From positions 1 to 64,000 of the forward strand of contig JABLXQ010000021.1 in assembly GCA_013178375.1 (NCBI GenBank): DNA of 64,000 bases, read 5' to 3'. Each line of letters begins with the position of its first letter. Position 1 is the first letter of the stretch. A model generated the notes under the pieces. It saw only the letters and a list, made by a program, of their open reading frames with translations, searched no databases and was not told the DNA's origin. Below, piece by piece: positions 1 through 64,000 of this stretch. The DNA comes from Gammaproteobacteria bacterium. Lineage in GTDB: Bacteria; Pseudomonadota; Gammaproteobacteria; Pseudomonadales; Ketobacteraceae. Both the position numbers and the translations under genes were made by a program.

Positions 1-198
1 CTTTTCCGCCTCGGCCTGGAACTCGGGGCGAGGCTTCTTGCCCACCATGGCCAGGGTCTGGCGGTAGGCGGCACGCTGGGATTCCCACTGTTTTTCCTGG
101 GCATCCGTGATCGGCAGCAGGTTGGCGGCACGGGCTGGAAGGCAAAACTGACAGAAGAAACACAATACTAATAAGGGTAACGTTATACGCATGGACAT
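1..198 (-). CDS. Secreted protein, N-terminal part only (possible lytic transglycosylase)
   Basis: Only the first ~66 codons lie in the window; the gene runs off the left edge on the minus strand. The protein begins with a clear signal peptide: a short basic start, a hydrophobic stretch rich in Leu, Val, Phe and Cys, and a PARA|AN-like cleavage site. The following segment (ITDAQEKQWESQRAAYRQTL) is helical and resembles the start of the mature helical domain of soluble lytic murein transglycosylases, but no catalytic domain is visible, so the family is a guess. Two in-frame ATGs (198 and 192) are possible starts and neither has a good Shine-Dalgarno sequence. Confidence 0.4.
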   Translation of the reverse strand, partial: MSMRITLPLLVLCFFCQFCLPARAANLLPITDAQEKQWESQRAAYRQTLAMVGKKPRPEFQAEAEK

Positions 199-460
199 AC
201 TGGCAACGAATGGCTAACTCAAGCGTAGATGGGGCGATAAAAATTGCCATCCATTATGAACCAGTCCCGTGATTACATTTCAATAATTTTCAGCTGCTTA
301 TTTCACCTGCACTAAACGGCCTGGCAGGTCGGCCGCAATGGGCGTGACGGTATCCTGGCGCCGGGGCCCGCAGTAAAAAAACGGCCGGCGCGGTTGTGGA
401 CCCGGCGCGGAGCGCTAAACTTAAATTCATGTCAGACTGTTTTTTGCGCGGCCGGGGATT

Positions 461-820
461 ATGGAAAAGCGAATCAGAGAAAAACGAGTCATCAAACGCC
501 ACCACCTGCGTTACTACCTGAGCGTTTACAATCGCAAGACAGGTAAGCCCATCGGTTACATCGTCAATATTTCCACCGAGGGCATGCGTCTGGTCAGCCA
601 CATTCCGCTGCTGACGCACAGCGTCTTCCAGTTCCGCATCAAGCTGCCCCGGGAAATCGAGGGTGCCCGCAACATCGATTTCGACGCCCTCAGCTGCTGG
701 TGCCGACCCGATGTCAGCCCCGATTGCTTCGACACTGGCTTCAAGCTGATCGACGCGCCGCAGGAGCTGCTGGACCTGATCGATGGCCTGTCCCAGTATT
801 TCAGCTTCAAGCTCGATTGA
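461..820 (+). CDS. PilZ domain protein (probable c-di-GMP receptor)
   Basis: The 119-residue protein is a single PilZ domain. The c-di-GMP-binding signature is visible as R13-x3-R17 in the N-terminal loop and N36-x-S38-x2-G41 (NISTEG) on the first strand. PilZ proteins with both motifs normally bind cyclic di-GMP and act as cytosolic switches for motility, adhesion or polysaccharide production. No output domain is fused, so it must act through a partner, and its neighbours do not name that partner. It stands alone with an intergenic stretch on each side, so it is probably monocistronic. The ATG is preceded only by a weak purine stretch (GGGGATT). Confidence 0.85.
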   Translation: MEKRIREKRVIKRHHLRYYLSVYNRKTGKPIGYIVNISTEGMRLVSHIPLLTHSVFQFRIKLPREIEGARNIDFDALSCWCRPDVSPDCFDTGFKLIDAPQELLDLIDGLSQYFSFKLD

Positions 821-934
821 TTCACACTTCCGCCGGCCCGCATTGCGGCCGGCTTGCACCGGCGGTGCGCTATTGTCAAAATCCCTCTACTGTCTGATTT
901 TTGTTCCGTTTCATCAAACAAGCGAAAGCGTCCT

Positions 935-1795
935 ATGAACCGTATTCCAATGTTGCTGCCGCGCGGGCTGATGGCCGCGCTGTTGATGCTGCTGAACGCC
1001 AGCGTGCTTGCGCTGCCCGCCGACATCGAGGCCGATCGTCTGGTGCTGGCGGCAGAAGAAAAAATTGCCCAGCAGGATTTTGACGGCGCTCGCCAGTATC
1101 TGGAGCGCGTCGCGCCGCTGAAGGTGGAGCCCAAGCCTGTCTACTACTACCTGTACGGCCAGGTGCTGCTGAACGACAGCAAGCTGGAAGAGGCGGACGT
1201 CCAGCTGACGCAGTATGTGAAGAAAGTCGGGCGGGAAGGGGAGCACTATGACGCTTCCCTGCGCCTGCTGACCCAGATCGAGGAGCAGCTGCGTTCGCAG
1301 GAAGCGGTGGGCAGTACCCGTGAGAAGTCGGCCGATCCCAATGCCGCCAGCATCGAGGCCTCCGATCCCGCCGGCAAAGCCTACGATGACCGGGCGCGTC
1401 AGCTTTTCCCCGCGTCTTCACTGCCGGAGTCCCTGGCGCAGGCCGCCAATGTGGTGCTGCGTTCCCATCCCTATCTGGAAGGCAAGATCAAGAATCCGGA
1501 CACTTCCAACCGGGAGAGCTACAGCGTCTCGGTGAAGGCGCCGTCGGAACTGCTGGTGACGAAAACGTCCCACAACAGTGCCGTTAACAACGGTCAGGCT
1601 GAATTGTCGGTGGAGAAGTTCAACGCCTTCGGCGTCAGCCCGTTTGTGTCCTACCGGTGCAGTACAGCCAGCGATAGTTGCGTGCTGCAAAATCCTGCCA
1701 GCGGTGATGACTGGATTCGCATCGCCAACAATGAGGCCGCGGCACGGGAGCTGACCACTGCGCTTACCCGTCTGATCAAGGCGCTGCAGCGCTGA
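935..1795 (+). CDS. Secreted protein with TPR-like N-terminal region, function unknown
   Basis: The chosen ATG gives 286 residues and a typical signal peptide (hydrophobic core after RGLMAALLMLL, cleavage near VLALP). An upstream in-frame ATG at 854 would bury the signal peptide and has no ribosome-binding site. Residues ~25-125 form helical pairs resembling tetratricopeptide repeats (AEEKIAQQDFDGARQYLERV; YYYLYGQVLLNDSKLEEADV). The C-terminal half has a hydrophilic linker, then a mixed region with two cysteines (YRCSTASDSC) that could form a periplasmic disulfide. Likely periplasmic. I do not recognise the family of the C-terminal part. Confidence 0.7.
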   Translation: MNRIPMLLPRGLMAALLMLLNASVLALPADIEADRLVLAAEEKIAQQDFDGARQYLERVAPLKVEPKPVYYYLYGQVLLNDSKLEEADVQLTQYVKKVGREGEHYDASLRLLTQIEEQLRSQEAVGSTREKSADPNAASIEASDPAGKAYDDRARQLFPASSLPESLAQAANVVLRSHPYLEGKIKNPDTSNRESYSVSVKAPSELLVTKTSHNSAVNNGQAELSVEKFNAFGVSPFVSYRCSTASDSCVLQNPASGDDWIRIANNEAAARELTTALTRLIKALQR

Positions 1796-1935
1796 TCCTG
1801 CTTGCCGGGCATAACCGCTGCGGTGCGCCCGGCGCTTCATAAAAAATTCATCAACTGTTAGGCAAAGCTAAACCCTGCGTTCATATTGGATCGCTAGTGT
1901 CGTCGCGGATCGCCCTTTTTTCCGAGGAGAACCCG

Positions 1936-4458
<2,523 letters not shown>

Positions 4459-4475
4459 CTTTGGGGAATCTCTTC

Positions 4476-5123
4476 GTGAAAAACCGTATTGTGAAAAAAA
4501 CTGCAACGCTGAAGAACAACGAAAGCCCCAAAAAATCCGCTCTGAAGCAGGCGGTCATGCGCGCGCTGCTGGCCGGAACCTTGCTGGGCGCAGGTTCGGC
4601 CAGCGCTCTGACAGTTGAGATGGTTCCGGCGGCCAGCAGTGTCGCGCTGGGCGGCAGCTTGCAGATCGACGTACGCGTCAGCGACCTGACGGATCTGGCG
4701 GCGCCGTCCCTGGGAGCCTACGACCTCAACGTGCTGTTTGATGCCGCCGCGCTGCGGTACAGCCACATTGGCTGGGGCAGTCAACTGGACCTGGAAGGGA
4801 TGGGCAGCCTGACGCTGGAGGACAACAACAATGCCGGCAGCGGCTTGCTCAATCTGGCGGAAATTTCCTATGACAACATCGCCACACTGAACGATCAGCA
4901 GGCTGGCAGCTTTGTCCTCTTCAGTCTGTTTTTTACCGCCGCTGCGCTGGGCAATGCGCAGGTAGGGCTCGACGTGCTGTCGCTGGCGAATGCAGAGGGC
5001 TTCGCGCTCACTGCGGATGCCGTGTCAGGTGCCCAGGTTGCGGTGGTGCCGGTTCCGGCAGCATTGCCTCTGCTGGCCAGTGGCCTGCTGCTGTTGCTGG
5101 GCCGCCTGCGCCGTCGCACCTGA
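4476..5123 (+). CDS. Cohesin-like domain protein with PEP-CTERM-type sorting tail
   Basis: The gene starts 17 bases after the dockerin-nuclease and is very likely cotranscribed with it. With GTG 4476 (GGGGAA seven bases upstream) the product has 215 residues; GTG 4491 is an alternative. A long Lys-rich n-region precedes a hydrophobic core and a GSASA cleavage site. Residues ~50-180 look like a cohesin beta-sandwich (SVALGGSLQIDVRVSDL, LGAYDLNVLFDAAAL). The tail has VPVPAALPLLASGL, a hydrophobic helix and the basic end GRLRRRT, which is a PEP-CTERM variant recognised by exosortases. Such proteins are processed and anchored at the envelope or exopolysaccharide layer. No exosortase is in the window. 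Confidence 0.8.
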   Translation: MKNRIVKKTATLKNNESPKKSALKQAVMRALLAGTLLGAGSASALTVEMVPAASSVALGGSLQIDVRVSDLTDLAAPSLGAYDLNVLFDAAALRYSHIGWGSQLDLEGMGSLTLEDNNNAGSGLLNLAEISYDNIATLNDQQAGSFVLFSLFFTAAALGNAQVGLDVLSLANAEGFALTADAVSGAQVAVVPVPAALPLLASGLLLLLGRLRRRT

Positions 5124-5429
5124 GGCTCGCGCAATCCGGTCAGCGGGCGCTGCACATTGGCGCCCGCTGCCCGGCGGTTTCCATCCAGCGCCGTCCTGCT
5201 GGCCGCTTTTCCGCTCAACGCCCCCTGTCCACTGACCCGGTTGATGCCGCCCCCCGATCTTTTTTGCCATCGACTGGCCAGTCGCACCCATGCACAATGA
5301 CATGCGGGCTTGGGTCCGGCGTTGATTTGTCTGCCGTTTCGCCCCCTATTATTCGAACAAGCAACCAGTTGGACATTGGGTTTGGACGCTGCCTCCGTGC
5401 CGTCCGGATTCCCCTGAGGAAACCGATTT
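5124..5429. other. Intergenic stretch before the acyl-CoA dehydrogenase pair
   Basis: No convincing gene. The left part carries the hairpin listed at 5142-5168. Further right, TTGATT at 5322-5327 and TATTAT at 5347-5352 could be -35 and -10 elements for the dehydrogenase genes, but the 19-base spacing makes this weak. The rest shows no repeat or RNA gene. Confidence 0.4.
5142..5168 (+). terminator. Hairpin after the cohesin-like gene
   Basis: A perfect 9-bp stem (AGCGGGCGC / GCGCCCGCT) with a 9-base loop starts 18 bases after the stop codon. There is no T-run after it, so it is either a weak or Rho-assisted terminator or an mRNA 3'-end stabiliser. Confidence 0.45.
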
Positions 5430-6635
5430 ATGGATCTGACCATCAAGCCGGAATACCGGCAGTTCCGCGAGGAAGTGCGCGCGTTCCTGGAAGCCAACCT
5501 GACGCCCGACCTGCGTGAAGCAGGCCGGCTGGCCACCAGCGTGTTCCATGATGTGGAGCGCAGCATGGCGTGGCAGAAAATACTGCACAAGAAAGGCTGG
5601 GCTGCGCCGCACTGGCCGCAAGCGTATGGCGGTACCGGCTGGGACGTGGTGCAGCGCGCCATTTTCGCCGAGGAATGCCTGATGGCGAACGCGCCTGCCG
5701 GCATCCCCATGGGCCTGCACATGTGCGGCCCCTGCATCATCGGCTGCGGTACCCAGGAGCAAAAGGATTACTACCTGCCGCGCATTTTGTCCGGCGAGGA
5801 TTTCTGGTGTCAGGGTTATTCCGAACCGGGTGCCGGTTCCGATCTGGCGTCGTTGCAGTGTTCGGCGGAATCCGACGGCGACGACTACATCATCAACGGC
5901 ACCAAGATCTGGACCACCTATGCGCATTACGCCAACAAGATTTTCTGTCTGGTGCGCACCAACAAGAACTGCAAGCCACAGGAAGGCATCACCTTCCTGC
6001 TGATCGACATGAACACGCCCGGCATTACCGTGGAGCCCATCATCGGCCTCGATATGATCCGCGAACAGAACACCGTGTTCTTCGACAACGTGCGGGTGCC
6101 CAAGGCCAATCGCATCGGCGCGGAAAATGCCGGCTGGACCGTGGCGAAATATCTGCTGATGTTCGAGCGTGGCGGCCAGGAATACGCACCTGCACTGCAT
6201 TACGCACTGAACCGGGTGAAGGAAATCGCGGAGCAGGAAGCCGGCTCGTTCGGCGGCAAGCTGAGCGAAGATGCCGCGTTCATGCGCCGTGTGCATGAAG
6301 TGGAAATCGAAATCACCGCGCTGGAATTCACCGAGAACCGCATCAAGGCGGCGCTGGGCAGTGGTCAGAGCCCGGGCGCGCTGGCATCGATGACGAAAAT
6401 TCTTGGCACCGAAATCAGCCAGAAAGTTACCGAGCTGGCGATCGAGGCAGTGGGTGTTTATGGCCTGCCGTTGCAGGTGGATGCGATCCAGCCCGGCGCT
6501 AATCTGCCGTTCGTGGGGCCGGAATATGCGCTCACTGCCATGCCGCGTTATCTGAACACACGCGCCACCACGATTTACGGCGGTTCCAACGAAGTGCAGC
6601 GTGGCATCATCGCGAAAATGGTGCTGGGTTTGTAA
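5430..6635 (+). CDS. Acyl-CoA dehydrogenase, larger subunit of a likely pair
   Basis: The 401-residue protein has the full acyl-CoA dehydrogenase fold, with an N-terminal helical domain, a middle beta domain with FAD-contacting motifs (GYSEPGAGSDLAS, INGTKIWTT) and a C-terminal helical domain. It oxidises an acyl-CoA thioester at the alpha-beta bond and passes electrons to electron-transfer flavoprotein. In MCAD-type enzymes the base lies in a YEGT motif; here the matching segment reads IYGGSNEVQR, with Gly in place of Glu. E246 (LLMFERGG) sits where LCAD/IVD-type and heteromeric steroid-type enzymes keep their base. The second dehydrogenase gene follows after 26 bases. The true substrate cannot be read from the sequence. 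Confidence 0.9.
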   Translation: MDLTIKPEYRQFREEVRAFLEANLTPDLREAGRLATSVFHDVERSMAWQKILHKKGWAAPHWPQAYGGTGWDVVQRAIFAEECLMANAPAGIPMGLHMCGPCIIGCGTQEQKDYYLPRILSGEDFWCQGYSEPGAGSDLASLQCSAESDGDDYIINGTKIWTTYAHYANKIFCLVRTNKNCKPQEGITFLLIDMNTPGITVEPIIGLDMIREQNTVFFDNVRVPKANRIGAENAGWTVAKYLLMFERGGQEYAPALHYALNRVKEIAEQEAGSFGGKLSEDAAFMRRVHEVEIEITALEFTENRIKAALGSGQSPGALASMTKILGTEISQKVTELAIEAVGVYGLPLQVDAIQPGANLPFVGPEYALTAMPRYLNTRATTIYGGSNEVQRGIIAKMVLGL

Positions 6636-6661
6636 GGAATAGGCAGAGTGAGAGGCACGAA

Positions 6662-7792
6662 ATGAATTTCGATCTGAGCGAAGAACAACAGATGCTGGTG
6701 GACAGCATCGGCAAATTCCTGAAAAACGATTATCCGTTCGAAACCCGCCGCAAGCTCGCCAATTCCGAGCTGGGCTTCAGCGCGCAGAACTGGAAAACCT
6801 TTGCCGAGCTGGGCTGGCTGAGCGTGCCGTTTTCGGCTGACAACGGCGGTTTCGGCGGCACGTCCGTCGACATGATGCTGATGCACGAACAGTTCGGCAC
6901 CGCGCTGGTGACAGAGCCGGTTATTCCCACGCTCATCCTGGGTGGCCGCCTGATCGAACTGCTGGGCAACAATGTACAGAAGGAAACGCTGCTGTCCGCC
7001 GTGATTCAGGGCGAACTGCAACTGGCACTGGCCTACAACGAGCGCATCGCCCGCAACAATCCGGCCATCGTCGGTTGCACCGCACGGCGTGAAGGCGACA
7101 GCTATGTATTGAACGGCGAGAAAATTGCCGTGCTGAACGGCCACGCCGCCAACCAGATTCTGGTGACTGCGCGGTTGAGCGGAGATGTCAGCAGCGCAAA
7201 CGGCATCAGCGTATTCGTGGTGGACGCAAATGCCGCCGGCCTGCAGCGCAAGCCTTATCAGACCGTCGACGGTCTGCGTGCGGCGGATCTGCAACTGAAC
7301 AATGTGAAAGTGCCTGCGGCCAATCTGCTGGGCACCGAAGGCGCCGCGTTCGACGCCGTTGAAACCGTGCTGGACGAAGCCACCCTTGCACTTTGTGCCG
7401 AGGCAGTGGGTGCGATGGAAGTGCTGTACAAAACCACCGTCGACTACAGCAAGACCCGCAAGCAGTTCGGCATGCCCATCGGCAAATTCCAGGTGCTGCA
7501 ATTCCGCATGGTGGACATGTTCATGGCGCACGAGCAGTGCAAATCCATGATCTACATGGCGGCACTGCGGTCGCTGGAAGGACGTGCTGCGGCGCGCAAG
7601 GCCGTGTCAGCGGTGAAAGTACAGATCGGCAAGGCGGGACGCAAGATTGGCCAGGAAGCGGTGCAATTGCACGGTGGCATGGGCATGACTGACGAACTGA
7701 ATGTCGGCTACTACTTCAAGCGCCTCACCGCCATCGACGCGCTGTTCGGCAACGTGGATTTCCATCTGGCGCGTTACGGTCTTGTCGCCTAG
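6662..7792 (+). CDS. Acyl-CoA dehydrogenase, smaller subunit of a likely pair
   Basis: A 376-residue acyl-CoA dehydrogenase family protein encoded directly after the first one, preceded by a GAGAGG ribosome-binding site. The N- and C-terminal helical domains are recognisable (FDLSEEQQMLVDSI; QLHGGMGMTDEL), but the FAD/substrate loop is diverged and no Glu is evident at either usual catalytic position. Tandem genes of this type form alpha2-beta2 enzymes in steroid side-chain and other bulky acyl-CoA oxidation, where only one subunit carries the base. By analogy this is probably the structural or FAD-sharing subunit. The operon ends at the terminator at 7862-7912. Confidence 0.85.
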   Translation: MNFDLSEEQQMLVDSIGKFLKNDYPFETRRKLANSELGFSAQNWKTFAELGWLSVPFSADNGGFGGTSVDMMLMHEQFGTALVTEPVIPTLILGGRLIELLGNNVQKETLLSAVIQGELQLALAYNERIARNNPAIVGCTARREGDSYVLNGEKIAVLNGHAANQILVTARLSGDVSSANGISVFVVDANAAGLQRKPYQTVDGLRAADLQLNNVKVPAANLLGTEGAAFDAVETVLDEATLALCAEAVGAMEVLYKTTVDYSKTRKQFGMPIGKFQVLQFRMVDMFMAHEQCKSMIYMAALRSLEGRAAARKAVSAVKVQIGKAGRKIGQEAVQLHGGMGMTDELNVGYYFKRLTAIDALFGNVDFHLARYGLVA

Positions 7793-7861
7793 ACGAAGCA
7801 TGAACGGCGCCTGACCCGCGTCGCCATCTCAACCTTTTTCAGACTGTTGCTCAACCTTGAC

Positions 7862-7912
7862 GAGCCCTTTTCGAATCACCCGGAGCGGTGGCGTGGAAAG
7901 GGCTCTTTTTTT
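7862..7912 (+). terminator. Rho-independent terminator after the dehydrogenase pair
   Basis: Stem GAGCCCTTT (7862-7870) pairs with AAAGGGCTC (7897-7905) and is followed by seven Ts. The 26-base loop is long but the U-tract is good. Confidence 0.7.
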
Positions 7913-7937
7913 GCGCGCAATTATCCATTTGTCAAAA

Positions 7938-8258
7938 TTACCCGGCCCGTTTCCAGCCCTGATTCTGGATCTCGACGATGTTCTGTTCCAGCACCCGGAT
8001 CTGGCGGTTGATCTCCATGATTCGCTCCATTTGCTTCACGGGAACATTGACCAGCTCACGCCGCAGGTTCAGCAACCGTCGTCGCATGATCGCCAGCAGA
8101 TCCAGGTTCTTCACCACATCGTTGTGATCGTCGAACACATAGTGGGCCTGATTGAACAGCTGCTCATCCGGCGCCGCGCCGTCGCTTTTCCCGATAAAAA
8201 CCCCGTCTTCGTCGAAGTATTGAAACTCCCGAAGCGGTTCGTCATCCGCGCTGTACAT
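7938..8258 (-). CDS. Small hypothetical cytosolic protein, helical C-terminus
   Basis: A 106-residue protein when started at ATG 8258 (MYSADDEPLREF); a longer frame to 8282 adds nine residues without support. The N-terminal half is acidic and aromatic (FQYFDEDGVFIGKSDG). The C-terminal half is a probable coiled coil with heptad Leu, Ile and Met (MRRRLLNLRREL, MEINRQIRVLEQN). It has no signal peptide, membrane segment or motif that I recognise. It is a single gene convergent with the dehydrogenase pair. Codon use matches its neighbours, so it is likely real. Confidence 0.6.
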   Translation of the reverse strand: MYSADDEPLREFQYFDEDGVFIGKSDGAAPDEQLFNQAHYVFDDHNDVVKNLDLLAIMRRRLLNLRRELVNVPVKQMERIMEINRQIRVLEQNIVEIQNQGWKRAG

Positions 8259-8470
8259 GCAAGTAATTCCAGTGAAAAACAAAAGACAACCTTATTCTTG
8301 TTAGATGCGAAAGCGGGATCGCGCAAGGCCGCGATGGGCGCGCTCGTGGGTTGTTCATGTGAATTCACAGGCAATTCAGCTGGTTGGCCTGGTTAGTCGA
8401 ATTTGGACTAAAAAGACGGGCGCTGAAGTGAAGTTCATCCGTTCAATCCGGGGCCATCCGATCGCCCTGA

Positions 8471-8507
8471 AAAACAAAAGCCCCGACCACTTTGCGCGGG
8501 CGGGGCT
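8471..8507 (-). terminator. Rho-independent terminator of the beta-barrel gene
   Basis: Read on the minus strand, AGCCCCG (8507-8501) pairs with CGGGGCT (8485-8479) and is followed by a T-rich run (TTTGTTTT). It lies 35 bases past the stop codon of the barrel gene. Confidence 0.75.
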
Positions 8508-8541
8508 GCCTGGTTTGCCTGAGTGGCACCGACGCGGGAAA

Positions 8542-9879
8542 TCACATTTCCCAGCGCGCACCCAGCGTGACGATGCTCAGGTCGGTATCTTCGTATTCCA
8601 GCACTTCCTCGTAATCCAGAAACGCGGCGATGCCATGGGCGAATTGCGCGGAGATGCCGGCGCTCACCTGATACCAGTCGCTGTCCGGCTCGTCGGGGGT
8701 GATGGCGAAGCTGCTGACGGGATCCTGTACGAAGCGGCCGACGATCAGGTCGCGCTCATCCTCCAGCTCATTGCGCCATTCCGCGCGGGCGTGAGGCACC
8801 AGTACGCCCCAGCCGAAACTCATGGCGTACGACGCATGGCCGCCCACGGTGTAGATCTGGGATTTCACGTCCTGGTCGTCAAAGGCCGCTTCCCAGCCGC
8901 CGCCGTTGGTTTCCTCGAAGTTATCGATGCTGCCATCCAGATAGTCATAGCTGGCGAACGGACCATAGGTCAGGCCACCGCTGACGAAATCATAGGAACC
9001 CGCAATGTTGAGGTAGGCAAGTTCGTTGTCGGTGTTGCCGACGGCGGTGCTGTCCAGAATCTTCCGCTGAGTGTCGAATTCGCCTTTGGCGTAGCCCACG
9101 ATGTAATCCACGGCAAAATTATCGCGGTACCAGCTGGCGTAGACGATGTAGTGGTCGGTGTCGTTGTCGGTCTGGTTCTGGGCTTCGCTGTATTCCAGGG
9201 TGGTGTCACTGTTGCCGAAGGCAAAACCGGCAATCAGGCTGTCACTGAAGCGGTAGTCGGCGCCCAGGGTGTAGTGATCGGTGCCCAGGTCGTAGCCCAC
9301 TTCATAGGTGGTGTCGTCCTGGCTGCCGTCCACTTTTGAGCCATCGACAAAAAAGCTCAGCCGGTTGGCTTGCTCACCGGCGCTGCCACCGATGTAGCTG
9401 CTGCGGACGTCGTTGAGGGCGGCGTCACTGGAACTGTTGTTCTGCAGGTAACGGTGATTGCGCAGATGATGACTGACGTTGCGGATCTGGTCGGTGCTCA
9501 GCTGCACCAGCGAGGTGTAGAGCGCCGGCATTTCGTCGGGGGTGATTTCCGCTGCCAGCTGGGCGAATGCATCTGCCATCGCCGTCGGATCATTGGCAAA
9601 CTGGTCTTCAATGCTGAGGACTTGTCGTTCAAACTGGGCGCAGAAATTGCTGCCAGCATCAACAGTGGCGGGTTGCAGCGTGAAGGCGTTGGAGTTGTCG
9701 CCGCCAGTTCCGCTGTCGTTGCCCGTACCACCGGTGGGATCAATACAGCTGGTTGCCAAATCCTGCCAGAACTGGTCGGAATTGGCAGTAGCGGCCAGCG
9801 CCGCACCTGGCAGCGAAAACCCGGCAATGGCGGTGGAAATGGACAAGGCGAGTGTTGCCGGCAGGAATGGATGACGCAT
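8542..9879 (-). CDS. Autotransporter-like outer-membrane beta-barrel protein
   Basis: The 445-residue product starts at ATG 9879, with GGGGG just upstream. It has a signal peptide (TLALSISTAIAGFSLPGAALA). Residues ~25-150 form a short low-complexity Gly/Asp/Thr-rich and helical passenger with two cysteines. From ~160 to the end, alternating aromatic strands (DHYTLGADYRFSDSLIAGFAF, DHYIVYASWYRDNFAVDYI) form an autotransporter barrel ending in ARWEM. It should insert into the outer membrane through the Bam complex. The passenger is too short for a beta-helix, so it may act mainly as a barrel or porin-like protein. It is a single gene with its own terminator. Confidence 0.8.
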   Translation of the reverse strand: MRHPFLPATLALSISTAIAGFSLPGAALAATANSDQFWQDLATSCIDPTGGTGNDSGTGGDNSNAFTLQPATVDAGSNFCAQFERQVLSIEDQFANDPTAMADAFAQLAAEITPDEMPALYTSLVQLSTDQIRNVSHHLRNHRYLQNNSSSDAALNDVRSSYIGGSAGEQANRLSFFVDGSKVDGSQDDTTYEVGYDLGTDHYTLGADYRFSDSLIAGFAFGNSDTTLEYSEAQNQTDNDTDHYIVYASWYRDNFAVDYIVGYAKGEFDTQRKILDSTAVGNTDNELAYLNIAGSYDFVSGGLTYGPFASYDYLDGSIDNFEETNGGGWEAAFDDQDVKSQIYTVGGHASYAMSFGWGVLVPHARAEWRNELEDERDLIVGRFVQDPVSSFAITPDEPDSDWYQVSAGISAQFAHGIAAFLDYEEVLEYEDTDLSIVTLGARWEM

Positions 9880-10101
9880 GGTGACCCCCAAGGTACAGAT
9901 GAATGAACAGGCGGCGGGCAGCCTGCGCGATCCCTGCTGTCAGATGCTGCCCGGTCGAATTTCCCGGGCATTCTAGCGGCTTTTGCCGGGGGCGAGAAGG
10001 GAAGGTGAAGCGCGTTGCCGGTAGCAAATGGCAGCAAACTGGCGGGAATTCTGCCGTCATGTAGCGGCTATGTGGCATGTCTTGACAGGTCAATGACAGG
10101 A

Positions 10102-10126
10102 GTGCGGCTGGTCAGACCAGCCGCAC
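10102..10126. other. Strong hairpin over the ctaB stop codon
   Basis: GTGCGGCTGGT (10102-10112) and ACCAGCCGCAC (10116-10126) form an 11-bp stem with a 3-base loop spanning the stop codon of ctaB. No T-run follows in either direction. It may stabilise the 3' end of the oxidase transcript. Confidence 0.4.
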
Positions 10127-11035
10127 CTTGACGTAGTGATCAACCAGTAGCGCGATGAAAAGACACATCAGATAGACGATGGAAAATCCAAAGGTTTTCA
10201 TGGCGATACCGGGAAACGGCGCAAACCGCAGCCGGGCCGCGTAGTAGATGAAAATGGCGTTCAGCACCAGCGTGGCCGCCAGATAGATCAGCCCGCTCAT
10301 GCCTGTGAGATAGGGCAACAGTGTGCACAGCGCCAGCAACAGGGTGTAGTGCAGCACCGCCGACTGGGTGTACGGGATGCCGTGGGTGACAGGCAGCATC
10401 GGAATGCCGGCCTTGGCGTAATCGTCGCGGCGGTGAATCGCCAGCGCCCAGAAATGCGGTGGCGTCCAGATGAAGATGATCAGCACCAGCAGCAGCGCAT
10501 GGGGATCGATCTGGTTGGTGACGGCAGTCCAGCCCAGCAGCGGCGGAATCGCCCCCGCCAGTCCGCCGATCACGATGTTCTGCGGTGTCGCCCGTTTCAG
10601 GTACAGCGTGTAGATGAACGCATAACCCACAATGCCAAACAACGTCAGAAACGCCGTCAGCGGATTGATGAAAAATGACAGGATGAACATGGACAGGAAC
10701 GACAGCACGGCCGCGAACAGCAGCGCCTTCTGGGTACTCACCTTGCCTTGCACGATGGGGCGGCTGCTGGTGCGCGCCATGATGGCATCGATGCGCTGAT
10801 CCACTACATGATTGACCGCTGCCGCCGCGCCCATGGCGAACGCCATGCCAATGGAACCCAGCAACAGTACCTGCAGTGGCACCATGCCGGGTGTCGCCAT
10901 GAACATGCCGACAATGGCGGTCAGCATCAGCAGCATCACCACGCGGGGTTTGGTCAGTTCGTAATAATCGCGCCAGTGCGGGCGGCTGGCAGATTGAAGG
11001 GCATTGTCCTGGTGATGGGTGGCAACACGGCTCAT
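10112..11035 (-). CDS. ctaB: Protoheme IX farnesyltransferase (heme O synthase)
   Basis: This 307-residue inner-membrane prenyltransferase converts heme B to heme O by adding a farnesyl group, the step before heme A. About nine hydrophobic segments are visible. The Mg-diphosphate-binding signature [15 protein letters not shown] and the second conserved loop ([18 protein letters not shown]) are intact. The start overlaps the ctaA stop by four bases, so translation is probably coupled. It is the last gene of the oxidase cluster, and a stable hairpin covers its stop codon. Also called cyoE in bo3-oxidase operons. Confidence 0.96.
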
Positions 11036-12081
11036 GGACGTCGGCTCCCGGCATGGTAAAGGCTGAAGGTCAGCATAATCAGAAACATCATCAGCAGTGC
11101 TGCGACGCCGTTATGGGCGACAGCGACTGCCAGCGGCAGATCGAATACGACATTGCTCACGCCCAGGCTCACCTGCCCGAGCAATACCAGCAGTGCGCCG
11201 GCGGCAATGCGCTTGCTGGCACCGGACACATCACGGCGCAACCACAGCCACACAAACAGCCCGGCCAGATACAGCGTCGTCACAATAGCACCAATACGGT
11301 GTGCGGCGTGAATCGTGATTTTGGCGTCGGCACCCAGGTGGCTGGCGAATTCATAATCGTCGAGACCGTGCTCGTCCAGGTCATGGCCCCAGAGCCGAAA
11401 CGCATCCTGGATATTCACGTGCTGCGACCAGCCAGCCTGGCAGATGGGCAATTCGCTGCAGACCCGCGCGGCATAGTTCGCCGCAGTCCAGCCGCCCAGG
11501 GCGATTTGCAGCGCCAGAATCAGAATGCCGCCCAATGCCCACTTCATCAGGGGGCTGGTCGCTATTCGTGGACTGGTCGTAGTTCCTTGTGCAGAAGCCG
11601 ATGCCGGAAAATGCACCCGCAGTGCCAGCAGGAACAGCAGGCTGAGCGTGGTGAACCCGCCCAGCAGATGCGCCATCACCACAGTGGGAAACAGGCCCAG
11701 CGTTACAGTCCACATGCCGAGCAGACCCTGAAAAATGACCAGCGCGGTAAGCGCCAGTGGCAGTTTCACCGGCGTCTGCGGATCGGTTTTGCGTGCCCGC
11801 AGGCACAACACGGAAATGACGACAATCACCAGTCCCAGCGTGCTGGCAAAATAGCGGTGAACCATTTCTGCCCAGGCTTTTTCCGGTTCCAGTGGACGTT
11901 CGGGGTAAGCAGAATTGGCGCGATGAACGGCGTCATGGGATTCCGGTACCACTAAGTGCCCATAACAGCCCGGCCAGTCGGGACAGCCGAGCCCGGCATC
12001 CTGCAAGCGCGTGTACGCACCCAGCGCAACGACGCCGCAAGCCAGCAATACTGCAAAAAGGGTGAGCCGTCTGATCCACAT
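11032..12081 (-). CDS. ctaA: Heme A synthase
   Basis: The 349-residue membrane protein has eight hydrophobic segments and oxidises the C8 methyl of heme O to the formyl of heme A, the cofactor of the aa3 oxidase encoded upstream. Conserved His residues that ligate heme are visible in [27 protein letters not shown] and AVAHNGVAA. The paired periplasmic cysteines typical of many CtaA proteins appear as CSELPIC. It overlaps ctaB by four bases and follows the SCO-like gene after six bases. Confidence 0.95.
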
Positions 12082-12087
12082 ACAGCG

Positions 12088-12741
12088 TCAACCGATCCTG
12101 GAAATTTTCAGAACGCGCTGCAAATCCTTCAACAGGTTGCGGCCCTTGAGAATGGATTCCTGCTCGTCGGCATAACCGGGGTAGTGCATGAACATGGCGC
12201 CCATCGTGTCCACCAGGAACAGATGGCCGCTGCGGCTGGCCTGCTGGTTGTCGGTAAATGCCGGCGCCAGCGCTGCATCAAGCGTCGCTGCATCGGCCTG
12301 TGCCCGCAGTGATTCGGCAAATTCCTGCTGCAGCCAGGCTGCGGTGGCAGCATCCACTGCGAACGGCGTGATGATCAGTTCGCCGACGCGGGAAAAATCC
12401 GGCCCCAGCGCCTGATGCACCTGCCGCATCTGGAACAGGCTGTTACGGCAGGCGGCATCGCACTCGGCGGGCATCACATACACGATCCACCATTTCTTGC
12501 GCAGCTGGTCGGCGGGAATGGGATTGCCATCGGCGGCAAACAGCGGCACAGAATCAAACGCCAGCGGTGGATCGATCAGCAGGCCGCGATTGGAGGTGCC
12601 GGCGGAGGTGTACCAGCCGGTTTTCAGCAGGATATAGGCCACCACGACCGGCAGAGTGAATACGGCGAAAGTGAGCAGCAGAGCCCGGCGATTGGAGCGG
12701 GCAACGGCGGATGTGGACTGATTGGTGTAGGGCGTATCCAT
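12088..12741 (-). CDS. SCO/thioredoxin-like membrane protein of the oxidase cluster
   Basis: A 217-residue protein with one N-terminal membrane anchor (residues ~22-42) and a periplasmic domain. The domain starts with a thioredoxin-like strand (WWIVYVMPAEC) and has CDAAC in the place where SCO1-type copper chaperones carry CxxxC. The pattern C-x3-C is therefore kept, but the distal SCO His is not obvious. Position between SURF1 and ctaA in the oxidase operon is conserved in pseudomonads. A role in copper or thiol handling during CuA assembly is an inference from context. Confidence 0.7.
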   Translation of the reverse strand: MDTPYTNQSTSAVARSNRRALLLTFAVFTLPVVVAYILLKTGWYTSAGTSNRGLLIDPPLAFDSVPLFAADGNPIPADQLRKKWWIVYVMPAECDAACRNSLFQMRQVHQALGPDFSRVGELIITPFAVDAATAAWLQQEFAESLRAQADAATLDAALAPAFTDNQQASRSGHLFLVDTMGAMFMHYPGYADEQESILKGRNLLKDLQRVLKISRIG

Positions 12742-12751
12742 GGCGACTGCT

Positions 12752-13522
12752 TTATTGTTGTTGTGGCAAGGAAATCTTGTGCGTGTTGACGACCAGGTAA
12801 ATCACCGCCAGCGCTGCGAACAGGGAAAACCACTGCACTGCGTAACCATAGTGTTTTTCCGGCCCCATGAAGTTGCTGTGCCATTCCCGCACAAAGCCCG
12901 AGGTTGTATCGGGATTCAGGCGCAAAACGAACGGGGCCACCGGATAATCAAACAGCGCAGCGGTTTTTTCAAGGTCTATTTTCTGGATCAGGAACGGCCA
13001 GGAGACAGCGGAATAATCGTCTTCCTTGAGCACAAAGTTTTTCGGGTTGGGCACGTGGGCGAATCCTTCCAGTGTGAGCGCTTCCGTCGTTGCGGGAATG
13101 GGTGGAAATTGCGCCCGGCTGGCGCCCTGGGCAATCCAGCCGCGATTCACCAGCAGCACGCGATGCTGGGTCTGAAACGCGGTCAGCACTTCATAACCTG
13201 GCACGCCATCGTGCACGCGGTTGTCCAGCAGGAAATTGAATTCATTCAGATAATGGCCCTGCACGCGCACGGAATAGTCGGCGATGTCGCCGCCCAGTTG
13301 CAGCAGTGAATCCAGATCAGTGGTTTCCACCTGGCTGCGGGTGGCCATGCGTTCCAGCAGGGCTTCCTTGATGTGGGCCCGGTCCAGTTGCCACAGGCCG
13401 AGACGGAACAGCAGCCCCAGCATGAGCAGGGTCGCGACAGTGGGAATCCAGCCGGGCGTAAAAACAAAAGGGCCCAGGCGGATTCCGCGTGGTTGCAAAA
13501 GGCCGGGGTCAGGGCGGGTCAT
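12752..13522 (-). CDS. SURF1 family cytochrome oxidase assembly protein
   Basis: The protein is 256 residues when started at ATG 13522 (MTRPDPG). It has the SURF1 pattern of a transmembrane helix near each end (~30-50 and ~230-250) flanking a periplasmic domain. Family motifs GLWQLDRA, RVHDGVPGYEVLTAF and VLLVNRGWI are present. SURF1 binds heme A and helps place it into subunit I. It is divergently arranged with the DUF2909 gene, with 47 bases between the two start codons. Confidence 0.93.
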   Translation of the reverse strand: MTRPDPGLLQPRGIRLGPFVFTPGWIPTVATLLMLGLLFRLGLWQLDRAHIKEALLERMATRSQVETTDLDSLLQLGGDIADYSVRVQGHYLNEFNFLLDNRVHDGVPGYEVLTAFQTQHRVLLVNRGWIAQGASRAQFPPIPATTEALTLEGFAHVPNPKNFVLKEDDYSAVSWPFLIQKIDLEKTAALFDYPVAPFVLRLNPDTTSGFVREWHSNFMGPEKHYGYAVQWFSLFAALAVIYLVVNTHKISLPQQQ

Positions 13523-13569
13523 TCGGGTTCTGCCTGTTATACTGCGCTGCTCACCAACAGGAGCCATTC

Positions 13570-13827
13570 ATGCTATTCAAGACAATCGTCGTGATCGTGC
13601 TGATCATTATCGCGGTCAGCCTGTTCAGCGCGCTGCGCACATTGGTACGCAACAAGGACAACGACAAGCAGCGCACCGTACGCTTTCTGGCAATCCGCGT
13701 GGGTTTTTCCGTGCTGCTGCTGATCCTGCTGGGCCTGGCCATGTTCATGGGCTGGATTCAGCCCCACGGGTTGCAGCCGGGTGGCACTCCACCTGCCGTC
13801 ACCTCCGAACAAATTGCACCACAATAG
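13570..13827 (+). CDS. DUF2909 family twin-membrane-segment protein
   Basis: An 85-residue protein started at ATG 13570, preceded by AGGAG. Two transmembrane segments (residues ~3-20 and ~42-62) are separated by a charged cytosolic loop (RNKDNDKQRTVRFLAIR). This small family is regularly found inside aa3-oxidase clusters of gammaproteobacteria, as here between SURF1 and subunit III. It is transcribed opposite to all other cluster genes, so a shared promoter region with SURF1 is likely. Its molecular role is not known. Confidence 0.85.
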   Translation: MLFKTIVVIVLIIIAVSLFSALRTLVRNKDNDKQRTVRFLAIRVGFSVLLLILLGLAMFMGWIQPHGLQPGGTPPAVTSEQIAPQ

Positions 13828-13874
13828 GCAGTGGCCGATGCCGGTTGTTCGAATCCTGTCATCGGTAGTGACTG

Positions 13875-13906
13875 AAAAAGCGGCGAGGTTATCGCCGCTT
13901 TTTTTG
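13875..13906. terminator. Bidirectional Rho-independent terminator
   Basis: Stem AAGCGGCGA (13878-13886) / TCGCCGCTT (13892-13900) with a 5-base loop, flanked by an A-run on the left and a T-run on the right. It can end both the DUF2909 transcript and the minus-strand coxC transcript. Confidence 0.85.
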
Positions 13907-13944
13907 TCCACTGCATTTTGTCTTGGGTGACTGCTATTGAATGA

Positions 13945-14838
13945 TTACAGCCAATAAACACAGATAAACAGGAACAGCCACACCACGTCAACGAAGTGCC
14001 AGTACCAGGCCGCCGCTTCAAACGCGAAATGATTGTCCGGTGTCAGATGACCTTTCAGCGTGCGGATGAACATGATGGTCAGCATGGTCGCACCAATCGT
14101 CACGTGCATGCCGTGGAAACCGGTCAGCATGAAGAAGGTGGAACCGTAGATACCGGCATCCAGTGTCAGCCCCATTTCCTGGTAGGCGTGCATGTATTCT
14201 TCCACCTGGAAGAACAGGAACGCGAAGCCCAGCAGCAGGGTGATGAAAAGGTTGATCTGCAGCTTGGCACGATTGCCTGCCAGCAGGGCGTGATGGGCGA
14301 TGGTCAGCGTCACGCTGCTGCTTACCAGCAGAACGGTGTTGAGGAAGGGCAGACCCCAGGCGGGCATGGCTTCAGTAGTGGAGCCGTCCGGTGTTACTGT
14401 CAGCGGCCACATGGCCTGGAAATTCGGCCACAGCAGTTCGTGGGTCATGGCTTCTTCGCCAGCGCCGCCCAGCCAGGGTATCGCCAGCAGCCGCACGTAG
14501 AACAGCGCACCGAAAAACGCGCCGAAGAACATCACTTCCGAAAAGATGAACCACATCATGCCCATGCGATAGGACACGTCGAGCTGCGAGCTGTTCTTGT
14601 GGGCCAGGCTTTCCTTGATGGTGTCGCGGAACCAGAAGAACATCATCGCGAGAATGCCCAGCAGACCCAGCGGCAACAGAATCTTGCCGGAGCTGCCGTC
14701 ATTGGCCACCAGCCCGGAGCCGGAGTTCTGTTGAATGAAACTGGCGGCGCCGTAGGCCACGATGAACAGCGACAGCGCCGTGATCACCGGCCATGGGCTT
14801 TGATCAGGAACATAATACTGTGTTGGTTTCTGGGCCAT
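13945..14838 (-). CDS. ctaE: Cytochrome c oxidase subunit III
   Basis: A 297-residue subunit III with seven hydrophobic segments. Conserved stretches include MMWFIFSEVMFFGAFF, the acidic FFQVEEYMHAY region and GSTFFMLTGFHGMHV, ending in WYWHFVDVVWLFLFI. It stabilises the catalytic core and lies along the proton-uptake path of subunit I. The gene follows the COX11 gene after 37 bases. A terminator lies just past its stop, so it ends the main coxB-A-11-C transcript. Confidence 0.97.
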   Translation of the reverse strand: MAQKPTQYYVPDQSPWPVITALSLFIVAYGAASFIQQNSGSGLVANDGSSGKILLPLGLLGILAMMFFWFRDTIKESLAHKNSSQLDVSYRMGMMWFIFSEVMFFGAFFGALFYVRLLAIPWLGGAGEEAMTHELLWPNFQAMWPLTVTPDGSTTEAMPAWGLPFLNTVLLVSSSVTLTIAHHALLAGNRAKLQINLFITLLLGFAFLFFQVEEYMHAYQEMGLTLDAGIYGSTFFMLTGFHGMHVTIGATMLTIMFIRTLKGHLTPDNHFAFEAAAWYWHFVDVVWLFLFICVYWL

Positions 14839-14875
14839 TACCGATCTCCTTTTTGTAAAATCGTTGGCAAATACA

Positions 14876-15457
14876 TTATGGGGTGGTGGTGGCGACCCGC
14901 TTCGATTCCTGCTGCACTTTTTCCGTAATGTTGAACAACTTATAGGAAAGTGTAATCGTCGTTACGTTTTTTGGCAGATCGGGATCGATATAAAAAATCA
15001 GCGGCATGTTCATGGCGTCGCCGCCCTGCAATTCCTGCTGGGCAAAACAGAAACATTCGGTTTTCTTGAAATAGGGTGATGCCTGTGACGGCGTGACTGA
15101 CGGAATCGCCTGGCCAACCAGCCATTGGGCATCGCGATTGTGCACATGGAAATCCACCTTGCGGATTTCGCCGGGGTGCACCTTGATGCTGCGCTCCACC
15201 GGTTTGAAATCCCAGGGCATGGCCGGATCGGTGTCCGCCAGGAACTGCACGGTGATGAGCCGCTCCTCCTGCACCACGGCGGACTCGGCGGAATCCGCTT
15301 CGTTCGCCGTTTTCCCGTTCAATCCGGTAATATCGCAAATCACGTCATACATCGGCGGTAGCACGCCCACGGCAAAGACGAACATGCCGACGGCAATCAG
15401 CGTCAGACGCTTTGCCAGTTTAATGCTGTCTTGCGCGCGGGCGTTCTGTTCCGTCAC
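14876..15457 (-). CDS. ctaG: Cytochrome c oxidase assembly protein CtaG/COX11
   Basis: A 193-residue copper chaperone that delivers Cu to the CuB site of subunit I. It has one N-terminal membrane helix (SIKLAKRLTLIAVGMFVFAV) and a periplasmic immunoglobulin-like domain with the Cu-binding CFCF motif (KKTECFCFAQQEL). The start is taken as GTG 15457, with GAGG six bases upstream. GTG 15469 is also possible and would overlap the coxA stop as GTGA. Either way, translation is probably coupled to coxA. Confidence 0.93.
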   Translation of the reverse strand: MTEQNARAQDSIKLAKRLTLIAVGMFVFAVGVLPPMYDVICDITGLNGKTANEADSAESAVVQEERLITVQFLADTDPAMPWDFKPVERSIKVHPGEIRKVDFHVHNRDAQWLVGQAIPSVTPSQASPYFKKTECFCFAQQELQGGDAMNMPLIFYIDPDLPKNVTTITLSYKLFNITEKVQQESKRVATTTP

Positions 15458-15465
15458 GGGCGGCC

Positions 15466-17088
15466 TCACTTCACCAGCGGTGGTGTAGTAAAGCTGTGGT
15501 AGGGCGCGGGCGAGGGCAGAGTCCACTCCAGGCCTTCGGCACCTTCCCAGACTTCACTTGTTGCCTGTGCACCTTTCTTGCGGAAGCAGACATCGATCAG
15601 GATTTTCAGCAGGATCAGCTGGCTCAGACCGAACCAGAAACCGCCGATGCTGATCCACCAGTTGAAATCCGCGAACTGCAGCGCGTAATCCGAATAGCGG
15701 CGCGGCATGCCGGCCAGACCAACGAAGTGCATCGGGAAGAACAGCAGGTTCACCGACAGCAGCGAACTCCAGAAATGGATCTTGCCCCAGAATTCGCTGT
15801 ACATGCGGCCGGTCCACTTCGGCAACCAGTAATAGACGCCGGCGATGATCGAGAACACCGCGCCGGTCACCAGTACATAGTGGAAGTGCGCCACCACGAA
15901 ATAGGTGTCGTGATACTGCTGGTCCACCGGCGTGATCGCCAGCATCAGCCCCGAGAAGCCACCGATGGTGAACAGGATCACGAACGCAATCGCAAACAGC
16001 ATGGGCACTTCGAAGGTCATCGAGCCGCGCCACATGGTGGCCACCCAGTTGAACACCTTCACCCCGGTGGGCACCGCGATCAGCATGGTCATGTACATGT
16101 AGAACAGGTTGCCTGCCAGCGGCAGACCCACGGTGAACATGTGGTGCGCCCATACCACGAAGGACAGGAACGCAATCGAGGCAGTCGCATATACCATCGA
16201 CGCGTAACCGAACAGCGGCTTGCGGGCGAAGGTGGGAATGATCGCGGACACCACACCGAACGCCGGCAGGATCATGATGTACACCTCGGGGTGTCCGAAG
16301 AACCAGAACACGTGCTGGAACAGTACCGGATCACCGCCGCCGGCCGCATCGAAGAAGCTGGTGCCGAAGTGGCGGTCGGTCAGCATCATGGTCACCGCGC
16401 CTGCCAGTACCGGCATTACCGCGATCAGCAGGAATGCAGTGATCAGCCAGGTCCAGACGAACAACGGCATTTTCATCAGCGTCATGCCAGGTGCACGCAG
16501 GTTGAAGATGGTCACGATCACGTTCACGGCGCCCATGATCGAGGAGATCCCCATCATGTGTACCGAGAAGATGAAAAAGTCCGTGGACTCGGGGCCGTAT
16601 TTGGTGGACAGGGGAGCGTAGAACGTCCAGCCGAAATTGGGCGCATCTGCGATGCCCAGGAACGCTTTGATGATCGCGATGATCAGCAGCGAGAACGCGA
16701 ACGGCAGCAACCAGAAACTCCAGTTGTTCAGTCGCGGCAGCGCCATGTCCGGCGCACCCAGCATCATCGGCACCATGTAGTTGGCCAGCCCCACAAACCC
16801 GGGCATGACCGCACCGAACACCATGATCAGGCCGTGGGTGGTGGTCATCTGGTTGAAGAAGTTCGGGTCCACCAGTTGCAGGCCGGGATACATCAGCTCG
16901 GCGCGAATGATCATCGCCATGAAGCCGCCCAGCATGAACATGGTGAAACTGAACCACAGGTACATCGCACCGATGTCCTTGTGGTTGGTGGCGAACAGCC
17001 AGCGCTTGATGCCTTTGGCGGGACCATGATGATGTTCGTGGTCATCATGGTGGTCGTGGGCATGATGATCGAGAGTATGTTCACTCAT
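15466..17088 (-). CDS. ctaD: Cytochrome c oxidase subunit I
   Basis: The 540-residue catalytic subunit of an aa3-type oxidase, with twelve membrane segments. Active-site motifs are intact: TTHGLIMVF (heme a His), WFFGHPEVYIMILP with the cross-linked His/Tyr pair, the CuB pair in WAHHMFTVGL, and HFHYVLVTGAVF (heme a3 and heme a His). The GHPEVY tyrosine and the EV glutamate region indicate an A-type proton-pumping enzyme. The His/Asp-rich N-terminal tail (HTLDHHAHDHHDDHEHHH) is unusually strong and might bind metal. coxB lies 20 bases upstream. Confidence 0.98.
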   Translation of the reverse strand: MSEHTLDHHAHDHHDDHEHHHGPAKGIKRWLFATNHKDIGAMYLWFSFTMFMLGGFMAMIIRAELMYPGLQLVDPNFFNQMTTTHGLIMVFGAVMPGFVGLANYMVPMMLGAPDMALPRLNNWSFWLLPFAFSLLIIAIIKAFLGIADAPNFGWTFYAPLSTKYGPESTDFFIFSVHMMGISSIMGAVNVIVTIFNLRAPGMTLMKMPLFVWTWLITAFLLIAVMPVLAGAVTMMLTDRHFGTSFFDAAGGGDPVLFQHVFWFFGHPEVYIMILPAFGVVSAIIPTFARKPLFGYASMVYATASIAFLSFVVWAHHMFTVGLPLAGNLFYMYMTMLIAVPTGVKVFNWVATMWRGSMTFEVPMLFAIAFVILFTIGGFSGLMLAITPVDQQYHDTYFVVAHFHYVLVTGAVFSIIAGVYYWLPKWTGRMYSEFWGKIHFWSSLLSVNLLFFPMHFVGLAGMPRRYSDYALQFADFNWWISIGGFWFGLSQLILLKILIDVCFRKKGAQATSEVWEGAEGLEWTLPSPAPYHSFTTPPLVK

Positions 17089-17108
17089 TGAATAATTCCC
17101 CTTCGCAC

Positions 17109-18329
17109 TTATTTCGCGACATCGCGCGGTTGAACGACATCAACGCCATCGGCGGGCTTGTTGCCCCAGGCATTGCGTTCGTAGGTAATGATGGCAGCCA
17201 GTTCCTTCGGCGGCAGCACGGCGCCAAAGGCCGGCATCGCGTTCTTGCCGTTCTTCACGATGGCGATGTGATCGGCGGCTGCGCCAGTGGCAATCGCGCT
17301 GCCTGCCAGGGCCGGGAAGGTGGGCGGCAAGCCCTGACCATTCGCCTGGTGGCAAGCCGCGCAACGGGCCAGGTAAGCTTTCTCGCCTTCGGCCATCAAC
17401 TCATCCTTGCTGAAGGTTTTGTCGACGCTGCTGGCGGCTGCGATGTCTGCCTGCTTCTGTGCTTCCTGGGCGCTGGCCAGCCATTTTTCGAACTCGGCCT
17501 GCGGACGTGCATCCACCACGATTGGCATGAACGCGTGATCCTTGCCGCACAGTTCGGCGCACTGGCCACGGTAAATGCCCGGTTTGTCTTCCGGCACATT
17601 GGCCCACAGTTCGTTGATGAAGCCAGGAATGGCGTCTTTCTTGATGGCGAAATCGGGCACCCACCAAGCGTGGATAACGTCATCCGACGTAATCAGGAAC
17701 CGCACTTTTTTCCCGGTGGGAATCACCAGCGGATGATCTACTTCCAGGTTGTAGTTTTCGCCCTGCTCGGGGTAATTGCCGTCCGGACGATAGCTGTCCT
17801 TGGCCGCGCCCTTGGGAAACAGTCCGGCGGCCCTGACAGGCCGGTCGATCTGCTCGCGCGGGGTGTTCAGCACGCTGTAGTAATCCAGATTGATGTCAGT
17901 GTTGCCCTGGTAATCCAGGTACTGGTAATGCCATTTCCATTGGGAGCCGGTGATTTTAATGGTGAGGGCAGAGTCGCTGGTGTCGCTCATTGCGATCAAT
18001 ACCCGGGTGGCCGGGATCGCCATCAGGATCAGAATAAAAAACGGAGCGACGGTCCAGAAAATTTCCACTGTGGTGCTTTCGTGGAAATGGGCGGCTTTGT
18101 GGCCTTTGGATTTGCGGTGCTTCAGCATCGAATAGAACATCGCGCCGAATACCACGATGCCAATGGCAACACACCACCAGAGCATGGTGCGGTGCAGGTT
18201 GAATACCTGCTCACTGATGCTGGTGACCCCCGGCGTCATGTCGAGCTGCCATGCTGCCAGCGCAGAATTGCTGGAGATGACAACTGCGCCCAGACCCGCC
18301 CACAAACATCGTTTTGGTAATGACTGCAT
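17109..18329 (-). CDS. ctaC: Cytochrome c oxidase subunit II with fused cytochrome c domain
   Basis: A 406-residue caa3-type subunit II. It has a signal peptide, two transmembrane helices (~45-65 and ~88-110), a cupredoxin domain with the CuA ligands in GQCAELCGKDHAFM, and a C-terminal cytochrome c domain with CAACH and the axial Met in NAMPAFG. The fused heme lets the oxidase take electrons from soluble or membrane c-type cytochromes. It is the first gene of the minus-strand oxidase operon; its promoter must lie in the 18330-18922 gap. The domain length is typical for Pseudomonas-type aa3 oxidases. Confidence 0.97.
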   Translation of the reverse strand: MQSLPKRCLWAGLGAVVISSNSALAAWQLDMTPGVTSISEQVFNLHRTMLWWCVAIGIVVFGAMFYSMLKHRKSKGHKAAHFHESTTVEIFWTVAPFFILILMAIPATRVLIAMSDTSDSALTIKITGSQWKWHYQYLDYQGNTDINLDYYSVLNTPREQIDRPVRAAGLFPKGAAKDSYRPDGNYPEQGENYNLEVDHPLVIPTGKKVRFLITSDDVIHAWWVPDFAIKKDAIPGFINELWANVPEDKPGIYRGQCAELCGKDHAFMPIVVDARPQAEFEKWLASAQEAQKQADIAAASSVDKTFSKDELMAEGEKAYLARCAACHQANGQGLPPTFPALAGSAIATGAAADHIAIVKNGKNAMPAFGAVLPPKELAAIITYERNAWGNKPADGVDVVQPRDVAK

Positions 18330-18922
18330 TGTTTGCTCCCTGACATTGAAATGGGTTTGTTCTGGTCAAACCAAATCATTTCCATGCGAATAGCACACGG
18401 AACTGAAGTTACCTGGCGGTAATCAGATGCAGGGAAAAGCGACGGACAATAGTAGACGACCCCCACCCCCGATTGACTCCAGGGCGGGCAAAAACGAGTT
18501 GGCGCATAGCCTAACGCCAATTACTGAAAATCATAAACGCAACTGCCGCGATAGGGAGAACGCGGCGACTATTCATGCAGTCTGTTGATTAAGGTCAGCG
18601 AATGACCTTCGGGCATCACTATAATTCATGGCCTAGTGACGTGCGACAGCCACTGATTGCTCCCACGCGTACAGTGTCTGTTTCGTCAGTAATTGTTGTT
18701 GTTCAGCGATTGTTTTCTTAGTGCTGTAGCTAGGCTGAAGTAGATAAACCTGTGTTTTGACAGATTTATCCGCGCCCCTCTGTTTGCCCGCATCAACTCT
18801 ATGATTTTGAGAATCCCTTGTCCAGTCAGCCCCTGAAAAAAGGTATAATCCGGCAATACCCCTTTCCAGCCTTCGAGTGAACAGCCTGAGCGTCGCCCGA
18901 GGGCTGCAACCGAGATATTTCA
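18330..18922. other. Divergent intergenic region between ctaC and the DUF1820 gene
   Basis: No protein gene is convincing in these 593 bases. Visible elements are imperfect palindromes: GGTTTG/CAAACC near 18354-18372, CCGCG/CGCGG near 18546-18565, and a perfect AAGGTCA/TGACCTT hairpin at 18591-18609 followed by TATAAT at 18620-18625. A second TATAAT at 18844-18849 precedes the DUF1820 gene. The region probably holds the oxidase-operon promoter on one strand and the DUF1820 promoter on the other. Confidence 0.45.
18844..18849 (+). promoter_or_regulatory. Consensus -10 element upstream of the DUF1820 gene
   Basis: A perfect TATAAT lies 73 bases upstream of the start codon at 18923. No good -35 hexamer is seen at 16-18 bases; TTGTCC lies 20 bases upstream. 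Confidence 0.45.
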
Positions 18923-19258
18923 ATGCCCGCAGAACCCATCTATCGCGTCGTGTTTCTCAACCAGGCTGAAATCTACGAGATCTATGTCAAGAACATCTAT
19001 CAGAGCGATCTCTATGGATTCATCGAAATTGAAGGCTTCCTCTTTGGCGAACGCAGCCAGGTCGTGGTTGACCCGTCCGAAGAGCGGCTGAAGACCCAGT
19101 TCAACGAGGTTACCCGGAGCTACATCCCCATGCATGCCATCATCCGGATCGATGAGGTCGAGAAGGAGGGTGTCGGCAAGATCGTGGAGCTGAAGGGGGA
19201 GAAGGTGACACCCTTCCCCCTGTTCCCGATGGGCCCCGGGGGGAACAAAAAGAATTGA
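18923..19258 (+). CDS. DUF1820 family protein
   Basis: A 111-residue cytosolic protein matching the DUF1820 pattern: a beta-rich body beginning IYRVVFLNQAEIYEIYVKNI, a central FIEIEGFLFGE strand, and the family-typical ending with a Pro/Gly-rich tail (TPFPLFPMGPGGNKK). The family is common in gammaproteobacteria and has no established biochemical role that I can state. It stands alone and reads away from the oxidase operon. Confidence 0.85.
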   Translation: MPAEPIYRVVFLNQAEIYEIYVKNIYQSDLYGFIEIEGFLFGERSQVVVDPSEERLKTQFNEVTRSYIPMHAIIRIDEVEKEGVGKIVELKGEKVTPFPLFPMGPGGNKKN

Positions 19259-19446
19259 TCCTGAACAATTTTCATACAAAACGGAAGTAGTGCTGCTTTG
19301 CCGTTCGTCGCTAAAATTGGATCGCTTGCAAATTAACCACTTGCAGGCTAGTTTTTTTAAATCCATAAATAGTGTCAATATTCCATGGCATCATTTGGTC
19401 CTGCGAGGGGGATTCGGGGGCTAAAGGCATTAGGGACGAACTTTAA

Positions 19447-19689
19447 ATGAAAAGACCAAAGGTAACTTCTTCCATCAGTGAGCGGTACAGCCTGGACCGG
19501 CTGGAGGCCATGGTGCAGCGTGATATCGTGCGCCTGGAGGAGCAACTGGCGCGGGTTGAGGGCGACACTAACAACCAGACCCGTGTCTCCACTGCCCGTA
19601 CCTACCGGGAAATGATTGCGGACCGCCGGGAATTGCTGGCACAGATTCGTCGTCAGTCCAGTGAGTTTTTGGGGCAGGCTGTTGTTTGA
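19447..19689 (+). CDS. Small hypothetical coiled-coil protein
   Basis: An 80-residue charged protein, mostly one long helix ([38 protein letters not shown]). It has no signal peptide and no motif that I recognise. The start codon has only a weak purine tract (AGGGACGAA). The strong terminator at 19726-19757 follows the stop codon, which supports a real transcript. Confidence 0.6.
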
Positions 19690-19725
19690 GTGGGTTGTAA
19701 TGTGACCCGGCAGGAACCCGAAACG

Positions 19726-19757
19726 AAAAAGCCCGGCAATGTGCCGGGCTTTTTTTT
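19726..19757. terminator. Bidirectional Rho-independent terminator
   Basis: GCCCGGCA (19731-19738) pairs with TGCCGGGC (19742-19749) around a 3-base loop, with an A-run before and eight Ts after. It ends the small coiled-coil gene and also lies just past the tRNA-Met read from the other strand. Confidence 0.88.
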
Positions 19758-19764
19758 GCGCTTA

Positions 19765-19841
19765 TGGTGGCTATGAGTAGATTTGAACTACCGACCCCAT
19801 CATTATGAGTGATGTGCTCTAACCAACTGAGCTACATAGCC
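19765..19841 (-). tRNA. tRNA-Met (CAT), elongator type
   Basis: On the minus strand the sequence folds as a full cloverleaf. The acceptor stem is GGCTATG/CATAGCC, the D-arm has AGCTCAGTTGGTTAGAGC, and the anticodon stem is CATCA/TGATG around loop CTCATAA (anticodon CAT). The T-arm has GGTTCAA-like GTAGTTCAAATC, and CCA is encoded at the end (19767-19765). The paired first acceptor base (G-C) fits an elongator rather than an initiator. It lies next to ychF, as in pseudomonads. Confidence 0.95.
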
Positions 19842-19922
19842 AAATTCGAGGGCGCAGATTTTCGCAACCCGGCCCTGTAATGTCAAGAAAAAACGGCTGT
19901 TTCGTCGCCGCCAGGCCCCGGG

Positions 19923-21014
19923 TCAGACGTTGAAGCGGAAGTGCACCACGTCGCCGTCCTTGACGATGTATTCCTTGCCTTCCAGGCGCCATTTGCCGGC
20001 TTCCTTGGCGCCGGCTTCACCCTTGTACTGGATAAAATCGTCATAGGCGATGACTTCGGCGCGAATGAATCCTTTCTCGAAGTCGGTGTGGATCACGCCA
20101 GCTGCCTGGGGCGCGGTGGCGCCCACTTTCACGGTCCAGGCGCGGACTTCCTTTACGCCGGCGGTGAAGTAGGTCTGCAGGCCCAGCAACGCGTAGCCGG
20201 CGCGGATTACCCGGTTCAGTCCGGGCTCGGTCATGCCCAGTTCCGCCAGGAAGTCGGCCTTGTCGGCCTCGTCCAGTTCGGCAATCTCGGATTCGATCTT
20301 GGCGCAGATCGGCACCACCTGGGCGTTTTCCGCTTCTGCCAGTTTGCGTACGGCGTCCAGCAGCGGATTGTTTTCGAAGCCGTCTTCCATCACGTTGGCG
20401 ATGTACATGGTGGGCTTCAGGGTCAGCAGGTTCAGTGAGCGGATGGCTTTGCTCTCTTCGTCGGTGAGGGCAACGGAGCGGATCGCTTTGCCTTCATTCA
20501 GGATGGGCTGCAGTTTCTCCAGTGCCTTCATCCGCGCGGCGGCTTCCTTGTCGCCACCTTTGGCCAGCTTGGCTGCTCTCAGCATGGCTTTGTCCACCGC
20601 ATCCAGGTCGGCCAGGGCCAGTTCTGTGTTGATGGTCTCGATGTCGGACAGGGGGTTCACCTTGCCGGCCACGTGGATGATGTTGTCGTCGTCGAAGCAG
20701 CGCACGACGTGGGCAATGGCATCGCATTCGCGGATATTGCCCAGGAACTGGTTGCCCAGGCCCTCGCCCTTGGAGGCGCCTGCCACCAGGCCGGCGATGT
20801 CGACGAAGTCCACGGTGGTGGGCACAACCCGCTCGGGCTTCACGATGACGGCGAGGGCGTCCTGGCGGGGATCGGGCACGGGCACTACGCCGGTGTTGGG
20901 TTCAATGGTGCAGAAGGGGAAATTCTGGGCTTCAATGCCCGCCTTGGTCAGCGCGTTGAACAGGGTGGATTTGCCGACGTTGGGCAGGCCCACAATTCCG
21001 CATTTGATTCCCAT
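19923..21014 (-). CDS. ychF: Redox-regulated ATPase/GTPase YchF (Obg family)
   Basis: The 363-residue protein has the YchF layout: a G domain with Walker [35 protein letters not shown] and the altered specificity motif that lets YchF prefer ATP, a helical coiled-coil insert, and a C-terminal TGS domain ([13 protein letters not shown] ... [12 protein letters not shown]). It binds ribosomes and affects translation and oxidative-stress responses. It follows pth by 39 bases in the conserved prs-rplY-pth-ychF order. Confidence 0.97.
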
Positions 21015-21053
21015 GGTGTTCGTACCCTGTAAGTGAATTCGAATAAATGAGTG

Positions 21054-21644
21054 TCAGGTGGCTGCGAAGGCGTGCAGCCGGTTCATGGCCTTGCTGGCGT
21101 TGCCGTCGAGCAGGTCCGGCAGAATGCTGATGGCTTCGCTGATGGCGTCGTCGATCAGCTGCTGCTCCTTGGCGGGCGCTTTGCCCAGAACATAGTTGGA
21201 GACCTGGCTGGCGTGCCCGGGGTGGCCGATGCCGATGCGCAGGCGGCCGAAATCCGCGTTGTTGCCCAGTTTGCTGATGATGTCGCGCAGACCGTTGTGG
21301 CCGCCATGACCACCGCCCTGTTTCAGTTTGGCAGTGCCGGGGGGCAGGTCGAGTTCGTCGTGGGCCACCAGCATGCGCTGGGGTGGAATCTTGTAGAAGC
21401 TGGCGAACGGTACAACGGACTGGCCGCTGAGGTTCATGAAAGTCGCGGGGATCAGCAGGCGGATGTCGCGGCCGTGAATGACGGCGCGCCCGGTGAGTGC
21501 CTGGTATTTGGAATCGGGGGAGAGGCTGACGCTGAATCGGCGCGCCAGGCGTTCCACAAACCAGGCGCCGGCGTTGTGTCGGGTCTCTTCATACTGCCGG
21601 CCCGGATTGCCCAGGCCTACAATAAGATCGATGCCTTCTTTCAA
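21054..21644 (-). CDS. pth: Peptidyl-tRNA hydrolase
   Basis: A 196-residue Pth that frees tRNAs from peptidyl-tRNA dropped by stalled ribosomes. Active-site motifs are present: [17 protein letters not shown] with the catalytic His, FMNLSGQ, and HDELDLPPG. Length and domain content are normal. It lies 23 bases after rplY and is almost certainly cotranscribed with it. Confidence 0.97.
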
Positions 21645-21667
21645 CGTCGGCGCCCTGTCTGGAGATG

Positions 21668-22300
21668 TTACTCGGCAGCCGGGGCTGCTGGTTTGGCTTC
21701 TTCCTCGCCGATGCTGGCGCGGGTGGCGATGACGCTGACCACGGACAGGTCATGATCTTCGCCCAGCTGCAGTGCGCGCAGCTCAACGCCGGCGGGCAGG
21801 TTCAGCTGGCTCAGGTGGATCGACTTGCCCATGTCCAGGTCGGCCACGTCTACCGCGATGAATTCCGGCAGATCCTTCGGCAGACACACGACTTCCACTT
21901 CAGTCAGCTGGTGCGACACGATGCCGCCGCCGCTCTTCACGCCCACGCACTTGTCTTCGTTCAGGAAGTGCAGCGGCACGTGCATGTGCAGCTTGTGGCT
22001 GGCGTCGATGCGCTGGAAATCCACGTGAGTGGCGTTGTTCTTGGCTGGGTGACGCTGCAGATCTTTCAGAACCACCTGTACATCACCGCCGTCCAGCTTC
22101 AGGGACAGGATGTGGGAGTAGAACGCTTCGTTCTCCAGCGCTTTGGTCAGATCCTTGCCCAGCACGGAAATCGGGGTCGGGGTCTTGTCGGCGCCGTAGA
22201 GGATGCCGGGAACGCGGTTTTCGAGGCGACGCAGGCGGCGGCTCGCACCTTTCCCCAGATCGCTTCGGGTTGTTGCTTCAATGGTGAACTCATTGGACAT
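21668..22300 (-). CDS. rplY: 50S ribosomal protein L25, long CTC/TL5 type
   Basis: A 210-residue L25 of the two-domain type. The N-terminal 5S-rRNA-binding domain begins [20 protein letters not shown], and the C-terminal beta domain ends with an Ala/Pro/Glu-rich tail. The start is ATG 22300, because AAGGAG lies at proper distance from it; the upstream ATG at 22306 is only one base from the Shine-Dalgarno sequence. Its place between prs and pth is conserved. Confidence 0.95.
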
Positions 22301-22370
22301 GAGCATGCTCCTTCAGGTTGATCCGCCAGCTCTTGCGACCAGATGCCGGCGGCAGGTTTAAGTGCGCTGT

Positions 22371-23324
22371 TCAGTCCTTGGGAGCGAACATCGCACTAAG
22401 TGATTCTTCGTTGCTGATGCGGCGTACGCATTCGGCCAGCATGGGGGCCAGGCTCAGCTGGCGGATGCGGCCGCAGGCCTGGCTGGCAGCGGACAGCGGG
22501 ATGGTGTCGGTTACGATCAGTTCATCCAGCTTCGATTTGGAAATGTTGTCGATGGCACCACCGGACAGTACGGCATGGGTACAGTAGGCCACGACCTTGG
22601 TGGCACCGTGATCCTTCAGTGCTTCGGCGGCCTTGCACAGGGTGCCGGCAGTGTCGACCATGTCGTCCACCAGGATGCAGGTGCGGCCTTCCACTTCGCC
22701 GATGATGTGCATGACCTGGGACTGGTTGGCTTTCGGGCGGCGCTTGTCGATGATGGCCAGATCGCAGTCGTTCAGCTGCTTGGCTACCGCGCGGGCGCGG
22801 ACCACGCCGCCCACATCAGGGGACACCACCATCAGGTTTTCGTAATTCTGTTTCAGGATGTCTTCCAGCAGGATCGGCGAGCCGTAGACGTTGTCCACCG
22901 GAATATCGAAGAAGCCCTGGATCTGGTCGGCGTGCAGGTCGACGGTGAGAACGCGGTCGATGCCGACGGTGGTGATCATATCCGCCACGATCTTGGCAGT
23001 GATGGGCACCCGGGCGGAGCGTACGCGGCGGTCCTGGCGGGAGTAGCCGAAGTAGGGGATCACCGCAGTAATGCGGCCGGCGGAGGCGCGGCGCAGGGCG
23101 TCGGCCATGACCACCAGTTCCATCAGGCTGTCGTTGGTGGGTGCGCAGGTGGACTGGATGATGAACACATCGCTGCCGCGTACGTTTTCGTTGATTTCAA
23201 CGGCGATTTCGCCGTCGCTGAACTTCCCTACATCGGCCTTGCCCAGGGGAATATGCAGGTGGGTGCATACCTTGGTCGCCAGCTCGGGCGTGGCGTTGCC
23301 GGTGAATATGATCAGATTGGACAC
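22371..23324 (-). CDS. prs: Ribose-phosphate pyrophosphokinase
   Basis: A 317-residue PRPP synthetase transferring diphosphate from ATP to ribose-5-phosphate. The class I motifs are visible: the flexible-loop and ATP site [18 protein letters not shown], the cation site [12 protein letters not shown], and the PRPP loop [17 protein letters not shown] feeds purine, pyrimidine, NAD, His and Trp synthesis. tRNA-Gln and ispE lie just upstream on the same strand, matching the ispE-tRNA-prs order of related bacteria. Confidence 0.97.
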
Positions 23325-23368
23325 GTTGGGTCACCTTGAATCTGTCAGTGGGGATCGTTCAGGAAAAA

Positions 23369-23443
23369 TGGCTGGGCCGCTAGGATTCGAACCTAGGTAT
23401 GGCAGGATCAAAACCTGCTGCCTTACCGCTTGGCGACGGCCCA
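23369..23443 (-). tRNA. tRNA-Gln (TTG)
   Basis: On the minus strand a 75-base cloverleaf is seen: acceptor TGGGCCG/CGGCCCA, D-arm with GCCAAGCGGTAAGGC, anticodon loop TTTTGAT with anticodon TTG, T-arm CTAGGTTCGAATCCTAG, and an encoded CCA. The unpaired first U is typical of tRNA-Gln. It sits between ispE and prs. Confidence 0.95.
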
Positions 23444-23529
23444 ATTGTGCTTTGACGATCTGGCGATCAGTCTGGGCGCGGAATACTACCAGAAAATCGC
23501 CAAATGTATTAGAGGTTTTTTCCTGGAAT

Positions 23530-24402
23530 CTAGCCGTTGCCGGCGAGCGGTCCAGTAAACAGGGTGGATCGATTCATGCCCCGGGTGACTTGCCATTTAA
23601 CGTCTTGATCGGTCAATGAAAAGTCGGGCATTTGCGTTGCCAGTTGCTGGCGTGCAGCGATGGCGAGCTGTTCGGATCCGAAGGAACTGAACAGACAGGC
23701 ACCGCTTCCGGTCACCCTTGCCTTGCTCACTGTGTCCATCAGATGCAGGCATCGATCGATCAGTGGAAAGCGTTTTCTCAGCACGGGTTCGAAATCATTG
23801 TGGCCGGCCCCTGCCAAGAAGGCGCACATTGTGATTATGTCGGAATTTCTTGTCAATTGTTTTTCCTGGAAAAGTTCAGCTGTCGGCGCATGGCAGGCGG
23901 GGATTGCCAGCAGATACCAGGGTTCGGGAATGTCGACGTTTTCGAACTGTTCACCCACGCCCTGGGCCAGTGCCGCGTGGCCGTGAATGAAGATGGGAAC
24001 ATCGGCCCCGAGGCGCAGGCCCAGGGCCTTGAGTTGTGAGCGGGAAAGGCCGGTTTGCCACAGATGATTCAGGGCGACGAGGGTGGAGGCGGCGTTGGAG
24101 GACCCACCGCCGAGTCCGCCGCCCATGGGCAGGTGTTTATCCACCTTTATATGGGCGCCCTGGCGACTGTTGGTGCTTTCCTGTAGCAGGCGGGCGGCGC
24201 GCACGATCAGGTTCTGCTCCGCCGGGACGCCGGGCAGGGCCGGCTCCAGCTGGATGTTGCCATCGGTGGTGGCGGTGAATTCCAGGGTGTCGCAGAAATC
24301 CACGAACTGAAACAGGGTTTGCAGGTTGTGGTAGCCGTCCGCGCGTCGCCCCGTAATGTGCAGAAACAGGTTGAGCTTGGCGGGGGACTGGACGCGCAGC
24401 AT
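23530..24402 (-). CDS. ispE: 4-diphosphocytidyl-2-C-methyl-D-erythritol kinase
   Basis: A 290-residue GHMP kinase of the non-mevalonate isoprenoid pathway; it phosphorylates the 2-hydroxyl of CDP-methylerythritol. The protein begins with the conserved SPAKLNLFLHITGRRADGYH, has the ATP-binding PMGGGLGGGSSNAA loop, and the C-terminal VTGSGACLFS motif. The same reading frame stays open far upstream through lolB, but the true start is ATG 24402, which overlaps the lolB stop as TGATG. Confidence 0.95.
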   Translation of the reverse strand: MLRVQSPAKLNLFLHITGRRADGYHNLQTLFQFVDFCDTLEFTATTDGNIQLEPALPGVPAEQNLIVRAARLLQESTNSRQGAHIKVDKHLPMGGGLGGGSSNAASTLVALNHLWQTGLSRSQLKALGLRLGADVPIFIHGHAALAQGVGEQFENVDIPEPWYLLAIPACHAPTAELFQEKQLTRNSDIITMCAFLAGAGHNDFEPVLRKRFPLIDRCLHLMDTVSKARVTGSGACLFSSFGSEQLAIAARQQLATQMPDFSLTDQDVKWQVTRGMNRSTLFTGPLAGNG

Positions 24403-25082
24403 CAGGTTTTGTCGCCAGCCGTCAACGGGAGCCAGTCTTTCACCACCACTACCACCCTCAGTTCGCCTTTGCGGATGCGGATGCGTTGCGGCAGCAGGGT
24501 GCCCAGGCTCAATACGTACTGGTCGAATTCCAGGCTCCAGCCATCCTGCTCCAGGGTGGCCAGGGTGCCCAGTGCGTTGTGGGTCAGTGTCGGTTTGCCG
24601 GTGGGGGCGGGCAGACCCTTGATCCAGTAGAGCAGGTCGTTGATGGGAATTTCCCAGCCGGTGTGTTCCTGCACCAGCTGGTCCGGCGACTCGGCGATGT
24701 AGGTGCCATCGGACTGTTCCAGCCGGGCGCCGCTGGGGTTGCCGCTGACGATGGTGGTGCCCTGGCCGAGGGGCCCGTTCAGGATGATATAAAAGCTGTC
24801 GTGGGACTGGGTCCAGTCCACGTAGGCGCTGCCGCCGTCGTCCCTGGTGCGGACGCCGATCTTGCCCTTGATCTGCCAGTCCTTCAGCAGCGTGAGTTTT
24901 TCCACGTGTTCCAGCCAGCTGACCTGGGTGTCGGGCTTCGGCAGGGTGCCGGTGCCTGACGGTTGCAGCAGCGCGCAGCCCTGGGTGAGCAGAATGAGGG
25001 ATAGCAGGGTGATCCAGTGCAGGGTGGAGGCAAGCGACTTTGCCCGCCATGGGGATGGCAGGCCGGGATGAGTGTGTGTCAC
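24402..25082 (-). CDS. lolB: Outer-membrane lipoprotein receptor LolB
   Basis: A 226-residue lipoprotein with a lipobox ending in C36 (LILLTQGC). LolB accepts lipoproteins from LolA and inserts them into the outer membrane. Family features are the Trp-containing start of the fold (LKDWQIKGKIGVRT), the protruding hydrophobic loop region and the closing basic strand. The N-region before the hydrophobic core is longer than usual (~22 residues). It shares one base with ispE. Confidence 0.9.
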   Translation of the reverse strand: MTHTHPGLPSPWRAKSLASTLHWITLLSLILLTQGCALLQPSGTGTLPKPDTQVSWLEHVEKLTLLKDWQIKGKIGVRTRDDGGSAYVDWTQSHDSFYIILNGPLGQGTTIVSGNPSGARLEQSDGTYIAESPDQLVQEHTGWEIPINDLLYWIKGLPAPTGKPTLTHNALGTLATLEQDGWSLEFDQYVLSLGTLLPQRIRIRKGELRVVVVVKDWLPLTAGDKT

Positions 25083-25107
25083 AACTGTTTCAACTGGGGA
25101 TTCGGGG

Positions 25108-26839
25108 TTAGGGTTGCTCGGCGTTGAACCGCTTCATGACATTCTGCAACACCTTGCTGCCCGGATTTTCTTCCAGGGCCTGCTTCCAGACGGAAATGGC
25201 TTCCTGCTGGTTGCCAGTCACCCAGAGTACTTCGCCCAGGTGGGCTGCAATTTCCTGATCCTTGAATGCTTCGTAGGCCTTGCGCAGGAAATCCAGTGCG
25301 ACAGAATTTTCGCCCATACGATACTTGATCCAGCCCATGCTGTCGATGATGGCGGGATCGTTCGGATTGAGAAAGTACGCGCGCTCGATGAGTTCCCAGG
25401 CTTCGCTCAGGCGCTGGTTGCGATTGGCGAAGGTATAGCCCAGCGCGTTGAGGGCGGCGCTGTTGTTCGGTTGCAGTTGCAGCACTTTGCGCAGGTCCGT
25501 TTCCATGAGGTCGAACCGCTCCAGTTTTTCCTGCAGCATGGCGCGGCTGTAAAGCAGCGCCGCGTCATCCGGGTGTTGTTTGAGGCCCTGGTTCAGCACC
25601 TCGATGGCGTCTTGATTGCGCTCGACGCGGGCCAGCACTTCGCTCTTGGCCAGCAGGTATTTGAGCTCTTCCCGCTTGTCGTTGACGATGGCGGCGTCGA
25701 GTACCTGCAGCGCGTCGTTGGTGCGGCCGGTTTCGGAGAACAGCAGGGCCAGCTGGATCTGCGCCAGGGTGTAGTTGGGCCCGCTGCCGATCTTGCGGTA
25801 ATAGGCTTCGGCCTCGCCATATTGCTTGCGGGTTTCGGCGATGCGGGCGAGGTAGAGGCTGGCTTCCTCGGTGCGATAATCCATGGCGATCAACTGGTTG
25901 AAATACTGGATGGCGTCTTCTTCCATCTTGTTTTCCCAGGACAGCAGGGCCAGCGACAGCAGCAGGTCGCCATCTTCGGAAGGTTTCCACCAGACGCACG
26001 AATTGTTGCTGGGCGGCCGGCAGTTTGCCGTACTGGATCAGGTAGCGCGCGTTGGCGACGCCCAGTCGCTTGTTGCGGGGGTATTCCTGTGCCTTCCGGC
26101 CCAGATATTCGAGGGCGTCTTCGGCATTGCCGCTGGCCATCATGGATTGGGTGCGTCCCAGGATGGCGTTGCCGTAAGACGGGGTGATGTCCAGGGCTTC
26201 GTCGAAATCATCGATGGCCTGACCGTGGTTGCCGTTCATTGCCTCCAGCGAGGCCTTGGCGAACCAGAGTTTGTCGTCGTTGCGGGTCTGGGTGTACTCG
26301 GTGAGTTTCTCCAGCACGCGGTTGCGGGTTTCGACATTGGAGCTGCGGGTGGCCTGCAGCAGGAATTCAAAGTTGACGGTGCCATTGAGGCCCATCAGCA
26401 GGTCGATCTGCTGCATGGCTTCGTCCACCTTGCCGAAGCGGAGCAGCTCGGTGGCGGCCAGTTCCCGGGGTGCGGGATTTTCCGGTTCGATTTCGATCCA
26501 CAGTATGGCGGCGTCGAGCGTGGCCTGGTGGGCGCCCAGGTAGCGAGCGATATAGGCAGCGCGCTCGACCACTTGCGGATCGCGGGTTTCATGGGCCTGC
26601 TTCAGGTATTTGCCCAGGGCGACATCGGCACGGTTGCGCTTGCCGGCAAATTCCGCCAGCAGCAGTTCGTACAGGGTTTCTTTCTCGAAGGAACGGGCGG
26701 GCGGCGCTGGAGCGGCCGGAGTTTCGGCAACGGGGGCGGGTTCGGGCGCTGCGGAATCGGTGGGTTTGAGGCTGGAGCATCCCTGTACGGCAAACAGGGC
26801 GACGACCGATAAAGCCGTGAAAAACTGTCTGTAAATCAT
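25108..26839 (-). pseudogene. TPR-repeat lipoprotein gene, disrupted by a frameshift
   Basis: This is the conserved TPR lipoprotein that lies between lolB and hemA in pseudomonads. The first frame (from ATG 26839) has a lipobox with C21 (LFAVQGC) and TPR units down to QQQFVRLVETF. The sequence then shifts frame near 25978 and continues as EDGDLLLSLALLSWENKMEE with further TPR units to the stop at 25108. One extra base, or two missing bases, explains the break exactly. Total length would be ~577 residues. Either the gene is truly broken, giving a truncated product, or there is a sequencing error. The intact protein is thought to work near outer-membrane lipoprotein or LPS traffic, though that role is not firmly known. 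Confidence 0.8.
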
Positions 26840-27036
26840 AAATATGCAGGCGGACCCATGGTTGTGCCAGATTCAATCAAATCAGGAAAGGTGCGCGCAT
26901 GCAAGGAAATTGTCCCGGTGCGCAGACCCTGCCTTCAATGATAGATGCTGATTCCCGTCCGGTGTTCCCTTTGTGGTTGAATCGGCGGGAAAAAGCAGGG
27001 TTGCTGGGTGCTGGCGGTCAGGCTTTGGCCTTGTGT

Positions 27037-27042
27037 TATAAT
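27037..27042 (+). promoter_or_regulatory. Consensus -10 element upstream of hemA
   Basis: A perfect TATAAT occurs 60 bases upstream of the hemA start, in the divergent region shared with the TPR lipoprotein gene. The -35 region at the expected distance is poor. Confidence 0.5.
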
Positions 27043-27101
27043 CCCGCCACTTTTTGAGAGGTTGACGCTGCGGTCATCGCCGCTCGGGTTCGACGGGAGC
27101 C

Positions 27102-28370
27102 ATGGTTTTACTCGCCTACGGAATCAATCATAAAACCGCGTCGGTTGACTTGCGGGAGAAGCTGGCATTTGCGCCGGACCGGGTCATGACCGCGCTGGCG
27201 GAGGCTCGCGAACACGCGCGCCTGAAGGAAGTGGCCATCCTGTCCACCTGCAACCGCACCGAGTTGTACTGCTCTGCCGAGGCGCAGGATTCCGGCCGCC
27301 TGCTGGGCTGGCTCAGCCGTTATCATGCCCTGCCGGTGGACCAGATCACCGGTTGCGCCTATGAATTCTGGAACGATGCCGCCGTGCGTCATCTGATGCG
27401 GGTGGCCAGCGGGCTGGATTCCATGGTGCTGGGTGAACCGCAGATCCTGGGTCAGCTGAAAAGCGCCTTCGCGGTCGCCCAGGAAGCGCAGACCGTAGGC
27501 CCTGATCTGGGCCGCCTGTTCCAGCACACCTTTTCCGCCGCCAAGCAGATCCGCACCGATACCGGCATCGGCGCCAATCCGGTGTCGGTGGCGTTCGCGG
27601 CGGTGAAGCTGGCGAAGCACATCTTCTCTGACCTGAAAAAAACCAGCGCCCTGCTGATCGGTGCCGGTGAAACCATCGAACTGGTGGCGCGGCACCTGCA
27701 CGAGCAGGGTGTCGGCAACATGATCGTGGCCAACCGTACCTTGTCCCGCGCCAATGCCCTGGCGGAGGAGTTCAACGCCCGCTCCGTGACGCTGGGTGAT
27801 ATTCCTCTGGTGCTGCATCAGGCTGATATCGTGATTTCGTCCACTGCCAGTCCGCTGCCGATCCTGGGCAAGGGCACGGTGGAACATGCCCTCAAGCTGC
27901 GCAAGCACAAGCCGATGTTCATGATGGATATCGCCGTGCCGCGCGATATAGAGGAAGAAGTGGCAGAGCTGGCGGACGTGTACCTTTATACGGTAGACGA
28001 CCTGCAGCAGGTGGTGGAGGAAAACCGTCGCCAGCGGCAGGAAGCGGCGGCCCAGGCAGAAGCGCTGGTGGACCGTTGCGCGCTGCAGTTCATGGAATCG
28101 CTGAAAACCCTGGGTGCGGTGGATACCATCCGCGCCTACCGTGACCGGCTGGAGGAATTGCGCCAGGCCGAATTCGAACGCGCCATGCAACAGATCCGGC
28201 TGGGCGCCAATCCCGAGGAAGTGCTGCAGCGCATGAGCCGCGCGCTCATCAACAAGGTCATGCACGTGCCTACCATCCAGTTGAAACAGGCCGCCGAGCA
28301 GGGCCGTCTGGATCAGGTGGAATGGGCGCAGATGCTGCTCGGCCTGTCTGATCCCGCCAAGCCGGATTAG
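27102..28370 (+). CDS. hemA: Glutamyl-tRNA reductase
   Basis: A 422-residue enzyme that reduces Glu-tRNA to glutamate-1-semialdehyde, the first committed step of C5 tetrapyrrole synthesis. The catalytic Cys is C50 in [27 protein letters not shown] and the NADPH-binding [15 protein letters not shown] motif follow, and the C-terminal dimerisation helix is complete. It supplies precursors for heme, needed both by the aa3 oxidase and by the multiheme cytochromes encoded here. It heads the hemA-prfA-prmC-moeB cluster. Confidence 0.97.
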
Positions 28371-28449
28371 CGACGCTCGTCGCACTTTTTCCGTTTCCGG
28401 TTTTTCGAATATCCCCCGGCGCCCGCTGCGCCCTTGCAGGACAGGCAAC

Positions 28450-29538
28450 ATGAAAGAATCCATCCAGATGAAACTGGCCAACACCAGCGAGCGCTACGAC
28501 GAAGTGAGCGCGCTGCTGAGCCAGCCCGACGTGATCAGTGACCAGAACCGCTTCCGCAAGCTGTCGCAGGAATTTGCCGAGATCGAGCCGGTGGTGATGT
28601 GCTACCGCGACTATGACAAGACGCTGAAGAACATGGCGGAAGCGCGCAACTGGATGAATGACAGCGATCCCGAAATGCGGGCGCTGGGTGAGGATGAGCT
28701 GAAAGCGTCGGCGTCGCGCTGCGAGATGTTGGAAATGGAATTGCAGAAGCTGATGCTGCCGAAAGATCCGTTCGATGGCAGCAACGTGTTCCTGGAAATC
28801 CGCGCGGGCACCGGTGGCGACGAGGCAGCGATTTTTTCCGGCGATCTGTTTCGCATGTATTCGCGCTATGCCGAGACCCAGGGTTGGCGCATCGAAGTGG
28901 TCAGCAGCAGCGACGGTGAGCACGGCGGCTACAAGGAAATCATCTGCCGGGTGATTGGCGACGCCGTCTATTCGCGGCTGAAATTCGAATCCGGCGCGCA
29001 CCGGGTGCAGCGGGTGCCGGCGACGGAATCCCAGGGCCGTATTCATACGTCCGCCTGTACGGTGGCGATTCTGCCGGAAGCGGATGAGGTGACCGAAATC
29101 GAAGTGCGCACGGAAGATTTGCGCATCGATACCTATCGTTCGTCGGGCGCCGGTGGCCAGCACGTGAATACCACCGATTCTGCCGTGCGCATCACGCATA
29201 TTCCGTCGGGCCTGGTGGTGGAGTGCCAGGATGAGCGTTCGCAGCACAAGAACAAGGCCAAGGCGCTGACGTTGCTGAAATCGCGCCTGCTACAGCATGC
29301 CCGCGACAAACAGCACAAGGAAACCAGTGAAGCACGGCGCAATCTGGTGGGCAGCGGCGATCGCTCCGAGCGGATTCGCACCTACAATTTCCCCCAGGGC
29401 CGCGTGACGGATCATCGCATCAACCTTACGCTGTATCGCTTGCCGGAAATCATGGAGGGCAAGATGGATGAGTTGCTGAATGCGCTGAGCAATGAATACC
29501 AGGCCGACCAGCTGGCGGCGCTGGCGGAATCGGCCTGA
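28450..29538 (+). CDS. prfA: Peptide chain release factor 1
   Basis: A 362-residue class I release factor reading UAA and UAG. The codon-recognition PxT motif is PAT ([10 protein letters not shown]), and the peptidyl-hydrolysis GGQ motif is at residues 235-237 ([10 protein letters not shown]). The gene lies 79 bases after hemA, and its stop codon overlaps the start of prmC (TGATG). The next gene methylates the GGQ glutamine. Confidence 0.98.
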
Positions 29539-30377
29539 TGCAAACGGTCGCGCAGGCGTTGCAGTGGGCGGTGGCGGAGTTGTCTGCCGTGAGCCCTGCG
29601 GACGATGCGCAGCTGGATGCCCGGTGGTTGCTGGCGCATCTGTTGGGAAAAAATCAGACCTGGCTGCGGGCGTTCGCGGAGCAGGTTCTGCCAGACGCCG
29701 ATTTTCAGAAATATTGCGGGTGGATTGCGCGGCGGCGAGCCGGCGAGCCGGTGGCGTATATTGGTGGTTGCCAGGGGTTCTGGAATTTTGAGCTGGAGGT
29801 GACGGCGGATACGCTGGTGCCGAGGCCGGATACGGAGCTGCTGGTGGAAACGGCGCTGGAGTTGCTGGATGCGGCGGCGAAAAATGTGGTGGATCTGGGC
29901 ACCGGTACGGGTGCCATCGCGCTGGCGCTGAAAAGCGAGCGGCCTGAGTGGCAGGTGCTGGCGACGGATATCGATGCGACCAGTCTGGCGCTGGCGCAGC
30001 GTAATGCGCAGCGGCTGGGTCTGGCGATCGGTATGCGGGAATCCTGCTGGCTGCGGGATCTGGGTGCGGAAAAATTCCAGCTGATTGTTTCCAACCCTCC
30101 CTATATTCGCGCGGATGATCCACACTTGGCGGGAGCCGGGGTGCGGTTTGAACCGTTGCGTGCGCTGGTGTCCGGCGTTGATGGTCTGGATGCTATTCGT
30201 GAGATCGTGGCGGCGGCGCCGGATCATCTTTGTTCAGGCGGCTGGTTGTTGCTGGAGCATGGATATGATCAGGGAGCGGCGGTGCGCGGGTTGTTGCAGG
30301 CGCGCGGATTTCACGCTGTGGAAACGCGGCGGGATCTGGGTGGGAATGAGCGGGTGACGCTGGGACGATGGTTCTGA
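29538..30377 (+). CDS. prmC: Release factor glutamine methyltransferase
   Basis: A 279-residue SAM-dependent enzyme that N5-methylates the GGQ glutamine of RF1 and RF2. The SAM-binding motif VVDLGTGTGAIALAL and the catalytic NPPYIRADD motif are clear. It overlaps prfA by one base, which couples synthesis of the enzyme with its substrate. Confidence 0.96.
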   Translation: MQTVAQALQWAVAELSAVSPADDAQLDARWLLAHLLGKNQTWLRAFAEQVLPDADFQKYCGWIARRRAGEPVAYIGGCQGFWNFELEVTADTLVPRPDTELLVETALELLDAAAKNVVDLGTGTGAIALALKSERPEWQVLATDIDATSLALAQRNAQRLGLAIGMRESCWLRDLGAEKFQLIVSNPPYIRADDPHLAGAGVRFEPLRALVSGVDGLDAIREIVAAAPDHLCSGGWLLLEHGYDQGAAVRGLLQARGFHAVETRRDLGGNERVTLGRWF

Positions 30378-30441
30378 AGTTTAAGAGTGTGATATTGGTA
30401 CGAACTCACGCAACGGACTCGGAAAACGGGGATTTTCACCC

Positions 30442-31191
30442 ATGATGACCGACGAAGAACTCCTCCGCTACAGCCGCCAGATTCTGCTGCCGCAGCTGGA
30501 TGTGGAAGGCCAGGAAAAATTGCGCGCTGCAACAGCATTGGTGGTGGGCCTCGGCGGGCTCGGTTCACCCGTGACCCTCTACCTTGCCGCCGCCGGTGTG
30601 GGCCGGCTGATTCTGGTGGATCACGATAATGTGGATCTCAGCAACCTGCAGCGCCAGATTGCGCACCAGACCGACACCATTGGCCAGCCCAAGGTGGAAT
30701 CTGCTGCCGGGCGTGCGCGCCAACTCAATCCCCACTGCGAGATTGTGACAGTGGCGGAAAAGCTGGATGACAGCAACGCACAGAAATGGGCCGCGCAGGC
30801 CGATGTGATTGTCGACTGCTCGGACAATTTCGCCGTGCGATTTTTGTTGAATCGGATCAGTGTGCAACTTAAAGTGCCTTTGGTGTCAGGTGCGGCGATT
30901 CGCATGGACGGTCAGCTGTCTGTGTTTGATCCGCGTCTTGAATCCAGTCCTTGTTACCGCTGTCTGTACGACGAAACCGGTGACGAGGATCTGCGCTGCG
31001 TCAGCAATGGGGTGCTGGCGCCCATCGTCGGCATTGTCGGCAGCATTCAGGCAACGGAGGCTTTAAAAGTGCTGGCCGGTTTTGGCACCCCACTGGTGGG
31101 GCGCCTGCTGTTGCTGGATGGTCTGCGCATGCAATTTCGGGAAATCAAACTTAACAAAAACCGGAACTGTCCTGTCTGCGGCGTGGCCTGA
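30442..31191 (+). CDS. moeB: ThiF/MoeB-type adenylyltransferase
   Basis: A 249-residue E1-like enzyme that adenylates the C-terminal Gly of MoaD (or ThiS) for sulfur transfer. Motifs: VVGLGGLGSPVTLYLAAAG (ATP loop), LVDHDNVDLSNLQRQ, the catalytic Asp in VIVDCSDNFAVR, and two zinc-binding Cys pairs (CYRC and CPVC). No rhodanese domain is fused. The hemA-prfA-prmC-moeB order makes MoeB the likely assignment. Confidence 0.88.
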   Translation: MMTDEELLRYSRQILLPQLDVEGQEKLRAATALVVGLGGLGSPVTLYLAAAGVGRLILVDHDNVDLSNLQRQIAHQTDTIGQPKVESAAGRARQLNPHCEIVTVAEKLDDSNAQKWAAQADVIVDCSDNFAVRFLLNRISVQLKVPLVSGAAIRMDGQLSVFDPRLESSPCYRCLYDETGDEDLRCVSNGVLAPIVGIVGSIQATEALKVLAGFGTPLVGRLLLLDGLRMQFREIKLNKNRNCPVCGVA

Positions 31192-31235
31192 AGTGAAATC
31201 CCGGGGCCGGGTCGCTGGCTGTTGGGGAACTTGTC

Positions 31236-31991
31236 ATGCCGTACACCCGTTTTGCTGCCCTTGTTAATCGCTTTCTTGTTGCCATCGTTTCCGCTTTCCT
31301 GCTCAGCTGCTCTGCGCTGACTGCCAACACACCATCCACCGATACCGCAGCGCACCCACTGCCGGCGCGCAAACCGCTGCAAGCAGTGGTGATCGATGAA
31401 TTCACCCGCGATACCCAGGCTCTGCGTACCAGTGACTATGCCTTCGTGCAGGCCTGGTGGATTCCGGTGGAATTCTGGCAGGCGGCCCTGAGCCAGGTGA
31501 ATCCGGCACTGGCGCAGCAGTCGCTGGATGTGTTGAAACCTTACAGCATGGTGGCGGTGGTGCAGGCGGACGTTACCGCGCTGGGCGGTTTTGTGTTTTA
31601 CTCCCGCGCCGATCTGCAACAGCGCCTGCAGTTGCAGTGGCAACCGGCTCAGGGCGAAGTGGTGACGCTGCACCCGGTGAGCCAGCCCAACAGCACGTTG
31701 CAGAATCTGGTTACACAGTTGTCACCGCTATTGAGCCGCGCCATGGGCGAAATGGGGCGCAACATGCAATTCTTCGTGTTCGAGGATGTGAAGGCCGACG
31801 GCACCCGGGTGACCGATCCCTACAGTGCCGGCACGCTGCGGGTGAATCTGGCGCCGAGTGAAACCCAGGCTGCCGCGCAGCTGGATATCGAATTGCCGGT
31901 GAATGCATTGTATGAACCGCGCCTGTGCGCCAACGGCAAGCCGGCCCATATTTCGTGGCAGTATTGTCCCTGGGATGGCCAGCCGCTCTGA
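31236..31991 (+). CDS. Predicted lipoprotein, function unknown
   Basis: A 251-residue protein with a signal peptide and lipobox ending at C25 (FLLSC). The mature part is mixed alpha/beta with several Trp-rich strands (AWWIPVEFWQAAL) and a VTDPYSAGTLRVNLAP segment. I do not recognise a family. It lies 44 bases after moeB in the same direction, where murI often occurs in relatives, so it may be a lineage-specific replacement. Confidence 0.65.
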   Translation: MPYTRFAALVNRFLVAIVSAFLLSCSALTANTPSTDTAAHPLPARKPLQAVVIDEFTRDTQALRTSDYAFVQAWWIPVEFWQAALSQVNPALAQQSLDVLKPYSMVAVVQADVTALGGFVFYSRADLQQRLQLQWQPAQGEVVTLHPVSQPNSTLQNLVTQLSPLLSRAMGEMGRNMQFFVFEDVKADGTRVTDPYSAGTLRVNLAPSETQAAAQLDIELPVNALYEPRLCANGKPAHISWQYCPWDGQPL

Positions 31992-32018
31992 CTGGTCAAC
32001 CCTGTCAAATTGCAGTAG

Positions 32019-33182
<1,164 letters not shown>

Positions 33183-33192
33183 ATCGAGTGGG

Positions 33193-33300
33193 AAGAGCGG
33201 CGGGGGCAAGGATGCTGGACGCACAGCGACATGGATGTCGCTGTGCAGCCCCCATGGATGGGTTCACGGCGTGTCCAGCATCCTTGCCCCCGCCGCTCTT
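33193..33300. repeat. Large nested palindrome between frmA and fghA
   Basis: Two perfect 28-base arms (33193-33220 and 33273-33300) are inverted copies of each other. The 52-base interior contains a second perfect palindrome with 12-bp arms (33221-33232 and 33235-33246) and a GG loop, then a third small stem CCCAT/ATGGG (33251-33262), also with a GG loop. As RNA or cruciform DNA it would form a three-way junction on a 28-bp stem. It lies between two cotranscribed genes, so it could be an mRNA processing element, a REP-like repeat or a small non-autonomous element. Confidence 0.9.
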
Positions 33301-33323
33301 CTCTCACTATCGGAGTGCGCTCA

Positions 33324-34160
33324 ATGCAGATTCTGGAAGATATCCGCTGTTTCGATGGCCGGCAGTTGCGGGTGCAGCATGCCTCGGAGGCGTGTGCGTG
33401 CGACATGATTTTTTCCGTGTTTCTGCCGCCCCATGCAGCGACCAAAAAAGTGCCGGTGCTGTGGTGGCTGTCGGGCCTTACCTGCACCGACCAGAATTTC
33501 GTGACCAAGGCTGGCGCGCAGCGGATGGCGGCGGAGCTGGGCATTGCCATCGTCGCGCCGGACACCAGTCCCCGTGGCGAGGGTGTGCCGGGTGATCCGG
33601 CCGCCAGCTGGGATTTTGGTCTGGGTGCAGGCTTTTATGTGGATGCAACGCAAGCCCCGTTCGATCGCCATTACCGCATGTACCGTTACGTGCAGCAGGA
33701 ATTGCCGCAGCTGGTGGGCGCTGAATTTGCCCTGGATCTGCAACGGCAGGCAATTTCCGGCCACTCCATGGGCGGTCACGGCGCGCTGACGCTGGCGCTG
33801 AACCATCCGGAACAATACAAGTCCGTGTCGGCGTTTTCACCGATCTGCGCGCCGTCGCAGTGTCCGTGGGGCGAAAAGGCGCTGGGCGGTTATCTGGGGA
33901 ATGATCGCGCTGCATGGCGTGCTCACGATGCGGTTGCGCTGATCACTGACCGCAGCTTCGACAAGCCGATCCTGGTGGAGCAGGGGCTGGCGGACAAATT
34001 CCTGCACACGCAACTCAAACCGGAATTGCTGCTGGAGGCCTGTGCAAACGCCGGCGTCGATCTGACGCTCAATTATCGCGCGGGTTACGATCACAGCTAC
34101 TATTTCATCGCCACCTTCATCGAAGACCATCTGCGTTTTCACCAGCAATACCTGTCGTAA
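33324..34160 (+). CDS. fghA: S-formylglutathione hydrolase
   Basis: A 278-residue esterase-D family hydrolase that cleaves S-formylglutathione to formate and glutathione, completing formaldehyde detoxification after FrmA. The nucleophile is S148 in SGHSMGGHGAL; the catalytic His is in GYDHSYYF, and an LVEQGLADKFL stretch carries the Asp. WWLSGLTCTDQNF is the family signature. ATG 33324 is preferred; an upstream in-frame ATG at 33231 would translate through the palindrome and is rejected. Confidence 0.95.
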   Translation: MQILEDIRCFDGRQLRVQHASEACACDMIFSVFLPPHAATKKVPVLWWLSGLTCTDQNFVTKAGAQRMAAELGIAIVAPDTSPRGEGVPGDPAASWDFGLGAGFYVDATQAPFDRHYRMYRYVQQELPQLVGAEFALDLQRQAISGHSMGGHGALTLALNHPEQYKSVSAFSPICAPSQCPWGEKALGGYLGNDRAAWRAHDAVALITDRSFDKPILVEQGLADKFLHTQLKPELLLEACANAGVDLTLNYRAGYDHSYYFIATFIEDHLRFHQQYLS

Positions 34161-34275
34161 GCCCTTATTCCCGGTTCGTCTTTTTGATTCTTGCGCCTGA
34201 TCAATATCGGGCGCTGATGGATTGGTTACTGTGTTTTTTTGCAGTCATCGTTCAATCAACAGGGATCGGAAAGCC

Positions 34276-35805
34276 ATGAATCTGGGAGACGTCAAAATCG
34301 CGGTGGGGCTGGATGTCGAGATCATCAACGGCATTCTGGTGCATCTGTACGAAGCCAGCGCCATTCCGCCGGAAATCAATCTGGGCATCGAGGTTGGTGG
34401 TGAGACCATCAATTTATTGCATGCGCGACTGCTGCAGCCGCGGGTGGTGGTGAAGTATGACGGTGAAACTCCCCGCCTTGGCGCGTTGCTGACGGGCGAA
34501 GTCAGTCAGTACGACAATGATCCGGTGCCGCTGAGCGCCTGGATCGAAATCCTGCCGCAAGTGGTGGAAACGGAAGGGGAGGTGCCTGCCGCCGGCATCA
34601 AGCTGGGCCTGATGGAGGACGCCAATCCGGGCTGGTTTGAGTGGGTGTTCAACAAACTGCTGGCGAAAAAACTGGAAGACGCGCTGGCGGGTGTGAAGCT
34701 GCCCCTGTTCGAAGGTCTGATCACGCAACTCGAGCCGGCCTTTGAGGAGCCGCCGGCGCGAGACACCTGGGCGTGCGGGTTTTATCTGGCCAAACCATCC
34801 ACGCTGGAACGGCAGTATGTGGAATTCCCCCGTGGCCAGCCGGATAAACCTTATCTGGATCATGTCGAGCATCGCACTACTGTGGTGAGTCTGCTGTTCA
34901 CCCTGGCATTGCCGGGCGAGGATGCGCGTCTGCCCGGTGACCGCTCTATCGTGCCGCGAGGTACGGGCCTGCAGATGGTGATCGCGCAAAACGCAATGGA
35001 CATGATTCTGGGTGCCCAGACCACCGCAATGACCGGCCAGGAAATCGAAGGGGCCACCATCAAATCGCTGCAAATGCGCATGCATCCGCTGGGTATCGAG
35101 ATGCACGGGAAGGCGGAAAAAGATGTGGCGGACATCAATTGGGATGGCGTGCTGCTGCTGTTCTGGAAACGCTGGTATTTCCTGGATTCCGGTGCCATGC
35201 GTCACTACAAGGGCGGTGGCCGGGTGGATGTGTTCACCTCCGGTATCGACGTGGATGTGAATCTGCCCTGGTGGGTGAAGCTGATCGAAATCGTGTCCTA
35301 TGTGATTGGTCCCATCGGCTGGATTCTCAATAGTATTTTCCTGGCGCCACAGCTGCAGGCGGCGGGTTCTGCGCCCTCGGTGGTGCGTGCCGGGCTCAGC
35401 GATGTGGTGGGTGCCGCATTCAATGACATGCTCAATGGTGTGGCCAGCATTGCCGGCGTCGCGCCGGTGCCGTTGAAAATGTATGGCCGCGATTCCTGGG
35501 TGATGGGCGGACATTTCGCTTATACCGCGTTGCTGATGGCGGGCAAGCATGACGCGGTGTTCGAGGATGTGGTGCTGGATCACTTCATTGTGCCGGGCGC
35601 GGAAGGGGATTCGGTCGGCTATTTTGTGCTGAATACCGGCCACGATCTGTCACCGGAGGAAGCGGGCGAATTGATGAAGGCCAAGATCCTGCGGGTGCCT
35701 GGATATCATGGCGTGCTGGCGCCCTATGGCCACTATGTGCGGTCTACTGCGAATAAATCCGAGGATGACAATCTGGTGGAACCGGCGACGACGGATTTTT
35801 CATGA
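34276..35805 (+). CDS. Hypothetical protein, 509 residues, unrecognised family
   Basis: Started at ATG 34276. It has no signal peptide. The N-terminal ~150 residues are beta-rich with alternating hydrophobics (VKIAVGLDVEIINGILVHLY), then comes an acidic middle. A hydrophobic, Trp-rich stretch near residues 330-360 (PWWVKLIEIVSYVIGPIGWI) could be amphipathic or membrane-touching. The C-terminal third is again beta-rich with HFIVPGAEGDSVGYFVL. I see no catalytic motif. Codon use fits the genome, so it is probably a native gene. A lipid- or carbohydrate-binding scaffold is possible, but this is only a guess. Confidence 0.6.
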   Translation: MNLGDVKIAVGLDVEIINGILVHLYEASAIPPEINLGIEVGGETINLLHARLLQPRVVVKYDGETPRLGALLTGEVSQYDNDPVPLSAWIEILPQVVETEGEVPAAGIKLGLMEDANPGWFEWVFNKLLAKKLEDALAGVKLPLFEGLITQLEPAFEEPPARDTWACGFYLAKPSTLERQYVEFPRGQPDKPYLDHVEHRTTVVSLLFTLALPGEDARLPGDRSIVPRGTGLQMVIAQNAMDMILGAQTTAMTGQEIEGATIKSLQMRMHPLGIEMHGKAEKDVADINWDGVLLLFWKRWYFLDSGAMRHYKGGGRVDVFTSGIDVDVNLPWWVKLIEIVSYVIGPIGWILNSIFLAPQLQAAGSAPSVVRAGLSDVVGAAFNDMLNGVASIAGVAPVPLKMYGRDSWVMGGHFAYTALLMAGKHDAVFEDVVLDHFIVPGAEGDSVGYFVLNTGHDLSPEEAGELMKAKILRVPGYHGVLAPYGHYVRSTANKSEDDNLVEPATTDFS

Positions 35806-35808
35806 CGG

Positions 35809-37773
35809 CTAGCGGAAAATGGACATGACCCCGGACTGTTCCTCGGCCTGTTGCAGTTGCGCGGCGATTTCCCGGTAATCCAGCTGCGTGGCGATGGCGT
35901 GGGCATCCTGGCTGTTGTTGTTGCGTTTTTTCAGCGATGCACCGGCGTCGAGTAACGTTTTCACCGTTGCGGGATCATGTGCCAGCACGGCCAGTATTAA
36001 CGGCGTGTTGCCGTTCCTGTCGCGCAGATCCTTGTTGGCGCCGGCGCTGACCAGCAGTTTTACATGGCTGCTGCGACCGGCGCCGGCAGCCAGATGCAAG
36101 GCGCTGCTGCCAGCCTGATTCAGTGCATCCAGTTGCTTACCTTGCACTGTCGCGGGAATAAGCTGTTGCACGATGTCTTCCTGCTTGCCACTCGCTGCCG
36201 CATGCAGCGGTGTGTTGCCGCCATTGTCTGCAATGCTGGCGTCGGCGCCATGTTGCAATAATGCCTTGACCACGCGGGCCTGGCCCTGGCTGGCGGCATG
36301 CCATAACGCTGTGCCACCCCGGTTGTCTTGCGCATTCAGATCGATACCGCCATTGATGAGCGTGAGGGTTACGTCCAGCAATCCCCGTCGCGCGGCCAGC
36401 GGCAACCATTCCGCCTGCCAGCGCGATTTTGGCACTGGCTTCAGCAGATCAGACGAAAGAGCAGAACCATTTTCCAGGGCGAAGGTGACGGCGTTTTTTT
36501 TGTTGTCGTCCAGCTGGAGCGGGTCGGCCCCGCAGGACAGCAGCAGCGCCAGATTGTCGCGGCGATCAGCGGTTACAGCAAAGAACAATGCGTTGCGCCC
36601 GTGGGGGCCCGTCAGGCCTTTGCCTTTGGCTGATTGCAGCAGGTAAGCAAGAATCTGTGACTGCTTCTGTTGCGCAGCCAGGGTGATCACCGTGTGGCCC
36701 TGGGCGTTGGGCCGCCAGGGATCGGGGGTGTCGTTGAGCAGGGCCTTTACCAGCGCCAGATCGCCCCGCTCGACAGCCAGTTGCAATGGGGCAATATCGT
36801 CCGTTGTCTGGCGTGCTGCCGCCACCCGTTGCTGCAATGCCGAATCGGGCGCCGTTGTCACGCCACGGCGCTGAAAGGCCAACAGCACTGCAGCATTTTG
36901 ACGCGCCTGCGCCAGCTGCACGGCGGTGTTGCCCGCGTTGTCCGCAATCAGCGGGTCGGCATGATGACTCAGCATGGATTCCACCATCGCGGGATCATTT
37001 TTTTCCACGGCAATATGCAACGGCGTTCTGCCCAGTTTGTTGCGAATATCGGGTTTGGCGCCGTTGTCCAGCAGCCAGCGCAGCATGGGTTGATCCTGCG
37101 CTGCGGCCGCCAGATGCAACGCCGTTTCGCCGTTGTGATTCTGTTGATTGATATTGATGCCCTGCTGTTTCAGCAATTCCGCCGCCGGTTGCTGGCCGCG
37201 CGAGGCTGCCAGCGCCAGCAGATTGTTGCCGTTGCTGTCCGTGGCATCCAGAAATTGCCGGGCCGCAATGGCGGTGCGCAGTGTGGCCAGATCACCTTTC
37301 AGCGCAGCATTCGTCACCTGCTGTGCATCAAGGCTGGAATGGCCGGCGACTGCTCCCAGCTGTTCCAGCGCTTTTTCCGCCTTGTCGTGCTTTTGTGCTG
37401 CAGCCTGTTGCAGATACCGTTGTGCCTGTTGAGGATCTTTGGCGCCGCCGATGCCTTTGCTGTAGAACACGCCCAGCAGATACTGGCTGTCGGCCTGTCC
37501 CTGCTGCGCGGCGGTTTCCAGCAATTGCCGCGCTTTAGTCACATCCTTTTTCACCCCGGTGCCATTGCGATACAGCTGTGCCAGTTCATAGCAGGCTTTC
37601 GGGTCGCGGGATCGTGCCAGCGGTTCGATCAGTTGGGCGGCCTGGGCATATTGTCGCTGGCGAATATGGGCTGAGTAGTCCTGCCATACGTCATTGCTGG
37701 CGAACGCGGGCAACACAAAAAAGATCAGCAAAAACGGCAACCAGATCCGGCGCGCTGATTCAGGCAGTGCCAT
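35809..37773 (-). CDS. Secreted Sel1-repeat plus ankyrin-repeat protein
   Basis: A 654-residue protein with a signal peptide (PFLLIFFVLPAFA). Two Sel1-like units follow (AQLYRNGTGVKKDVTKARQL; GVFYSKGIGGAKDPQQAQRY), then about thirteen ankyrin repeats from ~residue 180 to ~640, several close to consensus (GRTPLHIAVEKND, GGNTPLHAAASGKQ). Such proteins are periplasmic binding scaffolds. Its start overlaps the stop of the reductase gene by 14 bases, so the two are translated together. A role in assembling or regulating the neighbouring multiheme electron-transfer system is an inference from that coupling. Confidence 0.85.
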   Translation of the reverse strand: MALPESARRIWLPFLLIFFVLPAFASNDVWQDYSAHIRQRQYAQAAQLIEPLARSRDPKACYELAQLYRNGTGVKKDVTKARQLLETAAQQGQADSQYLLGVFYSKGIGGAKDPQQAQRYLQQAAAQKHDKAEKALEQLGAVAGHSSLDAQQVTNAALKGDLATLRTAIAARQFLDATDSNGNNLLALAASRGQQPAAELLKQQGININQQNHNGETALHLAAAAQDQPMLRWLLDNGAKPDIRNKLGRTPLHIAVEKNDPAMVESMLSHHADPLIADNAGNTAVQLAQARQNAAVLLAFQRRGVTTAPDSALQQRVAAARQTTDDIAPLQLAVERGDLALVKALLNDTPDPWRPNAQGHTVITLAAQQKQSQILAYLLQSAKGKGLTGPHGRNALFFAVTADRRDNLALLLSCGADPLQLDDNKKNAVTFALENGSALSSDLLKPVPKSRWQAEWLPLAARRGLLDVTLTLINGGIDLNAQDNRGGTALWHAASQGQARVVKALLQHGADASIADNGGNTPLHAAASGKQEDIVQQLIPATVQGKQLDALNQAGSSALHLAAGAGRSSHVKLLVSAGANKDLRDRNGNTPLILAVLAHDPATVKTLLDAGASLKKRNNNSQDAHAIATQLDYREIAAQLQQAEEQSGVMSIFR

Positions 37774-39067
37774 ATTTGGTTTCCACGTTGATGCCGATTT
37801 TTTTGAGAAATCCGGTTGGCAATTCCCCGCCGGCGCAGATGATCACGCTGTCATTGGCGATGACCTTTACGCCCTCGGGCGTTTGCAGGATCACCACCTT
37901 GTCTTCGATGGTGGCAGGTGAACTGTTAAGAAATACGTCTATTTTTTTGGCCTGAACCAGCGCCTGCACCCGCTCGCGGTTTTTCGCCTTGGCGCGGTTG
38001 AAGGAATCGCCGCGATACGCCAGCGTGACTTGTGTGTCTTGCTCGTCGGCGATACTGATGGCTGCTTCCAGCGCGCTGTCGCCACCTCCGACCACCAGCA
38101 CGGCCTGTCCGCGATATTGTTCGGGATCGATCAACCGGTACACCACCTTGCTGGCATCCTCGCCGGGCACATTCAGTTTGCGCGGCGTGCCCCGCCGGCC
38201 AATGGCGAGCAGCACCTGATGACACTGATATTGCCGGTTGCCGGTGGTTACCAGAAATCCACCCGCAGTGCGCTCGATGTGCTGAACCTGTTCCCCCAGT
38301 GCCATGTTGAGGGGATGCCGCTGCAGCACGTCATCCCAGAACGCCAGCAGATGTTCCTTGCTGGTTTCAGTGAGCTTCACTTTTCCCACCAGCGGCAGCG
38401 TGGCGGGCTGGGTCATCACCAGTTTGCCCCGGGGAAAATGCGCCACCGTGCCGCCCAGTGTCGCCTCCTGATCCAGCGTGATGTAGCGGATGCCGGCCGC
38501 TTTCGCTGCCAGTGCAGCGGACAGCCCCGACGGCCCGGCCCCCACGATCACCGCATCCAGCGGTGCATCACTGCGTTTTGGAAGTGCTTTCACCATGGCT
38601 TCCATGGCCTGACGGCCCTGCTCGATCGCGTTGCGGATCAGGCCCATGCCCCCCAGCTCGCCTGCGATATAGATGCCGGGAACCGAGGTCTGAAAATCCG
38701 CCGCTATGAGGGGAATGTCCACGCCCCGCGTCGCGGTGCCGAATACCAGATCGATGGCACCCACCGGACAGGCCTTCTGGCACGCGCCATGGCCAATGCA
38801 GTTGGCCGCGCCGATCAGTTGGGCCTTGCCCTGGATCAGCCCCAGTACGTCGTGTTCAGGGCATGCATTCACGCAGGCGCCACAGCCCACGCAACGGGTA
38901 GTGTCGATGACAGGGTGCAGCGACGCCGGCTCATGCAGGCCGGACTCGCGCGCTTCCTGCAGCAGCGTCAGGTTCGCTTTGTCGCGCCGTTTCTGCAGAT
39001 AAATGTAAACGCCGCCAATCAGCAGCAGGGGCGGCAGATAGATCAGCAGCGGGATCAGGTCATCCAA
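37760..39067 (-). CDS. Membrane-anchored FAD/NAD(P) reductase with two 4Fe-4S motifs
   Basis: A 435-residue protein with an N-terminal membrane helix (~5-25). A ferredoxin-like segment follows: C59, C62, C65 and C69 form a classical CxxCxxCxxxCP, and C90, H93, C96 and C100 form a second cluster motif with His in place of one Cys. Next comes VPGIYIAGELGGMG (~129-142), a motif that usually ends thioredoxin-reductase-like flavoproteins, and only then the FAD loop GAGPSG (176-181) and the NAD(P) loop VVGGGDSALEAA. The order is thus permuted. Residues 170-435 are a thioredoxin-reductase-type flavoprotein without a redox CxxC. Divergent from the cytochromes, it is a candidate for moving electrons between NAD(P)H and the membrane cytochrome b. 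Confidence 0.85.
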   Translation of the reverse strand: MDDLIPLLIYLPPLLLIGGVYIYLQKRRDKANLTLLQEARESGLHEPASLHPVIDTTRCVGCGACVNACPEHDVLGLIQGKAQLIGAANCIGHGACQKACPVGAIDLVFGTATRGVDIPLIAADFQTSVPGIYIAGELGGMGLIRNAIEQGRQAMEAMVKALPKRSDAPLDAVIVGAGPSGLSAALAAKAAGIRYITLDQEATLGGTVAHFPRGKLVMTQPATLPLVGKVKLTETSKEHLLAFWDDVLQRHPLNMALGEQVQHIERTAGGFLVTTGNRQYQCHQVLLAIGRRGTPRKLNVPGEDASKVVYRLIDPEQYRGQAVLVVGGGDSALEAAISIADEQDTQVTLAYRGDSFNRAKAKNRERVQALVQAKKIDVFLNSSPATIEDKVVILQTPEGVKVIANDSVIICAGGELPTGFLKKIGINVETKYGTA

Positions 39068-39154
39068 CGTAAGTGAGCCTTTGAGTGTGATGTGATTCGC
39101 AAAAAACGCAGACAGCGCTGTGTCGCTTTTGGCAGAACAAAAAATAGCACAGAA

Positions 39155-39175
39155 TTCTTAAGGGTTATTTAAGAA
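39155..39175. promoter_or_regulatory. Palindrome in the reductase-cytochrome divergent region
   Basis: TTCTTAA (39155-39161) and TTAAGAA (39169-39175) form a perfect 7-7-7 inverted repeat midway between the divergent operons. It does not match the FNR or Fur consensus. It may be an operator controlling both directions. Confidence 0.35.
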
Positions 39176-39267
39176 TCGGGGATTAGTGTTAAGACAAGCT
39201 GTTTGCCGAATGTCGCGGCCTATTCCGCGTTTGATCCTGTTTGAACTTGTTGAATTCTGGAGATCCG

Positions 39268-40134
39268 ATGCCGGCTGAGCAGATTCTCGCGGCAACGCCT
39301 GTCGTAACCGCCACTCCCATCGTGCCTGGGCGCAAGCCGTTGGCGCCCACTGCATTTGCGCTGGCGGTATTGTTGCTGGTGGGCTGGGGTTACGCTCGAC
39401 GCCACGATCTGGTGCTGAGTGCTGAAACCGGGCTGGGTTACAGCCTGGGTATTCTTGGCGTGACCTGCATGTTGCTGCTGCTGACCTATCCACTGGCCAA
39501 GCGCACCCGGACATTGCAGCGTCTGGTGCCGGTCAAATACTGGTTCCGCGTGCATATGATGCTGGGCATTCTCGGCCCGGTGTCGATCCTATTTCACTGC
39601 AATTTCCAGATGGGTTCGCTGAACAGTTCAGTGGCACTGGTGTGCATGCTGCTGGTGGTGGCGAGCGGGGTTATCGGCCGCTATTTTTACAGCAAGGTGC
39701 ACCTGGGGCTGTATGGCCAGAAAGCCAGTGGCAAGGCGCTGTTGGCAGCGGCGCGGCAGCAACAGCTGCAACTGCGCCAGTTATTTGCCGGCTACCCGGA
39801 CATGGCAGCACGGGTGGACCAGTTCTATAGCCAGTTGTTGCCGCAGAATCCGGAAAACATGTCCGTCAGTGGCGCCGTGCTGGCGGCACCCCGGCGCTGG
39901 TACTACCGGCTGCGCTTCCGGCTTGCCATCCAGCGCCATCAGCAGGCGGATCTGCAACAACTCTGGCGTGACTCGCATAAAACCCTGAACCAGTATCTGG
40001 ACACCTTGCGCAAACTGGCGCAGCTGCAGTTTTTCGAGCGCCTGCTGTCCTGGTGGCACATTCTTCATATGCCCTTCTTCATCATGATGCTGATTACCGC
40101 CGTGGTGCATGTGTGGGCGGTGCACCGGTACTGA
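39268..40134 (+). CDS. Membrane cytochrome b-like protein of the multiheme cluster
   Basis: A 288-residue integral membrane protein; GGAGAT lies five bases before ATG 39268. Hydrophobic segments are near residues 35-52, 65-85, 102-120, 128-150 and 265-285. Candidate heme-b ligands face each other: H in VHMMLGILGPVSILFHC on one pair, and WHILHM and AVVHVWAVH near the C-terminus. A ~100-residue cytosolic helical insert (LLAAARQQQLQLRQLF ...) separates the two halves. The product resembles the membrane subunit of ferric-reductase-like or b561-like quinol oxidoreductases. It is followed three bases later by the 21-heme gene, so it is the likely inner-membrane entry point for electrons. Confidence 0.75.
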   Translation: MPAEQILAATPVVTATPIVPGRKPLAPTAFALAVLLLVGWGYARRHDLVLSAETGLGYSLGILGVTCMLLLLTYPLAKRTRTLQRLVPVKYWFRVHMMLGILGPVSILFHCNFQMGSLNSSVALVCMLLVVASGVIGRYFYSKVHLGLYGQKASGKALLAAARQQQLQLRQLFAGYPDMAARVDQFYSQLLPQNPENMSVSGAVLAAPRRWYYRLRFRLAIQRHQQADLQQLWRDSHKTLNQYLDTLRKLAQLQFFERLLSWWHILHMPFFIMMLITAVVHVWAVHRY

Positions 40135-40137
40135 GCA

Positions 40138-41688
40138 ATGCAGATGCGCGCCTGGCTATTCCTCGTTTTATTGATGCTGCTGCCGCTGCAGGCGAACGCC
40201 ATCGACCTGAATCTGGAGCGCATGCTGAGCCCGGGCGATCTGAGCCAGGCGCACAGCAAGTACGAAAAAGACTGCAAAAGCTGCCACAGCGATTTCAAGC
40301 AGGAAAATCAGAACGCCTTGTGCGTGGATTGCCACAAGGACGTTGCGCAGGACATCAGCGCCAAAACCGGATTTCATGGCATGAAGCCGGGCATTGCCAA
40401 CAGCGAATGCCGCCTGTGCCATTCCGAACACCAGGGCCTGAAGGCCGACATCGTGCAATTGAATCCGCACGGGTTCCCGCACCAGTTCACGGATTTTCCG
40501 TTGCAGGGGCTGCATCAGCCCGTGGCCTGCAACCAGTGTCATATGGAAGGCAAAAAATTCCGCGAAGCGCCGCAGCAGTGTATCGACTGTCATCGCAAGG
40601 ATGACGTGCACAAGGGCAGTCAGGGCCAACAATGCGCCAACTGCCACTCCGCCGAAGGCTGGCGCAAAACCGTGTTTGACCACAGCAAAACGCTGTTTCC
40701 GCTCAAGGGCGCGCACGGCAATGTGGAATGCAGCCAGTGTCACCGCGGCAGTGATTACAAACAGGCCGAAACCACCTGCGTCAGTTGCCACAAGATCGAC
40801 GACGTGCACCTGAATACCTTTGGCACGCAATGCGATTCCTGTCACAGCACAGAAAAATGGAAATCCGCGCGCTTCAATCACAACCGCGATACGGATTTCC
40901 ACCTCGCCGGTGCACATAGCACACTGCAATGTTCCACCTGCCACAAGCCTGGCACCGTTGCCAAAGAACTGCCACAGACCTGCGTCGGCTGCCATCGCCA
41001 GAACGATGTGCATTTCGGCAAGAACGGCGAGCAGTGTGATCAGTGCCATTCAGTGAACAGCTGGGGCAAGAGCCGGTTTGATCACAGCAAAACCAGTTTC
41101 CCGTTGCGCGGTGCTCACATGAATGCCCAGTGCACTCAGTGCCACCAGGGCAATGTGAATACGCCGATCAAGGACACCACCTGCATTGCCTGTCATGGTG
41201 CGGATGATGTGCACAACAAATCATTGGGTGCGCAATGCCAGCAATGTCACAGCGAATCCGGCTGGCATGACAACGTCCAGTTCGATCATGAGCTGACGCA
41301 TTTTCCCTTGCTGGGCATGCACGCCACTTCGGCCTGTGAGAGCTGTCACGAGAACACCCGGTTTGCGGGTACGGCATCGGCCTGTGTGGATTGCCACCGC
41401 ACGGATGACGCACACAAGGGCAAACTCGGCGACGACTGCGGCAGTTGCCATCATCCAGCCGCCTGGAAAAGCTGGCGTTTCGATCACGACAAACAGACGC
41501 CATTTCCGCTCACGGGCGCGCATCAGGGGCTGGCGTGCGACGGCTGCCACGACCAGACATTGTCGCAGCTCAAGGGTCAGCAGTGTGGCCAGTGTCATCA
41601 GGCGGATGATGTGCACCGTGGCGCCTACGGACGGCAGTGCGATACCTGCCACAATACCCGCGATTTTTCCACGCTTGAAATGAGGTGA
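40138..41688 (+). CDS. Periplasmic 21-heme cytochrome c
   Basis: A 516-residue protein with a signal peptide (LFLVLLMLLPLQANA) and 21 CXXCH motifs, about one heme per 24 residues. From ~residue 120 the motifs are organised as a repeating unit: a CXXCH followed by DVH, a second CXXCH ~11 residues later, then W, FDH, FPLxGAH, and another CXXCH. Each unit carries extra His for bis-His ligation. There is no lipobox or membrane segment, so it is probably a soluble periplasmic wire. Maturation needs a Ccm system encoded elsewhere. It lies between the cytochrome b-like gene and a second multiheme gene. Confidence 0.95.
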   Translation: MQMRAWLFLVLLMLLPLQANAIDLNLERMLSPGDLSQAHSKYEKDCKSCHSDFKQENQNALCVDCHKDVAQDISAKTGFHGMKPGIANSECRLCHSEHQGLKADIVQLNPHGFPHQFTDFPLQGLHQPVACNQCHMEGKKFREAPQQCIDCHRKDDVHKGSQGQQCANCHSAEGWRKTVFDHSKTLFPLKGAHGNVECSQCHRGSDYKQAETTCVSCHKIDDVHLNTFGTQCDSCHSTEKWKSARFNHNRDTDFHLAGAHSTLQCSTCHKPGTVAKELPQTCVGCHRQNDVHFGKNGEQCDQCHSVNSWGKSRFDHSKTSFPLRGAHMNAQCTQCHQGNVNTPIKDTTCIACHGADDVHNKSLGAQCQQCHSESGWHDNVQFDHELTHFPLLGMHATSACESCHENTRFAGTASACVDCHRTDDAHKGKLGDDCGSCHHPAAWKSWRFDHDKQTPFPLTGAHQGLACDGCHDQTLSQLKGQQCGQCHQADDVHRGAYGRQCDTCHNTRDFSTLEMR

Positions 41689-41694
41689 CCGGCC

Positions 41695-42897
41695 ATGGCA
41701 AACCGAATTGCAACGTGGACTCAATCTGTAATGCGTTTGCTGGCGAATGTTTTTTTATTCGGCGGCGTTCTGCTTTGCGGCGCGCTGTTCGGTAATGCCG
41801 CGCAGGCGGCCGATTTCGATCACGATGCCACCCGATTCGAACTGCGCGGCTTTCATGAATATGTGGAGTGCGAAGTCTGTCATGTGAACGGCCGCTTCAA
41901 GGGCACGCCCACCGATTGCTTCGCCTGTCACGGTGGCAGCTCGCAAATCCCCGGCGGCGGCAAGACCCTGAATCACATGTTCACCACCAACGCCTGCGCT
42001 GACTGCCACCGCCCGGACGCCTGGGATTCCGTTACCCGGTTCGACCACAGCCAGACGCAGGGCACTTGCGTGCAGTGTCACAACGGTACCGTGCAACCGG
42101 GCAAGCCAGCCAATCACGTCGTCAGCAGCGATCAGTGCGACAGCTGCCACAACACTATTAACTGGACGATGGCGCGGTTCGATCACGCTGGAATTACTGC
42201 TGCGTGCTCCAGTTGCCACAACAATGTCACGACCACTGGCAAGCCTGGCAATCATGTCATGACCAACGCCGAATGCGACAGTTGCCACACCACCCGCGCC
42301 TGGACACCGGCCGGCTTCGATCACAGCGGCATTACCCAGCCTTGTTCATCCTGCCACAACGGAACGACAGCCACAGGCAAACACCAGAATCACCTGCTGA
42401 CCATGGCCGAATGCGATACCTGTCACATGACCCAGGCCTGGACGCCGGCGAATTTTGATCACGGATCGGTTACGGGCAATTGCTCATCCTGTCATAACGG
42501 CACCACCGCCACGGGCAAGAACAACGGGCATTTTGTGACGAATCGCGACTGTGATTTTTGTCATGTCACCACTCGCTGGTCGCCTGTTACCTACATGCAT
42601 CAAGGCAGCGGCTATCCGGGCAATCACGCGCAGCAACTGGATTGCAACGATTGCCACCAAGGGAATGTGGAAGTGAATGTCTGGACGTTCCCGGCATACC
42701 AACCGGATTGCGCCGGCTGCCATGCCAACAACTTTGTAATGGATTCACATAAAAAAGTGGATTCACCCACCATTCGATACACGGTGAGCGAACTGCGGGA
42801 TTGCACCGGCGCCTGCCACCTGTACAACGACAGCACATTCGGCACCGTGCGCGAATTCCGTACCGGCGAGCACAGGGTTGGCGATGGCGAGTTCTGA
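41695..42897 (+). CDS. Periplasmic multiheme cytochrome c, 13 CXXCH plus one CX3CH
   Basis: A 400-residue secreted protein: a long signal peptide ends near NAAQAA. Thirteen CXXCH motifs are present, and near the C-terminus CTGACH has three residues between the cysteines, an atypical heme site. The central part is a tandem repeat of ~45 residues (NHVMTNAECDSCH, WTPAGFDHSGIT, CSSCHNGTTATGK). It starts six bases after the 21-heme gene, and its last codons overlap the barrel gene by 14 bases. Together they suggest one transcript producing a periplasmic-to-outer-membrane chain. Confidence 0.95.
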   Translation: MANRIATWTQSVMRLLANVFLFGGVLLCGALFGNAAQAADFDHDATRFELRGFHEYVECEVCHVNGRFKGTPTDCFACHGGSSQIPGGGKTLNHMFTTNACADCHRPDAWDSVTRFDHSQTQGTCVQCHNGTVQPGKPANHVVSSDQCDSCHNTINWTMARFDHAGITAACSSCHNNVTTTGKPGNHVMTNAECDSCHTTRAWTPAGFDHSGITQPCSSCHNGTTATGKHQNHLLTMAECDTCHMTQAWTPANFDHGSVTGNCSSCHNGTTATGKNNGHFVTNRDCDFCHVTTRWSPVTYMHQGSGYPGNHAQQLDCNDCHQGNVEVNVWTFPAYQPDCAGCHANNFVMDSHKKVDSPTIRYTVSELRDCTGACHLYNDSTFGTVREFRTGEHRVGDGEF

Positions 42898-44950
42898 GAT
42901 CAATCGCCTGCAGTCGCGCAGCTGGCTGGCGTGGAGGATAGTGCTGACGCTTCTGCTGATGGCGGGGACGGTGCACGCTGCTCCGTCGTGGGTGGAAGGC
43001 ATCAACGTGCTGTATGAAAAACCGGACAACGCCGGCTTTCAGGTTCTGCTGGCGAATGCGTTCCAGATGGCAGCGGTGGAAAGCAACGCCGGCAAGCGCT
43101 GCGGCGTGCGTCTGCAACCAGGATTTTCCCTGCAATCGCAGCAGGAACGGTTCTCGGCGGAAAAGCTGTTGTGGGACGCCACCGCGACATTGCCGCTGGA
43201 AAGCGTGACATCGGAATGGGTGGCCAACCAGCTGTGGGTGCAGCTGTACTTTCAGAACACAGTGAGCTGCACGTTTCAGATCGGCGCCAATCGTCGAACG
43301 CTGCTGGTCACCATCCGCCCGGAAGATTCCGCCGCTACCCAGGCCATCAACCAGCAACTGCAACAGGCAAAGTCCGCACTGGCCCGGGGTGACACCGCAA
43401 GCGCCGTCACAATTTACCGCGCGATCCTGGAACAACCGCCCCATCCCCTGCAGCAGGATGCGCTGGAATATCTGGGTGTCGCGCTGGAACGGCAGCAGGA
43501 TTACGACCGGGCGGCAAAAATCTATCAGGCGTACCTGAATGAATATCCCGACGCAGCCGGCGTGCCTCGAGTGCGCCAGCGATTGGAAGGCATCGCGTTG
43601 ATGCAGGAAGTGCCGCCACCGGAATTACGCAAAGCCAAACCGCAGGCAGAGAAGGAAACCACCCGCTGGTTTGGAGTGCTCAGCAATTCCTACCAGCATT
43701 ACAGTTCCGATCAGGGTGTGGGCGAGTGGGAAAACCTGCAATCGGCCTGGATCACCGACGTGAATCTGAATGGCCGTCATCGCGGTGAAGAAATGGATGT
43801 GAAGGTGCTGGTGTCGGCCGGCTACTGGAACGATTTCAACGACGAAACGCCGGAGCCCGAGCGCCTCAGCACTGCCTATGCGGATGTTTATCACAAGTCC
43901 ACCGGACAGCAGGTGCGCGCCGGCCGCCAGACCACCAACGGCGAAGGCATGCTGGGGCGTTACGATGGCGTGCGTTACAGCAAATCACTCGGGCCGCAAT
44001 ACGCAGTGAACGGCATCTGGGGCCATCCCGTCATTTCCAGTCGCGATATCGAAATCAACAGTGACACCCAGCTCTACGGCCTGAGCCTGGACATCACGCC
44101 ACCGCAATCACGCTGGAAACACAATCTGTTCGTGACGGAACAGACCGTGAACGGCATGCTGGATCGTCAGGCAGTGGGCGGCGAAGTGAATTTTATCGAC
44201 CGGAACCAGAGCTGGCTTTCGTATCTGGATTACGACGTCAACTTCAATGAATTGAACACAGTCATGCTGAACGCCAACTGGTTCGGCGCGGACGAATCCC
44301 ATTATTACGTTGCGCTGGATTATCGGCGCTCGCCGGTGCTCACGCTGTCCAACGCGCTGATCGGGCAGACCCTCACCGAACTTGATCAGCTGACGGCGCT
44401 TGGTTTTACCGACAGCGAACTGGAAGAAGTGGCGCTGGATCGTTCCGCCATCAGCGAGTCGGTTTCTGCGGGTACCAGCCGGCGGTTTCATCCCCATCAT
44501 CGCTGGGCAGTGGATGCCAGCCTGTGGCAACTGTCGGGGCTGGAAGAGTCGGTCGGCGTGCCGGGTTTTGATGGCACTGATCTGGAAACCAATCTGAGCG
44601 TGCAGCTGATTTCCAACGACATCCTGTGGCAACGTGATCTGAGCTGGTTCACCCTGCGTTATGCTGATCTCACCACCAGTCAGTTGTATTCCGTGACAGC
44701 AGAAATACGGGTGCCCATCGACAGCCGCTGGCGGGTGCGGCCGAAACTGCAGATCTATGAGCGCAGTTTCACGGAAGTGGACGGCGCGGAAACGTCGGTG
44801 CAGCCGTTGGTGCGGCTGGAGTATCAGCCCGACAAAGCCTGGAATTTTGAACTGGATGCGGGCGCGGAGTGGCTCAGTTCGGACCAGAACGGCTTTAGCG
44901 TCGAGCGGCTGGATTATCTGCTGTATCTGCGCGGCGACTGGTTGTTCTGA
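42884..44950 (+). CDS. Outer-membrane beta-barrel with N-terminal TPR segment
   Basis: A 688-residue protein started at ATG 42884, overlapping the cytochrome gene. A signal peptide (VLTLLLMAGTVHA) is followed by ~130 residues of mixed fold and a TPR-like segment (~150-230; ARGDTASAVTIYRAILEQ, QQDYDRAAKIYQAYLNEY). From ~260 to the end, alternating polar/aromatic strands form a large barrel with a terminal Phe (LLYLRGDWLF), as expected for Bam-dependent insertion. It could sheath a cytochrome, as MtrB does for MtrA, but no MtrB-type CXXC is seen. Its function is inferred from genomic context only. Confidence 0.8.
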   Translation: MASSEINRLQSRSWLAWRIVLTLLLMAGTVHAAPSWVEGINVLYEKPDNAGFQVLLANAFQMAAVESNAGKRCGVRLQPGFSLQSQQERFSAEKLLWDATATLPLESVTSEWVANQLWVQLYFQNTVSCTFQIGANRRTLLVTIRPEDSAATQAINQQLQQAKSALARGDTASAVTIYRAILEQPPHPLQQDALEYLGVALERQQDYDRAAKIYQAYLNEYPDAAGVPRVRQRLEGIALMQEVPPPELRKAKPQAEKETTRWFGVLSNSYQHYSSDQGVGEWENLQSAWITDVNLNGRHRGEEMDVKVLVSAGYWNDFNDETPEPERLSTAYADVYHKSTGQQVRAGRQTTNGEGMLGRYDGVRYSKSLGPQYAVNGIWGHPVISSRDIEINSDTQLYGLSLDITPPQSRWKHNLFVTEQTVNGMLDRQAVGGEVNFIDRNQSWLSYLDYDVNFNELNTVMLNANWFGADESHYYVALDYRRSPVLTLSNALIGQTLTELDQLTALGFTDSELEEVALDRSAISESVSAGTSRRFHPHHRWAVDASLWQLSGLEESVGVPGFDGTDLETNLSVQLISNDILWQRDLSWFTLRYADLTTSQLYSVTAEIRVPIDSRWRVRPKLQIYERSFTEVDGAETSVQPLVRLEYQPDKAWNFELDAGAEWLSSDQNGFSVERLDYLLYLRGDWLF

Positions 44951-44968
44951 TCCGGATGGACGGACGAC

Positions 44969-45157
44969 TTACTCGTCGTCGCGTCGCGTGCGGATCGAGA
45001 TCGCTTCATCCTCGATGCTGACATCCATCTGGATGGGTTGGCAGCACACCTGGCAATCCTCGATATAGGATTGCTCTGTCACCGAACAATCCACCAGCAC
45101 GGTAAAGGTCTCGCCGCAATAGGGGCACTGCACGGCCTGTTCTTCGAGATGGTTCAT
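44969..45157 (-). CDS. CPXCG-motif cysteine-rich protein
   Basis: A 62-residue protein with CPYCG near the N-terminus and a second cysteine group (DCQVCC), giving a small zinc-ribbon-like site. The family (CPXCG motif-containing) is widespread in gammaproteobacteria and has no known role. ATG 45157 is chosen because AGGAGG lies six to eleven bases upstream. It is convergent with the barrel gene and ends 18 bases after it. Confidence 0.85.
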   Translation of the reverse strand: MNHLEEQAVQCPYCGETFTVLVDCSVTEQSYIEDCQVCCQPIQMDVSIEDEAISIRTRRDDE

Positions 45158-45224
45158 GATGTTCCTCCTGGACGCTGCCTCATTCGTGGAATCCATTCAG
45201 CCTTCGCCAAGTGTCGTCCAATCT

Positions 45225-45296
45225 TCCCGGAGAGTGGAGCTTTATTGGGTGCTGGTCAAAATCTACACTTTTTGAGCCGATGACCACTCTCCGGGA
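45225..45296. repeat. 13-base inverted repeat with 46-base interior
   Basis: TCCCGGAGAGTGG (45225-45237) recurs inverted as CCACTCTCCGGGA (45284-45296). The interior has no symmetry. This could be the termini of a tiny mobile element remnant or a long-loop hairpin. Confidence 0.7.
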
Positions 45297-45323
45297 TGGA
45301 TAAACCCGTCATTCAGGGACAAG

Positions 45324-45352
45324 GAACCCTCTCAGAGCGTGCGAGAGGGTTC
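45324..45352. repeat. 10-bp hairpin
   Basis: GAACCCTCTC (45324-45333) pairs with GAGAGGGTTC (45343-45352) with a 9-base loop. No T-run follows on either strand, so it is not a classical terminator. Confidence 0.6.
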
Positions 45353-45479
45353 TGAAAGAGTGGATTACGCCTGAATGAGTGGAATGGCGGGGACTTTGAG
45401 TGCCGGCCAGGGGACTTTTTCAGCCTGTTGTCACTCGGCGGGAATCAGGGGCCGGCCAGCGGCCCCGACGGGATGGATA

Positions 45480-45959
45480 TCAGGCGGGCTGAGAGGACTT
45501 GGCGCGGCGGGGTGCGGGGAAGCGGGTGGACAGATCGTTATAAATCGCCTCGGCGCCGGGCACCCGGGCCTGGGCGGCGCCTTTCACTGCGCGGTAGAAC
45601 AGCAGGGCGGCCTGATAGGCTTCACTGCCCGCCAGCATCATGGTGTCCTGGATCGCGGTCAGCACCGGCAGCAGCAATTGCTCGTAATCCCGCATCATGT
45701 TCACGGTTTCCATATCCACATCCAGCAGCGACACATCCACATAGGACGGCACCAGCGCGGCGTTCTTGTGCATGTGCTCATGCGTGCGCATGACAAAGGA
45801 CACGGACTTCTCGCCCATCTTGGGCAACTCGTGACGATCGGCCGGGGTGAGGTGCGACAGCTCGTCCAGCAGTTCGGTTCGCAGCTCCAGCGCCAGAGCG
45901 CGGATGCGGGCTTGCTTCTCGGGGGAAAATTGCAGGTGGGAACGGTTTTCCTGGACCAT
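45480..45959 (-). CDS. Hypothetical cytosolic helical protein
   Basis: A 159-residue protein, mostly helical and acidic, without signal peptide or membrane segment. The N-terminal half has charged helices (KQARIRALALELRTELLDEL), and the middle is Met-rich (DMETVNMMRDYEQLLL, DTMMLAGSEAYQAAL). CAGGAG precedes the ATG, supporting the start. I do not recognise a family. It is the last gene with genome-like composition before the lower-GC cassette island. Confidence 0.6.
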   Translation of the reverse strand: MVQENRSHLQFSPEKQARIRALALELRTELLDELSHLTPADRHELPKMGEKSVSFVMRTHEHMHKNAALVPSYVDVSLLDVDMETVNMMRDYEQLLLPVLTAIQDTMMLAGSEAYQAALLFYRAVKGAAQARVPGAEAIYNDLSTRFPAPRRAKSSQPA

Positions 45960-46309
45960 GGTGGTCTCCTGTTTAATTGATAAAAGTTAGTGGGAACAGT
46001 TTTGCTGTTCTTTGAGAGAGACGGTGGGGGCGCAAAAAACTGGGTGGTAAGGCGGGTGCGTTAGGGGGAAAGTGTGAATATTCACGTCTTCTGTGTCGCT
46101 GGGAATTCTTGGTGTATTGGTGCGGCTATTGTTGTTGTGGGGCGCGGATAGGTTTTTGAAGGCAAGTGGACGGGTAATGGTGACGGTTGGACTGCGCTGG
46201 GAAAATGGGGTTTGTATGGTTTATATTCTTGATGAATATGAGCGTGCTGGTTTGGCGGTAGGTTCAATACATAGTTATGCGCATACTGGAATCAAGGAGT
46301 TGAATTAGA
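45960..46309. other. Junction between native DNA and the cassette array
   Basis: About 350 bases without a convincing gene. A short open frame (GTG 46093 to 46308) runs across the presumed cassette boundary and has no ribosome-binding site, so it is not called. GTTATGC at 46274-46280 fits a core recombination site and marks where the array begins. No attI, integrase gene or earlier attC is visible to its left. Confidence 0.5.
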
Positions 46310-49276
46310 ATGGCGAAGTCCACATCTAAAATCTCGCCGTCGCCTTGGCCTATAGGGTCGATTTGGAGGCGATGGGATCTTCATGTACACACTCCGTGGA
46401 GCATGCTGGGAAATTCTTTCCAAGGTGTTGTATGGAGCGATTACGTAGATGCTCTAGAAAAAGCGGCCGAAAGCGATGAGATTGCGGTTTTAGGTGTTAC
46501 CGATTACATGGCCATCGACGGATATCAAAAATTACATCAGGAAAAGTTTCAGAGCGATCGACTGAAGTCAATTTCGTTGCTTATCCCGAACATTGAGTTT
46601 CGAATTCTCCCATCAACAATCGATGGAAAAGCGTTGAATTTGCATCTCCTAGTCGACCCAAGCGACCCAGAGCATATCCAGCACATCCTAGGTTCACTAA
46701 GAAACCTTCGTGTCGAATACGACGGGTCCACGTATGGATGTTGTCATGACGATCTCGTTAAATTTGGTAGAGCTCAAAATCCAAATCTTAACGACGCTGC
46801 TGCCTACAAGTTTGGCATTGAACAGTTCAAGCCTGACAAGACCCAGATAAAGAGATGGCTTGAAAAGGAAAAATGGTTAAGAAGCAATTCACTAATAGGC
46901 GTGGCAAATGGCAAGGATGGAATTAGCGGCCTTCCATTAGACGGTTTTGGGGCTACGCGCGATGAAATTCTCAAGCTTTGTGATTTTGTGTTTTCTGGAA
47001 ACCCATCTGACAGAAAACATTACCTTGGGCAAAAACCAAGCACGACGCCAGAGGAAATACTTCGTCAATATAGGTCACTAAAGCCCTGCCTACATGGTTC
47101 GGACGCACATAAAATTGAAGACTTATTTAAGCCTGACAATGATCGGTTTTGTTGGATCAAGGGGGACCCCAGTTTCCACGGGCTTCGTCAAGTACTTTGG
47201 GAGCCGGAACATCGAGTTCATATCGGTGAATTCCCGCCTCAGCACTCTGATAAATCACAAGTTATAAGTCGGATCAGCATCTCTGGTGACGATAATTGGT
47301 TCTCCGATAAGCAGCTGAACTTAAATCCAGCCTTGATTACTGTAATTGGAGAAAAAGGTTCTGGAAAGACGGCAATTGCAGACTTGATCGCATTTGCTAG
47401 TGGAGCCCCCCTCGATCGATCTTCACAATCGTCATTCATTAATAAAGGCGCGGTACATTTAGAAGGCGTCAAGATTGAACTGGAATGGGGAAGCGGTGAG
47501 AAGACAGAAGCAACATTACCTACCGACTCTTTTTCAGCTGGACGCCCCAGGGTGCGCTACCTGTCGCAGGATTTTGTTGAACGACTTTGCTCCGCTGACC
47601 ACCAAGGCATAGAGCTTCAGCGCGCTATCGAGGAAGTTGTTTTTTCCAAACTCAGCGAAGTACAAAGGGAGGGGTATTCATCTTTTAGTGAATTGCGAAA
47701 CGCACGGGAATCAGCGTCTAAATCTCGTCAGAGCCGACTTAGAGGTGACTTGGCCGCTCTGCACAAAGATGTTGAGTCAAATGCCAGAAGTGTCCAGGAG
47801 CGTCCTCAAAAAGAGATACTAAGGAAGGAGGCTGAACTTAAGGTCCAGGAATTGGAAAAACAACTTCCTGAAGCTTCCTCTACCGTGGACAGCAAAGTAC
47901 TTGCAGAACTTGATGCTGCTCGCGAGCAACGTAAAACGTTAGAAGAGTCAATCTCGGAATTGCGCAGGAATAAAAGAAGGTTAGATGATGAGCTAGCACG
48001 TTATGCAGAGCTTAAGGAGCAAACGCGAGATGCCGTTAAAGCTATTGCGAAGAGGCTCTCCCCTCTAAATCTTTTGGATAATCTTGAAGTAATAATGCTA
48101 CCCGCTTGGAATGAGTCGGTTGTCGAGAGGCTTACAAACACATCAAAAAATATTGGAAAGCAAATCGATCTTAAATTAGGTGAAGAATCGCTACCGCCAC
48201 CAGATGGTTCTTTAGCGAAACTGCAAGATGTGATCAAAGGTCTCGAAGAGCGGCTCGCTAAGGACGAAGTAGCGAAGAAGCGGGTTCTAGATTTGCAAAA
48301 AGAGATATCTAGCGCAAAATCAAATGCTGAACGTCTAAAGAAAGAATTGGATAGAATTGATGGGGCGCTAACCAAATCCCTGCAAAGCCTAAAGGAGCGT
48401 CAAATATCCCTGTACCTTGAAATGTTTGATGCGCTGGGACAAGATGAGGAAGGTCTCTCCGAACTGTATTCGCCTCTGCAGGTGGCAATAGACTCCCTCG
48501 GCGAAGATATGCAATTTCGTGTTTCAGTTGGTTATCAAATCGATAAAGATAGATGGTGGTCAAAATTTGATGGCTTCTTTGACAACAGAAGGTCGGGAGT
48601 TGAGAAGCAGAAAGCTGATACCTTAAGAATCGTTGATAAAGAACTTTTGCCTGCTTGGAAGAGTGGTAAAACTGAGTCGATTCGATCTGCTCTGGAAAAT
48701 TTGTTGTCATGCCTTGCTGTTGACACATTTCCGGAGAAATATGGTTTGCCCAGACTTTCATTGGTTGATCTCTATGATTGGGTTTTCTCCACCGATCACA
48801 TATCGCTAAGCTATAAAATTCGATACGGCGACACCGACCTTGAGAATCTTTCCCCAGGAACCCGAGGGATCGCGTTGCTAGTGCTGTATCTATTAATGGA
48901 TGAGGATGACACTCGTCCACTTCTAATTGACCAGCCCGAAGGCAACTTGGATAACTCATCGGTCTTTGAGCAACTTGTTCCATACATCCAGAAGGCCAAG
49001 ATGAGGCGTCAAGTCATACTCATCACGCATAACCCGAACCTAGTTGTCGCCACGGACGCGGAGCAGGTCATAGTCGCATCAGCGGAGCGTCCTGCAACCC
49101 AGCCATACCCGCTTATTCATTATTCTTCGGGCGCACTTGAGCATTCCGATATGGGCGCAGCCATGGGGATTCGAGAAGCTGTTTGCTTGTTCCTGGAAGG
49201 CGGAAAAGATGCCTTTCGTGTAAGAGAGAATCGGTATGCATTGGCAAAGCGACAAGCCACCGCAGACGGCGCATAA
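46310..49276 (+). CDS. PHP-domain plus SMC/ABC-type ATPase (TrlF-like)
   Basis: A 988-residue protein carried as the first cassette. A PHP phosphoesterase-like domain starts with DLHVHTPWS (~23-31), and GSDAHK is near 263. A Walker A motif GEKGSGKT is at ~347-354, a long coiled coil at ~460-700, then LSPGTRG (ABC-signature-like) and Walker B PLLIDQPEGNLDN (~869-881), followed by LITHNPN. The layout matches TrlF-type AAA/SMC-like ATPases, related in plan to RecF/RecN and to nuclease-ATPases of anti-phage systems. PHP domains often hydrolyse phosphodiesters with metal ions. AAGGAG precedes the ATG. GC is well below that of the flanks. A defence role is an inference. Confidence 0.85.
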   Translation: MAKSTSKISPSPWPIGSIWRRWDLHVHTPWSMLGNSFQGVVWSDYVDALEKAAESDEIAVLGVTDYMAIDGYQKLHQEKFQSDRLKSISLLIPNIEFRILPSTIDGKALNLHLLVDPSDPEHIQHILGSLRNLRVEYDGSTYGCCHDDLVKFGRAQNPNLNDAAAYKFGIEQFKPDKTQIKRWLEKEKWLRSNSLIGVANGKDGISGLPLDGFGATRDEILKLCDFVFSGNPSDRKHYLGQKPSTTPEEILRQYRSLKPCLHGSDAHKIEDLFKPDNDRFCWIKGDPSFHGLRQVLWEPEHRVHIGEFPPQHSDKSQVISRISISGDDNWFSDKQLNLNPALITVIGEKGSGKTAIADLIAFASGAPLDRSSQSSFINKGAVHLEGVKIELEWGSGEKTEATLPTDSFSAGRPRVRYLSQDFVERLCSADHQGIELQRAIEEVVFSKLSEVQREGYSSFSELRNARESASKSRQSRLRGDLAALHKDVESNARSVQERPQKEILRKEAELKVQELEKQLPEASSTVDSKVLAELDAAREQRKTLEESISELRRNKRRLDDELARYAELKEQTRDAVKAIAKRLSPLNLLDNLEVIMLPAWNESVVERLTNTSKNIGKQIDLKLGEESLPPPDGSLAKLQDVIKGLEERLAKDEVAKKRVLDLQKEISSAKSNAERLKKELDRIDGALTKSLQSLKERQISLYLEMFDALGQDEEGLSELYSPLQVAIDSLGEDMQFRVSVGYQIDKDRWWSKFDGFFDNRRSGVEKQKADTLRIVDKELLPAWKSGKTESIRSALENLLSCLAVDTFPEKYGLPRLSLVDLYDWVFSTDHISLSYKIRYGDTDLENLSPGTRGIALLVLYLLMDEDDTRPLLIDQPEGNLDNSSVFEQLVPYIQKAKMRRQVILITHNPNLVVATDAEQVIVASAERPATQPYPLIHYSSGALEHSDMGAAMGIREAVCLFLEGGKDAFRVRENRYALAKRQATADGA

Positions 49277-49372
49277 CAAGGCGATGCAGACGGACAAACC
49301 CAAGCGGTCATACCTTTCGCCGACGCAAAAGCTGCGCCAGCTTGGTCTTGCCGCTGATCTGCGGCGTTATGT
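49271..49372 (+). repeat. attC recombination site of the ATPase cassette
   Basis: Outer boxes GCATAAC (49271-49277) and GTTATGT (49366-49372) enclose ~88 bases with inner L-box AAGGCG and a central imperfect stem around AAGCGG ... CCGCT. The ATPase stop codon lies in the first box, as is common for cassettes. Length 102 bases. Confidence 0.85.
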
Positions 49373-49405
49373 GCACCGTGGATCGGATATAAAAGGAGAC
49401 ACACA

Positions 49406-50272
49406 TTGAAGGCAGTTGTACTGGACGGCAAGACGCTGTCTCGAAAAATCGAGCAAGAGTTAGCTGAGCGAGTGACCAAGATCAAAGAACGAACAAATGG
49501 GTCTACCCCAATATTGGCTACGATCTTGGTAGGAAATGACCCCTCTTCCGCAACCTATGTCAGGATGAAAGGAAATGCGTGTGAGAGAGTTGGAATGGAG
49601 TCTCTAAAAATCACACTTCCTCAAGCTACCACCACCGCGGCATTACTTGCAGAGGTGTCCGCACTAAACAACAATCCCAATGTGCACGGGATTTTGCTTC
49701 AGCATCCTGTTCCGACACAGATTGATGAGCGTCGGTGTTTCGACCAGATTGCTATCCATAAAGATGTGGACGGTGTGACCTGTCATGGCTTCGGGAAAAT
49801 GTCTATGGGTGAGCCCGCCTACGGGTCTGCAACACCAATGGGTGTCATGCAGCTACTCAGTCACTATGGCGTTTCCGTGGAGGGCAAGCATGCAGTAGTG
49901 GTGGGCCGAAGCTCCATCCTTGGTAAGCCAATGGCAATGATGTTGCTGAATGCCAATGCTACCGTAACTATATGCCACTCCAGGACTAACAGGCTTCCTG
50001 AGATTATTCAAAATGCAGACATAGTAGTGGGGGCAGTGGGCAAGCCTGAATTCATCAAAAGCAACTGGATCAAAGATGGCGCTATTGTCATTGATGCTGG
50101 TTACCATCCGGGCGGAGTGGGCGACATCGAATTGACAGGAGTTATAGAAAGATGCTCGGCATATACACCAGTGCCTGGTGGAGTGGGCCCGATGACAATC
50201 GCAACCTTGATTACACAGACAGTAGATGCCGCTGAAAAATACACATACGAGTCATTCAAGCGGACCCGCTGA
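49406..50272 (+). CDS. folD: Methylenetetrahydrofolate dehydrogenase/cyclohydrolase on a cassette
   Basis: A 288-residue FolD interconverting 5,10-methylene-, methenyl- and 10-formyl-tetrahydrofolate. Motifs: [14 protein letters not shown] with the catalytic Lys, [20 protein letters not shown], the NADP loop [11 protein letters not shown], and [14 protein letters not shown]. It starts with TTG 49406 after a strong AAAAGGAG. The last ~9 codons (ending SFKRTR) come from the attC itself. Lower GC than the flanks. As a second folate enzyme it might alter one-carbon flow or sensitivity to antifolates, but this is speculative. Confidence 0.93.
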
Positions 50273-50300
50273 CGCGGGCCGCTTAACTCCAGCGTTAGGC
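50243..50300 (+). repeat. attC site of the folD cassette, first box altered
   Basis: The pattern TTCAAGCGGACCCGC ... GCGGGCCGCTTAACTCC ... GTTAGGC is a textbook short attC. The first box reads ACATACG where ACATAAC would pair with the cassette's left end. The change removes the TAA expected there, so folD reads into the site and stops at TGA 50270-50272. Length 58 bases. Confidence 0.8.
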
Positions 50301-50322
50301 TCATCAAGTGGTGCGAGAATGA

Positions 50323-50454
50323 GCAGGAAATTACTGGGTCATTACATATCTGGGCTTGCGCAATGTGGACAAAAAATGGTCCATGCCGGTGAGAGACTGG
50401 AAAGCAGCGTTAAACCAGTTCATCATCCTGTACGGCGATAGAGTGCCGGTTTAA
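50323..50454 (+). pseudogene. IS256-family transposase remnant, C-terminus only
   Basis: Translation of this strand gives ITYLGLRNVDKKWSMPVRDW then KAALNQFIILYGDRVPV and a stop, which is the conserved C-terminus of IS256-family (mutator-type) transposases. Everything upstream is missing. The following bases include GCCGTTTACACAG, which resembles the right inverted repeat of this family. It sits inside the third cassette, between its left boundary and the methyltransferase gene. Confidence 0.85.
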
Positions 50455-50615
50455 TCTGAACTGCCGTTTACACAGTTGTTTTTTTTATCCTCACGGTTTG
50501 CCGCGCGGCATTTTGCTGCGAAAAATTGTACGTCCCGCTACAAACCACTTCGCCGGCGAGGCGGCTCTGTTCCACCGTTTAACATGGAGTTTGGCAGCTA
50601 CCCAAGGAGAAAATC

Positions 50616-51380
50616 ATGATGCTAAGACACTTTGCTCGCAGGCTAAAAAACGCGTTCAACTTTGTGATTTTCAAACTTCGAAGCAGTGGAAAAGAGAGGT
50701 TTGAGTGCCCAGTCTGCGGTTATATCGGTCCCTTCATGGACCTTGCATCTGCCGCAGGCCTCAGAAAACACGCAAAGTGCCCGAATTGCAATGCAGTCGA
50801 AAGGCACCGAATTCAATTTTTAGTCGTCAAGAAGGTTTTAAGTGACATAAGCACAACGGATATGAAAATGCTTCACTTCGCCCCTGAGCCATTTTTTCGA
50901 GAGTATTTTTCAAAGCGATTTGGGCAATATGAAAGTGCAGACTTAAGTAGGAAAGGTGTCGATCACAATGTAGATCTACAACAGCTACCGTTCGACAATG
51001 GTAGTTACGATTTTATCTTTGCCTCCCATGTGTTAGAGCACATCCCTGATGACGAAAAGGCGATTTCAGAAATACGTAGAGTCTTAAAGCCGAACGGAAT
51101 AGCCATTCTTCCCGTTCCGATAGTTGCGGAACGAACAATCGAGTATCCAGAACCTAACCCTCATGAAGCCTACCATGTCCGAGCACCCGGAATTGACTAC
51201 TTTGATAAATATGAACGCCATTTTTCAAGAGTTGAAAGGTTCCGTTCTGATTTGCTTCCGGAGAAATATCAATTGTTTGTTTTTGAAGACAGAAGTCAAT
51301 GGCCAACAAGGGAATGCCCTTTGCGCCCTTCCATGGCGGGTGAAAAGCACATTGATATTGTTCCCGTATGCTATGCATGA
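50616..51380 (+). CDS. SAM-dependent methyltransferase with N-terminal zinc-binding motif
   Basis: A 254-residue protein with AAGGAG six bases before ATG 50616. Two Cys pairs (CPVC and CPNC) in the first ~55 residues suggest a zinc finger, followed by the methyltransferase core: DLQQLPFDNGSYDFIFASHVLEHIPDD is motif II/III-like, and IRRVLKPNGIAILPVPI follows. Motif I is unusual (MLHFAPEPFFREYF in place of a Gly-rich loop), as in a subgroup of cell-surface or cofactor methyltransferases. Its substrate is unknown. Lower GC than the flanks, and it ends just before an attC, so it is the third cassette's gene. Confidence 0.8.
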   Translation: MMLRHFARRLKNAFNFVIFKLRSSGKERFECPVCGYIGPFMDLASAAGLRKHAKCPNCNAVERHRIQFLVVKKVLSDISTTDMKMLHFAPEPFFREYFSKRFGQYESADLSRKGVDHNVDLQQLPFDNGSYDFIFASHVLEHIPDDEKAISEIRRVLKPNGIAILPVPIVAERTIEYPEPNPHEAYHVRAPGIDYFDKYERHFSRVERFRSDLLPEKYQLFVFEDRSQWPTRECPLRPSMAGEKHIDIVPVCYA

Positions 51381-51393
51381 GTTGCAACTTACA

Positions 51394-51465
51394 GCCGAAC
51401 AAGGCGCTGCACTGGACGGCAATTCCGCTGTGGTCCATTGCCGCCGGTGAGCTTTGTCGTTAGGC
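51394..51465 (+). repeat. attC recombination site of the methyltransferase cassette
   Basis: Boxes GCCGAAC (51394-51400) and GTTAGGC (51459-51465) enclose AAGGCG and a strong central stem (ACTGGACGGCAAT pairing with ATTGCCGCCGGT). Length 72 bases; all features are standard. Confidence 0.88.
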
Positions 51466-51492
51466 GACAACCTGAAAAAAGGAGACACACGG

Positions 51493-51954
51493 ATGAATAA
51501 AGTGACACCGTTCCTGATGTTCAACGATCAGCTCGAGGCGGCCATGGCGTTCTACACCGCCACCTTCCCGGACTCCGAAATCAGGAACGTCGCCCGCACT
51601 GGCAACGACGGTCCGATCACCTCCGCTGAATTCGTCGTCGGTGGTCAAGTCTTCATGGGCTACAACGGGGGCGCGTACTTTACGTTCTCCGAAGGCGTCT
51701 CGCTCTACGTTGACTGCGAGAACCAGACCGAAGTCGACGAGTATTGGGACAAACTGGTCAAGGCCGGGGCGACGCCTACTGCGTGCGGCTGGATCAAGGA
51801 TCCGTTCGGCCTCTCGTGGCAGATTGTCCCCAGGCGTTTCATGGAACTCATTGCCGATAAGAATCCAAAAAAGGTACAGGCGGTGATGGAAGCCATGATG
51901 ACAATGGTGAAGCTCGACGTGGCGGCCCTCGAGAGCGCCTATGATGCTGCATAG
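51493..51954 (+). CDS. VOC superfamily protein, PhnB-like
   Basis: A 153-residue glyoxalase/dioxygenase-fold protein (MNKVTPFLMFNDQLEAAMAFY ... GWIKDPFGLSWQIVPR), of the PhnB-like group related to the so-called 3-demethylubiquinone methyltransferase entries. It starts at ATG 51493 after AAAAGGAGACACAC, the same 14 bases that precede folD. It lies just after the third attC, so it may be the next cassette, but no clear attC follows. Its substrate is unknown. Confidence 0.85.
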   Translation: MNKVTPFLMFNDQLEAAMAFYTATFPDSEIRNVARTGNDGPITSAEFVVGGQVFMGYNGGAYFTFSEGVSLYVDCENQTEVDEYWDKLVKAGATPTACGWIKDPFGLSWQIVPRRFMELIADKNPKKVQAVMEAMMTMVKLDVAALESAYDAA

Positions 51955-52056
51955 CAGACAGCATGCTTACAAATGCCCGCAAGCCTGCCTCACCCGAAGC
52001 GTCAGGCCGCACAAATACGCTTATCAACCGGCTTCAATTCCAGGAGAAAGAACACC

Positions 52057-52398
52057 ATGGCCAGGTACCTGATTTCGTTTCCCAGTGCTGCAATGGTAGT
52101 GCCTGACGGCGAGCTGGAGGCAGTGGGTCGTGACGCGCATGCTGTGATCGAAGAGGCGAAGGCCGCTGGTGTCTATGTCTTCGCTGGGGGAATCGATGAA
52201 AGCGTTCCGCCCGCGCTGGTATCAGCCGACGGAGTGGTCGCAGAGGGTGGTTATCCGTGGGCGCCTCCGCTCAACGGTGGGTTCACTGTGCTCGAACTGC
52301 CCTCTCGAGACGAAGCAATCGTGTGGGCCGCGCGAATTGCGAAGGCCTGCTGCTGCAATCAGGAGCTGCGTATCTTTGGGGGCGACCCGCAGTCATGA
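52057..52398 (+). CDS. YCII-related domain protein
   Basis: A 113-residue protein of the YCII/DGPF type: MARYLISFPSAAMVVPDGEL start, central HAVIEEAKAAGVYVFAGG, and FTVLELPSRDEAIVWAARIA near the end. YCII folds are ferredoxin-like small enzymes or binding proteins of unknown substrate. GGAG precedes the ATG. GC is like the chromosome. Confidence 0.8.
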   Translation: MARYLISFPSAAMVVPDGELEAVGRDAHAVIEEAKAAGVYVFAGGIDESVPPALVSADGVVAEGGYPWAPPLNGGFTVLELPSRDEAIVWAARIAKACCCNQELRIFGGDPQS

Positions 52399-52461
52399 GA
52401 GCAGCTAAAATGCTCATATTGCTGCCATGTCACGGTTACCATCGGAATTGTCTGAAACCGA

Positions 52462-53673
52462 ATGAACAATCAACAAATTGCGGTAATAGGCGCAGGAACA
52501 GCCGGGCTTGCCCTTGCCACCTTGTTGGGCCGACAAGGCCACACTGTAACAGTAATCGAGCGCGCAAAAGCACTCACCACGGTTGGCGCAGGCATTTTGC
52601 TGCAACCATCCGGCGTGGGCGTGCTTTCCGAAATCGGCTGCCTTGATCATATGCTGCAGTATGGTCATCGCGTCGATGCGCTGTACGGCTGGACGCAATC
52701 CGGTAGAACCATCATGCAGGTCAAATACGCGCACTTGAATGAGGAGCGCGACATTTTCGGCCTGGGAATTCACCGAACAGCGTTGTGCCATGTTCTGGGT
52801 ACGGCGCTTGCTGAGGTGCCACACAAGCGCTGGTTCGGCTGCGAAGTAAAATCGATAGCGCAGAACGGAAATACCACCCAGGTTACTTTTCACGAAGACG
52901 GCAAAGAGCACTGCGAAGAATTCGATGCCGTCATCGTCGCCAACGGCAGTGCAAGCCAGCTTCGCCCTCAGTCGCTGGTTCGTTATGACCGCCAATACCC
53001 CTGGGGCGCAATGTGGCTGATTCGCCCCTTGACCGACCAGGTTGCATCGCTGAACAAGCCGCATCTTCAACAGCGATATGCAGGGTCGGCCGTCATGCTC
53101 GGGATTTTGCCCACAGGCTGTATTCCGCATGAAACTGAATCCCCGTTAGTGAGTATGTTCTGGAGCGTTCCGGTTGCGTCCATGCCGGCCTGGCAATCAG
53201 ACAACTTCGATCTGGGCGGCTGGAAATCGCAAGTTGAAAACCTGTGGCCAGAAGTGTCGCCGTTGATAAGCGGAATCAAGAGTGCGCGTGAGTTGCTGCC
53301 GGCAACTTATCGCGACGTCATTATGTCGCGTTGGGGTGTAGGCCGTATCGGTGTCATCGGAGACGCAGCCCATGCGATGAGCCCGCAGTTGGGGCAGGGT
53401 GCGAACATGGCTCTTTTGGATGCATCGGCACTGGCCCGGGCGGTCGACGTCAGCAGCGACTGGGACGGCGTTTGGGAGCGGTTTCATTCAGAGCGAAGCG
53501 GCTCAATTCGTTTCTACCAGGGTATGAGCAGGCTGCTGACGCCACTGTTTCAGTCAAGCATCCCAGGTGCGGGATTTGTTCGTGATCTTGCCTTGCCGGT
53601 GTCCCATCTGATCCCCTGGTTGCGTCGCCAGATGGCGGAAACGGTATCCGGCAGAAAGCAGAAATGGCTTTGA
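52462..53673 (+). CDS. FAD-dependent monooxygenase (UbiH/PHBH-like)
   Basis: A 403-residue class A flavoprotein monooxygenase. It has the ADP-binding GAGTAGLALATLLGRQGH with the acidic end (VIER), a middle EFDAVIVANGSAS segment, and the second FAD motif GVIGDAAHAMSPQLGQGAN. Such enzymes hydroxylate aromatic or polyketide-like substrates using NAD(P)H and O2. Nothing in the neighbourhood names the substrate. A terminator follows. Confidence 0.9.
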   Translation: MNNQQIAVIGAGTAGLALATLLGRQGHTVTVIERAKALTTVGAGILLQPSGVGVLSEIGCLDHMLQYGHRVDALYGWTQSGRTIMQVKYAHLNEERDIFGLGIHRTALCHVLGTALAEVPHKRWFGCEVKSIAQNGNTTQVTFHEDGKEHCEEFDAVIVANGSASQLRPQSLVRYDRQYPWGAMWLIRPLTDQVASLNKPHLQQRYAGSAVMLGILPTGCIPHETESPLVSMFWSVPVASMPAWQSDNFDLGGWKSQVENLWPEVSPLISGIKSARELLPATYRDVIMSRWGVGRIGVIGDAAHAMSPQLGQGANMALLDASALARAVDVSSDWDGVWERFHSERSGSIRFYQGMSRLLTPLFQSSIPGAGFVRDLALPVSHLIPWLRRQMAETVSGRKQKWL

Positions 53674-53745
53674 CGCTGATTAATCATCATCGCGGTGGGT
53701 GAAAACTGAGACTCCCTCGCACATACCAGACAATCCCTCAAAATT

Positions 53746-53778
53746 AAAAGGCCCCTGATGTTATTCAGAGGCCTTTTT
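53746..53778. terminator. Bidirectional Rho-independent terminator
   Basis: AAAAGGCC (53746-53753) with CTGA pairs with TCAG and GGCCTTTTT (to 53778), one mismatch. It separates the convergent monooxygenase and RCC1-like genes and serves both. Confidence 0.8.
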
Positions 53779-53786
53779 CCCAGCGA

Positions 53787-55391
53787 TCAGCTTTGCGGAA
53801 TCGGCTTTTCACCCCAGCAATGCAACGTCTGGTCGTTGGTGAGCGCGCAGCTGTGATACTGGCCCACGTCCACTTTCGTGACTGTACCCAAGCCCGCGGG
53901 AACCACACCCTGTCCGCGCGCCACATCATTGACTTCACCCGCTGCCGCGCCGTCACCCCAGCACATCACGGCACCATTTTGCACCGCGCAGCCGTGGACG
54001 CTGGAAAATGCCATGTTGCTGGGTTGGGTCAGGCCAGCCGGCGGTGTTTTCAGATTGTGATTGTCCCGCACTGAAAAACACTGCACGCCAGCGCTGGTTG
54101 CGGCGCAGACGAGATCGTTGTAGGCGGCGATGTCATACGGAATTCCTGTCAGCGCAAAATTCTGCTGGGTGACATCGGCCAGGCCCCAGCAAACCAGTTG
54201 TCCGTTGCTGATGGCGCACACGGTGTTGACGCCAGATGCCAGCGCGGTGACGGTGCCCAGAGAAGGTGTTGCCACACCTGTTTCAGCAATCGGATAGATC
54301 AGTGCGGGTGAGCGGCCGGGATCGATCAGGCTGAGAATCACGTGTCGCAATGACATCAACTTCGGGTCAAACAATTCGGGTGCCTGCAGGGGTGTTCTGA
54401 TGTCATTTCCTGCTCCCCAGCAACGCAGCTCACCGTTGTCGATCACGCAGGTGTGGTTGGTGCCGGCAAGGATGGCGGAGGGATTGGTCAGGTCATCCGG
54501 AACATCCAGTTGTCCGTGGGTGTTGTCTCCCCAGCAGTGCACCTGGCCTGACGCGATGGCGCAGGTGTGGAACGCGCCGGTGGCAAATTCGCTGACGTTG
54601 CCCAGCGACGCAGGCACGCGGGATTGACCGAAATAGCTGTTGCCCCAGCATTGTGTGCCGCTGCTGTCGGTGGCGCAGTAAGTGTCGCCGCCGTCGCTCC
54701 AGAGTGCGGTGGGGTTGTTGAATTCGGGTATTGGTGCAAATCGGCCCAGGCAGTAAATCTCATTGCTGGCGCCAGGCTGGTACAGGATGCAGGAGCTGTA
54801 CATATTGCTGGCGGTGGAAATGGGATTGATGATGGATGCTGGCACGTCCGTGGGGAATGCGTGCAGATCATTCCAGCAGGAAATCCGGTCGTTGAAATAG
54901 GCGCAGAACGTGCGATCGTCGAGGGTAAGTTTGCTGACATTGTCCAGACCGGCCGGATGCCATTTGGCGCCTTCGCCCCAGCAGGTCATGTGCTCCTGCG
55001 TATCAACGACACAAGTACTGCCCCCGGAGCTGACGCGCTGGGCCAGTTGGTCGGTGGGATAAAACACGGCATGTACATCGGCGGTAGAGGGTTGAAAAAA
55101 TTTCAGGGGTGCGCCATAGACGCCGCCGCTGACGAGGATCAATCCATAGTTGACGGACGCAGTGTCGTCACCATCCGGCATGAATCCCAGAAAGGTAAAA
55201 CCCTCCGCGGCTTCGGCGCGCAACGTGATGGATATGGGGCTGCCGTTATTGGTGTCGCGGCAATCGGAGCTGCAGTCAATCCCTCTTTCGGGTGAATAGA
55301 CCCGTCCTTCTCCTTCAATATCGATGTCGAGATTGCATCCCGCCAGTAATAACGACATAGCGGCGCAACATAACCTGATCAGATTTTTCAT
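53787..55391 (-). CDS. RCC1-like repeat lipoprotein
   Basis: A 534-residue lipoprotein with lipobox ending at C19 (SLLLAGC). A small N-terminal beta domain (~20-110) with CSSDC is followed by seven or so RCC1-like blades, each marked by a Cys near the start and CWG near the end (HTCAIASGQVHCWGDNTHGQ, HTCVIDNGELRCWGAG, HSCALTNDQTLHCWGE). The regular Cys pairs suggest one disulfide per blade, which fits an exported propeller. RCC1-type propellers bind protein or other ligands; the ligand here is unknown. It is a single gene ending at the shared terminator. Confidence 0.85.
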   Translation of the reverse strand: MKNLIRLCCAAMSLLLAGCNLDIDIEGEGRVYSPERGIDCSSDCRDTNNGSPISITLRAEAAEGFTFLGFMPDGDDTASVNYGLILVSGGVYGAPLKFFQPSTADVHAVFYPTDQLAQRVSSGGSTCVVDTQEHMTCWGEGAKWHPAGLDNVSKLTLDDRTFCAYFNDRISCWNDLHAFPTDVPASIINPISTASNMYSSCILYQPGASNEIYCLGRFAPIPEFNNPTALWSDGGDTYCATDSSGTQCWGNSYFGQSRVPASLGNVSEFATGAFHTCAIASGQVHCWGDNTHGQLDVPDDLTNPSAILAGTNHTCVIDNGELRCWGAGNDIRTPLQAPELFDPKLMSLRHVILSLIDPGRSPALIYPIAETGVATPSLGTVTALASGVNTVCAISNGQLVCWGLADVTQQNFALTGIPYDIAAYNDLVCAATSAGVQCFSVRDNHNLKTPPAGLTQPSNMAFSSVHGCAVQNGAVMCWGDGAAAGEVNDVARGQGVVPAGLGTVTKVDVGQYHSCALTNDQTLHCWGEKPIPQS

Positions 55392-55493
55392 AGGTCACCA
55401 TCCGTGTGATTGTTGTTTGCGAAGTAACGCTAGCGCGGTTGGATGGCGTTGAAAAGAGGGACCGGATGAACGGATGGGGGGGGAGGGGTAAAA

Positions 55494-55530
55494 GCGCACC
55501 TGACGGCATGTAGGGCGACGTCAGGTGCGC
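55494..55530 (-). terminator. Terminator after gatB
   Basis: A perfect 12-bp stem (55494-55505 with 55519-55530), 13-base loop, followed on the minus strand by TTTT. It lies 35 bases past the gatB stop. The tandem repeat GGAGAATTAAA between the hairpin and gatB has no evident role. Confidence 0.7.
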
Positions 55531-55565
55531 GAAGGAGAATTAAAAGGAGAATTAAAGAGGAGAGA

Positions 55566-57011
55566 TTAAATCAGTTTTTTCGCCAGAATATCATTCACCA
55601 GCTGCGGATTGGCCTTGCCCTTCGACAGCTTCATGATCTGGCCGACGAAGTAGCCTATCAGCTTCTTGCGTTTGATTTCGTCCGCTGCCAGATACTGCGC
55701 CACCTGATCCGGGCTCGATGCAATCACCTGATCCACAATGGCTTCAATTGCGCCGGTGTCGGTTTCCTGCTTCAGGCCCTTGCTTTCAATAATCGAATCC
55801 GCGGTGCCGCCGTTGCTCCACAGCTCCTCAAACACCTGCTTGGCGATCTTGCCGGAGATGGTGTTATCGACGATGCGTTTGATCAGCCCCGCCAGTTGCG
55901 CCGCACTCACCGGGCTCTGCTCGATGGACAGATCGTTCTTGTTCAGCGCGCCCAGCAGATCGCCGCTCACCCAGTTCGCCGCCTGTTTCGGTTTGGCGCC
56001 GGATTCTTTCACCACCTGCTCGAAATAATCCGCCACTGCGCGATCGGCTGCCAGCACGCGGGCATCGTATTCCGACAGTTCCAGTTCACCCATGAAACGC
56101 TCGATTTTCTGCGCCGGCAGTTCCGGCAGCGTGGCGCGCATGGTGTTGATCATGTTCTCGGTGATTTCCACCGGCAGCAGATCCGGGTCGGGGAAGTAGC
56201 GGTAGTCGTTGGCTTCTTCCTTGCTGCGCATGGCGCGGGTTTCGTTTTTCGCGGAATCGTACAGCACGGTGCACTGCTGGATCTTGCGGCCGGATTCCAG
56301 TTCGTCGATCTGCCACTGGGCTTCGACATTGATGGCCTTCTCCACAAAGCGGAACGAGTTGACGTTCTTCACTTCGCGGCGGGTTCCGAATTTCTCTTCG
56401 CCTTTCAGCCGCACCGACACGTTGCAGTCGCAGCGCATGGAGCCTTCTGCCATGTTGCCGTCGGAAATATCCAGGTAGCGGATGATGGAGTGAATCGCTT
56501 TCAGATAGGCTACCGCTTCCTCGGCGGAGCGCATGTCCGGCTCCGACACGATTTCCAGCAGCGGTGTGCCGGCCCGGTTCAGGTCGATGCCGCTCTGGCC
56601 GTGGAAATCCTCGTGCAGGGATTTGCCGGCGTCTTCTTCCAGGTGCGCGCGGGTCACGCCGATGCGCTTGACGGTGCCATCTTCCAGCGTGATATCGACA
56701 AAGCCCTTGCCCACGATTGGCAGTTCGTACTGGCTGATCTGGTAGCCTTTCGGCAGATCGGGGTAGAAATAATTCTTGCGCGCGAACACCGAACGCGGCG
56801 CGATCTCGGCATTGATGCCCAGACCGAACTTGATGGCCTTGTGCACGGCGTCCTGGTTCAGCACCGGCAGCACGCCGGGCATGCCCAGGTCGATCAGGCT
56901 GGCCTGCGTGTTGGGTTCGGCGCCAAATGCATTGCGGCTGCCGGAAAAGATTTTCGACTGCGTGGAAAGCTGCACGTGCACTTCCAGGCCGATCACGGTT
57001 TCCCATTGCAT
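55566..57011 (-). CDS. gatB: Asp/Glu-tRNA amidotransferase subunit B
   Basis: A 481-residue GatB. It activates the carboxylate of mischarged Glu-tRNA-Gln or Asp-tRNA-Asn with ATP so that ammonia from GatA can amidate it. Motifs: [44 protein letters not shown] (zinc-site cysteines), and a helical C-terminal tRNA-binding tail. It lies 21 bases after gatA; together with gatC it makes up the complete complex. A tRNA-Gln and GatCAB in one genome fit indirect Asn-tRNA or Gln-tRNA formation. Confidence 0.97.
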
Positions 57012-57032
57012 GGTTGTGACCCCTTCAGAAAA

Positions 57033-58487
57033 TTACGCAAAGGCCGCTGGCAACTGCGTGTGCCAGTCGGTGACCTGCTGATAACGGTGCGCCACATTCA
57101 GCAGGCGCGCTTCATCGAAATAGTTGCCGATGATCTGCAGTCCCACCGGCAAACCGTCTGCACGGCCCGCCGGTAGCGACAGCCCCGGCAAGCCCGCCAT
57201 GTTCACCGAAATGGTGTAGATGTCGGACAGATACATCGACACCGGATTGGCCGCCTTCTCGCCCAGTTTGAAGCCGGCGTGGGGCGCAGTGGGGCCCATG
57301 ATCACATCGACTTTCGCAAACGCGGCGTCGAAATCGTTCTTGATCAGGCGGCGCACTTTCTGCGCTTTCAGGTAATAGGCATCGTAGTAACCGGCCGACA
57401 GCGCGTAGGTGCCGATCAGAATCCGCCGCTTCACTTCGTCGCCAAACCCTTCACCGCGGCTGCGCTTGTACAGGTCTTCCAGATTGTCCGGCGACTTGCA
57501 GCGGTAGCCGAAGCGCACGCCGTCAAAACGCGACAGGTTGGACGAGGCTTCCGCCGGCGCAATCACGTAATAGGCGGGAATGGACAGGTGCGTATTGGGC
57601 AGGGAAATCTCGACGATTTTCGCGCCCAGTTTTTCGTATTCGCGGATCGCATCCTGCACACATTTTTCCACGCCGGCATCCAGGCCTGCGCCGAAAAATT
57701 CTTTCGGCAGGCCGATGCGCAAACCTTCCAGCGAGTTGTTCAGCGTCGCGGTGTAATCCGGCACTTCAATGTTGGTGCTGGTGGAATCGCGCTCGTCAAA
57801 GCCTGCCATCACATTCAGCAGCAGGGCGGCGTCTTCGGCGGTCTGTGCCATCGGGCCGGCCTGATCCAGCGACGAGGCAAACGCGATCATGCCCCAGCGC
57901 GACACGCGGCCATAGGTGGGTTTCAAACCGGTGATGCCACTCAGGCTGGCGGGCTGGCGAATGGAGCCGCCAGTGTCGGTGCCGGTGGCGGCGGGGGCCA
58001 GGCGGGCGGCAACGGCTGCGGCCGAACCGCCGGAGGAACCGCCGGGCACGTAAGCGGTATTCCACGGATTTTTCACCGGGCCGTAAAAACTGGATTCATT
58101 GGACGAGCCCATGGCGAACTCGTCCATGTTGGTCTTGCCCAGCATCACCAGGCCGGCGCTGTTCATTTTTTCAACGACAGTGGCGTTGTAGGGGGCAATG
58201 AAGTTGTCCAGCATCTTCGAGCCGCAGCTGGTTTTCACGCCGGTGGTGCAGAAGATGTCCTTGTGGGCGATGGGCACGCCGGTCAGGCGTCCGGCCTTGC
58301 CGGCAGCGCGGGCGGTATCCGCGGCGGCGGCCTGTTCCAGCGCCTGGGCCTCGGTCACTGTGATGAAGCTGTTCAACTGGGGATCGAAGCGCTTGATCCG
58401 GTCGAGGAAGTGGCGGGTCAGCTCGACGCTGGAAACCTGCCGGGTGGCCAGGGCGTCCGCCAGGCCATTGAGTGTCTTGTCATGCAT
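57033..58487 (-). CDS. gatA: Asp/Glu-tRNA amidotransferase subunit A
   Basis: A 484-residue amidase-signature enzyme releasing ammonia from Gln. The Ser-cisSer-Lys triad is visible: Lys in [10 protein letters not shown], and the two Ser in [12 protein letters not shown] and [12 protein letters not shown]. Length is normal. It is between gatC and gatB in the minus-strand operon that reads away from mreB. Confidence 0.97.
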
Positions 58488-58539
58488 GGAATGCGATCCT
58501 GTGCTGCTATGGGCGCGCTGCGGGGGCTTTATTCGATAA

Positions 58540-58827
58540 TCACTCTATAACCTTGGGCACCAGATATAACCCGTCTTCCACGGCGGGAGCGATGCGCTGG
58601 TAATCGTTGCGGCGGTCGGTCTCGGTAACCACATCCGGCCGTAACCGCTGCACCGCGTCCGTCGGGTGAGCCATGGGCTCGATGCCGTCGGTGGGGGCGG
58701 CCTGCAACTGCTCGATCAATTCCAGAATGGTGGACAGGCGTTGGGTGACGGCCGGGATCTCGGCGTCCGTCACCTGCAACCGCGCCAGATGGGCGATTTT
58801 GGCTACGTCTTTAAGTTCCAGTGCCAT
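58540..58827 (-). CDS. gatC: Asp/Glu-tRNA amidotransferase subunit C
   Basis: A 95-residue GatC, the small belt-like subunit that holds GatA and GatB together. Signature [20 protein letters not shown] at the N-terminus and a [11 protein letters not shown] loop are present. ATG 58827 is the accepted start; an upstream extension is Arg/Ala-rich and not conserved in type. It heads the gatCAB operon. Confidence 0.95.
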
Positions 58828-58911
58828 GGGTGCTCCGGCGGTGGATTTTGGCGAAGGGCGTATGGTAGCAGAAAATGCCGCAGGCGCGATGGCGCGCGGC
58901 TTTGCGGGTGA

Positions 58912-60108
<1,197 letters not shown>

Positions 60109-60205
60109 ACCGGGCACATTCCAACCGTTACGGAAGCCGGCCCCGCCTTCACCAGCGGCCGGCTTTCGTGTTATCAGGCTGGCAGGATTTTCAGGGAGCT
60201 GCGCT

Positions 60206-61096
60206 ATCAAACCCATCTTCGGACAAAACACCGCCAATCGCGCCCGTCTGGTGATCGTCACGGTCTTGTCCTTCGTCCTCATCTTCATCGATCACCGCTT
60301 TCATTACCTCAAGCCGGTGCGCTACTCCCTGTCCGTGATCGTGGCCCCGGTGCAGCTGCTGGCTGACATCCCGTCCCGGGTGGTGGAGTGGTCCAGCGAG
60401 AACGTGCGCAGCCGTTCGTCCCTCGAAGAAGAGAATGCCCGCCTGCAGTCGGAAGTGCTGGTGCTGAACCGGCGGGTGCAGAAGCTGGCGTCCACAGTGG
60501 CCGAGAATACCCGCCTGAAGGAACTGATGAATGCCTCGGATGTGCTGGATGATCAGGTGCTGATCGGCGAGATCATCGGCGTCGACCCAGATCCCTACCG
60601 GCTGGAAGTCATCGTCAACAAGGGCAGCCAGGACGGTGTCTACGAAGGTCAGGCCGTGCTGGATGCGGAAGGATTGATGGGGCAGGTGGTGGAAGTGGGC
60701 ATGTTCACCAGCCGGGTGCTGCTGATTACCGACGTGACCCACGGCGTGCCGGTGCACGTGAACCGCAACGGGGTGCGGGCGATTGCGGTGGGCGCCGGTG
60801 ATCTGGACCGTCTGAAACTGATTCACGTGCCGGGTACGGCGGATATCGTGCGCGGCGATCTGCTGGTGAGTTCCGGCCTGGGCGGGCGCTTTCCCAAGGG
60901 CTATCCGGTGGGGGTGGTGACCGAGGTGGAACATGATCCGGGCCAGCCGTTCCTTATCGTGTCGGCCCAGCCCATGGCCAACCTGGATCGCTCGCGCCAT
61001 GTATTGCTGGTGTTTTCCCAGGAGGGCCAGCAATTGCCGACGCCGCCGCTGGAAACTGGCAAATCCCCGGGGAAGAAGAGGGGAGCCAAACCATGA
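60206..61096 (+). CDS. mreC: Rod-shape protein MreC, probable ATC start
   Basis: A ~296-residue bitopic protein: a short cytosolic KPIFGQNTANRARL segment, a transmembrane helix (VIVTVLSFVLIFIDHRF), a coiled coil (~70-115) and the C-terminal beta-barrel domains that bind other elongasome proteins. The conserved N-terminus begins right after an ATC at 60206, which has AGGGAG seven bases upstream. The next usable codon (GTG 60251) would remove the cytosolic segment and has no Shine-Dalgarno. A rare ATC start, or a sequence error at an ATG, is likely. It overlaps mreD by four bases. Confidence 0.85.
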   Translation: MKPIFGQNTANRARLVIVTVLSFVLIFIDHRFHYLKPVRYSLSVIVAPVQLLADIPSRVVEWSSENVRSRSSLEEENARLQSEVLVLNRRVQKLASTVAENTRLKELMNASDVLDDQVLIGEIIGVDPDPYRLEVIVNKGSQDGVYEGQAVLDAEGLMGQVVEVGMFTSRVLLITDVTHGVPVHVNRNGVRAIAVGAGDLDRLKLIHVPGTADIVRGDLLVSSGLGGRFPKGYPVGVVTEVEHDPGQPFLIVSAQPMANLDRSRHVLLVFSQEGQQLPTPPLETGKSPGKKRGAKP

Positions 61097-61581
61097 TCAC
61101 ACAGTCCAATGCGGGTATCGGCCTGATCCTACTCAGTTTGCTGGGGGCCTTTGTGCTGGCCATCATGCCGTTGCCGGAGTGGGCCAACGCCGGCCGTCCG
61201 GCGTGGGTGGCGCTGGTGCTGATTTACTGGGTGATCGCCCAGCCCCACCGGGTGGGGGTGATCAGCGGCTGGCTGACAGGGCTGATGCTGGATGTGCTGG
61301 CCGGCAACGTGCTGGGCCAGAACGCGCTGGCGCTGGCGGTGATTGCCTATACTGCCTATGTCCTGCACATGCGCATCCGGGTGTTTCCCATCTGGCAGCA
61401 GTGTCTGGCGGTGCTGGTGCTGGTTGGAATTTACATGCTGGTCAACCTGATGGTCATGCGCACCGTCTACACCCCGCACTGGACCATGCTGTACTGGTTG
61501 CCGGTGCTGGTGTCGGCGCTGATGTGGCCCTGGGTGGTGATCGTGCTGGATTTTATGCAGGGCCGTTTTGGCCGGCATTGA
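61093..61581 (+). CDS. mreD: Rod-shape protein MreD
   Basis: A 162-residue integral membrane protein with about five helices (LILLSLLGAFVLAIMPLP, MLDVLAGNVLGQNALALAVI). MreD works with MreBC to place RodA/PBP2. The start overlaps the mreC stop (ATGA). Confidence 0.93.
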   Translation: MITQSNAGIGLILLSLLGAFVLAIMPLPEWANAGRPAWVALVLIYWVIAQPHRVGVISGWLTGLMLDVLAGNVLGQNALALAVIAYTAYVLHMRIRVFPIWQQCLAVLVLVGIYMLVNLMVMRTVYTPHWTMLYWLPVLVSALMWPWVVIVLDFMQGRFGRH

Positions 61582-61591
61582 GGAGCGCAAC

Positions 61592-62191
61592 ATGCTGTAC
61601 CTGGCCTCGACTTCGCCCCGGCGGCGGGAGCTGCTCGCCCAGATCGGCGTGCCGTTCGACGTGCTGGCGGTGGATGTGAACGAGGATCCGCTGCCGGGTG
61701 AATTGGCTGTGGATTACGTGCAGCGGCTGGCGGCGGACAAGGCGATCGCGGGGCTGCAATTGCTGCAGCAGCGGGGACTGGAGGGCGCGGTACTGGGTGC
61801 CGATACCACCGGCCTGCTGGATGGCCGCATACTGGCCAAACCCGCGGACCGTGACGATGCGATCCGCATGTTGTTGGAAATGTCCGGCCGCACCCACGAA
61901 GTGCTGACCGGCGTGGCTGTTGCAAATTCTGCCGGCGTACAGGTCGCCTGTTCCCGCACCGCCGTCACCTTCCGCCCAATCGATGCAGCGGAAGCTGGCG
62001 CCTACTGGGACACCGGCGAGCCCGCCGACAAGGCCGGCGCCTACGGCATCCAGGGCTTCGGCGCTGTGTTCGTCGAGTCGATTGCAGGCAGCTACACCGG
62101 CGTGGTGGGCCTGCCACTGTTTGAAACCGCGCAGTTGCTGCGGCAGGCCGGCATTCCGGTCTGGCAGCGTGCTGGAGCGCACAAGGGATGA
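61592..62191 (+). CDS. maf: Maf-family nucleotide pyrophosphatase
   Basis: A 199-residue Maf protein; such enzymes hydrolyse dTTP/UTP or modified nucleotides, removing noncanonical NTPs. Motifs: STSPRRRELL, GADTTGLLDGRILAKP and ADKAGAYGIQG. AGGAG precedes ATG 61592. The extra upstream ATG (61568) overlaps mreD and is not preferred. The genes mreD, maf and rng are adjacent in many gammaproteobacteria. Confidence 0.93.
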   Translation: MLYLASTSPRRRELLAQIGVPFDVLAVDVNEDPLPGELAVDYVQRLAADKAIAGLQLLQQRGLEGAVLGADTTGLLDGRILAKPADRDDAIRMLLEMSGRTHEVLTGVAVANSAGVQVACSRTAVTFRPIDAAEAGAYWDTGEPADKAGAYGIQGFGAVFVESIAGSYTGVVGLPLFETAQLLRQAGIPVWQRAGAHKG

Positions 62192-62198
62192 CGCATTC

Positions 62199-63674
62199 AT
62201 GAGTGAAGAGATACTGATCAACGTCACCCCGATGGAAACCCGCGTGGCCGTGGTGGAAAACGGTGTCGTGCAGGAACTGTTCGTGGAGCGCACCGCCAAG
62301 CGCGGTCTGGTGGGCAGCATTTATAAGGGCAAGGTGGCGCGGGTGCTGCCGGGCATGCAGGCGGCCTTCGTGGAAATCGGCCTGGAGCGGGCGGCGTTTC
62401 TGCATGCCCGCGACATCTGGCAACCGGATCGCCCCGACGACAACGGCGACCACAACACGCCGAGCATTTCCGATCTGGTGGTGGAAGGCCAGCCCATCGT
62501 CGTGCAGATCACCAAGGACATGATCGGCAGCAAGGGCGCGCGGCTGACCACGCATTTGTCGATTCCCTCGCGCTATCTGGTGTACATGCCCAACACCGAA
62601 CACATCGGCGTGTCGCAGCGGATCGAGGATTTTGCCGAGCGCGACCGCCTGCGCAGCATCATGGACCGCATCACCAGCGAGCGTGATGACATTCCGAAAA
62701 AAGGGTTCATCCTGCGTACCGCTGCCGAGGCTGCCGATGAGGAATCCCTGCGCCGCGACGTGGATTTTCTGTGCCGCCTGTGGCGTGTCATCAGCGAGCG
62801 CATGCTGAAATCCAATCCGGTGACACTGATTCACCGCGACCTGCCGCTGGCCATGCGCACCCTGCGCGACGAAGTGCGGCCGGAAGTGGAAAAAATCCGC
62901 ATCGATTCGCGCGAGACCCACGGCAAGGTGATCGAGTTCGTGCGCGAATACATTCCCGACATCGAACCGCTGATCGAGCACTATCCCGGCGAGCGCCCGA
63001 TCTTCGATCTGTACAGTGTCGAGCAGGAAGTGCAGAAGGCGCTGGCGCGGCAGGTGCAGCTGAAATCCGGCGGCCATATCGTGATTGACCAGACCGAAGC
63101 GATGGCCACCATCGACGTCAACACTGGCGCCTACGTGGGCCACCGCAATCTGGAAGAAACCATTTTCAAGACCAACCTGGAAGCGACGCAAGCGATTGCC
63201 CGGCAACTGCGGCTGCGCAATCTGGGCGGCATTATCATCATCGATTTCATCGACATGGAAGATGCCGAGCACAAGCGCCAGGTGCTGCGAATTTTTGAAA
63301 AGGCGCTGGAGCGCGATCACGCCAAAACCAAGATCACGCAGGTGTCGGAACTGGGCCTGGTGGAGATGACGCGCAAGCGCACGCGGGAAAGTCTGGCGCG
63401 GGTGCTGTGCGAGGAGTGTCCCACCTGCAGCGGTCGCGGCATCGTGAAAACGCCGGAGACGGTGTGCTACGAAATTTTCCGCGAAATCCTGCGCCAGTTC
63501 CGCGCCTACGACGCCGAAGGTTTTCTGGTGATTGCGTCGCAGGCAGTGGTGGATCGTCTGCTGGACGAGGAATCCGCCAACGTATCCGATCTGGAACTGT
63601 TCATCGGCAAGACCATCCGCTTTCAGGTGGAGGCGCAATATTCCCAGGAGCAGTTCGATGTGGTGCTCATGTAA
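62199..63674 (+). CDS. rng: Ribonuclease G
   Basis: A 491-residue endoribonuclease of the RNase E/G family, processing the 5' end of 16S rRNA and turning over mRNAs. It has the S1 RNA-binding region (GSIYKGKVARVLPGMQAAFV), the 5'-sensor region, the DNase-I-like catalytic part with acidic residues in IDVNTGAYVG and IIIIDFIDM, and a zinc-link CPTCSGRG. The start at ATG 62199 follows maf by eight bases. There is no long C-terminal scaffold, as expected for RNase G rather than E. Confidence 0.97.
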   Translation: MSEEILINVTPMETRVAVVENGVVQELFVERTAKRGLVGSIYKGKVARVLPGMQAAFVEIGLERAAFLHARDIWQPDRPDDNGDHNTPSISDLVVEGQPIVVQITKDMIGSKGARLTTHLSIPSRYLVYMPNTEHIGVSQRIEDFAERDRLRSIMDRITSERDDIPKKGFILRTAAEAADEESLRRDVDFLCRLWRVISERMLKSNPVTLIHRDLPLAMRTLRDEVRPEVEKIRIDSRETHGKVIEFVREYIPDIEPLIEHYPGERPIFDLYSVEQEVQKALARQVQLKSGGHIVIDQTEAMATIDVNTGAYVGHRNLEETIFKTNLEATQAIARQLRLRNLGGIIIIDFIDMEDAEHKRQVLRIFEKALERDHAKTKITQVSELGLVEMTRKRTRESLARVLCEECPTCSGRGIVKTPETVCYEIFREILRQFRAYDAEGFLVIASQAVVDRLLDEESANVSDLELFIGKTIRFQVEAQYSQEQFDVVLM

Positions 63675-63677
63675 GGG

Positions 63678-64000
63678 ATGGCGGCGGTGGTAAAACGGGT
63701 TGCCACGGGGCTGGTGAGATGGTCGATCGGGCTGGCAGTGGTGCTGCTGGTGGCGGTCGCCGTTCTGGTGGGATTGTCGCGGCAGGTCGTGTACGAAATC
63801 CACAGCCTGCAGAGCGACGTGGCGGATTATGTGTCGCGACGTACCGGACTGGTGGTGGAGTTCGACACCCTCACCGGCAGTTGGAAAGGACTGGCTCCCC
63901 GCTTCCGCATTGAACAATTCCGCGTGCGCCAGTCGCTGCAGCATGAACCGGCATTGGTGGCGCAGCATGTGGATCTGGAGGTGCTGCTGCTGCAATCGCT
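63678..64000 (+). CDS. yhdP: YhdP family protein (AsmA-like lipid transport), N-terminal part
   Basis: The first ~107 codons of a gene continuing past the right edge. It starts three bases after the rng stop, preceded by AAGGG. The N-terminus has an anchoring helix (LAVVLLVAVAVLVGLS), then SRRTGLVVEFDTLTGSWKG, which matches the start of YhdP proteins. YhdP is one of the AsmA-like proteins carrying phospholipids to the outer membrane. Its position after rng is conserved. Confidence 0.88.
   Translation, partial: MAAVVKRVATGLVRWSIGLAVVLLVAVAVLVGLSRQVVYEIHSLQSDVADYVSRRTGLVVEFDTLTGSWKGLAPRFRIEQFRVRQSLQHEPALVAQHVDLEVLLLQS

Follow-up and report, generated by a model that had tools for sequence, protein, structure and literature searches.

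A PCC3-type porin-cytochrome locus accompanied by a membrane-anchored FeS/FAD reductase in a gammaproteobacterium of the Ketobacteraceae

The window analysed here is a stretch of 64,000 nucleotides from a gammaproteobacterium of the family Ketobacteraceae (assembly GCA_013178375.1, contig JABLXQ010000021.1). Within it, two divergent groups of genes flank an intergenic region at positions 39068-39267. Four genes on the forward strand encode a PCC3-type, predicted di-heme cytochrome b-like inner-membrane protein with five transmembrane (TM) helices (39268-40134), a 21-heme c-type cytochrome of predicted periplasmic location (40138-41688), a second multiheme cytochrome (41695-42897) and a predicted outer-membrane TPR/beta-barrel protein (42884-44950). 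On the reverse strand lie the genes for a membrane-anchored FeS/FAD reductase of 435 amino acids (37760-39067) and for an exported, predicted periplasmic protein of 654 amino acids with Sel1 and ankyrin repeats (35809-37773). An earlier note on this DNA had described five open reading frames in a divergent arrangement and had read the four cytochrome-side genes as one operon. All five are present in the sequence, and the spacings within the operon are 3 and 6 bases, followed by an overlap at the barrel gene that measures 14 bases if this gene starts at the ATG at 42884 and 20 bases if it starts at the TTG at 42878. Its left-hand transcript included the reductase but omitted the ankyrin/Sel1 gene, which overlaps the reductase gene by 14 bases. 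By the first-start open reading frame, 173 bases separate the divergent genes; the start of the membrane protein was corrected from the TTG at 39241 to the ATG at 39268, which is probably the true start because a GGAG precedes it by 5 bases and because relative L010 also begins with MPAE.

Between the divergent genes, an inverted repeat of 8 bp lies at 39154-39176. Since this palindrome is missing from relatives, a shared operator at this position was ruled out, and no sigma-70-like promoter was found in the region. The G+C content of the cluster (57-60 %) is the same as that of its left flank, which argues against a recent acquisition. In the one other genome of the genus, the cluster's membrane protein is missing, and no insertion site could be defined there because synteny breaks near 34.2 kb. 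A search of the genome with a tight DNA pattern of CxxCH pairs, which was too strict, returned no match.

The membrane protein had been described as cytochrome b-like, in agreement with its five TM helices and two WX3HX13H motifs, which start at residues 101 and 272; an SGVIG motif lies at residue 142 (numbered from the TTG at 39241). The four motif histidines are invariant in 38 aligned sequences. In the model of the protein, TM3 spans residues 98-119 and TM4 residues 127-153, and TM5 lies inside a helix of residues 236-296. The positive loops of this protein and the charges of the reductase place the same side inside, and thus both WX3HX13H helices run from the inside to the outside. In SpNOX, the heme ligands H69/H129 and H82/H142 are arranged as we propose for the membrane protein (PMC11031084). 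Compared with SpNOX (8qq7), the model gave a Z score of 7.7 and an rmsd of 3.2 over 120 residues at rank 40, a range that unrelated helical bundles also reach. Foldseek returned no significant match to the membrane protein, no convincing sequence relative was found in the PDB, and Pfam gave no match to PF01794; an hhalign comparison with the PF01794 (ferric-reductase-family) protein of the same genome yielded a probability of 1.1 %.

The first cytochrome contains 21 CxxCH motifs, at 24.6 amino acids per heme, and 21 hemes were also counted in the first cytochrome of 55 of 65 relatives. The second contains 13 CxxCH motifs and one CxxxCH motif within 23-residue repeats, at 30.8 amino acids per CxxCH. 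These counts, exactly those given earlier, are far above the residue-shuffle controls (mean 0.29 and maximum 4 for the first cytochrome; mean 0.15 and maximum 2 for the second). The earlier note had also pointed to two large periplasmic cytochromes and no surface lipoprotein cytochrome; this is no peculiarity of this locus, as only 3 of 68 relatives have a lipobox-like string ahead of the first heme in their second cytochrome. Against the DmsE/MtrA model, the second cytochrome scored 57.7 bits, with a cut-off of 192.2, and no DmsE/MtrA-family protein above the cut-off was found in the genome of the window.

The predicted outer-membrane barrel with a TPR segment was borne out by a Pfam TPR match and by an AlphaFold model (mean pLDDT 89.6), in which 22 strands (residues ~259-687) with a helical insert at residues 488-519 are preceded by an N-terminal beta domain and TPR helices. 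The best PDB structure match to the barrel had a Z score of 19.2; MtrB was not among the PDB barrel matches listed, an absence that carries no weight, and the Pfam and NCBIfam matches included no MtrB/PioB family. A role in surface-lipoprotein assembly was rejected, as the TPR_Slam match (17.6 bits) was far under the cut-off of 35.2.

These genes can be compared with PCC3, a system predicted in 2017 by He et al. that consists of an inner-membrane protein, a periplasmic cytochrome with ~21 hemes, a second repetitive cytochrome and a barrel (PMC5566968). The PCC3 inner-membrane protein is defined by a length of ~300 amino acids, two WX3HX13H motifs and SGXXG (PMC5566968), and the membrane protein has this length, five TM helices, WX3HX13H on TM3 and TM5 and SGXXG on TM4. 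The first cytochrome agrees with the periplasmic cytochrome of PCC3 (median of 21 hemes, 22-39 amino acids per heme), and the 22-strand model and PDB barrels indicate a porin-like barrel in the cluster. The published median for the second cytochrome is 34 hemes, whereas the 14 found here are at the small end. In addition, Bradyrhizobium sp. STM 3843, a PCC3 host according to He et al. (PMC5566968), has homologues of the membrane protein (40 % identity) and of both cytochromes (424 and 202 bits) in conserved order, and the barrel falls past the contig end. Judged from their sequences, the four cytochrome-side genes are a member of PCC3 and not a new type of conduit. The earlier note had proposed a new trans-envelope conduit, a claim to be abandoned if close homologues already belonged to a known complex. 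Such homologues exist in a PCC3 host; a conduit functioning in the manner of MtrCAB or porin-cytochrome complexes is still the best reading, but the word 'new' is unsupported because the cluster belongs to PCC3, and a categorically new conduit was rejected on the feature-by-feature match.

The reductase was likewise recognised earlier as a membrane-anchored flavin/FeS protein; it has a single TM helix at the N terminus, a pair of ferredoxin-type FeS motifs and a TrxR/FNR-like FAD and NAD(P) domain in Pfam. The second FeS motif reads C-x2-H-x2-C-x3-C, in which a histidine that is invariant in 70 of 70 relatives replaces a cysteine. Lysines and arginines average 4.8 after the TM helix and 0.7 before it, and the reductase domain is predicted to be cytoplasmic. 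All of the invariant cysteines lie within the FeS motifs; as the flavin domain has no conserved cysteine, a TrxR-type disulfide is absent and the reading as a thiol reductase was rejected. The closest solved structures to the flavin domain include YpdA and TrxR-type ferredoxin-NADP reductases (PDB 7a7b, 3ab1, 5twb). The use of NAD(P)H is deduced from motifs, and the partner could also be a quinone or ferredoxin. The neighbouring protein has Sel1 and ankyrin repeats (Pfam) and a hydrophobic N-terminal segment that is also found in 50 of 50 relatives; its gene lies within 200 bp of the reductase gene in all 53 relatives having both, and its role is perhaps in assembly or as a scaffold.

The reductase is rarely separated from the membrane protein. 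Among 369 genomes of the class in a first draw, the membrane protein was present in 41, each of which also had the reductase, which occurred in 44 overall (Fisher p 2.5e-51, a value that ignores genome relatedness); same-contig pairs were divergent in 38 of 41. A second draw, of 398 genomes, gave identical sets for the two proteins (6/6), with the genes on separate contigs in two genomes (G086 and G721). The type PCC3 hosts ES-1 and Leptothrix were left out of this co-occurrence check. Gene order varies: in L095, L096 and L100, the genes for the reductase, ankyrin protein, membrane protein and cytochromes share one direction, and on a Bacteroidota plasmid the reductase has the membrane protein on one side and two large cytochromes on the other. 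The conserved five-gene set that the earlier note had suggested looking for was found in relatives; the reductase accompanies nearly all relatives with enough flanking sequence, usually together with the ankyrin/Sel1 protein. The accessible PCC3 literature describes four genes only and does not mention an extra NAD(P)H-type reductase. It appears, as a new point, that the reductase and the periplasmic ankyrin/Sel1 protein are members of the PCC3 set, and the near-constant company of the reductase suggests what the PCC3 system is wired to.

We favour, with moderate confidence, the reading that this locus is a PCC3-type porin-cytochrome system with an overlooked electron-entry module, most likely discharging electrons outward. 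NAD(P)H (or ferredoxin) would reduce the cytoplasmic FAD/FeS reductase, from which electrons would pass to the membrane protein and traverse the inner membrane by its pair of stacked b hemes, the inner one on H105/H276 and the outer one on H119/H290. The next carriers would be the 21-heme cytochrome and then the second cytochrome, which the 22-strand barrel would hold, and the electrons would end on an extracellular acceptor. In effect, this would be a counterpart of NOX or ferric-reductase enzymes, divided over separate proteins and coupled to a wire through the outer membrane. Electron flow outward from NAD(P)H is downhill, and the reverse flow from Fe(II) would need energy. To our knowledge, no PCC3 has been tested biochemically; its function has been described as unverified (PMC12442390), and its authors model the second cytochrome as extracellular (PMC5566968).

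We consider it unlikely that the locus works as PCC3 was first proposed (PMC5566968), as an inward conduit in which Fe(II) or some other donor outside the cell supplies electrons to the quinone pool via the membrane protein and the reductase aids reverse flow or has a side role. PCC3 is present in iron oxidisers (PMC10734462), and the inner-membrane protein of one PCC3 copy is up in iron-oxidising CL21 cells (PMC12442390). However, PCC3 genes of S. lithotrophicus ES-1 drop in Fe(II)-grown cells (PMC8788666), and its PCC3 proteins are at similar levels in all samples (PMC12016527). In addition, a constant NAD(P)H-type reductase would be superfluous for a purely quinone-linked route, and the lack of a DmsE/MtrA-family protein above the cut-off also argues against it. 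It is quite improbable that the reductase and the ankyrin protein stand outside the electron route and serve in maturation, for example as chaperones of the repetitive cytochromes or by holding cytochrome cysteines in the reduced state. In favour of this reading, the flavin domain is similar to thioredoxin reductases and bacillithiol disulfide reductases, an Emticicia relative lies near a CcsA cytochrome-assembly gene and the ankyrin protein is predicted to be exported, but the invariant cysteines are confined to the FeS motifs and the predicted cytoplasmic side of the reductase faces away from the apocytochromes.

Outward discharge through the reductase might extend to PCC3 as a whole. We tentatively suggest, as a possibility short of probable, that PCC3 is a six-part, NAD(P)H-linked outward system, in which a split NOX-like unit, made up of an Fd-FNR flavoprotein anchored in the membrane and a di-heme b protein, feeds a cytochrome wire through the outer membrane and is accompanied by a dedicated periplasmic ankyrin protein, and not a four-part quinone-linked uptake conduit. 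For nine years, PCC3 has carried the annotation of a possible iron oxidase, although its function has yet to be demonstrated and the expression data are a poor fit. A reductase of the NAD(P)H type that is hardly ever missing from its hosts supplies both a partner in the cytoplasm and a direction open to testing. If this is true, the use of PCC3 as a marker of iron oxidation would change, and many bacteria that are not known to use outside acceptors, plant symbionts and sediment bacteria among them, would gain an electron outlet.

Compared with known systems, the locus shares with MtrCAB, MtoAB and PioAB the functional plan of a barrel and a multiheme wire across the outer membrane, but its barrel has no MtrB/PioB family match and its second cytochrome falls below the DmsE/MtrA cut-off. 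Membership in MtrCAB/PioAB was rejected, as neither an MtrB/PioB-family barrel nor a DmsE/MtrA-family decaheme cytochrome above the cut-off is present. The MtrB barrel has 26 strands, versus the 22 modelled here. The Methylobacter bioanode cluster was also rejected as a counterpart, since the published cluster is of the MtrAB type. PCC4 has an inner-membrane protein with the same motif pattern and, in subgroup II, an FeS gene near it, but it differs in having three periplasmic cytochromes, an unrelated inner-membrane protein family and a pfam13247 FeS protein instead of the FAD/FeS fusion (PMC5566968). NOX and ferric reductases, as in SpNOX, hold two b hemes between TM3 and TM5 and are fed by cytoplasmic FAD and NAD(P)H (PMC11031084), a plan that we propose for this locus as well. 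Here, however, the flavin part is a protein of its own, of the TrxR type and with FeS motifs, a relay of 35 hemes lies on the acceptor side and sequence kinship is undetectable. TrxR-type ferredoxin-NADP reductases and YpdA share the FAD and NAD(P) domain; the present reductase has a TM anchor and two motifs of the ferredoxin type besides. Finally, in contrast to the four genes of published PCC3, the set found here and in nearly all relatives with enough flanking sequence adds the reductase and usually the ankyrin/Sel1 protein.

The locus comprises an ankyrin/Sel1 gene (35809-37773) and a reductase gene (37760-39067) on the minus strand and, on the plus strand, the genes for a membrane protein (39268-40134), a first cytochrome (40138-41688), a second cytochrome (41695-42897) and a barrel (42884-44950), all present as open reading frames. 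For the membrane protein, the ORF read from its first possible start, TTG 39241, probably begins 27 bases too early, and its start was taken as 39268; residues are numbered here from the TTG. The 21 CxxCH motifs of the first cytochrome and the 13 CxxCH plus one CxxxCH of the second far exceed the counts in residue shuffles. The gene set and the 21 and 13+1 heme motifs observed in the earlier note were correct; the ankyrin gene was missing from its list. The region separating the two divergent transcripts contains a possible operator, an inverted repeat with perfect 8-bp arms (ATTCTTAA-N7-TTAAGAAT, 39154-39176), and it was not found in 47 related intergenic regions.

The membrane protein was compared with that of PCC3 (IMP), a porin-cytochrome type predicted by He et al. 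2017 (PMC5566968). It contains WFRVHMMLGILGPVSILFH, WHILHMPFFIMMLITAVVH and SGVIG, in line with the two WX3HX13H motifs and the SGXXG of the IMP. When genomes were scanned, one for each species, 499 relatives of the membrane protein came up, from which 80 loci were retained. Among these was Bradyrhizobium sp. STM 3843, a PCC3 host in the list of He et al. (PMC5566968), whose membrane protein is 40 % identical to that of the window and whose cytochromes match ours at 424 and 202 bits. Given these motifs and homologues, the cluster almost certainly belongs to PCC3, a known kind with a putative function.

The distribution of the reductase suggested a further member. Among the 64 loci with at least 4 kb upstream, a reductase homologue was present in 59, in 53 of which it was divergent and upstream of the membrane protein, and the ankyrin protein in 49; the two lay less than 200 bp apart in 53/53 cases with both seen. 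The first cytochrome had 21 hemes in 55/65 relatives. In a draw of 369 genomes of the class, the membrane protein (E < 1e-25) was called in 41 and the reductase (E < 1e-50) in 44, all 41 being in both sets (Fisher p 2.5e-51). Two of the three reductase-only genomes had partial matches, one of them weak (38 %), and the third is a 72 %-complete bin whose family includes a positive member. When 398 genomes were drawn from the phylum, a few of them shared with the first draw, both searches picked out the same six. Two genomes (G086 and G721) have the two genes on separate contigs, and their link is thus more than neighbourhood alone. At three loci (L095, L096, L100) the reductase, ankyrin, membrane-protein and cytochrome genes are all co-directional. 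The Emticicia oligotrophica plasmid pEMTOL02 (Bacteroidota; L112:11088-19784) carries a PCC3-like operon in the order CcsA, membrane protein (122-bit profile match, identical histidine motifs), reductase (47 % identity), two cytochromes (one with 23 hemes, one with 40) and a candidate barrel protein of 538 aa. PCC3 is described as a set of four genes in the papers searched (PMC5566968, PMC10734462, PMC8788666, PMC12442390, PMC13386937, PMC12016527), and the word "ankyrin" is absent from them. Among the open-access texts searched, none combined "porin-cytochrome" and "ankyrin"; as the search covered these alone, we claim no priority. It is very probable that the reductase is a functional part of the PCC3 system, and the interest of the locus lies in this overlooked partner, which makes PCC3 function testable.

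The reductase has an N-terminal TM helix with a mean of 4.8 K/R after it vs 0.7 before, suggesting from sequence that the remainder lies in the cytoplasm. Past the helix come C-x2-C-x2-C-x3-C-P and C-x2-H-x2-C-x3-C-P motifs. The His of the second (residues 90-100) is kept in 70/70 relatives, and the cluster bound there may therefore be of an unusual kind, either 4Fe with a His ligand or 3Fe. The C-terminal part is an FAD/NAD(P) domain, kin to YpdA and TrxR-type ferredoxin-NADP reductases; both Rossmann glycine motifs are invariant, and no conserved disulfide cysteines were found in the flavin domain of the aligned relatives. The protein would in effect be a ferredoxin fused to its own NAD(P)H reductase.

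The second cytochromes of relatives range from 7 to over 96 hemes, whereas the first have 18-24 in nearly all, and mainly the outer part thus seems free to vary in length. In another species (L111:2977-15234), the second cytochrome is a single 4,086-codon open frame with 133 CxxCH and 11 CX3-4CH motifs; 85 was the largest number known to He et al. 2017 (PMC5566968), and proteins with over a hundred are mentioned in PMC11475568.

In the flanking DNA, a stretch of about 60 bp (33215-33278) is an interspersed repeat of the genus, with about 25 copies at 79-97 % identity in the sister genome. At 46000-52000, G+C falls to 46-50 % vs 57-60 % in the flanks, and this DNA is nearly missing in the sister genome. 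It encodes a 988-aa SMC/AAA-type protein (46310-49276) with weak PADLOC matches to defence ATPases and is a possible defence island adjoining the cluster.

In the membrane-protein model (pLDDT 85.8), the chain forms five TM helices, with a helical domain within loop 4. Lys/Arg residues are abundant in loops 2 and 4, and thus the N-terminus and this domain are probably cytoplasmic, with TM3 parallel to TM5. In this arrangement, H105/H276 would be the ligands of an inner heme and H119/H290 those of an outer heme, like H69/H129 and H82/H142, which hold the two hemes of the NOX-type enzyme SpNOX (PMC11031084). VIA-align matched the model to SpNOX (Z 7.7, rmsd 3.2, 120 residues) with a better rmsd than most higher-ranked matches and a Z below theirs; Foldseek alone and profile comparison recovered no relationship. 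The modelled NOX-like arrangement is suggestive only. In the confident barrel model, 22 strands were counted, preceded by a beta domain and TPR helices. Its top structural matches, with Z about 16-19 over about 350-380 residues, are large barrels that include many TonB-dependent receptors, and a barrel of such width could accommodate a cytochrome.

Together, these parts could form an unbroken chain from NAD(P)H through FAD, FeS and the inner and outer b hemes to the 21 c hemes, the 14 c hemes at the barrel and the outside. Outward electron flow from NAD(P)H is downhill and aided by the membrane potential, while inward flow to NAD(P)+ is uphill twice, which favours an electron outlet. We lean slightly towards flow that is outward and NAD(P)H-linked; a quinone is a possible partner instead of NAD(P)H. 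In Sideroxydans lithotrophicus ES-1, PCC3 transcripts fall on Fe(II) (PMC8788666) and protein levels are flat (PMC12016527), in agreement with an outlet; harder to accommodate is that one IMP gene goes up in CL21 cells that oxidise iron (PMC12442390). The electron outlet that we favour contrasts with the reading of PCC3 as an iron oxidase in the literature.
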